In this document: positions 1 to 44,792 of the stretch, piece by piece | Layout of the letters: every line of letters starts with the position of its first letter | Numbering within the stretch: position 1 is the stretch's first letter | Assembly: GCA_021158245.1 (NCBI GenBank) | Contig: JAGGVB010000088.1 | Span: 1-44,792, forward strand | DNA length: 44,792 nt | Reading direction: 5' to 3' | Source: a bacterium | GTDB lineage: Bacteria > Zhuqueibacterota > QNDG01 | Notes under the pieces: model-generated | Database searches by the model: none | Told to the model about the DNA's origin: nothing | The model's input: the letters and a program-made list of their open reading frames with translations, nothing else | Made by a program: the position numbers and the translations under genes

Positions 1-1538
1 AGGTATCATTAAGGCCGGAAAACATGATTAACAAATCCATGGATACAGGAGAAATAGAAGTTTATGCAGATGACTTGATAATATTTAATCCTTCAAAACC
101 CCTTCCTTTTCTGATAAGTGATGAAGTTGATGCCACAGAGGAGCTTAAACTTACATTCCGATATCTTGACTTAAGACGTCCGCAGATGCAGAAGAACATT
201 ATATTAAGGCACAAAGCCGCACAAATTGTAAGAAGATTTTTTGATGAAAATGATTTTCTTGAAATAGAGACTCCGTTTCTCATGAAAAGCACACCTGAGG
301 GCGCACGGGATTATCTTGTACCAAGCAGGAACCATCCCGGTAAATTTTATGCGCTTCCTCAGTCTCCCCAGACTTACAAACAGATATTAATGATATCTTC
401 TTTTGACAGATATTTTCAGATAGTCCGCTGTTTCAGGGATGAAGATTTAAGAGCAGACAGACAGCCTGAATTCACGCAGATAGATGTTGAGATGTCGTTT
501 ATTGAAGAGGATGATATAATTGAAATTGTAGAAAAACTTATGAAGCGGCTTTTTAAAGAGACGCTTGATATAGACCTTGAAATTCCGTTCCGGCGCCTGT
601 CTTACAATTCTGCAATGGATATGTACGGGTCTGATGCACCGGATATCAGGTTTGATATGAAACTTCACGATCTTTCTGAAACAGTTAAAGATTCTGATTT
701 CAGCATATTTACGAGTGTGCTTGAAAACGGAGGAGCTGTTAAAGGTATTTATTCTCCTGATATGGATAGTATATCAAGAAAAGGCACAGATGATTTGACA
801 GCATTTGCCAGGAGATACGGTGCAAAGGGTTTGATCACAATACAGATGCGTGACGGAGAGCTGGTTTCGCCGATAAAAAAACACATCGGCAATGATCTCC
901 TCCTTACAATATGGAAGACTTTCGGAGGAGGGGATAAAGGAGTTGTATTTATTATTGCAGCGGAAAAACAGGTGTGCAGAGTTTCTCTTGGAAGCCTTAG
1001 GAAAAAGATTGCAGGGGATATAGGAATCATTCCTGAGAATGAATTCGCTTTTACCTGGGTTGTTGATTTCCCGCTTTTTGAATTTGATGAAGAAGACAAG
1101 AGGCTTGTTGCAATGCACCATCCTTTTACATCCCCGAAAGAAGAAGATGTTGAGAAGCTGGAGAGTGCGCCGGAAAAAGTAATGGCAAGAGCGTATGACC
1201 TGGTGCTTAACGGAACTGAAATCGCAGGCGGGAGCATAAGGAATTACAGAAGTGATGTTCAGGAGAAACTTTTCCGTGCTCTTGGAATGGATGAGAATAC
1301 AATTAAACATAAGTTCGGATTCCTCGTTGATGCACTTACTTACGGAGCTCCGCCTCACGGAGGAATAGCATTCGGATTCGACAGATTGGTTGCAATGCTT
1401 GCAGGAGAAGGATCAATACGAAATGTAATTCCTTTTCCAAAGACTACCAGCGCTTTTTCATTAATGGACGGTGCTCCTTCAGCAGTTGATGATAAACAAT
1501 TGAAGGAGCTTGGTATTTCTATCGTCAAAAATGAGTAA
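1..1538 (+). CDS. aspS: Aspartate-tRNA ligase, 5' end outside window
   Basis: Charges tRNA-Asp with aspartate in the cytoplasm. The frame is open from base 3 to the left edge, and residues before the first ATG at 24 (SLRPENMINK) still read like the end of the N-terminal anticodon-binding OB fold, so the ATG is not the start and the gene begins upstream. About 512 codons are present of a usual 580-600. Seen: class II motif 2 (RCFRDEDLRADRQPEFTQID), the GAD insertion domain of bacterial-type enzymes in the middle, the HHPFTSP block, and motif 3 (GGIAFGFDR) near the C-terminus. Whether it is discriminating or acts on both tRNA-Asp and tRNA-Asn cannot be settled from this part. A promoter for the next gene begins about 40 bases after the stop, so this gene probably ends its own unit. 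Confidence 0.97.
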   Translation, partial: VSLRPENMINKSMDTGEIEVYADDLIIFNPSKPLPFLISDEVDATEELKLTFRYLDLRRPQMQKNIILRHKAAQIVRRFFDENDFLEIETPFLMKSTPEGARDYLVPSRNHPGKFYALPQSPQTYKQILMISSFDRYFQIVRCFRDEDLRADRQPEFTQIDVEMSFIEEDDIIEIVEKLMKRLFKETLDIDLEIPFRRLSYNSAMDMYGSDAPDIRFDMKLHDLSETVKDSDFSIFTSVLENGGAVKGIYSPDMDSISRKGTDDLTAFARRYGAKGLITIQMRDGELVSPIKKHIGNDLLLTIWKTFGGGDKGVVFIIAAEKQVCRVSLGSLRKKIAGDIGIIPENEFAFTWVVDFPLFEFDEEDKRLVAMHHPFTSPKEEDVEKLESAPEKVMARAYDLVLNGTEIAGGSIRNYRSDVQEKLFRALGMDENTIKHKFGFLVDALTYGAPPHGGIAFGFDRLVAMLAGEGSIRNVIPFPKTTSAFSLMDGAPSAVDDKQLKELGISIVKNE

Positions 1539-1578
1539 ATAGATATAAATTAAGCAGATAATGGCAGTTAATTTTCCC

Positions 1579-1607
1579 TTGACAATAAACGAAATATTTG
1601 TTATAAT
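1579..1607 (+). promoter_or_regulatory. Sigma-70 promoter with perfect consensus boxes
   Basis: TTGACA at 1579-1584 and TATAAT at 1602-1607 are separated by exactly 17 bases, an exact match to the vegetative consensus. It lies 57 bases upstream of the small lipoprotein gene. Such promoters are usually strong. A short inverted repeat (TACCA/TGGTA, 1628-1640) lies in the expected 5' leader. Confidence 0.85.
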
Positions 1608-1663
1608 TAATTTGATTCGATTTAAGCTACCAAAATGGTAAAAGTAAAAAGGAGGTGTAGGGA

Positions 1664-1927
1664 ATGTTAAGAGGCGTTAGGAAAGTTTTCGTTGCGTTCT
1701 TTTCCGTTGTTGTGCTTGCTTCTTTCGTTCTTGTTGGATGTACTCGGTATGCCAACGACGAACAGCTTAAGACGCTAGACGAGACAAAAGCTGCTGCTTT
1801 GTCAGCAGAGAAAACTGCTCAAGATACAGATCAGAAAAAAGCATCACTTGAGAAAAAATTGTCAGAGAAGCAGATGGAACTGCAGAAAGTAAAAGAAGAG
1901 AAGGGTAAAGTACAGTCTAAACTCTAA
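1664..1927 (+). CDS. Small coiled-coil lipoprotein (Lpp-like layout)
   Basis: An 87-residue protein. A basic N-terminus and hydrophobic segment end in a lipobox LVGC at about residues 23-26, so Cys26 is the predicted lipidated residue. The mature part (about 60 residues) is charged, lacks Pro and Gly over most of its length, and has regular Lys/Glu/Leu spacing typical of a single coiled-coil helix. It resembles Braun lipoprotein in size and layout, but the last residues are SKL, not a terminal Lys, so covalent attachment to peptidoglycan is not shown. AGGAGG at 1650-1655 sets the ATG start. The perfect promoter upstream suggests high expression. It is followed after 42 bases by a LysM protein and is probably cotranscribed with it. 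The exact family is not recognised. Confidence 0.85.
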   Translation: MLRGVRKVFVAFFSVVVLASFVLVGCTRYANDEQLKTLDETKAAALSAEKTAQDTDQKKASLEKKLSEKQMELQKVKEEKGKVQSKL

Positions 1928-1969
1928 AACGGAGTTAGACGGCTTTTATTGAGTAAGGAGGATTGGAGA

Positions 1970-2827
1970 ATGAAAGTAAATGGTAATGTTATTACTGTTC
2001 TCGCGTTGATTTTTGTTCTGCTTCTCGCACTCAGCTCACCTGTTTTCAGTCAGGATGCAAGAAAAATCAAGACCGGTGAGTACAAAGTTCAATTAGCTGA
2101 GTGGCAGAAGAGAGAAGCAGTGGCAACCGCGAAAATTGATTCCCTCAACAAAGTAATTGAAGACTTGAACAATCAGATTGCAGGCGTTGAGACCGAGATT
2201 GACAATGAATGGAATTCTGTTTATACTTTGGTCGGCACGGATAAGGCTGGTTACGAAGCATACAAAACAGATCTGGAAAGTATAGACAGTGAAATTGACG
2301 GTCTTGCTTCCCTTTCACCTGAAGAGTTATTCAGAAGCAGAGACAAGGTTGATGCCATTGAAGCAAAGATTGCAGAAGCAAAGGGCAGCAAAATTGGGCT
2401 CTTAACAGAGATGGAAACAAAACTTGCTGATCTTGACGGCAAACTCGCAGCTTTAAAGGCAAAGATTCCCGAAAACATTTATGATAAATACACTGTTGTA
2501 AATGGCGACTATCTCTGGAAGATTGCCAAAAAAGATGATATCTACGGCAATGCTTACCAGTGGATAAGAATTTACACGGTTAACAAAGATCAGATTAAAA
2601 ATCCCGATCTTATTTACCCGGAGCAGATTTTTAATATTGCCCGCGGTGTCGGAAGAGATGAACACCTTGTTGTAAAGGGTGAGTATTTGTCAAAGATTGC
2701 CGGATGTGCTAAAGTATTTAATGATCCGACAAAATGGACAAAGATCTATGAGGCCAATAAAGACATCATTGGTGATGCCAATCTGATTTATCCTTATCAG
2801 GTATTGACAATTCCAAAGGGTGAATAA
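1970..2827 (+). CDS. Secreted coiled-coil protein with two C-terminal LysM domains
   Basis: 285 residues from the ATG at 1970, chosen over the in-frame TTG at 1949 because AAGGAGG (1955-1961) is 8 bases upstream of the ATG. Seen: a signal peptide (residues 1-27, cleavage near VFS/Q), a helical Glu/Lys/Asp-rich region about residues 35-165 likely to form coiled coil, and two LysM-like domains about 172-224 (YTVVNGDYLWKIA) and 232-285 (HLVVKGEYLSKIA). LysM domains bind N-acetylglucosamine glycans, in bacteria usually peptidoglycan. Inference: a periplasmic or outer-membrane-associated protein that grips the cell wall, perhaps with the lipoprotein encoded just upstream. It has no catalytic domain. 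Transcription probably ends at the hairpin at 2901-2947. Confidence 0.88.
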   Translation: MKVNGNVITVLALIFVLLLALSSPVFSQDARKIKTGEYKVQLAEWQKREAVATAKIDSLNKVIEDLNNQIAGVETEIDNEWNSVYTLVGTDKAGYEAYKTDLESIDSEIDGLASLSPEELFRSRDKVDAIEAKIAEAKGSKIGLLTEMETKLADLDGKLAALKAKIPENIYDKYTVVNGDYLWKIAKKDDIYGNAYQWIRIYTVNKDQIKNPDLIYPEQIFNIARGVGRDEHLVVKGEYLSKIAGCAKVFNDPTKWTKIYEANKDIIGDANLIYPYQVLTIPKGE

Positions 2828-2900
2828 CTTTTTGGTCAACTGCCCCTTATAAGGGAACTGGTTGTGACCTCATGATGATTTAATATTATTAATACATAAA

Positions 2901-2947
2901 AGCTCTCGGCTCCTTCAGCTATAAGAAGGTGACGGGAGCTTTTTTTC
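2901..2947 (+). terminator. Rho-independent terminator after LysM gene
   Basis: AGCTCTCG (2901-2908) pairs with CGGGAGCT (2933-2940) with one G-U pair. The loop contains a second short stem (CCTTC/GAAGG). A T-rich tract follows from 2941. A further imperfect inverted repeat with a palindromic core CCCTTATAAGGG lies at 2834-2869, between the stop codon and this terminator. Confidence 0.8.
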
Positions 2948-3000
2948 TTTTATCTTATTAAAAACATCTTGATTGTATTTCAGGATTAATAAGGCTTAAG

Positions 3001-3984
3001 ATGAAAAAGGAAATAGTTCCTCTTCAGAATGTAGAACTTGTAAAACTGTTTGGTGCACATGATGAATTCCTTCTTATTATTGAAGAGGCATTCCCTGATG
3101 CCCGGATTGTTGCAAGAGGGGATAAAGTCTCAATACAGGCCGGCCCAGAAGATATAGCTGCTCTTAAAAGAGTCTTTAAGGAGATGATTTATCTTGCGAG
3201 CAGAAACCAGGCGATTGACAGAAATGATGTATTGACTGTCCTGAATATTGCCGGACAGGAAGGCGTGGATGCGCCTGAAGAATCCGGCATGGAAAATATT
3301 CCGGTTATTTTTTACGGGAAAAAAGGAGTGATACGTCCGAAAACTTCAGGGCAGCGAATATACTTTTCAGCGATGCTGAATAATGATATTGTTTTTGCAG
3401 AGGGACCTGCAGGAACAGGCAAGACCTATCTTGCAGTTGCAACTGCGCTTCAAAAGCTTAAAAATCAGGAGATTGCACGTATAATATTGTGCAGGCCTGC
3501 CATTGAAGCTGGAGAAAGCCTGGGGTATCTGCCCGGTGATTTAATGGATAAAGTTGATCCGTATCTCAGGCCGCTTACAGATGCTCTTTTTGATATGCTT
3601 TCTTCGGAAAAAATAAACAAATATCTTGATCAGAAAATAATTGAGATAATCCCTCTCGCGTACATGAGGGGCAGGACACTTAATAACGCTTTTGTTATTC
3701 TTGATGAGGCGCAGAATACATCACCTATGCAGATGAAGATGTTTTTAACCCGGCTTGCTGCAAATTCCCAGGCTGTTGTTACCGGCGATACAACGCAGAT
3801 TGACCTGCCTGTAAAAACCGTATCAGGGCTTGTACAGATTCAGGAAATTCTGCAGGGAATTGAAGGCATAAAATTTGTATCTTTGAAAAAAGAGGATGTT
3901 GTCCGTCATCGTCTTGTTAAAGAGATTATTAAAGCATACGAGGATTATAACGGGCAGAACAAAGGGGAGGAGCCTTCTTCATGA
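3001..3984 (+). CDS. phoH: PhoH-family ATPase
   Basis: A cytoplasmic P-loop ATPase of the PhoH/YbeZ family, linked by genetics in other bacteria to ribosome maturation and RNA metabolism together with YbeY. 327 residues is the usual length. Walker A is GPAGTGKT at residues 135-142 and Walker B is VILDEAQNT at about 232-240. A KH-like N-terminal region covers the first 100 residues. The order phoH-pgpH-ybeY matches the arrangement known from Bacillus. Its stop overlaps the next start (ATGA), implying translational coupling. No strong Shine-Dalgarno is visible before the ATG (ATAAGGC only). Confidence 0.95.
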   Translation: MKKEIVPLQNVELVKLFGAHDEFLLIIEEAFPDARIVARGDKVSIQAGPEDIAALKRVFKEMIYLASRNQAIDRNDVLTVLNIAGQEGVDAPEESGMENIPVIFYGKKGVIRPKTSGQRIYFSAMLNNDIVFAEGPAGTGKTYLAVATALQKLKNQEIARIILCRPAIEAGESLGYLPGDLMDKVDPYLRPLTDALFDMLSSEKINKYLDQKIIEIIPLAYMRGRTLNNAFVILDEAQNTSPMQMKMFLTRLAANSQAVVTGDTTQIDLPVKTVSGLVQIQEILQGIEGIKFVSLKKEDVVRHRLVKEIIKAYEDYNGQNKGEEPSS

Positions 3985-6263
3985 TAAATCTGAAAACTGT
4001 AAAAAGATTTATGAAAGTTTTAAAAAAGTTCAAAAAAGAAAAAAGAGAAGCTGCTACCCGCCATTACAATAAAAGCATAAGATATATTATTTTTATTATA
4101 CTTGTTGTGCTTATCACCCTTATGTTCCCCAAGGGACAGACACCTCAGTTTGCTGATATGGTTGAGGGCAGCATATCAGCGAGAAGAATTGTTGCTCCGT
4201 TCAGCTTCGAGATTTTAAAAACAGAAGATGAGTATAATCATGATATTAAAAAAGCAGTAGAAAAGGTTTACCCCGTTTTTTTAAAGAAAAACAATTTTGG
4301 AGAGATTAAAAACAGAATCAACGATTTTTTTTCTGAAATCTATTCTGCGAGATTTAAATATCAGCGAAGCCGTATGGATGTGTCTGTTTTAATTGATTCT
4401 ATTTCAGAAAAGTATCCTGTAAGTGCCAAAAGCGACAAGCTGTGGTCAATGTTTATTAAGGTTGACAGGGGATTCAAAAAACGCGACATACAAAAACTTC
4501 AGAAAATGGTGATCAATATTGTCAGAGACGTTCTTGCTGTGGGAGTGCTTAGTGTTGATAAAAATAGCATTGATAATAATGATCATAATATCATGATAGC
4601 TTCCGGAGGCAGGGAAAAAGTTTTTCCTTTGCAGGATTATTATGATATATCTGAAGCGCTTCCCAAGGCTGCTGAAAGATTTACTACAATATATGCAAAT
4701 GATATTGAAATGGCGCGGGCCGGATACAAGCTGGCAAGTTATTTTATCAGGCCTGACCTTATTTATCTTAAAAAGCTCCATGAAGAAAGAATGCAGGAAG
4801 CACGGGCAACTGTGCCGAGAAGCAGCGGATTTGTATATCAGAATGAGAAAATTGTTGACAGAAACGAACGTATAACAGTGGATATACGAAAAAAACTTGT
4901 ATCTCTTGCAACTGTAACAGCAGAAAAGAGAAAACAGGAAGGCGGTTTAAAAAGTGTAACGCCCTTTATCGGAAGAATGTTTTTTGTTTTTTCTATTATT
5001 ATGATTTTCGGGCTGTTTCTTAAATCTGACAAACCTGAGATTTTTAAAAACACGAAATTGATGGTTCTTGTTGCTTTGATTATCCTTCTTGTGGCGACTA
5101 TGACTTTTGTTATTCACAGCCTTAATGCGTCTGAATATCTTGTGCCGACTGCACTTGGCCCAATGCTTCTTACAACTCTATTCGGCCTGAATGTGGGATT
5201 TATTAGCTCTGCTGTGTTGAGCCTTTTAGTGGGAGGTTTGTGGGGTAATGAATTTAATTTTACCGTAATCTCCTTTATTGTTGGAATTGTAGGTGTTATC
5301 ACAATAAAACGTGTAAGGGACAGAAGGCAGCTTGTTCTTGTAATAGTTTATCTTATTGCAGCGTACGGTTTTTCAATAATATCAATGAGTTTTTTAAGGG
5401 CAATTCATTATAAGATAATTTTTCATCAGCTGCCGTTCAGCGCTTTTACAGGATTAATAACACCTGTTGTTGCATACGGGCTTCTTCCTTTAATTGAGTT
5501 GGTCTTTGGAGTTACAACTGATTTTTCAATTCTGGAATTATCAGATTTAAACCACCCGCTGTTAAAACGGCTTTCTCTTGCTGCTCCGGGCACCTATTAC
5601 CATTCTATCAATGTCGGAAATCTGGCCGAAGCTGCAGCCCAGGCAATCAAAGCAAATTCTCTTCTTGCAAGAGTAGGGTCATATTATCATGACGTGGGCA
5701 AAATAGAGAAATCAGAGTATTTTATTGAAAATCAAAAAGGCGTTAAGAATCCCCATGAAAAGCTTGCAACACGCATGAGTGCATTGATACTTGCCAATCA
5801 TGTGAAAAGAGGGCTTGAGCTTGCAGAGGAGTACAAACTTCCTCAGAGAATTAAGGATATTATTGCACAGCATCAGGGTACATCACTGATGACATATTTT
5901 TATAATAAGGCAAAAGAAGAAAATCAAGCAGGGCTTTCGGAAGAGGATTACCGCTATTCCGGCCCGAGGCCCCAGACAAAGGAGGCGGCAATAGTGATGC
6001 TTGCTGACTCTGTAGAGGCTGCTTCAAGGTCGCTAAAAGATCCTTCTCACAGCAGGCTCAAGGGATTGGTAGGAAAAATCGTTGACCAGAAATTCAGTGA
6101 CGGGGAGCTGAACGAATCGCCGTTGACTCTGAGGGATCTGGAAAGAATTAAAGAAGGATTTTTAAAGATTCTTGCAGGAATATATCATACGAGGCTTGAA
6201 TATCCGTCTGCACCGGATTTGTCAAAGGGAAAAGCAAAGGATTTATCTATAAGTGAGAATTAA
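3981..6263 (+). CDS. pgpH: 7TM-HD cyclic-di-AMP phosphodiesterase (PgpH/YqfF family)
   Basis: A 760-residue membrane protein that, by family, hydrolyses c-di-AMP to pApA with a cytoplasmic HD domain. Seen: an N-terminal membrane segment (about residues 33-50), a long extracytoplasmic region (about 55-325, the 7TMR-HDED domain), about seven membrane segments (about 328-520), then the HD domain. Metal ligands look complete: His541 (YYHSINVGN), His570-Asp571 (YYHDVGKIEK), His592 (NPHEK), a later His (IIAQHQG) and Asp in MLADSVEAA. The start overlaps the phoH stop by 4 bases and the stop overlaps ybeY by 11. Its presence implies that the cell makes c-di-AMP; no cyclase gene lies in this window. 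Confidence 0.94.
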   Translation: MINLKTVKRFMKVLKKFKKEKREAATRHYNKSIRYIIFIILVVLITLMFPKGQTPQFADMVEGSISARRIVAPFSFEILKTEDEYNHDIKKAVEKVYPVFLKKNNFGEIKNRINDFFSEIYSARFKYQRSRMDVSVLIDSISEKYPVSAKSDKLWSMFIKVDRGFKKRDIQKLQKMVINIVRDVLAVGVLSVDKNSIDNNDHNIMIASGGREKVFPLQDYYDISEALPKAAERFTTIYANDIEMARAGYKLASYFIRPDLIYLKKLHEERMQEARATVPRSSGFVYQNEKIVDRNERITVDIRKKLVSLATVTAEKRKQEGGLKSVTPFIGRMFFVFSIIMIFGLFLKSDKPEIFKNTKLMVLVALIILLVATMTFVIHSLNASEYLVPTALGPMLLTTLFGLNVGFISSAVLSLLVGGLWGNEFNFTVISFIVGIVGVITIKRVRDRRQLVLVIVYLIAAYGFSIISMSFLRAIHYKIIFHQLPFSAFTGLITPVVAYGLLPLIELVFGVTTDFSILELSDLNHPLLKRLSLAAPGTYYHSINVGNLAEAAAQAIKANSLLARVGSYYHDVGKIEKSEYFIENQKGVKNPHEKLATRMSALILANHVKRGLELAEEYKLPQRIKDIIAQHQGTSLMTYFYNKAKEENQAGLSEEDYRYSGPRPQTKEAAIVMLADSVEAASRSLKDPSHSRLKGLVGKIVDQKFSDGELNESPLTLRDLERIKEGFLKILAGIYHTRLEYPSAPDLSKGKAKDLSISEN

Positions 6264-6699
6264 TATTTATATATTAGATAATGTAAGAGATGCTTTCCCG
6301 CTTAAGAACAGGGATATTAAACGTACTGCAGAAGATATTTTAAAGTCGGAAAAGTACAGGGGCAGCGGTGAAATCAATATTATTTTTTGTGATAATAAAA
6401 AAATAACCCAACTTAACAGAAATTATTTAAAAAAAAACAGGCCTACGGATGTAATAGCATTCTCAATGGATGAAGATGAGATTATACAGGATGATAATAT
6501 CCGGGGTGAAATTTATATAAGTGTGGAGCAGGCTGAAATTCAGTCAAAAATTTATAAAAGCGCTTTCAATACCGAGGTGATGAGACTCGTTGTGCACGGA
6601 ATGCTTCATCTGGCAGGGTGGGATGATTCCACAGATGATTTAAGGGAACAGATGAGGCATAAAGAAGATTTTTATCTGCAAAAATCAGGTTTAATCTGA
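6253..6699 (+). CDS. ybeY: Endoribonuclease YbeY (16S rRNA maturation)
   Basis: A small metal-dependent RNase, 148 residues, needed for 16S rRNA 3' end maturation and ribosome quality control in other bacteria. It starts at a GTG inside the end of pgpH. The signature is HGMLHLAGWDD at residues 115-125. The usual form is HGxLHLxGxDH, so the first two zinc ligands (His115, His119) are present but the third His is Asp125. Bacteroidetes YbeY proteins also lack His here, so this is probably a lineage form and not a dead enzyme. It is cotranscribed and overlaps with pgpH and phoH. Confidence 0.93.
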   Translation: MRINIYILDNVRDAFPLKNRDIKRTAEDILKSEKYRGSGEINIIFCDNKKITQLNRNYLKKNRPTDVIAFSMDEDEIIQDDNIRGEIYISVEQAEIQSKIYKSAFNTEVMRLVVHGMLHLAGWDDSTDDLREQMRHKEDFYLQKSGLI

Positions 6700-6802
6700 A
6701 AAATTATATATTTATCATTTTAATAAAAAAGATGAATTCGCTTGATTTTTACGTGAGTATGTCTATTTTTTCTTTATTAAGAACATCTTTGATTAAGCAT
6801 GA

Positions 6803-6822
6803 AAGGAGGAGTTGGGATTTTG
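6803..6822 (+). promoter_or_regulatory. Shine-Dalgarno that selects a TTG start
   Basis: AAAGGAGGA at about 6802-6810 sits inside the longer reading frame that would start at ATG 6799. It is correctly spaced (about 10 bases) for the in-frame TTG at 6820. Nothing resembling a ribosome site precedes ATG 6799, so TTG 6820 is the better start for the CBS/CorC protein. Confidence 0.6.
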
Positions 6823-8124
6823 GAAACAGACTCTTGGCTGCTTTTAACGGTTTTTGTAATTCTTGTTGGGTTGTCTGCATTTTTTTCCGGTTCGGAATCC
6901 GCGTTTTTTTCAATCCCTGATGATGAGTTAGCAAAAATTAAGGATGATAAAAAACAATCACGCGGGGAAAGCCGGATTTTATGGCTGCTTAAAAGGCCGC
7001 GGCGGTTGTTAATGACAATATTGATCGGCAATACTATTGTTAATGTAGGGGCCGCTACAACGGCAGCTTTTTTTTCTGCATCTGTTATTCCTGGAAATGG
7101 CTCAGGAAGTGCTCTGGGTATTATTGTTGAAATAGCAGTTGTGACTTTTGTCCTTTTAATGTTCAGTGAAGTTTCACCGAAAATATTTGCAGTCAAGGAG
7201 CCGGTACGTTTTGCCGATAAGGTTTCTCTTCCGATTAAAGGCGTTGTGATAGCTGGCACACCGGTTACTGTTTTAATTGAGTGGGTAATGTCTGTGCTTC
7301 TTCGATCTCTGAAAGTAAAAAAGGAGATGCCCTTTATGAACGAAGAAGAGCTTAAAGCTCTTATTGACGTAGGAACTGAAAAGGGTACGCTTGACATAGC
7401 AGAGAGGGAGATGATCCATTCTATTTTCGAGTTTGGAGAAACAACGGCAAAAGAAGTGATGATACCCCGAACGGATATGATTTGTCTCGATATCAGTACT
7501 TCTATCACAAAAGTTCTTTCAATAATTAAAAAATACGGGCATTCCCGAATACCTGTATATGAAGAGAATATTGATAATATTAAAGGCCTCTTGTACGTAA
7601 AGGACCTGCTTCCATTTATGAAAGCAGGGAGAAATCTGCCCAGGATAGAAAATTTGCTGCATCGTGCCTTATTTATTCCGGAGAGTAAAAGGATTGACGA
7701 GCTGTTAAAAGAATTCCAGAAAGAGCGTATGCATATGGCAATTGTTGTTGATGAATACGGCGGCATAGCAGGCCTTGTGACAATGGAGGATGTAATTGAG
7801 GAGATTGTAGGCGAGATAAGAGACGAATTTGATATGGAAAAGCCCCTTCTCCGTAAAGTTGATGATAATACCTGGGTTGTTGAAGGTAAGATTGACATAG
7901 AAGATCTGAATGATAAAACAAATCTTGATATTCCTGCAGATGAGGGTTATGAAAGTCTCGGAGGTTTTATTTTTGCCCACTTGGGGCATATCCCTGTTGA
8001 AGATGAGAAAGTTATATGGAAAGACGTAGAGATGATAGTAGAAAAAGTTCAGAAGCAGCGGATCAAACGGGTTAAAGTGACAGTGAAAAAGGAAAATACA
8101 AGTGGCAGGCAGGAAGAACAATAG
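6820..8124 (+). CDS. CNNM/CorC-type membrane protein with CBS pair (HlyC/CorC family)
   Basis: 434 residues from the preferred TTG; ATG 6799 would add seven. Seen: a DUF21/CNNM transmembrane domain (about residues 1-190, three to four hydrophobic segments), a CBS-domain pair (about 205-332, with EVMIPRTDM and VVDEYGGIAGLVTMEDV), and a C-terminal CorC_HlyC domain (about 345-425). Family members export or regulate Mg2+/Co2+ or other cations, and the CBS pair binds adenine nucleotides. The old name haemolysin is misleading. It sits between the c-di-AMP phosphodiesterase block and the potassium transporter and overlaps the latter by 23 bases, which supports a common ion-homeostasis unit. The transported ion is not determined. 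Confidence 0.92.
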   Translation: METDSWLLLTVFVILVGLSAFFSGSESAFFSIPDDELAKIKDDKKQSRGESRILWLLKRPRRLLMTILIGNTIVNVGAATTAAFFSASVIPGNGSGSALGIIVEIAVVTFVLLMFSEVSPKIFAVKEPVRFADKVSLPIKGVVIAGTPVTVLIEWVMSVLLRSLKVKKEMPFMNEEELKALIDVGTEKGTLDIAEREMIHSIFEFGETTAKEVMIPRTDMICLDISTSITKVLSIIKKYGHSRIPVYEENIDNIKGLLYVKDLLPFMKAGRNLPRIENLLHRALFIPESKRIDELLKEFQKERMHMAIVVDEYGGIAGLVTMEDVIEEIVGEIRDEFDMEKPLLRKVDDNTWVVEGKIDIEDLNDKTNLDIPADEGYESLGGFIFAHLGHIPVEDEKVIWKDVEMIVEKVQKQRIKRVKVTVKKENTSGRQEEQ

Positions 8125-9481
8125 AATAGGGCAGACTGCAAAACCAACACATATGATAATCTTCAGTTTTCTTGTGATTATTATTGTTGGAGCCATTCTT
8201 CTTTCATTACCCTGGGCTGTAAAGGGGACCAGGTTAAGTTTTATTGATGCACTTTTTACAGCAGTATCAGCGACCTGTGTTACAGGGCTTACAGTTGTAG
8301 ATATCGGCAGAGAGTTTACTATGTTCGGACAGATAGTTGTGCTGATTTTAATACAGCTCGGCGGCCTCGGCATAATGACGTTTTCTACTTTTTTTATTTA
8401 TCTTCTCGGGAAAAGGCTCTCATTACGGGAAAGGGATGTTATAGGTTCTACCCTTATCCACACGCCTGTTCAGAATATTGGAAGATTAATTGTAAAAATT
8501 ATGGTTATTGTTTTCACGTTGGAATCCATAGGAGCCGGAGTAATTACAGTAAGATTGCTTTCATATTATCCGTTAAAAAAAGCGATTTATCATGGAGTAT
8601 TTCATGCTGTATCTGCATTTTGTAATGCAGGGTTCAGCCTTTACTCGACAAGCCTCATACAATACAGGTCTGACATCTGGATTAACAGTACAATAATGGT
8701 ACTTATTATTCTTGGCGGTGTCGGCTTTGTTGTGCTGCTTGAACTTAAAAAAATGCTCGGCATCAGCCCTGGTTCGTGGAAAAATGTCCTGTCTTTCCAT
8801 TCGAAGATCGTATTAACAACATCTCTTTTTTTGATTGTAACAGGCACATTTTTTATTTACTGGGTTGAGTACAGCCATTCCCTTAAAAGCCTTGGTCCGG
8901 GTATACGCTTTATGACTGCAATGTTTCAGTCTGTTACAGCCCGGACAGCAGGTTTTAATACTCTGAATATAGGTTCTTTAACAAACGGCGCATTGTTTGT
9001 AATAATGTTTTTAATGTTTATCGGAGCTGCTCCGGGGTCGTGCGGAGGCGGTGTAAAGGTTACTACTTTGGGCATTTTCATTAACCTGTTCATTTCAAAA
9101 TTGAGAGGCAGTAATGAGCCTCATATTTTTAACAGGACAATATCGCCGCAGATGACCAGTAAGGCTTTTACAATCGTACTGAGTTCAGTATTAATAATAG
9201 GCCTTATTTTTTACGGCCTGCTTCTTTCCGAAGATTGGAGTAAGTCTCCGGGTGCAACCAGGCCGGATTTTATAAACCTTTTTTTTGAAGCTATTTCAGC
9301 ATTTGGTACAGTGGGGCTTTCCATGGGTATTACTCCCGAGCTTACAAAAATCGGGAGGATATTAATAATTTTGCTTATGTTCATAGGGAGATTAGGCCCG
9401 CTTACTCTTGCAGTTGCTCTTGAACGGCCGAAGTATGGAGTTAACTACAAGTATGCAAAAGGCGAGATAATGGTTGGGTGA
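8102..9481 (+). CDS. ktrB: Trk/Ktr potassium uptake channel subunit (TrkH/KtrB)
   Basis: The ion-conducting subunit of a K+ uptake system, 459 residues, with about eight to ten membrane spans. The four pore loops each carry the selectivity-filter Gly: VTG (G62), NAG (about 176), TAG (about 283) and TVG (about 404). The start is GTG 8102 within the end of the CorC-type gene; later starts would remove residues before the first membrane segment that family members usually have. The regulatory subunit follows after 66 bases. Length and layout are closer to KtrB than to long TrkH, but the two names are not sharply separable here. Confidence 0.93.
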   Translation: MAGRKNNRIGQTAKPTHMIIFSFLVIIIVGAILLSLPWAVKGTRLSFIDALFTAVSATCVTGLTVVDIGREFTMFGQIVVLILIQLGGLGIMTFSTFFIYLLGKRLSLRERDVIGSTLIHTPVQNIGRLIVKIMVIVFTLESIGAGVITVRLLSYYPLKKAIYHGVFHAVSAFCNAGFSLYSTSLIQYRSDIWINSTIMVLIILGGVGFVVLLELKKMLGISPGSWKNVLSFHSKIVLTTSLFLIVTGTFFIYWVEYSHSLKSLGPGIRFMTAMFQSVTARTAGFNTLNIGSLTNGALFVIMFLMFIGAAPGSCGGGVKVTTLGIFINLFISKLRGSNEPHIFNRTISPQMTSKAFTIVLSSVLIIGLIFYGLLLSEDWSKSPGATRPDFINLFFEAISAFGTVGLSMGITPELTKIGRILIILLMFIGRLGPLTLAVALERPKYGVNYKYAKGEIMVG

Positions 9482-9547
9482 AAATTCCGGCAAATTTCAA
9501 ATAAATTGCCCTTCACTACTTGGCAAAGTCAGATTCGGAGGTAAAAA

Positions 9548-10201
9548 GTGAGAAGTATTGCAATTATAGGCCTTTCAAGTTTCGGATATTTTCTTTCTTT
9601 GGAACTTGTAAATCAGGGTATAGAAATCATGACAATTGATTTGGATGAAGAAAAAATAGAGAAAATAAAACGTTATGTAAACAAAGCGGTTATTGCAGAC
9701 GCTACTGACCGGACGGTTTTGGAAACACTTGGCCTTGATGAACTTGACGGAGTTGTTGTAAGCCTCGGCCAGATAGAATCAAGTGTCCTGACTACACTCC
9801 ATCTTAAGGAGCTTAAAATTCCGAATATTATTGCAAAAGCGCTGTCTGAAGAGCACGAAAAGATTCTGAAAAAGATTGGCGCTACAGATGTTATTTTCCC
9901 TGAAAGGGATATGGCAAAGAGGGCTGCAAGAACTTTAGTGCATGAGAATATTCTTGATCATATTCCTCTTGCTGAAGGATACAGCATATTTGAGATTGCA
10001 CCGCCTGCTTCATTTTTAAGGAAGTCTCTCGGAGAGCTTGATTTAAGAAGGAAGTACGGAGTGCAGGTGATTGTTGTTAAGGAGCTTGTACCCCAGAATG
10101 TTGTACTTGTACCTATGGCTGATTATGTAATAAAAGACAGTGATGTTCTTGTAATGATAGGGAGAGATGAAGATCTGGAAAAGATAAAAAACCTTAAATG
10201 A
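9548..10201 (+). CDS. ktrA: Potassium uptake regulatory protein, RCK type (KtrA/TrkA)
   Basis: 217 residues, cytoplasmic. The N-terminal RCK_N Rossmann domain (about 1-120) starts IAIIGLSSFG, with a conserved Asp after strand two (TIDLDEEK) for nucleotide binding. The RCK_C (TrkA-C) domain is at about 140-217. It forms a ring that gates the KtrB channel in response to ATP/ADP or NAD(H). In several bacteria the RCK_C domain also binds c-di-AMP, which is notable because a c-di-AMP phosphodiesterase lies four genes upstream. A GTG start preceded by CGGAGG at about 9536-9541 is consistent. Confidence 0.93.
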   Translation: MRSIAIIGLSSFGYFLSLELVNQGIEIMTIDLDEEKIEKIKRYVNKAVIADATDRTVLETLGLDELDGVVVSLGQIESSVLTTLHLKELKIPNIIAKALSEEHEKILKKIGATDVIFPERDMAKRAARTLVHENILDHIPLAEGYSIFEIAPPASFLRKSLGELDLRRKYGVQVIVVKELVPQNVVLVPMADYVIKDSDVLVMIGRDEDLEKIKNLK

Positions 10202-10228
10202 AAATATTTCAGGGTGATAGTTTAGTTC

Positions 10229-10264
10229 ATAAAGTTATCAAGTTGAAAGTTATAAAGTTTTATA
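10229..10264. repeat. Degenerate AAAGTTAT repeat, copy A
   Basis: Contains ATAAAGTTATCAAGTTGAAAG and then TTATAAAGTTTTATAG, sharing the unit and flanks (GTTGAAAG before, AGTGAATA after) with the longer array at 13811-13858. Probably the same dispersed non-coding repeat family. Confidence 0.5.
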
Positions 10265-10420
10265 GTAAAAAGGGAATAGTGAATAGTCCACCCCCGACCC
10301 TTTATTTCTCTATTCCTTTATATCTTTTATGTCTCTATATCCCGAATGTAAATTACCGGATAGTATTCAGGAAAAAATTTTACCGGGACTATTCAAATAG
10401 CCATAATACTAAAAATACTT

Positions 10421-10448
10421 TTGATTTTAGCTGAAAATATTGTATCTT
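10421..10448 (+). promoter_or_regulatory. Probable promoter of tRNA-Leu (and perhaps tig)
   Basis: TTGATT at 10421-10426 and TATCTT at 10443-10448 with a 16-base spacer would start transcription a few bases upstream of the mature tRNA 5' end at 10462. The -10 box matches consensus at 4 of 6 positions. Confidence 0.4.
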
Positions 10449-10461
10449 AAGCGTTACTTAT

Positions 10462-10544
10462 GCGAGAGTGGCGGAACTGGTAGACGCGCTAGATTTAGGA
10501 TCTAGTGTCGTTTCGACGTGAGGGTTCGAGTCCCTCCTCTCGCA
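10462..10544 (+). tRNA. tRNA-Leu (anticodon UAG)
   Basis: Cloverleaf read by eye: acceptor GCGAGAG/CTCTCGC with discriminator A10544, D-loop with GGTAGAC, anticodon stem CTAGA/TCTAG with loop TTTAGGA (anticodon TAG, G37), a long class II variable arm (GTCGTTTCGAC), and T-arm GGGTTCGAGTCCC. 83 nucleotides. The 3' CCA is not encoded (bases after the discriminator are CGA), so it must be added by nucleotidyltransferase. The trigger factor start codon is only 13 bases downstream. Confidence 0.97.
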
Positions 10545-10557
10545 CGATATTTTTTAA

Positions 10558-11838
10558 ATGCAAATGGAGAAAACTGTGAAAGTTGTTGTTTCTGATGTTA
10601 ATGAATGGAAAAAAAAGTTAGATGTTACGGTTCCTTCCGGAGAAGTAGAGAACAAAACAAAGGATAAAATTAAAGAGTATCAAAAGAAAGCAAAGTTAGA
10701 CGGCTTCAGGCAGGGCAAAGTACCTGTATCTTTAATTGAAAAACGTTTTGGCGAAGCATTAAAAGCGGATGCTGTTGATGACTGCATTGATAAATTTTTT
10801 AAAAAAGCCATACTTGAAAACAAGATAGATATCGTTGCTCCGGGGAAAATAACAGATGTTAAATATGATGACGGCAGGGATCTGGAGTTTTCGGCAGAAG
10901 TTGAAGTTACGCCGGAAGTAGATGTAAATGAATATACAGGCTTTAAGGTTGAAAAGGATATTGTTCCTGTCACTGATGAGGATGTTGATAATACGATAAT
11001 GCAGCTGAGAGAAGAAGCTGCATCAATTAATGAAACCGATGATGCTGCACAGGAAGGATTTATTATACGCGGGACAGTACAGGAAGTGGATGAGTCCGGA
11101 ATGCCGATTGTCGGCAAAAAATGGGATGATCAGGTTTTTGAACTTGGAAAACCGCCGATTATTAATGATTCATTGGATCAGCTTAAAGGTGTGAAAAAGG
11201 GAGATGAACGGAGATTTTCCCTGCTTGTGCCAAAACAGGATGGAGAGCAGCAGAAAGTGGAATTCTCCATAACAGTTGATGCTGTTTTTGAAAAGAAACT
11301 TCCTGAACCGGATGATGAATTTGTAAAGAAATTCGGCCCATTTGGCAACATAGATGCTTTAAAGGCCCACATAAGAGATACTTTTACAAAAGAAAATGAG
11401 AGCAGGTCGGAATCAGCTCTTGAAACAAGAATAATCGATGAAGTTATCAAACATAATGATTTTGAGCTCCCGCCTTCTCTTGTTGAAGCAGGGCTTGACA
11501 ATTTATGGGAAGATTACAAACAAAAAGAAAAGACAGACATATCAGAGGATGATTTCAGAAAGAGCAATAAACCGGTTGTTGAATGGAATCTTAAATGGGA
11601 TATTCTTTATGAGAAGATAGCTGAAAAAGAAGCAATTGAAATCACTGATGAAGATATGGAAGAGCATGCAAAGAAGATTGAAGAGACATCTGAAGAAGAA
11701 GCAAAAAAATTCAGAAGATATATTAAAAACAGCTCAAATCGCAAACGTGTTGTTAGAGAGCTTCTCGTAAACAAAGTAATTGATTTTTTGAAGAGTAAAT
11801 CAAAGATTAAAGAAGTAAAACAGAAAAAGCAGAAGTAG
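10558..11838 (+). CDS. tig: Trigger factor (ribosome-bound chaperone, PPIase)
   Basis: Binds the ribosome exit tunnel and shields nascent chains. 426 residues, normal length. Domains: the N-terminal ribosome-binding domain with signature GFRQGKVP at residues 49-56, an FKBP-type prolyl isomerase domain (about 160-250), and a helical C-terminal chaperone domain ending in a Lys-rich tail. ATG 10558 and ATG 10564 are both possible starts. Neither has a Shine-Dalgarno, because the upstream bases are the 3' end of tRNA-Leu and an AT-rich linker. The order tig-clpP-clpX is classical. Confidence 0.96.
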   Translation: MQMEKTVKVVVSDVNEWKKKLDVTVPSGEVENKTKDKIKEYQKKAKLDGFRQGKVPVSLIEKRFGEALKADAVDDCIDKFFKKAILENKIDIVAPGKITDVKYDDGRDLEFSAEVEVTPEVDVNEYTGFKVEKDIVPVTDEDVDNTIMQLREEAASINETDDAAQEGFIIRGTVQEVDESGMPIVGKKWDDQVFELGKPPIINDSLDQLKGVKKGDERRFSLLVPKQDGEQQKVEFSITVDAVFEKKLPEPDDEFVKKFGPFGNIDALKAHIRDTFTKENESRSESALETRIIDEVIKHNDFELPPSLVEAGLDNLWEDYKQKEKTDISEDDFRKSNKPVVEWNLKWDILYEKIAEKEAIEITDEDMEEHAKKIEETSEEEAKKFRRYIKNSSNRKRVVRELLVNKVIDFLKSKSKIKEVKQKKQK

Positions 11839-11867
11839 TTAATCATTAAATAACAAACGGGGGCAAA

Positions 11868-12479
11868 ATGAGTTTAGTGCCTATTGTTGTGGAGCAGACA
11901 GGCAGAGGCGAACGTGCTTTTGACATATTTTCCCGCCTGCTTAAAGAGAGAATAATTTTTATAGGATCTCCGATTGATGATGTGGTTTCAAGCCTTGTTA
12001 TTGCGCAACTTTTATTTTTGGAAGCCGAAGATCCTGACAAGGATATCTATATTTATCTTAATACTCCGGGGGGGCATGTATCATCAGGCCTTGCAATATA
12101 TGATACAATGCAGTATGTAAAGCCGGATATTGCTACAATTTGTATGGGCCAGGCGTCAAGCATGGGTGCACTGCTTCTTGCTGCAGGTACACATGGTAAA
12201 CGTTCAGCTCTTCCTCATTCGAGAATTATGATACATCAGCCTCTTGGGGGAGCTCAGGGTCAGGCTACTGATATAGAGATTCAGACGAGAGAGATACTTA
12301 CGCTCAGGGAACAGCTTAACGGTATTCTTGTAAAACATACTGCCCAGAACCTTAAAAAGATTGAGAGTGACACTGACAGAAATTTTTTCATGTCTGCACA
12401 GGAAGCAAAGGAGTACGGAATTATAGATGAAGTTCTGGTTAGAACAGACAAAAAGAAGAAAAAGAAGGGGACATCGTGA
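11868..12479 (+). CDS. clpP: ClpP protease subunit, Asn at the catalytic Asp position
   Basis: The proteolytic subunit of ClpXP, 203 residues, colinear with E. coli mature ClpP (shifted by +1) without gaps. Catalytic Ser98 (GQASSMGA) and His123 (IMIHQPLGG) are present. The third triad residue, Asp171 in E. coli (DTERDRF), aligns with Asn172 here (DTDRNFF; codon AAT). A Ser-His-Asn triad is known from Listeria monocytogenes ClpP1, where it goes with low intrinsic activity. The chain starts MSLVP, like processed ClpP, so there is little or no propeptide. The C-terminus is a Lys run (KKKKKKGTS). The stop overlaps the clpX start (GTGA). Confidence 0.95.
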
Positions 12480-13720
12480 CGAGCGAGAATAAATATGTCT
12501 GCTCATTCTGCGGCCGAAGTTCTGAAGAAGTTGATGCAATGGTTACAGGCCCTGGAGTTAATATCTGTAATGAGTGTGTACGTTATGCTGAAGAGATTAT
12601 TAAATCGGACATGGTCAGGAGATCTCTTTCCATTGTACAGCCTCTTCTTACCCCTGCCGAAATAAAAGCTGAACTTGATTATTATGTAATAGGGCAGGAG
12701 CAGGCTAAGAAGGCCATATCAGTTGCTGTATATAATCACTACAAACGGATAAACAACGAGCAGAAAGTGGGTGATGTTGAACTGGCAAAGAGCAACATCC
12801 TTATGATAGGCCCCACAGGAACAGGTAAGACTCTGATTGCTCAGACTCTGGCGCGCTTTTTAAAAGTTCCTTTTGCAATTGCTGATGCCACAACATTGAC
12901 AGAAGCCGGATATGTAGGCGAGGATGTGGAAAATGTACTGGTAAGGCTTCTTCAGGCTGCTGACTATAAACTGGAAAAAGCGGAACACGGAATTATATAT
13001 ATTGATGAGATAGACAAGATTGCGCGTAAAGATGAAAATTCATCCATTACAAGAGATGTTTCAGGAGAAGGGGTACAGCAGGGGCTTTTAAAACTACTGG
13101 AGGGATCCATTGTATCTGTGCCTCCCAAAGGCGGCAGAAAACATCCTGAGCAGAGCCTGATAAATATTAACACAAAGAACATTCTTTTTATATGCGGAGG
13201 TTCTTTTGTAGGGCTCGAGAAAATAATTGCATCACGTATTGGTAGAAAGGTAATGGGTTTCGGTGCTTCTGTTACATCTCGCCAGGAAAAGAGTATCGGA
13301 GAGATACTTAAATTTGCAGAGCCTGACGATCTTCTGCATTTCGGGCTTATACCTGAACTGATCGGAAGGATGCCTGTTATTACAACTCTTGACGAGCTGG
13401 GCGAAGAGGCATTGATGAAGATACTTCTTGAACCGAGAGATGCTTTGATTAAACAGTATAAACACCTGTTGGAGCTTGATGGAGTAGACCTGGAATTTAA
13501 GGTAAACTCTCTCAGTGCTATTGTGGAAGAGGCAATGAAGAAAAAAACAGGTGCAAGGTCATTAAGGTCTATCATGGAAAATATTATGATGGATATTATG
13601 TTTGATATCCCGTCAAAAAAGAATGTAGAACGGTGCATTATTACAAAAGATGTTGTTACAAAGGGGAAAAAGCCCCAGTTGATTGAAAAAAAATCGGAGT
13701 CAAAGAGAGCTACGGCTTAA
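12476..13720 (+). CDS. clpX: ClpX ATPase, ClpXP specificity subunit
   Basis: An AAA+ unfoldase feeding ClpP, 414 residues. Seen: an N-terminal C4 zinc-binding domain (CSFC at 9-12 and CNEC at about 32-35), Walker A GPTGTGKT, pore loop GYVGED, Walker [12 protein letters not shown], the GGRKHP loop (RKH), the MGF version of the IGF loop that docks into ClpP, and sensor-2 GARSLRS. All functional motifs are present, so a working ClpXP is expected unless the ClpP triad change matters. The GTG start overlaps the clpP stop by 4 bases. A terminator follows at 13745. Confidence 0.97.
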
Positions 13721-13744
13721 ACAGGCTTATAAAATATCTGTTGT

Positions 13745-13776
13745 GAAGGGTGTTTCAGTCAAGCACCCTTTTTTTG
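13745..13776 (+). terminator. Rho-independent terminator after clpX
   Basis: AAGGGTG (13746-13752) pairs with CACCCTT (13764-13770), followed by a T run to 13775. It closes the tig-clpP-clpX unit. Confidence 0.88.
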
Positions 13777-13810
13777 TTAAGAGAACTGAAGATTTCGGGT
13801 TGAAAGCTGT

Positions 13811-13858
13811 AAAGTTATAAAGCTATAAAGTTATAAAGTTATAAAGTTGTAAAGTTTA
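13811..13858. repeat. Tandem repeat, six copies of an 8-bp unit
   Basis: Six head-to-tail copies of AAAGTTAT with single changes in copies 2, 5 and 6. Flanked by GTTGAAAG on the left and AGTGAATA on the right; both flanks recur at the degenerate copy at 10229-10264. No coding frame runs through it. Confidence 0.85.
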
Positions 13859-14210
13859 TGGCAGAAAACAGTGAATATGTGAAAGTTATGCTGCAGTAAT
13901 ATTTTACTTAATAGATGATCGTTAAAAAAATATTTAGAATGACACTGTTGGTAAAATACTGAAGGGTGTCTGTATAAATTAAAAAACGGATACTAAGCCT
14001 GTAAGTTTATCTGTTTTGTTAATGTGTTAATCGGATGAATTTTTCCAGGGAAAGAGCAGTGCGGTTCACTTTCTTTCTGGATTTTTTTAGAAAGAGTGAT
14101 TAAGCAGTACTGCAATATTGTATTAGCCTGCGAAATTTATTAAAAAATATCAAATTTCATAAAAATAATCCTTAATAAGTCCTTACAATGCAGGTTTTTA
14201 CAAAAAAGAC

Positions 14211-14352
14211 TTGACAAAATCAAAGAGATTTTATAGATTAAACCTACCATAATGATACAATAAGAGGTATCCTTTCCTAAGAAAAGTAGTAATCAAAGGT
14301 TTAATACCGTAACGCGGCATCTTAATGATGTCCCTGTTTAGGGTGGTTTTTT
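14211..14352 (+). promoter_or_regulatory. Promoter-like pair followed by structured leader with terminator-like end
   Basis: TTGACA at 14211-14216 with a weak -10 (TAGATT at 14234-14239, spacer 17, or TATAGA at 14232). Downstream segments can pair: GGTAT/ATACC (14266-14270 with 14304-14308), CCTTT/AAAGG (14271-14275 with 14295-14299), GGCATC/GATGTC (14316-14321 with 14327-14332), then a short CCT/AGG hairpin ending in six T (14347-14352). It looks like a small structured RNA or attenuated leader. I could not match it to a known riboswitch class by motif. Confidence 0.4.
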
Positions 14353-14585
14353 GTTATTTGCATAAGGGTTTCAGTTTTGATTATACTTATATATAATAAT
14401 GATGTATGGGCTATCAATTTTATTTCCAAGTTATAAAGAAAGATTTCTGAATTACACATAGAAATTAAATTCTGTGTAAGGATGAATGTTTTTCGTATTT
14501 AAATTAAAAATTTTTTAAAACTGTGAATTTTGTTTCTGGAAGGAGGTGGTTCTGGAGAGGAAAACGAGATTGTTTGGTGTGGAGG

Positions 14586-14678
14586 ATGGAGAGGAAAATC
14601 TTCTGTAATAAACTTCCTGCAGAAGATTGTATTAGTGGGTTTAAAAACTCAAATGTTGAAAGGAAGGAGAGTTTATGA
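14586..14678 (+). CDS. Possible 30-residue leader frame coupled to the lipoprotein gene
   Basis: ATG at 14586, 30 codons, with its TGA overlapping the ATG of the lipoprotein gene (ATGA at 14675-14678). GGAGG lies directly before the ATG, too close for ideal initiation. A 9-bp inverted repeat (AATCTTCTG/CAGAAGATT) lies within the frame. The product (MERKIFCNKLPAEDC and on) matches nothing I recognise. It may be a chance frame or a leader that couples translation. Confidence 0.2.
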   Translation: MERKIFCNKLPAEDCISGFKNSNVERKESL

Positions 14679-15343
14679 AAATGAGAAATTTTTATGCATT
14701 ATTGCTTAGTATCGTTTTAGTAACGGTATTAGCAGTAAGCTGCGTAAAAATACCAACGGAAGGGCATGGCTTACCAAACTTTACTGGCACCATCCGTTTC
14801 ATCAACGCAGCTAGTGATGTTGGCGAGACGTCAGTACTTTTCGATGGTACAAGTGTTGGCACACTATCAGTCGGACAGGCCAATTCTTACACAAGTGTAA
14901 AGGCTGGCACACATGCTTTTTATGTCCCGGCGGATCCTGACACAATGGTTGACAGTTTAGTTGTGGATACGGATTTTTCAGGGACTTACTATGTTGTCCC
15001 GAAAGTTAATGCTGCTGACAGAAGGTTCTTGAAACACAGAGAACACTGGTCATATGCAAACGAAGTTGTAGCAGATACAATGGTACATGTAAGTATCGTT
15101 CAGTTAGTGCCAACGGATGATCTTAAAATTGGCGTTGACGCAAAAACAGCAACAATATATGGTTTTAAAGATATAAAGCCAAATGTTTTATTGGCGTCAG
15201 AATCACATTCATTCTATGTGATTTCAGGAGTTGATACACTGGCTACAGTAACTCCGACGTTGGCTGCAGGTACAAGTTCAACACTGCTTATTTACGGAAC
15301 TGCAGATGCTGTTAAAACGGAGGTTTTTAACAATAAGCTGTAA
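14675..15343 (+). CDS. DUF4397-type lipoprotein
   Basis: 222 residues. A signal peptide of lipoprotein type ends at AVSC (Cys23), a weak lipobox. Residues about 36-120 (TIRFINAASDVGETSVLFDG) read like the DUF4397 beta-rich domain, with a second related segment about 125-215. DUF4397 proteins are surface or periplasmic and of unknown function. AAGGAGAG upstream supports the ATG. It is the first gene of an apparent operon with a TonB-dependent receptor, and may play the surface-lipoprotein role that SusD-type proteins play in Bacteroidetes, although it is not a SusD homologue. Confidence in the domain is moderate. Confidence 0.8.
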   Translation: MKMRNFYALLLSIVLVTVLAVSCVKIPTEGHGLPNFTGTIRFINAASDVGETSVLFDGTSVGTLSVGQANSYTSVKAGTHAFYVPADPDTMVDSLVVDTDFSGTYYVVPKVNAADRRFLKHREHWSYANEVVADTMVHVSIVQLVPTDDLKIGVDAKTATIYGFKDIKPNVLLASESHSFYVISGVDTLATVTPTLAAGTSSTLLIYGTADAVKTEVFNNKL

Positions 15344-15376
15344 AATCATTCAAGTTTAATCATTGGAGGGAAAAAG

Positions 15377-18364
15377 ATGCATCGAAAATGTTTTTTAATT
15401 GTTGCTCTGGTGACCCTTGTTTTTGCATCTGCTGCGATTTTTGCCCAGACTTCTGGTAGAATTTCCGGTAAGGTGTTTGACAAGGAGACGGGGGAGCCCC
15501 TTGTGGGTGCCAACGTTGTGGTCGTCGGGACAAATTACGGTGCAGCAACAAATATAGATGGTGAGTATATGGTCCTAAATGTACCTGTTGGCATTTATAC
15601 TGTTAAAGCAATGTATATGGGATATGCTGATTATATTATCAGTAATATTAAGGTACGTATAGGCCTCACCTACAGACAGGATTTTGCTTTATCGTCTAAG
15701 GCAATTCAGGCTGAAGCTGTTCAGGTTACTGCAGAGCGTCCTATGATTGAGAAAACCTCAACAAATGCCAGCAGAATTATCGACGGTGAAGACATGAAAA
15801 ACCTGCCTGTCCGCGGCGTTAATGCAGTTGCTACTCTGCAGCCGGGTATTGTTGCTCAGGATAATAATATTTATATCCGTGGCGGCCGTGCCGACGAAGT
15901 TGAAACATATGTAGACGGAGCAAGTATAAGAGACGTTGTATCAGGTAATACAAGAGGCCAGGTTATTCCTGAAGCTCTTGAAGAGATGCAGATTCAGGCA
16001 GGCGGATACAGCGCAAAATACGGCGGAGCTAACTCAGGTATTGTTGCAATGGCTATCAGGGCAGGTTCACCGAACTATAAGTTTAGTTTGAGAGCTGAGA
16101 CTGATAATTTTGCAAAATACGGTGAAAAGTTCTTAGATACCTATACATACGGATACTCTGATTATACTTTTACTGCAAGCGGCCCTGTGCCGAAGCTGAA
16201 GAATTTCCGTTTCTTCTTTGCAGGCCGTAATACATTTACAAGGGATAATACTCCAAGATTCTGGAGCCCTTTTGAAATTGTAAACGGCAAAACAGTTCTT
16301 CCTGACGGTTCTGTAATTAAACTTGCAGATACAGGTATTCGCGGCGGTAAAGTCGGCGAAGAAGTTGACAGAATTGATATGTACGGTGTACATAAAAACG
16401 GAAGAGCAAGAAATCCTTTCTATTATAACAGTGTTATAACAGGTGATTTTAAAAGTATTAAATTCCGTTTTTCCGGTATAGGTACATATTCAGCCTATAC
16501 TTCAGGAGCAGACGGTTTTTATAATCAGTTTACTACTGCTCGTTTTCAGGAAAACCAGTACAGTGACGGTACATACACTGGAAAGATTACACATGTACTT
16601 TCCCCGAAAACTTACTACGAAGTAAGTGCATCTTATTATGATGCAAGAGGAAAAGCATGGGATCCTGATTTTAAGGACAATGTGTGGGCATACCAGGACA
16701 GTGTTGCTAATAAAGCTCTCGGATGGCAGTATCAGAAATATACCTGGGGACCGAGAAATTATGATTTTAACGGTTTCGGGTTTGACAGGCCTGGTACAAG
16801 GCAGGGCTGGTACTCATACTGGAAGAGAAATTATATATCCGGAAAGCTTGATTTTACACACCAGTTTAAACATAACCAGATCGAGTTCGGCGGTGAGTTT
16901 AAATACTGGACTCTCAGAAATTTTAGCTTTATCGGCAACCTTACCTACTTGAGAAATACTCCTGATGTTGCTATGGATAAAGATAAGTTTTTGACATGGG
17001 CCAGAACCGTTTCACAGAATGTTTATGGCTATGATCGTCTTGGTAATGAATTAAATGATGATACCTATCCGTGGAATAATGCAAAACATCCTACAATCGG
17101 TTCTGCGTACATTCAGGACAGATATGAGTACAAAGACCTGGTTATAAATGCAGGTCTGCGGTACGATTATTACTCGATGGATCAGTGGGAACCAAATGAT
17201 TATGCCAATCCTCAGATTGATGCAAAGACTGCAACTCTCGTGAAAAAAGACTGGCACGAAGTCAAGGCTTTCCAGACAGTAAGCCCGAGACTCGGTTTTA
17301 GTTTCCCTGTTTCAGATAACACAACATTCCACGTACAGTGGGGTAAATTTGTACAGATGCCTCAGATGAGCCAGGCATACAGAAGTATGTCAACTATTTT
17401 TGGTGTTATGCATGGCGGTTATTTCTACACTAACCCGACAGCACTTTCTACAAGGCCTGAACGTACAACACAGTACGAGGTAGGAATAGGCCAAATGCTC
17501 GGCAGTTCGGCTTCTTTTGATGCAACAGTATTTTATAAAGATATTAAAGATCAGCTTCAGACAAGAAGGATTTTTACAGCTTCTGATGCGGAAGTTACTA
17601 CTTATGATGTTACCAAAAATGGTGATTTTGCCACTACAAAGGGTTTTGAGCTGCGTTTGACTCTGCGCAGAACCAACAGAGTACAGGGCTGGTTAAATTA
17701 TACTTATGCTGATGCCCGCGGTACAGGTTCTTACCAGAATCAGGCAAGTGCCTCTCTTGATCAGGCAACATCTCAGATGACTCTTATTTCTCCGCTGTAT
17801 TTTAATCAGAAACACACAGGAAGCCTGACAGTTGATTACCGTTTTGCTAAAGGCGACGGAGGCCCGGTTCTTGAGCGTGCAGGATTAAATGTAATGTTTA
17901 CATTCAGCTCAGGCCATCCATACACGCTTAGCACAGGCGGTGCCGGCCAGAATAATGCGACTCAGGGAGCAACTCTGCCTGATACGGATGCACGAAGCCG
18001 TTCTCCACTTGAACCAATAGGTGCTTCAATTACACCTTGGCAGTTCAATCTCGATGCAAGGCTTGACAAGACATTCACAATCGGTAAATTTGATATTAAT
18101 GTCTATGTATATGCACAGAATGTTCTTAATACAAAGAATGTTATCAATGTCTACCCCCGTACGGGAAGCGATGTTGACGGATTCCTGAATGATCCTAATC
18201 TGAGCAGCAAAGTTATAGCGTCTCAGGGCGGTGCAGGATATGCATATATGTATCATTTATTCAATGATTTGAACCGCCTCCATTATTGGGGCCAGTTCAA
18301 TGGAAGCGATTTGTGGAGTACTCCGCGAAGAATTCGTGCTGGTATAATGATTAATTTTCAGTAA
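15377..18364 (+). CDS. TonB-dependent outer membrane receptor with carboxypeptidase-regulatory-like domain
   Basis: 995 residues. Signal peptide 1-24 (cleavage near IFA/QT), then a CarboxypepD_reg-like beta-sandwich (about 27-112, GRISGKVFDKETGEPLVGAN), a plug domain (about 130-235, including NNIYIRGGRADEVETYVDG), and a beta-barrel to the C-terminus with alternating aromatic strands and an ending of MINFQ. It imports a ligand across the outer membrane using TonB energy, or in FCB bacteria helps assemble surface complexes. No clear TonB box was identified, no SusD partner is present, and the ligand is unknown. GGAGGG 10 bases upstream fixes the ATG. It is followed by an intercistronic region with two hairpins, then the sorting-domain protein. 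Confidence 0.92.
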   Translation: MHRKCFLIVALVTLVFASAAIFAQTSGRISGKVFDKETGEPLVGANVVVVGTNYGAATNIDGEYMVLNVPVGIYTVKAMYMGYADYIISNIKVRIGLTYRQDFALSSKAIQAEAVQVTAERPMIEKTSTNASRIIDGEDMKNLPVRGVNAVATLQPGIVAQDNNIYIRGGRADEVETYVDGASIRDVVSGNTRGQVIPEALEEMQIQAGGYSAKYGGANSGIVAMAIRAGSPNYKFSLRAETDNFAKYGEKFLDTYTYGYSDYTFTASGPVPKLKNFRFFFAGRNTFTRDNTPRFWSPFEIVNGKTVLPDGSVIKLADTGIRGGKVGEEVDRIDMYGVHKNGRARNPFYYNSVITGDFKSIKFRFSGIGTYSAYTSGADGFYNQFTTARFQENQYSDGTYTGKITHVLSPKTYYEVSASYYDARGKAWDPDFKDNVWAYQDSVANKALGWQYQKYTWGPRNYDFNGFGFDRPGTRQGWYSYWKRNYISGKLDFTHQFKHNQIEFGGEFKYWTLRNFSFIGNLTYLRNTPDVAMDKDKFLTWARTVSQNVYGYDRLGNELNDDTYPWNNAKHPTIGSAYIQDRYEYKDLVINAGLRYDYYSMDQWEPNDYANPQIDAKTATLVKKDWHEVKAFQTVSPRLGFSFPVSDNTTFHVQWGKFVQMPQMSQAYRSMSTIFGVMHGGYFYTNPTALSTRPERTTQYEVGIGQMLGSSASFDATVFYKDIKDQLQTRRIFTASDAEVTTYDVTKNGDFATTKGFELRLTLRRTNRVQGWLNYTYADARGTGSYQNQASASLDQATSQMTLISPLYFNQKHTGSLTVDYRFAKGDGGPVLERAGLNVMFTFSSGHPYTLSTGGAGQNNATQGATLPDTDARSRSPLEPIGASITPWQFNLDARLDKTFTIGKFDINVYVYAQNVLNTKNVINVYPRTGSDVDGFLNDPNLSSKVIASQGGAGYAYMYHLFNDLNRLHYWGQFNGSDLWSTPRRIRAGIMINFQ

Positions 18365-18385
18365 GAAAGAAATTTTATTCTGAAT

Positions 18386-18447
18386 CGGCTGGCTGGAAAC
18401 TTCCAATACAGCCGGGAACTTTCACATCTGTTATAAAGTTGTGAAAG
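18386..18447 (+). promoter_or_regulatory. Two consecutive intercistronic hairpins
   Basis: Hairpin 1: CGGCTG (18386-18391) with CAGCCG (18409-18414), containing inner TGGA/TCCA. Hairpin 2: CTTTCACA (18419-18426) with TGTGAAAG (18440-18447), perfect 8 bp. Neither is followed by a T run. They could set mRNA processing or stability between the receptor and the downstream gene. Confidence 0.5.
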
Positions 18448-18475
18448 GAAAGATAACCCTATGTGGGAGGATAAG

Positions 18476-21400
18476 ATGAGGTTAAAAAAATTTGTTATAC
18501 CCTGTCTTCTCACGGTACTGCTGTTAGTATCAGCAGGAATCGGAGTAGCTCGGGAAAACAATAATGCGGCTGTGCAGACGCAGATGTTGAAACCAACAGG
18601 TACGCCTGTTAGAACACTTCTCAACATCAATCTGCTGGCCCACTGGATGTTCGCAGATGGTATATCTGCGCATGATCCTAATACAAACGGAAGTGGTGTT
18701 ATATTTCCGCGGGGCACATATGGTGCCGGTGTTATTTACACCGACGGCCTTGTTTGGGGAGGTTTTGTACAGGATGGTTCGAGCCCTGAACTTCGCGTTG
18801 GCGGAACAACATACAATACAGGCCTGCAGAGAGGTGCAATTGTTTCAAAGGGTGTAGCAGAAGATCCCAATGCACCGGATGTAAGGATATGGCGTATAAG
18901 GCCTGATTATAAAACTGCTGATCTCAAAAGAGATGCTGCAGAACTTCAGGATGCCGGCTTATCAAACATTACAGATGCTGATGTTGCTGCTGTAAGAGCT
19001 CAATATGAGACAGACTGGAATGAATGGCCGTGGCAGAAAGGCGCACCGTTTAATGATGCTAATGGAAATGGTATCATGGATGGTGACGAAACTCCCGGCT
19101 TTGCAGGCGCTGATCAGGTTATATGGTTTACTGCAAATGATCTAAATTCCAGCCAGTGCTTTCAGCTTGCAGGCTCGCCTCCGATCGGTATGGAAGTTCA
19201 GGTAACCCTGTGGGGTTATAACAGGACAGATGCGCTTGGGAATGTTGCCTTTAAGAGATACAGGTTTATCTATAAAGGTACTTCTTCCACACCTGCAGAT
19301 GCAACAATTGACAGTATGTTTGTAGCTGTCTTTTCAGATCCTGACCTTGGTGATTACAGTAGTGATTATGTTGGTTGTGATACTACTGCAGGACTTGGTT
19401 TTGTGTACAATTCAGTAACTCAGGATTCAAAATTTGTACCTTATGGCCTTGCTCCTCCTTCAGCAGGATATGATTTTCTTCAGGGCCCTGTTGTAAAATC
19501 AGATGACCCGAATGATAAAGCAATATTCATGATGAAGGAAAAACCGGGGTATAAAAATTTTGGGATGACAGGATTTCTCTATTTTGCTGCAGGAACTTCA
19601 ATATCCGATCCTGATTTAAAGGTATATGATGGAACTCTGCAGTGGTACAATCTGATGAACGGGCTATTGCCGAGAGCAGGAACTCCTTTCTTGGATAACT
19701 ACGGTAATCCTACAAAATTCCCGCTTTCGGGCGACCCTGTTAAAGGTGATTATAATATTGATGGTGTTTTAATGTCAGCATCTGACAGGCGTTTCGGTAT
19801 GGTTACCGGACCGATTAATATGGCTGTAGGCGACACACAGGAAGTTGTTGTTGCTCTGCTTACAGGGCTTGGAGCTGACAGGCTGTCAAGTCTTTCTGTT
19901 CTGAAATATAATGACATTTCAGCTCAGTATGCTTTTGATAATCTGTTTGAGCTTGCAAAAGCTCCTCAACAACCTCTGCTTAAGGTTACAAACCTTGACA
20001 ACAAGGTTCTCCTTAACTGGGGCTGGGACGGGCCAGGAGTTGAAGCTACAGAAGCAGAACAGAAAGGGTATCTGTTTGAAGGTTACAATGTTTATCAGCT
20101 TCCCAATGCTGCTGCTACAAAAGAAGATGCAAAGTTGGTTGCAACCTATGATGTTGCCAATGAAATTACTACTATTCTTGATTCAAAATTTGATCCTGTG
20201 TCAGGGCAGATTCTGCAGCTTCCTGTGCAGATCGGCAAGAATACTGGTGTTAAGCGTAATATTACAATAACAAAGGATGCTTTTACAGACCAGCCTCTTG
20301 TTAACGGCAGGAGATACTATTTTGCAGTAACAGCATACTCTTATAATGGTGATCAGAATGTACCTATTCACAGCCTTGAGAGTGCTTTAAACACAAAGAC
20401 TGCAATTCCTCAGATGCCGGATCCGGGTTACAGCTACTCATATACTGTCGGCGATACAGTCGCTGCTGTACATTATGGCCCGAGCGATGGTTCTGTTCTG
20501 GTAACTGTAGTTGATCCTACTGCAACAACTGGACATGTTTATAATGTCAAATTTACTGAAGATGCTGAAAACGGCGGATATACATGGAGTATTGTTGACT
20601 CTACGCTGGATGAGGTAAAACTCAGCGGACAGACAAATCAGTCCGGAGATGACAATTATCTGACTGTTGACGGCCTTCAGGTTAAGGTAGTAGGCCCGCC
20701 TGCCGGTGTAAAGGCAGTTTGGGAAACAGACCAGGATAATAATGTTCTTGATAATGCAGTAACAGAATTCGGTTTGTTTGACCATCCAAGTCTCGGAACA
20801 ACAGGTTACATTATCTCAAACAGAGCAGGTGAGCCAAACAGCGGCAGATGCTTTGACAGATTTGGTTTGTGGGGAATGGATGATGTAGAGTATAATTTTG
20901 CAGAAAATTCTCTGACCTGGGATTACATCTCCGAGGCAGTGCATTTTGATGCTGCTACTAATGAAGCCTATATAGCACCTTTCGGTGTACATCGTCATCT
21001 CTTCTCTACAGGTGAGGATCAAAGGCTGTTTGCAGGTTTCTGGGATTATGATGAAACAGGTACCTGGAATGTTGATGGAGCCCATTGGGCAGGTGCTATT
21101 TTCGGTGCACCTTCATACGAACCTGTTTACGCCTGGGTTGGATATGATGCATCTGGAAACAGAATAAGTTATGATCCTGCAAATAATGCACAGTATGAGA
21201 CGGATAATGATCTGTATACTTCTGCAAATACAACTTGGGGCAGTGCAACAGGGCCGATTAATCTACCGTTTATAACTGCTACTCTGTTCACTATGTACCT
21301 TGATAATGCAACATTGCCGATTGGTAACAAGGTTTGGTTTATTACAAACAAGCCTAATACAGCAAATGATGTTTTCTCCTTTACAACAGAGGGAGTAAAT

Positions 21401-21745
21401 TTCAGTAAAGATGCTGCTCAGGCTGATGTTGAAAAAATCAATGTATATCCGAACCCGTATTACGGCATAAATCCGCGGGAGACAACAAACGTAGACAAAT
21501 TCGTCAGTTTCAACCACTTACCGCAAAAAGCAACAATTTATATTTTCAACCTTGCGGGACAGCTGGTTAATACAATTGAAAAGGATGATCCGTCTCAATT
21601 CTGCCGCTGGAATCTGCGCAATCACAATGATCTACCAGTTGCAAGCGGTATTTATATTATCCGTATTAACATGCCGGAGATTGGCAAAGTAAAAGTACTT
21701 AAGCTTTCGCTTGTACAGCAGCAGCAGTTCATTGAGATATTCTAA
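18476..21745 (+). CDS. Large secreted protein with type IX (Por) sorting-type C-terminus
   Basis: 1089 residues from ATG 18476, preferred over ATG 18461 because GGGAGG lies between them. Signal peptide 1-26. A calcium-loop-like motif DANGNGIMDGDE at about 196-207, a fibronectin-III-like segment about 500-640 (KVLLNWGWDGPG to RYYFAVTAYS), and a C-terminal domain from about 985: VYPNPYYG, then TIYIFNLAGQLV and VASGIYIIRI, the pattern of type A C-terminal sorting domains. These direct cargo through the type IX system to the cell surface. The chain extends past the usual end with a Gln-rich tail (QQQQFIEIF). No enzymatic domain recognised. A PorV-like protein is encoded directly downstream, consistent with export by that route. 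Confidence 0.85.
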   Translation: MRLKKFVIPCLLTVLLLVSAGIGVARENNNAAVQTQMLKPTGTPVRTLLNINLLAHWMFADGISAHDPNTNGSGVIFPRGTYGAGVIYTDGLVWGGFVQDGSSPELRVGGTTYNTGLQRGAIVSKGVAEDPNAPDVRIWRIRPDYKTADLKRDAAELQDAGLSNITDADVAAVRAQYETDWNEWPWQKGAPFNDANGNGIMDGDETPGFAGADQVIWFTANDLNSSQCFQLAGSPPIGMEVQVTLWGYNRTDALGNVAFKRYRFIYKGTSSTPADATIDSMFVAVFSDPDLGDYSSDYVGCDTTAGLGFVYNSVTQDSKFVPYGLAPPSAGYDFLQGPVVKSDDPNDKAIFMMKEKPGYKNFGMTGFLYFAAGTSISDPDLKVYDGTLQWYNLMNGLLPRAGTPFLDNYGNPTKFPLSGDPVKGDYNIDGVLMSASDRRFGMVTGPINMAVGDTQEVVVALLTGLGADRLSSLSVLKYNDISAQYAFDNLFELAKAPQQPLLKVTNLDNKVLLNWGWDGPGVEATEAEQKGYLFEGYNVYQLPNAAATKEDAKLVATYDVANEITTILDSKFDPVSGQILQLPVQIGKNTGVKRNITITKDAFTDQPLVNGRRYYFAVTAYSYNGDQNVPIHSLESALNTKTAIPQMPDPGYSYSYTVGDTVAAVHYGPSDGSVLVTVVDPTATTGHVYNVKFTEDAENGGYTWSIVDSTLDEVKLSGQTNQSGDDNYLTVDGLQVKVVGPPAGVKAVWETDQDNNVLDNAVTEFGLFDHPSLGTTGYIISNRAGEPNSGRCFDRFGLWGMDDVEYNFAENSLTWDYISEAVHFDAATNEAYIAPFGVHRHLFSTGEDQRLFAGFWDYDETGTWNVDGAHWAGAIFGAPSYEPVYAWVGYDASGNRISYDPANNAQYETDNDLYTSANTTWGSATGPINLPFITATLFTMYLDNATLPIGNKVWFITNKPNTANDVFSFTTEGVNFSKDAAQADVEKINVYPNPYYGINPRETTNVDKFVSFNHLPQKATIYIFNLAGQLVNTIEKDDPSQFCRWNLRNHNDLPVASGIYIIRINMPEIGKVKVLKLSLVQQQQFIEIF

Positions 21746-21806
21746 GCTGCAATGTACTTTGTTAATAAAACGGCAGGATAAATAAATTAGAATGAGGAGA
21801 AATGTT

Positions 21807-22847
21807 ATGATAAATAAAACTGGTCGAGTGCTTGCAGTTGCGCTGATTGTTGTTGTGCTTATCAGTTCAGCTGCATTCGCAGGCGGACGTGACAGAGCCG
21901 GCACATCTTCCGGTGTTCAGCTGTTGATTCCTGTAGGTGCTCGATATCTCGCACTGGGCGGTGCTGCTTCTGCAGTATGTACCGGTGTGGAAGCCATTTA
22001 CTGGAATCCAGCCGGACTTGCAGCCATGGGAAGTAATTCTCAGGCAATGTTCAGCTACATGCCATATATTGCTGATATCGGTGTTACTTACGGAGCAGTT
22101 GGTGTAAAGGCCGGGCAGTTGGGAACCTTCGGAGTATCCATGAAGGTGTTGAATATCGGTGCAATTGATGTAACAACTGCTGATATGCCCGATGGAACCG
22201 GAGAAACCTATACACCTACATTTTTTACTATCACTGCATCTTTTGCACGACAATTGACTGACAGAGTGTTTGTTGGTGTAAATGCTAATTTTATAAACGA
22301 AAGATTCAGCCGTGTAAATGCATCAGGAGTTGGTGTTGATATTGGTATACAGTATAAAAATCTTGGCGGAATCGAAGGTTTGAGCACAGGTATTGTGATT
22401 AAAAACCTTGGTGCGCAGCTAAAGTATGACGGTTCAGGATTGTATAGAAAAGCTGAAGATTTTAATGCTGATAAAACCATATCTTATCTGAAGATTGATG
22501 CTGCTTCCTTTGATTTGCCCTCAATTTTTGAGATTGGTCTTTCATATTCAAGAAATATCGGAGAAAATGCATCTGTAACAGGAAGTTACCTGTTCCAGAA
22601 TAACAACTACTCTGATGATGAGAGCAAACTTGGTGCAGAGGCTGCGTTTAAAGACATGGCCTTCCTAAGAGTTGGTTATACAATGGCTCCGGATAAACCA
22701 GAAGATTTTGAATACCTCTACGGGCTTACTTTTGGCGGTGGTGTACATCTTAAGACCGGTGGTATGGATCTTTATCTCGATTATGCATGGCGGCAGATTG
22801 AAATGTTCTCTAGCTCAAATGTATTTTCACTTAAGTTAGGGTTCTAG
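21807..22847 (+). CDS. PorV/PorQ-family outer membrane beta-barrel protein
   Basis: 346 residues from ATG 21807; ATG 21792 is disfavoured because the AGGAG lies between the two. Signal peptide to about 26 (SAAFAGG). The start of the mature chain, GTSSGVQLLIPVGARYLALG and then AIYWNPAGLAAM, is the PorV/UPF0164 signature related to FadL-type barrels. The rest is strands with glycine and aromatic alternation, ending in LKLGF with a terminal Phe as expected for an outer membrane barrel. In type IX secretion PorV shuttles cargo to the sortase. Here it follows a sorting-domain protein in the same operon. No other type IX machine genes are in the window. Confidence 0.9.
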   Translation: MINKTGRVLAVALIVVVLISSAAFAGGRDRAGTSSGVQLLIPVGARYLALGGAASAVCTGVEAIYWNPAGLAAMGSNSQAMFSYMPYIADIGVTYGAVGVKAGQLGTFGVSMKVLNIGAIDVTTADMPDGTGETYTPTFFTITASFARQLTDRVFVGVNANFINERFSRVNASGVGVDIGIQYKNLGGIEGLSTGIVIKNLGAQLKYDGSGLYRKAEDFNADKTISYLKIDAASFDLPSIFEIGLSYSRNIGENASVTGSYLFQNNNYSDDESKLGAEAAFKDMAFLRVGYTMAPDKPEDFEYLYGLTFGGGVHLKTGGMDLYLDYAWRQIEMFSSSNVFSLKLGF

Positions 22848-22907
22848 AAATCTGACGGAGTTTAAGATTTATCTTGATTATTAAATGAGATAAAATCTTT
22901 AAAGGAT

Positions 22908-22944
22908 AAAAGGGGTCAGGTCTTTTAGGCCTGATCCCTTTTAT
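22908..22944 (+). terminator. Rho-independent terminator after the PorV-like gene
   Basis: A 13-bp stem: AAAAGGGGTCAGG (22908-22920) with CCTGATCCCTTTT (22930-22942), one G-T pair. The T-rich 3' arm serves as the T tract. It separates the envelope operon from the GWxTD gene, though it lies only 25 bases before that gene's start. Confidence 0.82.
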
Positions 22945-22968
22945 AATTATTTAAAAAGGAGTTTGAAA

Positions 22969-24384
22969 TTGAAAAATAGTGCCCTGAGAATATCAATAAT
23001 TATTTTTATTTTCAGTAAAATATTTGCTCAGGAGAGTAGTCTGCACATTGATGCTGATTATGCAGTATTTTATGAGCCCGGCAAGGAAAATATTGTAGAA
23101 TTATCTTATGCACTGTATCCATCGGAGTGGGTTTATAAATCTGATAATAACGGTAAGGAAATGGGACAGGTAGTTGTACAGTTAGAGCTTTTTCAGGACA
23201 ATAAAATAATTTACAGAACTGCATGGAAGGTTGTTAATGACAAGAAAAATCTTTCTTCAGGTAATCAATCTAAAATTGATATTTTGCGATTCAAAATGAA
23301 AAAAGGAATGTACAAGGCATTTTTTAAAGTAGTTGACAGTAATAATATAGCAAATTCGGATAGTGTAGATTTTAATTTTAATGTTCCATTTTATAAAGGG
23401 AACAAAATTGAAATAAGCGACATAATGTTCTGCACACAGGCAAGAAAAATAGAAAAAGGAGATTCTGACCTTTTTAAGAAAGGTTATTTATATATTGAAC
23501 CGAATCCTGGAAGAATGTATGGAGGATCAAAAAAAAGTGTTGATTTCTATATAGAGATTTACGGGCTTGATACGTTGAAAAACAAGAGTGCAGAAATTTA
23601 CTATCATGTTGATGATGATAAGAGTGAGGTAAACAAAGAAAAATACGCAAAAAAGGAAAAGATTGTTGATTTGAGAAAGATGGAAAGGATTGATGGTTCT
23701 ATTGATTTAAAAGATCTGTTTTCAGGAACTTATTGGCTTGTTTGTCAGGTTTTTGATTGTGATAATAAATTAATTATACAGAACAGGAGAAAATTCTTTC
23801 TGTATAATCCTGAAGGAAATAAAAAAGAAAAAAATGTTCTATCTGCAAGGAGAAGAAAAGAAAGTGTAGGGGCATTGAAATTGGCCGGAGATATAGATGA
23901 AGACACTGAAATTAAAAGTCTCGTATATATTGCAACAAAACAAGAAAAAGACATTATCAAAAAACTTAGAAATTCGGAAGCAAAGATAAGATTTTTAAAG
24001 GAATTTTGGGAAAAAAGAGACCCTGACCTTTCAACAGTAGTAAATGAATACAGGAAAATTTACCTTAAAAGGGTTTCATATTCAAATGCAAAATTCGGGC
24101 ATTTTATAGACGGATGGCAGACAGACAGAGGCAGAGTTTATATATTATACGGAAAGCCCGATAATATTGAGCACCATAATTCCAATGCAAGTGGACGTGC
24201 ATTTCAGATTTGGAGATATGATAATATTGAAGGCGGAGTTGAATTTATGTTTGTAAGTTTTAATTCAACAAATAATTTTACACTTGTGAATTCAACAAAG
24301 CGCGGGGAAATAAAAAATGCTAATTGGGAAAATTTAATTGAGCTTAACGCTCAGGGAAATATGATGCAGAATAATCAGTATTAG
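22969..24384 (+). CDS. GWxTD-domain secreted protein
   Basis: 471 residues from TTG 22969, chosen because AAGGAG (22956-22961) is 7 bases upstream; the in-frame TTG at 22963 is too close. Signal peptide about 1-20 (cleavage near IFA/QE). A beta-rich N-terminal half is followed by a C-terminal GWxTD domain with GWQTDRGRVYILYGKPD at about 382-398 and a typical QIWRYDN block. The domain is common in Calditrichota-, Ignavibacteria-, KSB1- and Acidobacteria-like genomes. Its function is unknown. It follows the PorV-like gene but behind a terminator, so it may have its own expression or depend on readthrough. The TTG start suggests modest translation. Confidence 0.85.
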   Translation: MKNSALRISIIIFIFSKIFAQESSLHIDADYAVFYEPGKENIVELSYALYPSEWVYKSDNNGKEMGQVVVQLELFQDNKIIYRTAWKVVNDKKNLSSGNQSKIDILRFKMKKGMYKAFFKVVDSNNIANSDSVDFNFNVPFYKGNKIEISDIMFCTQARKIEKGDSDLFKKGYLYIEPNPGRMYGGSKKSVDFYIEIYGLDTLKNKSAEIYYHVDDDKSEVNKEKYAKKEKIVDLRKMERIDGSIDLKDLFSGTYWLVCQVFDCDNKLIIQNRRKFFLYNPEGNKKEKNVLSARRRKESVGALKLAGDIDEDTEIKSLVYIATKQEKDIIKKLRNSEAKIRFLKEFWEKRDPDLSTVVNEYRKIYLKRVSYSNAKFGHFIDGWQTDRGRVYILYGKPDNIEHHNSNASGRAFQIWRYDNIEGGVEFMFVSFNSTNNFTLVNSTKRGEIKNANWENLIELNAQGNMMQNNQY

Positions 24385-24410
24385 AATAATATAAGATTAT
24401 AATTAAAACT

Positions 24411-24454
24411 TTAAAGCCATTAATTCGTTTCTGCGAATTAATGGCTTTAATTTT
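24411..24454. terminator. Strong hairpin terminator after the GWxTD gene
   Basis: A perfect 17-bp inverted repeat, 24411-24427 with 24434-24450, a 6-base loop (TTTCTG), followed by TTTT. The arms start with TTAAAG and end with CTTTAA, so it could work in both directions. Confidence 0.85.
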
Positions 24455-24559
24455 AGGATTTCGTGTTAATATAAAAAATTATAAGTTTTTTAAATGTTTT
24501 GTTCAATTTATGCTGATTATACTTGATTTAAAAGAAAATATTTATACATTTATCAGACT

Positions 24560-27500
24560 ATGAACCCATTAAATAAAATAATCATCGGAATAGATATAGG
24601 GACTGTCAGTATTAAGGCTGCTGTTATATCTGATTCTGATATTAATATTTCGGATGAACTGCTTAGAAATGGGCTCAGAAAAAGTTTGATTAACGTGTCT
24701 GAAGAATCTTTATATCTGTATCTTTCTCCGTACATAAGGCATGCAGGCAGGCATAGAATTGAAGTGGAAAAAATCATAAAAGGTATAGCCAAATCTATCA
24801 AATATAAAAAAGTATCTGTTTTTGTTACAGGAGCAGGGGGTAAAGAGGCTTTAAAATATCTTAGCGCAAAATATATTAATGAGTTCAGGGCCGTAGCAGA
24901 AGGTGTGGGAGTACTTTATCCTGAAGTGAATACAATTTTTGAAATTGGCGGAGAGAAATCAAAATATGTTCTTTTAAAGAGATTTGGCAGGAATGGTTTC
25001 ACAATTGAGGATTATGAAAAGAACGGCGAGTGTGCTGCTGGAACAGGTGCTTTTTTTGATCAGCAGGCAGAACGCCTCGAAGTTTCTGTTGAAGAGGCGG
25101 GAAGAATGATCCTTGATGTAAAGCGAAACCCCACCATAGCTGGAAGGTGCTCGGTTTTTGCAAAATCTGATATGATACATGCACAGCAGAGAGGTTATAA
25201 ACCTGATGAAGTGCTTAAAGGGCTGGCCTATGCTATTGTAAGAAATTTCAGCGGGAATATAACAAAGGGGAAAAAGATAATTCCCAAGGTTGCTTTTGTA
25301 GGGGGGATTGCTTTTAATAAGGGAATTGTCCAGGCGGTTAAAGAACACTTTGACTTGAAATCGGATGATTTAATTGTGCCTGAAGACCATGCATGGATCA
25401 GTGCCGCAGGTGCTGCGTTAATTGGATTAAGTGACGGCGCTGTCAATAAAACAGAGCTTGCTATTAAAGATAATGATGCTGTTAATAAATATTACCCATA
25501 TTCAAAAAAACTTTCAAATAAGCGGGTTCGGGTTATTGAAGATGAAATAAATTCGCACAATTTAGATGGTACTGAATTTTATCTCGGTGTGGATATAGGG
25601 TCTATCAGCACAAATTTTGCGCTTATAAACGAACACGGCAATCTTATATCAGGATTATATAAGATGACAAAAGGAAGGCCTGTTGAAGTTGTACAAAACG
25701 GCCTTATGGAGATGCTTTCCGAAACAGGCAGTAAAATAAAATTAAATGGAGTGGGTACAACCGGATCCGGAAGAGAGCTTATTGGGCATCTTATAGGAGC
25801 TGATACTGTTAAGGATGAAATAACTGCACACAAAACAGGTGCTCAGTTTGTAGCTGACAGATACATTGGGAAAAAAGTAGATACAATATTTGAGATAGGC
25901 GGGCAGGATTCAAAATTCATATCCCTGTCTGATGGGGTTGTTGTTGATTTCAGCCTTAATGATGCATGTGCTGCAGGTACAGGGTCTTTTCTTGAAGAGC
26001 AGGCAAAGAAGCTTGGAATAAGTATTAAAAATGAATTTGCAAATCTTGCTTTGGCTGCTGAACAACCTCTGAAGATAGGGGAACGATGTACGGTTTTTAT
26101 GGAGAAAGAGATAGATTTATATTTACAGAAAGATATCCCTCTGGAAAATATTGTAGCAGGTATAGCTTTGTCCGTAGTGCATAACTATTTAAACAGAGTC
26201 GTTAAAAAGCGAAGAATTGGAGATACGATATTTTTTCAGGGTGGAACTGCATATAACAGGAGTGTAGCCGCTGCATTTTCTACTGTACTTGAAAAGGATA
26301 TAATTGTGCCTCCTTATAATGGAATAATCGGTGCAATCGGAGCAGCTCTTCTTGCAAAGGAGAAGAATAAGAAAAAGAGCTCAAATTTCCGTGGATGGGA
26401 TTTAAGAGGTGTTGATTACAAGGAAAGAGAATTCGTTTGTAAGGGATGTTCAAACAATTGTACTGTTAAAGAATTTACTGTTGAGGGAGAAAAAAGTTAC
26501 TGGGGCGATAAATGTTCAGTAAAATACAGAAAAGTATCAAAGAACGGCAGAAAATCACCAATAGATTCACTTTTTACAAAAAGAGAAGATTTGATTCAAG
26601 AGATAATAGAAAAAAACAACAGAAAAAAAATTACAAAGAAAGAAAAAATATTTCTGCCGCAGACTCTGTTTATAATTGATAAACTTCCTTTTTGGCATAC
26701 ATTTTTTAAGGAATTGGGATTTGAAGTAATTATAGGTGAAAAAAGCTCCAATTCAACTGGAAATAAAGGGATAGAGATATCAGCAGCAGATCCGTGCTTT
26801 CCTGTTCAGATTTCATTAGGGCACCTGTACAACGGTTTTAAAAACAGCGATGCTTTTGTTTTTTATCCCAATGTAATAAATGAAGAAGACCCGACGGACG
26901 GAGTATCTTCATATATATGCCCATGGGGCCAGACATTATCACTTGTTGCCGTAAATACTCCTGCATTAAGCGGATTTAAAGAAAGGCTGCTCTACCCGAA
27001 CATTCAGTTCAGGGAAGGGCGTGATTTTGTTGAAAAACAGCTTTTTGATTTTATCCGGAAGTTCGGTGTTAAAAGAGGAGAAAATAGAAGAGCAGTAAAA
27101 TCTGCATATTCAGCACAGGGGAATTTATCCAAAATGCTCCTTGTAGAAGGTGATAAAGCATTAAAAAAGATATATGATGCAGGCCAGCCATTTATTGTAC
27201 TTGTAGGCAGGCCGTATAATATGTACGATTTTGAACTGAATCTGCACATACCGGATAAATTGTCCAATATATACGGGGTGCCTGTTGTACCTATGGATTT
27301 CCTGCCATTCCAGGATCAAAATATAGATGAAATTAATGACCACATGTTCTGGAATTACGGACGAAAAATTATGCAGGCTGCAAAATATACACGTAATTTG
27401 AAAGACAGCCACATTATTTTTATAAGTAACTTTAAATGCGGGCCTGATTCTTACATACGGCACTACATGGAAGAAGCAGCCGGAGGCCCATATCTTTTTC

Positions 27501-27580
27501 TGCAGCTTGACAGCCATGCAAATGATGCGGGAGTTATGACAAGAATAGAAGCTTATCTTGAAAGTAAGAGTATTGTTTAA
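24560..27580 (+). CDS. 2-hydroxyacyl-CoA dehydratase activase-like protein, double ASKHA ATPase plus DUF2229
   Basis: 1006 residues. Two BadF/BcrA/HgdC-type ATPase domains (about 8-290, GIDIGTVSIK; about 338-610, GVDIGSISTN), each with the cluster-ligand motifs of activases: ECAAGTGAF and RCSVF in the first, ACAAGTGSF and RCTVFMEKE in the second. Then a Cys-rich knot (CKGCSNNC at about 627, and a later CSVK) and a DUF2229 region (about 690-1000, DPCFPVQI). Activases use ATP to inject an electron from a [4Fe-4S] cluster into a partner dehydratase or double-cubane protein. Family members I know of carry a further HgdB-like part in one chain of about 1400 residues; here that part is the next gene, 2 bases on. 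The substrate is unknown. No clear ribosome site. Confidence 0.88.
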   Translation: MNPLNKIIIGIDIGTVSIKAAVISDSDINISDELLRNGLRKSLINVSEESLYLYLSPYIRHAGRHRIEVEKIIKGIAKSIKYKKVSVFVTGAGGKEALKYLSAKYINEFRAVAEGVGVLYPEVNTIFEIGGEKSKYVLLKRFGRNGFTIEDYEKNGECAAGTGAFFDQQAERLEVSVEEAGRMILDVKRNPTIAGRCSVFAKSDMIHAQQRGYKPDEVLKGLAYAIVRNFSGNITKGKKIIPKVAFVGGIAFNKGIVQAVKEHFDLKSDDLIVPEDHAWISAAGAALIGLSDGAVNKTELAIKDNDAVNKYYPYSKKLSNKRVRVIEDEINSHNLDGTEFYLGVDIGSISTNFALINEHGNLISGLYKMTKGRPVEVVQNGLMEMLSETGSKIKLNGVGTTGSGRELIGHLIGADTVKDEITAHKTGAQFVADRYIGKKVDTIFEIGGQDSKFISLSDGVVVDFSLNDACAAGTGSFLEEQAKKLGISIKNEFANLALAAEQPLKIGERCTVFMEKEIDLYLQKDIPLENIVAGIALSVVHNYLNRVVKKRRIGDTIFFQGGTAYNRSVAAAFSTVLEKDIIVPPYNGIIGAIGAALLAKEKNKKKSSNFRGWDLRGVDYKEREFVCKGCSNNCTVKEFTVEGEKSYWGDKCSVKYRKVSKNGRKSPIDSLFTKREDLIQEIIEKNNRKKITKKEKIFLPQTLFIIDKLPFWHTFFKELGFEVIIGEKSSNSTGNKGIEISAADPCFPVQISLGHLYNGFKNSDAFVFYPNVINEEDPTDGVSSYICPWGQTLSLVAVNTPALSGFKERLLYPNIQFREGRDFVEKQLFDFIRKFGVKRGENRRAVKSAYSAQGNLSKMLLVEGDKALKKIYDAGQPFIVLVGRPYNMYDFELNLHIPDKLSNIYGVPVVPMDFLPFQDQNIDEINDHMFWNYGRKIMQAAKYTRNLKDSHIIFISNFKCGPDSYIRHYMEEAAGGPYLFLQLDSHANDAGVMTRIEAYLESKSIV

Positions 27581-27582
27581 TT

Positions 27583-28827
27583 ATGAATGTATTAAAAGGC
27601 AGAAAATTATACATACCGAGAATGAGCGATGAAGGCGCAGAGCTCACAGCAGCAGCTTTCCGGTCACAGGGAGTGGAAGCACAGCCGTCGCCTCAGTCTG
27701 ATGAGAGTACTCTGGAACTAGCTGCAAAATTCACAACTGGAGAAGAGTGCCTTCCACAGAGAGTTACTCTTGGAAATTTTCTAAAAATTATTCTTGCGGA
27801 TGATTTCATACCTGAAAAAAATGCATTTTTAATGCCTACATCAAACGGGCCGTGCAGATTCGGCCAGTATTCACCACTTTTAAAAACCATTATAAAAGAA
27901 CTTGGTTATGAAGAAGCAGTTGTTTTTTCTCCTACAAGCAGCAACGGATATGAAGATTTTGCAGGAAAGGTTAACTGGTTTTTAAGAACAGCATGGAGAT
28001 CAATAGTTGCTGCGGATATTACAAGGAAGATGCTTTACATGGTCAGGCCTTATGAGAAAGAAGAGGGCGCTGCAGATAAAATTCACAGAAAAACTTTAAA
28101 TAACATGGCAGAAGTTTTAAGTAATCCTGAATATACTCTCAGGAAGCAGATGACTGAAATGCAGGGTGTTCTTGAAAATGCAAGAGACAGTTATCTTAAA
28201 ATGCCTGTAAAACAAAATTTGGGAACTCTGCCCCTTGTAGGTATTGTAGGTGAGATTTATCTTAGATTTAATGATTTCAGCAACCAGTATCTCATACGAA
28301 AATTGGAAAAGATAGGTGCAGAAGCCTGGATTGCCGATATATCGGAATGGGTGTGGTATACAAATTTTGAGGAGAAAAGAAAATTAATAGAAAAGGGGAA
28401 TAGATTTTCTTTTCAAATGGCAAAGATAAAAATAAGACATACAGTTCAAAAAATTGATGAGTATGGATTAAAAGAACCTGTTAAAAAGTTCTTTTCAGAT
28501 AGAAGAGAGGCAAAAACAGAAGAAATACTATTGAATAGTGAGGGATTTCTGCCTGCAAGAATGGCGCTTGGAGAAATGACTCTGAATTCGGGTAAAGCCA
28601 TATCTTTTTATAAAGAAGGGTGCGACGGAGTAGTAGATATAAGTCCCTTTACATGCATGAATGGAATTGTTACAGAGGTTGTTTATCCTAATATAAGCAG
28701 ATTTTGCAGCAGCATGCCTGTAAGGATTTTTTATTTTGACGGAGTGCCTTTTGATTTGGAAGGAGACCTGGAAATTTTTATGGAGCAGGTAAAAACTTAC
28801 CGAAAGAAAAAGATTGTGAAAAAATAG
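27583..28827 (+). CDS. HgdB/dehydratase D-component-like protein, partner of upstream activase
   Basis: 414 residues, starting 2 bases after the stop of the activase-like gene and in another frame. It reads like the 2-hydroxyglutaryl-CoA dehydratase D-component fold found at the C-terminus of long fused activases. Conserved Cys sites that could bind Fe-S: GEECLPQ (about 54-60), GPCRFGQY (about 88-95) and GCDGV/FTCMNG (about 347-362). Together with the upstream product the length is about 1420 residues, as expected for the fused family. A proper ATG start and no obvious sequence decay at the junction favour a natural split. It may reduce an acyl-CoA-like or other small substrate with low-potential electrons; this is inference. 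Confidence 0.82.
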   Translation: MNVLKGRKLYIPRMSDEGAELTAAAFRSQGVEAQPSPQSDESTLELAAKFTTGEECLPQRVTLGNFLKIILADDFIPEKNAFLMPTSNGPCRFGQYSPLLKTIIKELGYEEAVVFSPTSSNGYEDFAGKVNWFLRTAWRSIVAADITRKMLYMVRPYEKEEGAADKIHRKTLNNMAEVLSNPEYTLRKQMTEMQGVLENARDSYLKMPVKQNLGTLPLVGIVGEIYLRFNDFSNQYLIRKLEKIGAEAWIADISEWVWYTNFEEKRKLIEKGNRFSFQMAKIKIRHTVQKIDEYGLKEPVKKFFSDRREAKTEEILLNSEGFLPARMALGEMTLNSGKAISFYKEGCDGVVDISPFTCMNGIVTEVVYPNISRFCSSMPVRIFYFDGVPFDLEGDLEIFMEQVKTYRKKKIVKK

Positions 28828-28846
28828 CATATAGTTAAGTTTTTAC

Positions 28847-28875
28847 TTGACATAAAGGCTATATTTCATTAAAAT
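28847..28875 (+). promoter_or_regulatory. Sigma-70 promoter of the OPT transporter
   Basis: TTGACA at 28847-28852 and TAAAAT at 28870-28875 with a 17-base spacer. It lies about 150 bases upstream of the transporter start and directly before a leader with alternative hairpins. Confidence 0.75.
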
Positions 28876-28916
28876 GGTTGTCTGCATTTACAGGGGAAAA
28901 GATAGGTGAATGAGTC

Positions 28917-29004
28917 GCAACTAAATCAAAATATGTTGCCAGTTTTAAAGATTTTGGAGATATGCGTTTAGCGCCTGTATCTATTGGGGATACTGGCGTT
29001 TTTT
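28917..29004 (+). promoter_or_regulatory. Candidate transcription attenuator in the OPT leader
   Basis: Terminator hairpin 28972-28998: CGCCTGTATC with GATACTGGCG, nine pairs and one T-T mismatch, followed by six T (28999-29004). Competing pairings are available: GCCAGT (28938-28943) is complementary to ACTGGC in the terminator 3' arm (28992-28997), and GCAAC (28917-28921) can pair with GTTGC (28935-28939) and block that. This is the layout of an on/off leader, but no known ligand motif was recognised. Confidence 0.55.
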
Positions 29005-29025
29005 CATTGAATAAGGGAGGGAATA

Positions 29026-31140
29026 ATGGCAGAAGAGAGAAAGGTTCTTCCGGAGAATGCATACCGTCCGTTAAAAAAGGGAGAAGTTTACACCCCTTTT
29101 ATACCGGCAGACAAATCAGTTTATGAGGTAACGCTCCGTTCAGTATTGACCGGAGTAATTATGGCAGTGCTTTTTTCATTTTCAGCATGCTATCTTGGAC
29201 TTGTTGCAGGCCAGGTTTTTGAGGCTGCTATACCTATTGCAATTCTTGCAGTTGGTATGTCAGGGATGTTTGCAAGAAAAAACACTATATTGGAAAATGT
29301 GATTATTCAGTCCATTGGAGCAGCATCAGGCGTTGTTGTTGCAGGTGCAATATTTACACTTCCAGCTCTTTACATTCTTGGACTTAAGATAACTATTTTC
29401 CATACATTTATTGCAGGAAGTCTTGGCGGTTTTCTCGGTATACTTTTCTTAATCCCATTAAGAAAATATTTTGTTGCGGAAGAACATGGTAAACTTCCTT
29501 TTCCGGAAGCGACTGCGACTACAGAGATTCTTGCTACAGGAGAGTCAGGCGGCAAATCTGCAAAAGTACTTGTGGTTTCAATGATTCTTGGCGGGGTCTA
29601 CGATTTTTTCGTTGAAGCAATGCATGTATGGCCTAAGCAGTTGCGAACTGATGTACTTTTTGGCAAGGCAGGTGCTGCTATTGCACATAAAGCCAAATTG
29701 GTTTTTAAGTTAGACGGAACGGCTGCTCTTTTCGGGCTTGGTTATATAATAGGTATTAAATATGCCTCAATTATTTCAGCAGGATCAATACTTTCATTCC
29801 TCGTTTTTATACCGCTTGTGTACTATTTTGGCCAGCATATCCCCTCAATACTGCCCCCTGGTTCAATACCCATAGGGCAAATGAATGAAGTGCAGATTTT
29901 TTCCGAATATGTTCAGAAAATCGGAATAGGTGCAATTGCAATGGCAGGGTTTCTTGGAATTGCAAAAATGGGCAAAATTATTGTATCTTCCTTCTCAATA
30001 GGGTTAAAAGAAATTGTACACGGTAAAAGTTCGGAACAGGGAGCAGTTCCCAGAACAAATATTGACATGAACATTAAGAATGTTATAATACTTATAGTTG
30101 CAGTTATGGTTTTTATTTTTGCTGCGTTCTGGATTTTTGCATCACCTGCCGGGACAACGGGTTTTGCCCTAAAAGTTGCAGGTATAGGGTTACTTATAGT
30201 TGCTATATTGAGTTTTCTTTTTACTCCTGTGGCGGCACGTGCAACTGCGATTGTTGGTGTTAATCCTGTATCTGGAATGACTTTAATAACTTTAATAATC
30301 TCTTCAATAATTCTTATTGCAATCGGGCTTGATGGTAAAACAGGGATGACTGTTGCCTTAATTATGGGCTGCGTTGTTTGTACTGCTCTGTCAACATCAG
30401 GCGCATTTGTAACTGATTTAAAAATTGGTTACTGGCTTGGAAGTACTCCGAGAAATCAGCAGAGATGGAAATTCCTTGGTGTTATTGTCTCTGCAATTTC
30501 TGTATCTCTTGCAATTTTGCTGATTCATAAAGCATACGGATTTACAATAGGAGGAAGCATATTGGAAGGCGGAGTGCCGAATCCTGCAATTGCAGCGCCT
30601 CAGGGCAATTTGATGGCAGTAATAATCAAGTCTCTTATGATTAAATCTCAGATTCCATATCTTCTGTATGCACTTGGTGCATTAATTGCGATTGTACTGG
30701 AGATGATAGGGGTGTCTTCACTTGCTTTCGCTCTTGGCATGTATCTGCCTATACAGATCAATATGCCTCTGCTTGTAGGCGGAGCTGTTTCATGGATGGT
30801 AATAAGAGCCTCAAAGAAGAGTAAGAAAGAAAAGGGGGACAGCCCGAAAGAGCGTGGTACACTTATTGCCTCTGGTTTTATCGCAGGAGGAGCATTAATG
30901 GGTGTTGTGGGTGCGCTTCTCAATCTTAATGAAATAGGCAAACCCATTAGATTTATATCAGTAGGTGCAAAATATGTAAGCAGTGTTCTATCAGGGACAA
31001 ATAAAGCTATATGGACTGTCAGCGGGCACAGGGCCTATTTCGATTCAATTACAGGCCAGCTTATAAGCCTTGCGGCTTTCTTAAGTATTTGTCTGTTTTG
31101 TTATTTTTATGCAAATGGAAAAAGAAAAAAAGAAAATTAA
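29026..31140 (+). CDS. OPT-family oligopeptide/metal-chelate transporter
   Basis: 704 residues and about 14 to 16 hydrophobic segments spread along the chain, starting near residue 35. The N-terminal part (YEVTLRSVLTGVIMAVLF and the following Gly/Ala-rich helices) is typical of bacterial OPT transporters. They import oligopeptides or metal-chelates by proton coupling across the inner membrane. GGGAGG at about 29014-29019 fixes the ATG. It has its own promoter and a leader with a terminator hairpin, so expression is probably conditional. It is followed after 23 bases by korA, with no terminator seen, so korAB could be cotranscribed with it; this suggests peptide-derived 2-oxoacids as a possible substrate link. 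Confidence 0.92.
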   Translation: MAEERKVLPENAYRPLKKGEVYTPFIPADKSVYEVTLRSVLTGVIMAVLFSFSACYLGLVAGQVFEAAIPIAILAVGMSGMFARKNTILENVIIQSIGAASGVVVAGAIFTLPALYILGLKITIFHTFIAGSLGGFLGILFLIPLRKYFVAEEHGKLPFPEATATTEILATGESGGKSAKVLVVSMILGGVYDFFVEAMHVWPKQLRTDVLFGKAGAAIAHKAKLVFKLDGTAALFGLGYIIGIKYASIISAGSILSFLVFIPLVYYFGQHIPSILPPGSIPIGQMNEVQIFSEYVQKIGIGAIAMAGFLGIAKMGKIIVSSFSIGLKEIVHGKSSEQGAVPRTNIDMNIKNVIILIVAVMVFIFAAFWIFASPAGTTGFALKVAGIGLLIVAILSFLFTPVAARATAIVGVNPVSGMTLITLIISSIILIAIGLDGKTGMTVALIMGCVVCTALSTSGAFVTDLKIGYWLGSTPRNQQRWKFLGVIVSAISVSLAILLIHKAYGFTIGGSILEGGVPNPAIAAPQGNLMAVIIKSLMIKSQIPYLLYALGALIAIVLEMIGVSSLAFALGMYLPIQINMPLLVGGAVSWMVIRASKKSKKEKGDSPKERGTLIASGFIAGGALMGVVGALLNLNEIGKPIRFISVGAKYVSSVLSGTNKAIWTVSGHRAYFDSITGQLISLAAFLSICLFCYFYANGKRKKEN

Positions 31141-31163
31141 TTCTTTAGGATGGGACAGTAAGG

Positions 31164-32996
31164 ATGGAAAAAAGAAAGTTTAAAAGCGATGTCGATTTTA
31201 CGGTTCGTATCGGAGGAGAAGGCGGTGAAGGTTCAATAAGCTGTGGTGAGATGTTTGCGAAAGCTGTGTCGAGAACTGAATACCATGTTTTTACGTACAT
31301 CACCTATCCCTCTGAGATGAGAGGCGGATTTTCAATGATTCAAATCCGTGTGCGTGACTGGACAATTTATTCAATGGGCAGTAAGGTTGATTACCTTGTG
31401 GTGTTTAACCAGAATGCATATACCAGGACAATAGATAGTCTTAAAAAAGGCGGTATGCTGATTTATGACCCGGATGTTGTTGAAATTGATGATAATCTTG
31501 ATGCTGCTGTATATCCGATAGAACTTACAAAATTGGCAAAAGAATCAACAGGAAGTAATCTTGGTAAGAATGTTGTTGCACTTGGTGCTCTGGGAAGCAT
31601 GTTTGATATTTCTAAATCTGTACTTGAAAAACTTATAAGAGACAGATACGGTAAAAAGGGAAGTGAAGTTATTGAGAAGAATATAAGAGCCCTGACTCAG
31701 GGTTATATGGCTGGCGAGAAAAATAAATGGGAAAAGAAGTATCGCCTTGGTTCCGATAAGGATAAGCCAACTTATATGATGCTTACAGGCAATGAAGCTG
31801 TTGCTCTCGGCGCAATAGCAGCAGGGTGCAGATTTGTTGCAGGGTACCCCATTACTCCGGCAACACCTATTTTTGAAACGCTGACAAAACTTATGCCGAA
31901 AGTCGGAGGCAGGGCAATACAGATGGAAGATGAGATTGCTTCAATATCAGCTATTATCGGCGGATCTTTTGCAGGAGAAAAGGTAATTACTCCTACTTCA
32001 GGCCCGGGCCTTCAGCTTATGGCAGAGCAGATTAATCTTGCGGCAATGCTTGAACTCCCAATGGTTATTGTTGATGTTCAGAGAGGCGGCCCAAGTACAG
32101 GGCTTCCGACTAAAACAGAACAGTCTGATTTGAAATTTGCAATATACGGTACTGCAGGAGAATCACCGCGATGTATTCTGGCTCCTACCAATGTTGAGGA
32201 CTGTTTTTATCAAACAATCAGAGCTTTTAATATTGCAGAGAAATATCAGATGCCTGTTATTCTTATGACGGACCAGTCCATTGGTTATAGAAAAGCAACG
32301 GTCAAAATTCCTGATTTCAGCAATATTAAAAAGATATTAAAAGACGATGTATTAAGAAGTTCTCTGATACCTTCGGCTGAAATGATGGAAATTGTATCAA
32401 GATCTACTCCATCTGAAGATGAGTTGAAAGATTACAAGAGATTTAAGTTTACAGAAACAGGAGTAAGCCCTGTAACTATCCCCGGAACTAAAGGGGGGCA
32501 GTATCTTGCAACAGGTCTTGAACACAGAGAAGACGGACGTGCTGATTACGGCCCTGAAAATCATCTCAAGATGACCAAAAAGCGGTTTAGAAAATTACAA
32601 TATTTGTCAAAAGCTTTTGAGGAGAATCCGCCTGAATATTATGGATCTGAAGATGCGGAAATAGGAATAATAGGGTGGGGCTCTACAGAAGGAGCTATTA
32701 GAGAAGCAAGATATCTTGCTGAAGATAGGGGTGTATTAATCAGGCATCTCCATCCCAAAGAGATTTCGCCTCTGCCGGAAAGACAGATCAAACATTTTCT
32801 TTCGGGGCTTAAGCAAGTTATAATTGTGGAAGAGAATTATACAGGACAGTTTGCACATTTTATTAAGGCTAAGTTCGGAATAAAACCGATTGAGATTCAT
32901 AAGTGTGAAGGAATCCCGATCTCTCCGGAAGAAATTTTGGTTGGAATTGAAAAAGTAGCGAGGGTTATAGATGAAGATAACATCACAGGACTATAA
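31164..32996 (+). CDS. korA: 2-oxoacid:ferredoxin oxidoreductase, alpha subunit with fused gamma domain
   Basis: 610 residues. The N-terminal gamma domain (about 1-190, VRIGGEGGEGS and YPSEMRGG) is fused to the alpha pyrimidine-binding domain (from about 205, GNEAVALGAIAAGCRF then GYPITPATP), with a C-terminal alpha domain II (about 495-600). With KorB it oxidatively decarboxylates 2-oxoacids to acyl-CoA, reducing ferredoxin. The fused gamma-alpha layout is typical of the two-subunit KorAB type (2-oxoglutarate preference) but also occurs with other 2-oxoacids. The end overlaps korB by 26 bases. Confidence 0.93.
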   Translation: MEKRKFKSDVDFTVRIGGEGGEGSISCGEMFAKAVSRTEYHVFTYITYPSEMRGGFSMIQIRVRDWTIYSMGSKVDYLVVFNQNAYTRTIDSLKKGGMLIYDPDVVEIDDNLDAAVYPIELTKLAKESTGSNLGKNVVALGALGSMFDISKSVLEKLIRDRYGKKGSEVIEKNIRALTQGYMAGEKNKWEKKYRLGSDKDKPTYMMLTGNEAVALGAIAAGCRFVAGYPITPATPIFETLTKLMPKVGGRAIQMEDEIASISAIIGGSFAGEKVITPTSGPGLQLMAEQINLAAMLELPMVIVDVQRGGPSTGLPTKTEQSDLKFAIYGTAGESPRCILAPTNVEDCFYQTIRAFNIAEKYQMPVILMTDQSIGYRKATVKIPDFSNIKKILKDDVLRSSLIPSAEMMEIVSRSTPSEDELKDYKRFKFTETGVSPVTIPGTKGGQYLATGLEHREDGRADYGPENHLKMTKKRFRKLQYLSKAFEENPPEYYGSEDAEIGIIGWGSTEGAIREARYLAEDRGVLIRHLHPKEISPLPERQIKHFLSGLKQVIIVEENYTGQFAHFIKAKFGIKPIEIHKCEGIPISPEEILVGIEKVARVIDEDNITGL

Positions 32997-33822
32997 AAGC
33001 AGCATCAAACCGGTATGGTGCCCGGGATGCGGAGATTATGGAATACTTAAGTCCCTGGAAAAAGCATTGGCAGGGCTTGAGATTGCACCGGAGAACATAG
33101 CTACTGTATCAGGAATAGGGTGTTCGGGGAGATTTTCACATTTTTTGAATACATATTCTCTCCATGGAACACATGGAAGAGCTGTTCCTACTGCATTGGG
33201 TGTAAAAGCAGTACGTCCTGATCTTACGGTATTATGTGTTGGAGGGGATGGCGACGGCCTTGGAATCGGAGGCGGCCATATTGCTCATGCAGCAAGGAGG
33301 AATATAGATATTACGTATATCCTTATTGATAATAGGATTTACGGCCTTACAAAGGGGCAGTCATCACCAACAACTCCGCTTGATCAGAAAACAAAAACAT
33401 CGCCTTATGGAGTTTATGAAGAGCCATTAAATGCAGTGGCAATGTTTCTTGCATACGATGTGTCATTTATTGCAAAGATATCAAGTCTTCAGATAAATGA
33501 GATGGAGGGCATTTTAAAAGAAGCCATAACTCACAAGGGATTTTCTATAGTTTATGTAATGTCTCCATGTGTTACTTTCCCTGTTTTGGGTTATGACTAT
33601 TTAAAAGAAGTTATCAAACCCATACCTGAAGATCATGATCGTAATGATAAAATAAACGCTATGAAACTTGCTTATGATACGGAATCTATTTATACAGGCA
33701 TTTTTTATCAAAAACAGAAACCTACTCTTGATGAAAGGCTGTCAAATATTATCGAACAATCTGTTAGTGTTGAACATGATAATGAAATGACTGTTCAGCA
33801 GCTTCTTACAAGTTATGTCTGA
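32971..33822 (+). CDS. korB: 2-oxoacid:ferredoxin oxidoreductase, beta subunit
   Basis: 283 residues, carrying thiamine pyrophosphate and a [4Fe-4S] cluster. Cluster cysteines: WCPGCGDYG near residues 17-20, and Cys in MSPCVTFPVLG. The TPP motif GDGDGLGIGGGH to NRIYGLTKGQ is clear. The delta ferredoxin-like subunit is absent, as in KorAB systems. The start at ATG 32971 lies within the end of korA. Provides reduced ferredoxin, which could supply the activase system encoded upstream; that link is inference. An inverted repeat at 33851 follows. Confidence 0.94.
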   Translation: MKITSQDYKSSIKPVWCPGCGDYGILKSLEKALAGLEIAPENIATVSGIGCSGRFSHFLNTYSLHGTHGRAVPTALGVKAVRPDLTVLCVGGDGDGLGIGGGHIAHAARRNIDITYILIDNRIYGLTKGQSSPTTPLDQKTKTSPYGVYEEPLNAVAMFLAYDVSFIAKISSLQINEMEGILKEAITHKGFSIVYVMSPCVTFPVLGYDYLKEVIKPIPEDHDRNDKINAMKLAYDTESIYTGIFYQKQKPTLDERLSNIIEQSVSVEHDNEMTVQQLLTSYV

Positions 33823-33850
33823 TACATAAAAACAGTTGGATTTTAATTGA

Positions 33851-33884
33851 GAATGCCGTTTCTTATAGGAGGGAAACGGCATTC
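33851..33884 (+). terminator. Perfect 12-bp hairpin after korB
   Basis: GAATGCCGTTTC (33851-33862) with GAAACGGCATTC (33873-33884), loop of 10 containing TAGGAGG. The tail is TTTATA and not a clean T run, so termination may be partial. The next gene starts 19 bases later. Confidence 0.6.
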
Positions 33885-33903
33885 TTTATAAGAGGGCTTT
33901 GGA

Positions 33904-35232
33904 ATGTACAAAGAGCTAAAAGTGTTGATAGATGCATTTTTTAGTGACAAAACAAGAGTGATAAAAATAAAAAAAGGTGAGACGTTTTTAAAGCAGGGAA
34001 TTTTTAATGACAGGCTTTTTTTTGTAAAAGAGGGCGAGTTTGTAGGCTATATTGAAGGGAATAACGGTGAAAGGGAGCTTTTTAGAATTCACAGGAATCA
34101 ATTCCTCGGGGTCTATAGTTTTTTTTCGAAAACATTCAAAAGTTCTGCAACTGTTGTTGCTGTACAGGATAGTACTGTGTCATTTATTGATCAAAATGTG
34201 AAATATGATATTGACCACGGAGAAATGAATCTATTTGAGCAATTTATGCCTGTAGTTGTTGAGAATCTGCTCCAGCGGCAAAAGCATGAGATTGAGATAG
34301 CTTCAGAGAAGGAGCAGGCTTTAAAGATGTTGAAGGATGCTGAAAGGCTTTCATCCCTGGGGCAGATGGCAGCAGGAATTGCACATGAACTCAACAACGC
34401 AATATCAGTATTTGGGAGAAACTGTGCGTGGATGAGAAAAAAGATATCTGAACTAATAGACAAAAATAACCAGCAGTATGCTGATTATTTTCGTATCGGA
34501 ATAGAAAAAGGCAGAATGTTTTCATCAAGGCAGGTCAGGCAGAGGACAAAAGAGATTGAAGCGAAGTATGGCTTTAATGAAAGTTTGTCGAACAAGATTG
34601 CACAAACGAGCCTCCCTGTAGATTTTCTTTTAAATGAATCTTTAAAACAAGAAGATATTGAAGAGCTTCTAAATTTTTGGGATATGGGTTCCGCTTTTCA
34701 TGATATCAAGATTGCTACTAAACATGCAGTGCATGTTGTTAAATCAGTACGTGCACTTGCAGAGAAGAAGGGTTCCAGAAGAAGTGATGTTGATATTAAT
34801 GAATCAATTAGACAAGCGCTTTCTTTATTAAGCAGCCCATTGCGTAAAGTGGAAGTTAAATTGGACTTTAAGTATGTCCCAAAGGTTCATGCAAATAAGG
34901 GGGAACTTGTTCAGGTATGGTTAAATATTATTAAGAATGGAATGGAAAGTTTAACTCAGGAAAAGGTAAAAAACGGCAGATTGTCTATATCCACTTATTT
35001 GCAAAATAATAAAATTGTTGTTACTATTGAAGATAACGGCCCTGGAATACCAAATGATCTACTGCCGAAGATATGGCAGCCTGATGTAACAACAAAGGAG
35101 AAAGGTATTGCGTTCGGACTTGGCCTCGGCCTGACAATAGTTGAAAGAATTGTAAAGAGTTATAACGGTGATATAGGTGTAAAGAGCAGGCCGGGGAAAA
35201 CTGTTTTTACAATCAGCATGCCGATATTGTAA
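33904..35232 (+). CDS. Histidine kinase with N-terminal cyclic-nucleotide-binding-type domain
   Basis: 442 residues, no membrane segment. Residues about 10-115 form a cNMP-binding (Crp-type) beta-barrel (KIKKGETFLKQG, FFVKEGEFVGYI). A helix linker leads to the H-box LSSLGQMAAGIAHELNNAIS with His161. An unusually long stretch (about 170-270) lies between the H-box and the second dimerisation helix. The HATPase domain has the N box (NIIKNGMES), G1 (EDNGPGIP) and G2 (GLGLGLTI). A soluble kinase sensing a cytoplasmic ligand, perhaps a cyclic nucleotide. No response regulator is adjacent on this strand. It lies tail-to-tail with the chemotaxis cluster (67 bases apart), so a functional link is possible but not shown. 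Confidence 0.88.
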   Translation: MYKELKVLIDAFFSDKTRVIKIKKGETFLKQGIFNDRLFFVKEGEFVGYIEGNNGERELFRIHRNQFLGVYSFFSKTFKSSATVVAVQDSTVSFIDQNVKYDIDHGEMNLFEQFMPVVVENLLQRQKHEIEIASEKEQALKMLKDAERLSSLGQMAAGIAHELNNAISVFGRNCAWMRKKISELIDKNNQQYADYFRIGIEKGRMFSSRQVRQRTKEIEAKYGFNESLSNKIAQTSLPVDFLLNESLKQEDIEELLNFWDMGSAFHDIKIATKHAVHVVKSVRALAEKKGSRRSDVDINESIRQALSLLSSPLRKVEVKLDFKYVPKVHANKGELVQVWLNIIKNGMESLTQEKVKNGRLSISTYLQNNKIVVTIEDNGPGIPNDLLPKIWQPDVTTKEKGIAFGLGLGLTIVERIVKSYNGDIGVKSRPGKTVFTISMPIL

Positions 35233-35299
35233 GGCGATACCCATTTTTGAGCAGGAGAATTTCTTTTGTTTTGGTGTTATGATGGCTCAGTAATATCAA

Positions 35300-35761
35300 T
35301 TATTTTTTAATTTTTTTCATAAGTACAATACCCGTTTCGGTGTTGAATTTTATTTTCCGACCTTGATTACCACCAACATCAGAAGCAATTATAGGAATAT
35401 TTAGTTCTTTCAACATACTGAATGCAATTTCACAATTTCTCTCTCCAATTTGAAATAAATTTTGGGTGTTGCCAATTACAGAAGCACCTCCAAATATTTT
35501 AGCTTGAAGATCAGACTGTCTTGATCCCATTTTTAACATTTTTTCAAAAAGTTTTTGAATAGCAATATTTCCAAACTTTGGTGATGCAAGCCCTGTACCA
35601 TTCCACAAATCAAGCTGATAATGGTTAATACCACCCATTCGGTTTACTGGGTCGTAGAGGCACACAGCCACACAGGATCCCAATACAGTTGATACAATAT
35701 AAGGATGTGGATCAGCAAAAATTGCCCCCCCATAAAGATAATGTTCTTTAATTAAAGGCAT
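35300..35761 (-). CDS. cheD: Chemoreceptor glutamine deamidase CheD
   Basis: Deamidates glutamines of chemoreceptors and in some bacteria interacts with CheC. 153 residues. The active-site Cys lies in LGSCVAVCLYDP (Cys at about 30) with the catalytic His in GGINHYQL (about 47). The FGGA block and GERN are also typical. Last gene of the chemosensory operon, 8 bases after the kinase-like gene, without a visible ribosome site, so translation is probably coupled. Confidence 0.94.
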   Translation of the reverse strand: MPLIKEHYLYGGAIFADPHPYIVSTVLGSCVAVCLYDPVNRMGGINHYQLDLWNGTGLASPKFGNIAIQKLFEKMLKMGSRQSDLQAKIFGGASVIGNTQNLFQIGERNCEIAFSMLKELNIPIIASDVGGNQGRKIKFNTETGIVLMKKIKK

Positions 35762-35769
35762 TTTGTTTT

Positions 35770-36654
35770 TTAAAATAATTCTTCATTAGCATCCAGGGAA
35801 AAACCCTCATCGCTATCTAAAGCTTGAGCTTCTGGAATGGAAACAAGGAAATGACATCCTTTATTTTTTTCACTTTCCAGAGTTAAAGTGCCTTCTAAAA
35901 AATCAATTGTATTTTTTACAACTGACAACCCCAAGCCGTGCCCTTTGTGTGCTTTGGTTATTCCCTGATCGAGCTGCACAAAGCGGTCAAAAATCTTTTC
36001 ATGGTCTGCTTTGTTAATACCTATTCCGTAATCCTTAACAGAAATAGTAAGATTGTTGTTCTGCAGCCAGACCTTGATGTCTATTTTATCACTTGTTTGT
36101 CCATACTCAATGGCATTGCTTAAAAGATTTGAAAATATCAAATGTATTTTTTCAGAATCTGTTGTAAATAAAAATGGCTGCCCTTGTTGCTCAGGTAAAT
36201 TAATATCACACTTTATTTCCACTTGCTTTTTTAAAGCAATATGTTTAAAACTTTGAACAGTTCTTAAAATCAGCTCTGTAATATTTACTTTGGAAATGTG
36301 AAGATAGGCCTCTCCAGCCTCTATCTCCGCAGCAGCAAATATTGTTCTTAATTGAAAATCCAGGTCAAATGCTTCAGCATAGATCATCCTGCTCATCTCA
36401 CTTACAGTTTTAGTATCAATTTCATTGTTTCCCATGAGATATTGGGCCATACCCAGAATTGCAGTAAGAGGATTATTAATTTCATTTCTTATATTGGAAA
36501 GAAAATTACCCTTTAATGCTTCTGAATCGGCCAATTTTTGGTTCATAATCAGGAGTTTTTCTTTTACTTCATTCAGTTTAGCAATTGTTCTGTTGTTTTC
36601 CTCAAATCTCCGGTTTAACTCCTGAAGTAAGTCATTATCACTAATATGTTGCAT
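35770..36654 (-). CDS. Histidine-kinase-like protein lacking the phospho-accepting His
   Basis: 294 residues, soluble. A coiled coil (about 5-48) leads to a HisKA-type helix FLSNIRNEINNPLTAILG. In active kinases the aligned triplet is SHE; here it is RNE, so the His position is Asn57 (codon AAT checked). The HATPase domain is intact: N box (SNLLSNAIEYG), G1 (KDYGIGI), F box and G2 (GHGLGLSV). It should bind ATP but cannot autophosphorylate at the usual site. It lies between cheB and cheD, with GGAGG before the ATG. It may act as an allosteric or adaptor protein of the chemosensory complex. I believe similar Asn versions occur in chemotaxis operons of other bacteria, which a search could confirm. 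Confidence 0.88.
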   Translation of the reverse strand: MQHISDNDLLQELNRRFEENNRTIAKLNEVKEKLLIMNQKLADSEALKGNFLSNIRNEINNPLTAILGMAQYLMGNNEIDTKTVSEMSRMIYAEAFDLDFQLRTIFAAAEIEAGEAYLHISKVNITELILRTVQSFKHIALKKQVEIKCDINLPEQQGQPFLFTTDSEKIHLIFSNLLSNAIEYGQTSDKIDIKVWLQNNNLTISVKDYGIGINKADHEKIFDRFVQLDQGITKAHKGHGLGLSVVKNTIDFLEGTLTLESEKNKGCHFLVSIPEAQALDSDEGFSLDANEELF

Positions 36655-36672
36655 TTTAAACCTCCGAAAGCC

Positions 36673-37740
36673 TTAACTTTTGGCTCTTTTGATAACATGG
36701 GATGCAATTGACTCAAGAGACACAATTTTATCAACACCACCTGCTGCTATTGCCTCTTTTGGCATACCAAAAACAATGCATGATTGTTCATTTTGAGCAA
36801 AATTATATGCACCTGCCTCTTTCATCTCCAGCATGCCTTTAGCACCATCATCACCCATACCTGTCATAATTACACCAATTACATTCTTTCCGCCATATCT
36901 GGCTGCTGACCTGAAAAGCACATCAACTGAGGGGCGGTGTCGGTTCACTAGCGGTCCGTCTTTAACTTCAACATAGTAACGAGCACCACTCCTTTTTAAC
37001 AGCATATGTTTATTCCCAGGCGCAATCAAGGCGTGTCCGCGCAGGACACTGTTGCCGTTTTCAGCTTCTTTAACAGTGATGGCACAAAGGCTGTCCAGCC
37101 TTTCAGCAAAAGATTTAGTGAATTTTTCAGGCATATGCTGAACTATAACTATACCTGGCGAATCCATTGGCATTGCTTGTAGAAAGACACGTAATGCTTC
37201 TGTTCCACCTGTTGACGCACCAACAACAATCACCTTTTCAGTTGTCTTGGCCATTGCATGTCCTGTTATCGCTGGTATTACAGCATCAGCCGAGAGTTTA
37301 GGCACTATTTTTTGTACTTTTACAAGTTTTTTCAAATTCACATGGGAAGCTGCCTTTATTGTATCGCAAATGTGTATTTTCGATTCTTCAAAAAACCCTT
37401 TAATACCAATTTGGGGTTTAGTAATAATATCTACAGCTCCATACCTCATGGCCTGAAGTGCAGTATCTGTACCATCACCAGTCAGACTGGAAACCATAAC
37501 GACTGGTATTGGATGTTGTGACATAATTTTCTTTAGAAAAGTAATGCCGTCCATCTTGGGCATTTCCACATCCAAAGTGATTACATCGGGGCATTCCTTT
37601 TTAATTTTTTGCACAGCAAAATAGGGATCAGATGCAGCAGCAATTACTTCCAGTTCTGGATCGGAATTGATTAGATCACTCAATATCTGACGTACTACTG
37701 CTGAATCATCGACAACCAATACTCTTATCTTTTTGTTCAT
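36673..37740 (-). CDS. cheB: Chemotaxis methylesterase/response regulator CheB
   Basis: Removes methyl groups from receptors when phosphorylated. 355 residues from ATG 37740, preferred over an upstream TTG (37776) because the family starts right before the first receiver strand. Receiver: Asp11-Asp12, phospho-Asp57 ([11 protein letters not shown]). Methylesterase domain: Ser176 (VGASTGG), His202 (VQHMPEKF) and Asp at about 298 (TGMGDDG), all present. Linker about 125-165. Located 90 bases after cheR and 18 before the kinase-like gene, in one direction. Confidence 0.96.
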
Positions 37741-37830
37741 ATCATCACCGTATTTGTTAATGACTGGTAAGTTCAAATGAACATTTTATTCTTTATATTA
37801 TCACACAACTATTTCTCATGTTGAATGATT

Positions 37831-38685
37831 TTATTTTTGATAAACAGTTGGAGCAACAGTTTTAAACTTGGTGTTAAGACCATTTATTGTTTCAGAATGC
37901 CCCATAAAGAGAAAACCACCAGGGATAAGCTGTTCATAAAATTTCTCAACCAATTTTTTTTGTATATCTCTATCAAAATAGATTACTACATTCCTGCAAA
38001 AAATAACTTCAACTTTTTCTTTTAGTCGAAAATTATCAAGAAAGTTTAGTCTCCGGAATATCACTTTTGACCTTAACTCTGGAATTATACGTACAACTTT
38101 ATTTGCCGGGTCTTTACTTTTTAACAAATACTTCTGTTTCATCTTCATTGGTATTGGGTCTATTCGTTCTTTACTGTATATGGCAATACGACCATGTTCT
38201 ATTACTTTAGTTGATATGTCTGTAGCAAGTATTTTAAATTTAAAACTTCTGTTTTTTTCTGCAAAATCACTTAGTACCATTGCCAAAGTGTAGGGTTCTT
38301 CCCCTGTAGAACAGCCTGCACTCCAGAATTTAAAAGGCTCCCGTATTTCTGATGGCCGGTTTTTAATGAGCTCTGGGAGGACGGTGTCAATCAGATATTT
38401 AAAATGGTCTGGTTCTCTAAAGAAATCTGTTTTGTTGGTAGAAACAGCATTTATTAGGTTTATAACTTCATCTTTATCTTCTGTACTCTGAATAAATGCC
38501 CAGTACTCTTCAAAGGAGCTTATCTCCAGAGCACGGAGTCTCTTCATAAGCCTGCTTTGAACCATCAACCTTTTTCCTGGAGGCATTTTAATTCCACACT
38601 CAGATTGGATAAAACTTCCTAATTTTTTAAAAATATTTTCAGAAAGTACAACATCTCTAATTATTGTAGTTTTGGCTTTATACAT
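37831..38685 (-). CDS. cheR: Chemoreceptor methyltransferase CheR
   Basis: Methylates receptor glutamates using S-adenosylmethionine. 284 residues with both parts: the N-terminal all-helical domain (about 13-85, LMVQSRLMKRLRAL) and the catalytic domain with TDFFREPDHF (about 86-95), the SAM motif SAGCSTGEEPYTLA (122-135) and VIFCRNVVIYFD. The beta-subdomain that docks receptor C-terminal tethers is present, matching the possible tether on the soluble receptor encoded upstream. No good ribosome site precedes ATG 38685. A palindrome at 38697-38712 lies just before it. Confidence 0.96.
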   Translation of the reverse strand: MYKAKTTIIRDVVLSENIFKKLGSFIQSECGIKMPPGKRLMVQSRLMKRLRALEISSFEEYWAFIQSTEDKDEVINLINAVSTNKTDFFREPDHFKYLIDTVLPELIKNRPSEIREPFKFWSAGCSTGEEPYTLAMVLSDFAEKNRSFKFKILATDISTKVIEHGRIAIYSKERIDPIPMKMKQKYLLKSKDPANKVVRIIPELRSKVIFRRLNFLDNFRLKEKVEVIFCRNVVIYFDRDIQKKLVEKFYEQLIPGGFLFMGHSETINGLNTKFKTVAPTVYQK

Positions 38686-39098
38686 TGTATATACTCTATT
38701 GTTTATACAATAATTCTTTGGTTACACATGATTCCGTGTCATGTACTAATCTTTTACAGTTATGAATTCTGCCTAATTACATATTTTACTCTGTCTGTAT
38801 GTCTGATCATAAAAACTGGGATATTCTCCTAACTAAAAGTTTTAACATTTCTTTAGTTCGCGTAGTTGTATAATTCATCCTATTAGTTTCTTTTAATCAC
38901 TACTTGTATATATCCTTTCCCTCTGATTGTTAAAAAACTTATACGATACCAGACATATACAATCAGCTATCTGTTTTAAACTTGATGTTCAGGGGCTATC
39001 TTAAAGCTGTTTTTTCAGATTAAGTCTTTCTTCCAGTCCTGCTAAGTTTTAAACATCTTAAAAATGTTTTTTTGATAGCCCCTTGTGCTTAATTCAGA
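38686..39098 (-). other. 413-base gap between cheW and cheR
   Basis: No gene recognised. Contents: a 16-bp hairpin palindrome TATTGT/ACAATA (38697-38712), an inverted repeat ACATGA/TCATGT (38726-38744), two very short minus-strand frames (22 and 16 codons) overlapping as ATGA that look like chance, and a 93-bp element with inverted ends (38991-39083). A promoter for cheR may lie here; no clear consensus was found. Confidence 0.5.
38991..39083. mobile_element. Possible MITE-like element with inverted ends
   Basis: AGGGGCTATC at 38991-39000 and its exact complement GATAGCCCCT at 39074-39083 bound a 93-bp AT-rich segment with a 6-bp inner hairpin. The ends resemble terminal repeats of some DDE insertion sequences (GGGGCTGTC-type). 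No target duplication is seen. It could instead be a long hairpin acting as a terminator or processing site between cheW and cheR. Confidence 0.4.
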
Positions 39099-39641
39099 TT
39101 AAGTTGTTTCAGCAACAGCTTCTACTTTTTTTTCTTTTTTCTTTTTACTTTTACCTGAACTACCAGCTTCCTGAACTATAGTAAGTTCATCAGCAGAAAA
39201 GATTTTATTCAGGTTAAGTAGAATTATAAATCCTTCTTCATTTTTGCCCATTCCAGTGATAAATTCCGTATTTAGCCGTGTTCCTATTTTAGGGGCAGGC
39301 TCAATATCATCAGGAAGAAGGTCTATTACTTCATTTACAGAATCTACTAAACAGCCAAGAACAGTAAAATCTCCATCTAATTCTACTTCGACAATAATTA
39401 TACATGTGTCGACTGTTTTTTCTATACAACCCATTCCAAATTTTCTCTTCATGTCTACAATGGGTACAACACTACCACGCAGGTTGATCACGCCACGCAT
39501 AAAGTCAGGTGTTTTAGGCACTTTTGTTATTTTGTCAAAATCCAGTACAGACTGTACTGTGGCAATATCAAAGGCATAAGTCTCTTTATCCAACCTGAAC
39601 GTAATGTATTGGTTGAGTTTACTAAGCCCTTCAACATTCAT
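39099..39641 (-). CDS. cheW: Chemotaxis scaffold protein CheW
   Basis: Couples receptors to CheA. 180 residues; the CheW SH3-like fold covers about 8-155 (YITFRLDKETYAFDIATVQ, GVINLRGSVVPIVDMKRKFG, GMGKNEEGFIILLNLNKIFS). The C-terminal tail (about 160-180) is Lys-rich and low in complexity (KSKKKKEKK). GGAG 8 bases before the ATG supports the start. Follows the receptor gene by 56 bases. Separated from cheR by a 413-base gap with a possible inserted element. Confidence 0.95.
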   Translation of the reverse strand: MNVEGLSKLNQYITFRLDKETYAFDIATVQSVLDFDKITKVPKTPDFMRGVINLRGSVVPIVDMKRKFGMGCIEKTVDTCIIIVEVELDGDFTVLGCLVDSVNEVIDLLPDDIEPAPKIGTRLNTEFITGMGKNEEGFIILLNLNKIFSADELTIVQEAGSSGKSKKKKEKKVEAVAETT

Positions 39642-39697
39642 AATAATTTCTCCATTAAAATTAAAGACAATATTTAATTCTCAATTTTTTGTCTGTT

Positions 39698-41353
39698 TTA
39701 AAATTTTTCAAATTCCTTATCCTTATTATCATATTCATTGCCATTGCCATTGCCATTGCCATTACTATCAATATCAATGACAACTCCTGATTCTTCTTTT
39801 TCACCTGTTTTTATTCTGGTTTTTTTACCATTTCTTCCAGTTATATGTGATACATTAATTGTATGTTTTTGTTTGTTTATTTCCATTTTATTAGTTTGCT
39901 TTTGTCTAATGACATTGTCTCTAATCTTGAAAAATTCAATGGTTGCCTGAAGCTGCTGCGCCTGAGCGGCAAGTTCTTCGGAAGTTGATGCCATTTCTTC
40001 TGAAGCCGATGCATTCTGCTGTATCACTTTGTCAAGCTGCTGGATAGCTTGATTAACCTGTTCACTTCCAGTACGCTGCTCTGCACTGGAGGCGCTGATT
40101 TCCTGAACAAGTTCTGCTGTTTTCTGAATATCTGGTACCAGTTTGTCAAGCATTTCTCCGGCTTTTTTAGCTACATCAACAGTGTTACCTGCTAAATCAC
40201 TGATTTCATTTGCTGCAGTACCACTGTGCTCTGCTAACTTACGTATTTCTGCAGCAACAACTGCAAAACCCTTACCTGCCTCACCTGCTCTGGCAGCTTC
40301 TATGGCCGCGTTTAGGGCCAGCATATTTGTCTGACGCGCTATCTCATTGATAATATTTATCTTTTCAGCAATATTAACCATTGCACTTACTGCTTCTTTT
40401 ACTGAGCCGCCGCTTTCAATTGCATCTTTTGCAGCTTGCACTGCAATCTTTTCGGTTTGTTGTGCATTATCAGCATTCTGCTGAATATTAGAATCCATCT
40501 CTTCCATGGATGATGAAGCTTCTTCAGTGGAAGCTGCTTGTTCTGTGCTTCCCTGGGACAACTGTTGAGCAGTGGAGCTCAATTCCTCACTGCCTGCAGC
40601 TACATTTTCACCGGCAGAGCGAACTTCTCCTATAACGTTTGAGATATTCTCCAGCATTTCTTGCAGGGCAATCATCAGTTTATCCTCTGAAGATCGTTTT
40701 TCTGTTTTTTGAGTCAGGTCTCCAGCGGCAATTTTTTGTGCCAAAGATATTACTTCATTATCAGCGTAGATAAGCATATTCAGGTTGTTTATAATCCTAT
40801 TGAATTCACCCTTATAATCATCAGTTATCTTCTCAGGAATGTCACCCTTGGAGATGCGGTCTACATACTCGGCTGTCACGTTCAAAGGACCGATAATTGC
40901 GTCAAGTGTGTTGTTTACGCCCTGGATGATCTTGCCAAAATCGCCCATATACTTGTCGGCTTCGCCACGAACATCAAGTTTGCCCTCTACTGCCGCATTT
41001 GCGAGACGGGCTGACTCATCGATCAATCCATTCAAAGCATCTATGCAGACGTTCAGGTTGTTCTTGACTTCGTTAAAATCACCTTTATAATCATCAGTTA
41101 TTTTCTCAGGAATGTCACCCTTGGAGATGCGGTCTACATACTCGGCCGTCACGTTCAAAGGAGAAATGACAGCATCCAGAGTATCATTGACACCTTTTAC
41201 GATTGCAGCAAATTCACCCTGGAATTTGCTGGCATCACCCCGGACATCAAGCTTGCCTTCGATCGCAGCTTTGGTGAGCATTCCGACTTCTGAGGCCAAC
41301 TCACCCAGTTGTTTGTGAAAATTATTGTTTGTTTTTTTTCGTAATCCAAACAT
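39698..41353 (-). CDS. Soluble methyl-accepting chemotaxis protein with tandem HAMP-type repeats
   Basis: 551 residues from ATG 41353, chosen because AAAGGAGA lies just before it. No membrane segment or signal peptide, so it is cytoplasmic. N-terminal two copies of a 91-residue HAMP-like unit ([21 protein letters not shown] at about 68-88 and about 159-179, identical in protein), then a third HAMP, then the signalling coiled coil with hairpin tip [20 protein letters not shown] around residue 350. The tail is a flexible linker with four NG repeats encoded by a hexanucleotide repeat, ending EFEKF, which fits the CheR/CheB tether pattern (aromatic, two residues, aromatic). It probably feeds CheA through CheW encoded next to it. 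The sensed signal is unknown. Confidence 0.94.
39736..39763. repeat. Hexanucleotide repeat in the receptor gene
   Basis: Four full CATTGC units and a partial fifth (plus strand). On the coding strand they encode alternating Asn-Gly in the C-terminal linker of the receptor. Copy-number change would lengthen or shorten the linker without shifting frame. Confidence 0.9.
40812..41162 (-). repeat. Intragenic duplication of 273-bp HAMP unit
   Basis: About 70 bases starting at 40812 recur at 41085 with very few changes (offset 273 bases, 91 codons). The rest of the unit is conserved in protein but diverged in DNA, suggesting an older duplication with a conserved or converted core. Confidence 0.8.
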
Positions 41354-41506
41354 TGTGTTCTCCTTTAAATTTAGATTAATACTTATAAATTGGATATAAA
41401 TCATTCAATTTATCTTCAATCAGTCTTTCGTAATAAGGTGTTCATACAATTTTCCTCCATCTTTATTGATAATTAAAATGTATACAAAAGCTAATAAAAC
41501 TAAATT

Positions 41507-41821
41507 TTATTTTCTCCAAATCCAATTGCCGCTACCGCCATCAACAAAGTTCATCTTTCCCCAAAATCCTTTTGCTGTGAATCTTACACGGTCTGCAATG
41601 ATGGTATCAAACGATTTTTTAAACATCTCAATCGTTTCTTTAGCATAACCGTGTCTTTCAAATTCCGGAAAAATATTTATCGAGTTAATGGTCAGTTTTT
41701 TACCCTCAATTAAACCTCTGACCTTGCCCACCCGGGTCTCACCACGATCAATGTTCATCCAATCAAAATCAGAATTATGCTGTTCACGGGATAGTAGTTT
41801 AAAAGTCAATTTTTCAGACAT
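41507..41821 (-). CDS. Small GNAT-like acetyltransferase
   Basis: 104 residues, shorter than usual GNAT enzymes (about 140 or more), missing much of the N-terminal part. Seen: a beta-strand (LTINSINIFPEF), an acetyl-CoA-loop-like motif ERHGYA (55-60; consensus Q/RxxGxG/A with Glu at the first place) with the following helix (KETIEMFKK), and GFWGKMNF (85-92), which matches the typical GFxKxGF strand-loop. It could acetylate a protein or small molecule. AAGGGA before the ATG. It is 10 bases downstream of a deacetylase-family gene and upstream of the receptor gene. Family assignment is moderate, the substrate unknown. Confidence 0.7.
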   Translation of the reverse strand: MSEKLTFKLLSREQHNSDFDWMNIDRGETRVGKVRGLIEGKKLTINSINIFPEFERHGYAKETIEMFKKSFDTIIADRVRFTAKGFWGKMNFVDGGSGNWIWRK

Positions 41822-41831
41822 TCTTTTTCCC

Positions 41832-42611
41832 TTATAATTTTAATCCGGATAATTCGAACCCCTGGCAGAATGCCAATACATTTCTACCGAGGTCCGGTAG
41901 ATAATATCCACCCTCTAATATGGCAAAGCGCCGTTTATGGCCCATTCTTTTTGTGAATTTATTTAAAATTCTGCCGATCTGATAAAAATCAAAAGTTGTC
42001 AATTTTTTTCCCACATCTTTTTCATAAGAATCGAAGCCGGCAGAAACTGCAACAATATCAACATGCTGAATATCAGCAGTAGTTTCTTCAATAATTTTCA
42101 GATAGTCTTTATTGTTATCAGCATACGGATTCAGAATTTTTGCCTCCTTCCAACCTGAAAGCACATTAATATTTCCATCTCCGGTATGAGCATCAAAATC
42201 CAGCAGGAATGCGCTGTTAATAAATCCATCTTCTTTCAATTTCAAAAGCGCTATGCCTATATTGCAGAACACACAATAACCCCATGCGGAATCTTTTGAG
42301 GCATGATGACCCGGCGGCCGTATGCAGGCAAATGCGGGTTGATCTTTAAGAGCAATCTTAGCTGCTAGTAATGCACCGCCTGCAGATAGAGAGGCCATGT
42401 TAAATAGCTTCGATTTCTTTTTGATTTCTTCAATATAATCCCGTGAATGAGCTAGTGATATATCCTGATAAGAAGCTGGTTCGGGAGTTATAATTTTATA
42501 CTGTTTTTCTTCTTTTAAAGCTTCTATAATACTTTCCATACGATCCGGTATTGAAGCGCTATTTGAAGCATAATCAGAATGTTTAAAATTTTCATGAAAA
42601 ACAATTTGCAT
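41832..42611 (-). CDS. Histone-deacetylase-family amidohydrolase
   Basis: 259 residues. A zinc-dependent arginase/deacetylase fold that removes acetyl groups from lysine or polyamines. Active-site signatures: RPPGHH (98-103; His102-His103), DFDAH (138-142; ligands Asp140, His142), GFDS (Asp193) and LEGGYY (Tyr235). All expected ligands and the catalytic Tyr are present. Class II-like bacterial enzymes include acetoin-utilisation AcuC-type and acetylpolyamine hydrolases; the substrate here cannot be told. The start overlaps the end of the upstream MBL-fold gene by 20 bases and the end is 10 bases before the GNAT-like gene, so the three form a unit inside the chemotaxis cluster. Confidence 0.9.
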   Translation of the reverse strand: MQIVFHENFKHSDYASNSASIPDRMESIIEALKEEKQYKIITPEPASYQDISLAHSRDYIEEIKKKSKLFNMASLSAGGALLAAKIALKDQPAFACIRPPGHHASKDSAWGYCVFCNIGIALLKLKEDGFINSAFLLDFDAHTGDGNINVLSGWKEAKILNPYADNNKDYLKIIEETTADIQHVDIVAVSAGFDSYEKDVGKKLTTFDFYQIGRILNKFTKRMGHKRRFAILEGGYYLPDLGRNVLAFCQGFELSGLKL

Positions 42612-43239
42612 TATTAACAGCCTTTTTCACATTAAGTAATGAAGAACGCAGACGTGCATTACAATTCTGAAACATAGGACTGCCGTGCCCAAAATAGATA
42701 GCACGGACATCCCTGCGAACAAGTTTTTCCATCGCGCTAATAAAACCTTTTTCATAAGTTCCATCAACCGAATCAATTATTATATTTGAATCACCGGCAA
42801 ACAAAACGCCATCTTCCTCACAATACAGACAGATTGAATCGCTGCTATGCCCCGGTGTATAGATTACTTCAAATAGCCTGTCTCCAAGTTTCAAGGTTAC
42901 TCCGTCATATAATTTTTTATAATTAGAGCAATCGTTTTTATTTCTGTGATGCTGGCATTGAGACGGGAAAGGAGTAAATCCGTAAACAACAGGTTTGTAT
43001 GTTTCACAAATCAGCGGCAGCAGCTCGGCATGGTCGTAATGAGAATGAGTCAGAATTACCTGTTCTACCTTTGGCTTGGCTACTCCGGTTCTGGCATTAT
43101 TTATTTTTTCAATTACTAATGAATCTCTGCCGACATCAACAAGTGTGTTAATATCATCAAGAGAATTCCATGTACCCGTAACAAGGTAGACATTGCTTGT
43201 ATATATTTTACTCGCAGTTGTTAAGTTTGTAATTTTCAT
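42592..43239 (-). CDS. Metallo-beta-lactamase-fold hydrolase
   Basis: 215 residues, binuclear metal hydrolase. The motif HSHYDH (His65, His67, Asp69, His70) plus His131 (TPGHSSDS), Asp150 (FAGDS) and His185 (GHGSP) is complete. It resembles glyoxalase II-like thioesterases, but an insertion with HH and two Cys (about 95-104) is unusual. The substrate is unknown. No ribosome site is visible. Its end overlaps the deacetylase gene by 20 bases, so they are translationally coupled. Confidence 0.88.
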   Translation of the reverse strand: MKITNLTTASKIYTSNVYLVTGTWNSLDDINTLVDVGRDSLVIEKINNARTGVAKPKVEQVILTHSHYDHAELLPLICETYKPVVYGFTPFPSQCQHHRNKNDCSNYKKLYDGVTLKLGDRLFEVIYTPGHSSDSICLYCEEDGVLFAGDSNIIIDSVDGTYEKGFISAMEKLVRRDVRAIYFGHGSPMFQNCNARLRSSLLNVKKAVNNANCFS

Positions 43240-43321
43240 ATTTTTTCATTCACTTTTTTATTTATATCTTAACTGTTTTATATTTTCTCCTGGTTCCACG
43301 CGGGTAATTTTTAGCAAACAG

Positions 43322-43951
43322 CTACCTTACTGCTATTAACCACCTGAACGGCAGCATTTCTAATATCTGTTGATTTTCAACTTCAAACCCTGTCTGTTTA
43401 AATTTTTTTTCATACATCGCACATCTATCAGAATATGAATCTATAGTATCAGTGCCCATATATGATGGTATCAATGCAAGATTAAAACCCTCAATTGTGC
43501 AATAATTTCTTATTTTATATTCAATTTCCAGAATATTGTTTTTGTAACTCGCCGGTTTTTCGGCAACTAATATTTCTCCTTTTTGCAATACAGGTTTTTT
43601 CTCAAATACGTCCGCACATTGAAATTTGAGGTCACACTTCACCATCTTTCTGATATCTTCGGCATAAATGAGAGACTTGTTGTCAATATCAATTGCTGTT
43701 CCATTTACTTGGCCCAATTTGGAAAGTGTCAATGAAGGAATTGCCAGGCCGCACCCAATTTCAATAAATCCCGGCACCGTCAATTTTGATAGTCGTTCTC
43801 CGAATCTGACACCGATTTCGACTAATGAAAACAGAAGGTTATCAGCAATATCCGTACATCCGATTGATTGCACAAAGATTTTATAAATATCCAAAATTTC
43901 AGACCATTCTTCTGAAAAAATTTGTTTAAGTTTTGAATTTATAATTTCCAT
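43322..43951 (-). CDS. Class I SAM-dependent methyltransferase, substrate unknown
   Basis: 209 residues. A helical N-terminal segment precedes the SAM motif FIEIGCGLAIPSLTLSKLG (62-80) and a conserved acidic residue after strand two (GTAIDIDNKS). The fold resembles small-molecule or protein methyltransferases of the PrmA/METTL type. It starts within the stop of the upstream CheR-like gene (TAATG), so the two are translationally coupled. Its place inside the chemosensory operon suggests a role there, but nothing in the sequence names the substrate. Confidence 0.8.
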   Translation of the reverse strand: MEIINSKLKQIFSEEWSEILDIYKIFVQSIGCTDIADNLLFSLVEIGVRFGERLSKLTVPGFIEIGCGLAIPSLTLSKLGQVNGTAIDIDNKSLIYAEDIRKMVKCDLKFQCADVFEKKPVLQKGEILVAEKPASYKNNILEIEYKIRNYCTIEGFNLALIPSYMGTDTIDSYSDRCAMYEKKFKQTGFEVENQQILEMLPFRWLIAVR

Positions 43952-44553
43952 TATACCTTTCGGAATAACTGAGCGTCAGATGTTACCCGTGTAAAAAGAT
44001 GAACTGCTTCTTTGGGAAGTCTCTGTGTCTGTTCTGTGATAAAAAAGCCTCCCGGAGTCAGTGTATTATGAAACATTTTGATAACTTTAATCCGCTCTTC
44101 GTATTTCAAATGAAGTAAAACATTTTTACAAACAATCATACTGAAATTTTCACCAACCGGTTCTAATGTTAGCAAATCATGCCTTTGGTACTGAACACGG
44201 TCTTTAATTAAATGATCAATCTGATAGTGTCCTGCTTTTCCATTTGGTTTAAAATATTTTTCAAACAAATCTTTTGGTATCCGCTTAAGCTCCTCCCATG
44301 GATAGACACCATCGATAATTATTTTTTCAAAAAGGTTGCTTCCATCAATATCTGTTGCATAAATCTGAAGGTTTTTAAAAGCAAATCTCCCCATGTTTTC
44401 GGCAAAAAGGATAGCGAGAGTATAAGGCTCCGGTCCCATTGCACAGCCGGCATCCCAAATTTTTACATTACTGCGCCCAGCCACCAATGGGGCCATATTT
44501 TTTACTCCCAGCTCAAGTGTATGTAAATCTCTAAAAAAATATGTAAATGCCAT
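43951..44553 (-). CDS. CheR-like methyltransferase without the N-terminal domain
   Basis: 200 residues. Starts directly at the catalytic domain: TYFFRDLHTLE (about 4-14), SAM motif DAGCAMGPEPYTLA (34-47), IYATDID, and MIVCKNVLLHL. The N-terminal all-helical domain that recognises receptor methylation sites is absent, and the preceding gene ends 6 bases upstream, so it is natural and not a window artefact. SAM-motif residues are close to CheR. It is in addition to the complete cheR at 37831. It may modify other proteins or need a partner for substrate recognition. Confidence 0.85.
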   Translation of the reverse strand: MAFTYFFRDLHTLELGVKNMAPLVAGRSNVKIWDAGCAMGPEPYTLAILFAENMGRFAFKNLQIYATDIDGSNLFEKIIIDGVYPWEELKRIPKDLFEKYFKPNGKAGHYQIDHLIKDRVQYQRHDLLTLEPVGENFSMIVCKNVLLHLKYEERIKVIKMFHNTLTPGGFFITEQTQRLPKEAVHLFTRVTSDAQLFRKV

Positions 44554-44559
44554 AATCCT

Positions 44560-44792
44560 TTATTCCTCATTTTCAAAACATGAAAACGCCAGTTTTTTAT
44601 TTTTTGTTTCTAATACCTTTTCCACCAGCCGTTGAACATCTAAAATTAGTGCGACTGTGCCATCCCCGAGAATAGTTGCTCCTGATAATCCCTCTACATC
44701 CCGGTACATATTGCCCAATGTTTTGATTACAATCTGTTGTTTGCCGATGATATGGTCAACAGCAAAGCCCACTCGCTGCCCGTTGATTTTAG
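44560..44792 (-). CDS. cheA: Chemotaxis histidine kinase CheA, C-terminal end only
   Basis: Only the last 77 codons are in the window; the frame is open to the right edge (residues KINGQRVGFAVDHIIGKQQI before and after the first possible GTG at 44772). It matches the CheW-like regulatory domain of CheA (VGFAVDHIIGKQQIVIK, LSGATILGDGTVALILDVQRL), which binds CheW and receptors. A short tail ends in ENEE. First gene seen of the minus-strand chemosensory cluster; the catalytic parts lie outside. A long CheW protein would be the alternative, but the LGDGTVALILD block favours CheA. Confidence 0.85.
   Translation of the reverse strand, partial: KINGQRVGFAVDHIIGKQQIVIKTLGNMYRDVEGLSGATILGDGTVALILDVQRLVEKVLETKNKKLAFSCFENEE

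Follow-up and report, generated by a model that had tools for sequence, protein, structure and literature searches.

A GNAT-fold protein, a short HDAC-family protein and an MBL-fold protein inside a bacterial chemosensory cluster: a candidate accessory acetylation module

The window, by which we mean the whole of contig C88 of genome G000 (44,792 bp, open reading frames called mechanically), carries three genes that form one tight operon on the minus strand, placed between cheA and a short cheR on one side and a receptor gene on the other. They encode an MBL-fold metallohydrolase (42592-43239, 215 aa), a short HDAC-family deacetylase (41832-42611, 259 aa) and a GNAT-fold acetyltransferase (41507-41821, 104 aa), which we refer to as MBL, HDAC and GNAT. 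The MBL and HDAC genes overlap by 20 bp, and the gap between HDAC and GNAT is 10 bp. Upstream lie the C-terminal end of cheA (44554-44792), at which the contig stops, a short cheR gene (43951-44553, 200 aa), whose product we call CheR', and a gene for a SAM-methyltransferase-like protein (43322-43951, weak match to Methyltransf_25). A complete CheA is encoded on the syntenic contig L037 of the same-genus genome G001. Downstream follow the genes for a cytoplasmic receptor (MCP, 39698-41404; two HAMP_2, HAMP and MCPsignal domains), a CheW with a Lys-rich tail (39099-39641) and a canonical CheR including CheR_N (37831-38685), both recognised by profile matches, then CheB (36673-37776; receiver and methylesterase by sequence), and finally a histidine kinase (35770-36654) and CheD (35300-35761), each identified from its reading frame and a profile match. 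All of these genes are on the minus strand. A further histidine kinase gene, with an N-terminal cyclic-nucleotide-binding domain (33904-35232), is on the opposite strand and converges on the che cluster.

The first-pass annotation of this DNA had described the GNAT, HDAC and MBL genes as closely spaced or overlapping on one strand within a chemosensory cluster, and both the reading frames and the profile matches agree with that description. The GC content of the three genes (0.37-0.38) was like that of the remainder of the contig (0.385), and a recent insertion of the three genes was rejected on this ground.

HDAC matched the PF00850 (Hist_deacetyl) profile with 126.3 bits, far above the cut-off of 27.9. 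The predicted structure was of moderate quality (pLDDT 77), and its top Foldseek matches were HDAC6, HDAC8 and HDAC10 (TMq about 0.7-0.8). The S-x-H...YPGTG loop is gone from the subfamily to which HDAC belongs, which has about 23 residues fewer than the ordinary HDACs of the same order. In HDAC8, the region of the YPGTG loop, which is not catalytic, coordinates potassium and lines part of the tunnel. The shortened loops probably make the pocket more open. The catalytic set (H102, H103, D138, D140, H142, D194 and Y236) was invariant in an alignment of 15 sequences, confirming that the active site is complete, as had been claimed at first pass. Since every catalytic feature is present, we regard the short HDAC as a variant inside the HDAC family. 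The motifs RPPGHH and EGGY were likewise invariant in the 15 sequences. Motifs of this kind (RPPXHH / EGGY) have been tied to the removal of acetyl, not longer acyl, groups from lysines or polyamines (Graf et al., PMC11532494). HDAC carries the motifs expected of acetyl-specific classical deacetylases, and deacetylase activity is predicted from its sequence.

No second HDAC was found in the genome to which the window belongs. Three genomes of the same order (G002, G007 and G011) encode HDACs of ordinary length, about 30-33% identical to the protein studied here and without adjacent GNAT or che genes, and these were not accepted as members of the module. Genomes that carry the module also encode short HDACs of a sister family (L098-L103; about 40% identity), which were unlinked to GNAT or che genes.

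GNAT had no Pfam match, and all curated profiles scored below their cut-offs, including the NCBIfam profile for YlbP-like acetyltransferases (E 1.6e-5). Its AlphaFold model reached a pLDDT of 92 and found 34 matches at E<=0.001 in Foldseek, nearly all of them GNATs and several of them complexes with CoA. The YlbP-CoA complex 2pr1 was among the top fold matches, and no solved structure was closer in sequence (E 0.001). YlbP is a small GNAT of about 160 aa that is not known to be linked to che genes. An alignment of 22 family members revealed invariant residues and the motifs PEF-x-x-x-G-[YLF]-[GA] and AxGFWxxMxF. As modelled, the protein has a GNAT fold with the CoA-binding motif A and motif B that characterise the GNAT superfamily. 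The first-pass annotation had made its proposal depend on an acetyl-CoA site, and structure prediction speaks for such a site, in that the structures nearest to the fold bind CoA. GNAT is a candidate writer that is predicted to transfer acetyl groups. No members on viruses or plasmids were found.

MBL matched the Lactamase_B profile with 75 bits and resembled glyoxalase-II and lactonase-type hydrolases. Its metal ligands (HxHxDH, H131, D150 and H185) were invariant in 11 relatives. Membership in the ODP family was rejected because the score against the ODP profile PF19583 (18.2 bits) lay below the cut-off of 27.2. The ODP protein of Treponema denticola, going by the name of its Pfam family, presumably has an MBL fold. 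The gene for the methyltransferase-like protein, which separates CheR' from MBL, is so far shared only with the same-genus genome G001, and no match to it was found in any other module locus.

CheR' contains the SAM-binding domain of CheR proteins (PF01739, 133.5 bits) with an invariant SAM motif, and is N-terminally truncated, without CheR_N. Stand-alone CheR' proteins have His in place of the Tyr of the CRNVxIYF motif and retain the Arg. In our reading of the alignment, this Tyr probably corresponds to the essential catalytic Tyr. In one locus (L096, 6045-6998), CheR' and GNAT are a single protein of 318 aa. The neighbours of this fusion gene encode a TRAP transporter and acyl-CoA ligase-like proteins, not other che proteins. 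Across 11 loci, the pairwise distances of CheR' and GNAT correlated with r=0.89, as expected for joint inheritance, a correlation that by itself is no proof of interaction. Of the plasmid matches to CheR', two (H1 and H4) were examined; with 759 and 413 aa as judged from their coordinates, they are longer than CheR' and were set aside as ordinary CheR proteins.

The receptor has neither a sensor domain, in line with the earlier remark that it lacked an obvious sensor, nor a transmembrane segment (the most hydrophobic stretch of 19 residues reaches 1.03 on the Kyte-Doolittle scale). Its C-terminus consists of a Lys-rich linker followed by the tether-like pentapeptide EFEKF. The receptors of relatives also end in pentapeptides (xFxxF/Y) that resemble CheR tethers, and the preceding linker is Lys-rich in most of them. 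The Lys-rich tail of CheW, which the first-pass annotation had put forward as a possible acetylation target, was absent from the CheWs of four relatives and was dropped as a candidate since it is not conserved. Because the CheW tail is unconserved, and because the receptors have Lys-rich linkers and tether-like ends, the Lys-rich C-terminal linker of the receptor appears from these sequences to be a better candidate target than the CheW tail, and the best one that we can name.

Conservation of the gene arrangement was surveyed with HDAC in 84,980 species genomes and with GNAT in about 1,300 whole genomes; CheB also served as a query in the locus searches. The nine closest HDAC relatives (56-71% identity) came from Latescibacterota, delta-proteobacterial lineages, Chloroflexota and Methylomirabilota, and in 9/9 a gene of this same GNAT family was located directly downstream. 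The GNAT family itself is rare. Of 388 genomes related to that of the window, one contained it; the counts were 16 of 390 for the class that contains the Desulfobacteraceae, 1/64 for the phylum of L045, 2/244 for the class of L052 and 3/247 for the phylum of G389. Altogether 26 GNAT loci were collected, and 17 of them (the window, L045, L047, L078-L090 and L095) adjoin chemosensory genes; these counts start from loci that bear GNAT, many of them on short contigs, and outside the Desulfobacteraceae-containing class they rest on few genomes. CheR' neighbours the GNAT module in 13 of the 17 (the window, L045, L079-L081, L083-L088, L090 and L095). The usual order there is CheR'-MBL-[HDAC]-GNAT, which recurs in several phyla, with genes for MCP, CheW, CheD, CheR, CheB and CheA nearby. 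The fullest locus, L081, encodes MCP, CheR', MBL, HDAC, GNAT, CheR, CheD, a receiver, CheB, CheA, CheY and CheX. In L078, a flagellin gene lies next to cheD and the HDAC-GNAT pair. The locus L046 is truncated where its contig ends.

Linkage to che genes in other genomes, which the first-pass annotation had looked to as a check on its proposal, was thus found in several phyla and extended to a CheR'-GNAT fusion. In view of the recurrent order across phyla, the fusion with CheR' and the ordinary GC content, insertion by chance is unlikely, as is a metabolic unit with only a passing presence here, and the earlier suggestion of an acetylpolyamine or acetoin unit that merely inserted here is disfavoured. 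It follows from the survey that, in the majority of its hosts, the module is part of chemosensing.

A GNAT sub-clade (support 100/99) is found mostly outside che clusters. At L048 and L050-L053, its HDAC-GNAT genes stand beside genes for histidine kinases, beside one for a Cache sensor, or among unrelated genes. The first-pass annotation would have been contradicted by genes that are linked in relatives but away from che genes, and this situation does occur, confined to the sub-clade, where HDAC-GNAT pairs without che genes were found at L048 and L050-L052. The pair at L049 lies about 1.2 kb from a Cache-MCP gene, the one at L047 adjoins cheD, and GNAT stands alone at L094.

HDAC is the less constant member of the module. 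Ten of the 17 loci linked to che genes have an adjacent and apparently intact HDAC gene, that of L078 being split by a contig end, and the gene was missing from six of the 17 (L084, L085, L086, L088, L090 and L095) as well as from the fusion locus L096. When L096 is counted as an 18th che- or CheR'-linked locus, HDAC is missing or broken in 8/18, while GNAT stays, as a fragment only in L090. We therefore consider CheR'-GNAT to be the constant core. The genomes lacking the short HDAC retain only ordinary or sister HDACs. In two loci, HDAC is broken by apparent stops or frameshifts beside an intact GNAT (L087:1132-1810 and L053:8001-8607). At L090 (8011-8130, on a 4.07 Mb contig of G477), CheR' is followed by a C-terminal GNAT fragment only, which suggests decay of GNAT in this genome. 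It follows that HDAC and GNAT form a pair independently of the rest of the module, which fits a writer and an eraser, and that the eraser is dispensable.

The same-genus genome G001 seemed at first sight to lack HDAC and GNAT. However, its assembly breaks between residue 65 of MBL (L037, C227) and the C-terminus of the MCP (L041, C12), and the gap covers HDAC, GNAT and most of the MCP, with flanks that are 94-95% identical to the window. With an assembly gap exactly over both genes, G001 was not accepted as a relative without them.

Taken together, the genes very probably constitute an accessory module that in some manner serves chemosensing. Because they belong to chemosensing in most hosts and include an HDAC-GNAT pair with a dispensable eraser, we favour an accessory acetylation module of a cytoplasmic array, built around a CheR'-GNAT core. 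GNAT would transfer acetyl groups from acetyl-CoA to lysine residues of the array, most likely those in the C-terminal linker of the receptor. CheR' would recruit GNAT to the receptor or work jointly with it, HDAC would be an optional eraser of the acetyl marks, and MBL a third, usually present partner acting as a hydrolase or a metal-based sensor. Through acetylation, kinase activity would then depend on acetyl-CoA status, in addition to adaptation by CheR, CheB and CheD. This complete mechanism, with GNAT as writer and HDAC as eraser docked with CheR', is put forward tentatively, at somewhat less than an even chance; we infer enzymatic activity, a protein rather than a small-molecule target, the receptor as this target, and the sign of the effect. 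The writer-eraser module of the first-pass annotation thus survives in part, upheld by the linkage, the fusion, the catalytic residues and the GNAT fold, and qualified by an HDAC that is not obligatory and by a pair that also occurs outside che clusters.

GNAT and HDAC could equally have a small-molecule substrate. In a pathway of ligand metabolism, they would acetylate and deacetylate a small amine, for instance a polyamine, MBL would hydrolyse an ester or thioester, and the receptor would read the resulting signal. RPPGHH and EGGY are indeed common to the cluster 4 polyamine deacetylases (PMC11532494), HDAC10 and acetylpolyamine amidohydrolases occur among the sequence matches of HDAC and HDAC10 among its fold matches, the shortened loops suggest an open pocket, and MBL resembles hydrolases of a suitable type. 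However, we recognised no biosynthetic gene, for polyamines, acetoin or anything else, that accompanies the module, the fusion of CheR' with GNAT speaks for an activity directed at, or located at, the array, and the receptor is without a ligand-binding domain, so that we consider this explanation rather unlikely. The same lack of a sensor domain would suit a receptor served by detachable metabolite sensors, with CheR' reading SAM, GNAT acetyl-CoA, and MBL metal or oxygen, all by binding the receptor and not by catalysis. CheR' without CheR_N and the motif Tyr fits such a role, and there are precedents in Treponema, where CheW-CheRlike is structural and the ODP oxygen sensor, placed by Pfam in the beta-lactamase fold, works with a sensor-less MCP (PMC7666581). 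Retention of all catalytic ligands in HDAC and MBL without exception argues against pure sensors, as do the HxHxDH motif of MBL with its sub-threshold ODP score (18.2 vs 27.2 bits) and the Arg and SAM motif kept by CheR'; we judge this account distinctly unlikely.

An AcuA/AcuC-type pair that controls acetyl-CoA synthetase, with its che location incidental, would share the operon logic of a GNAT with an HDAC (PMC13039410), and such a pair would be compatible with the finding of only one HDAC in the genome and of some pairs outside che clusters. HDAC nevertheless has RPPGHH/EGGY instead of the AcuC motifs, no acuB or acs reading frame was recognised within the 44.8 kb window, and the recurrent che linkage and the CheR' fusion would be left unexplained. 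This possibility is very improbable.

Broader still is the idea that a sensor-less receptor is told the state of the cell by partners that use cofactors, GNAT with acetyl-CoA, CheR' with SAM and MBL with metal or oxygen, while HDAC resets the system. We think it unlikely; if it were true, the array would integrate central metabolism directly, via modification or binding. More generally, the recurrence of this gene set in chemosensory loci of unrelated bacteria suggests acetylation, or the level of acetyl-CoA, as a means by which some sensory arrays are tuned. A conserved che-linked GNAT/HDAC module with a linked or fused CheR-like protein would be a dedicated, genetically encoded link between acetyl-CoA status and chemosensing, and its few proteins allow this question to be put to the test. 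For annotation, the analysis further delimits two groups, a subfamily of short HDACs and a family of minimal GNATs. A literature search, in which subscription papers were thinly covered, found no paper on GNAT or HDAC in che clusters or on this combination.

Several known systems resemble parts of the module. In Escherichia coli, the acetylation state of CheY alters the chemotaxis response, and CobB deacetylates CheY, whereas the acetyltransferase was left open (PMC2883070). Acetylation of a chemotaxis protein matters in that system as it would here, but the candidate enzymes described here are encoded inside the che cluster. CobB, moreover, is an NAD-dependent sirtuin and a general deacetylase that also acts on Acs. 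YlbP, a small GNAT, is CoA-bound in the structure 2pr1 and is longer than the 104 aa of GNAT. The acuABC operon of Bacillus subtilis is similar in that a GNAT (AcuA) and a Zn-dependent HDAC-family protein (AcuC) are encoded in one operon, in which they exert opposing control of AcsA acetylation (PMC13039410); here, the same pairing is seen in the window and in all nine close HDAC relatives. The motifs set the two apart, since AcuC belongs to cluster 2 with XGGLHH/(G/A)GGY (GGGLHH/GGGY in AcuC itself; PMC11532494), not RPPGHH/EGGY, and the module differs further in its lack of acuB and acs, its chemosensory context and its minimal GNAT. The F2 array of Treponema denticola is strikingly similar with respect to a CheR-like protein without the normal features of receptor methylation, an MBL fold, and a receptor without sensor or transmembrane segment. 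There, CheW-CheRlike is needed for array integrity and binds SAM, its catalytic residues having been lost, and ODP is an oxygen sensor coupled to the sensor-less MCP TDE2496 (PMC7666581). In the module described here, by contrast, CheR' is separate from CheW and retains the Arg, MBL has HxHxDH and scores below the ODP cut-off, and GNAT and HDAC are additions without a counterpart described for the Treponema array (PMC7666581).
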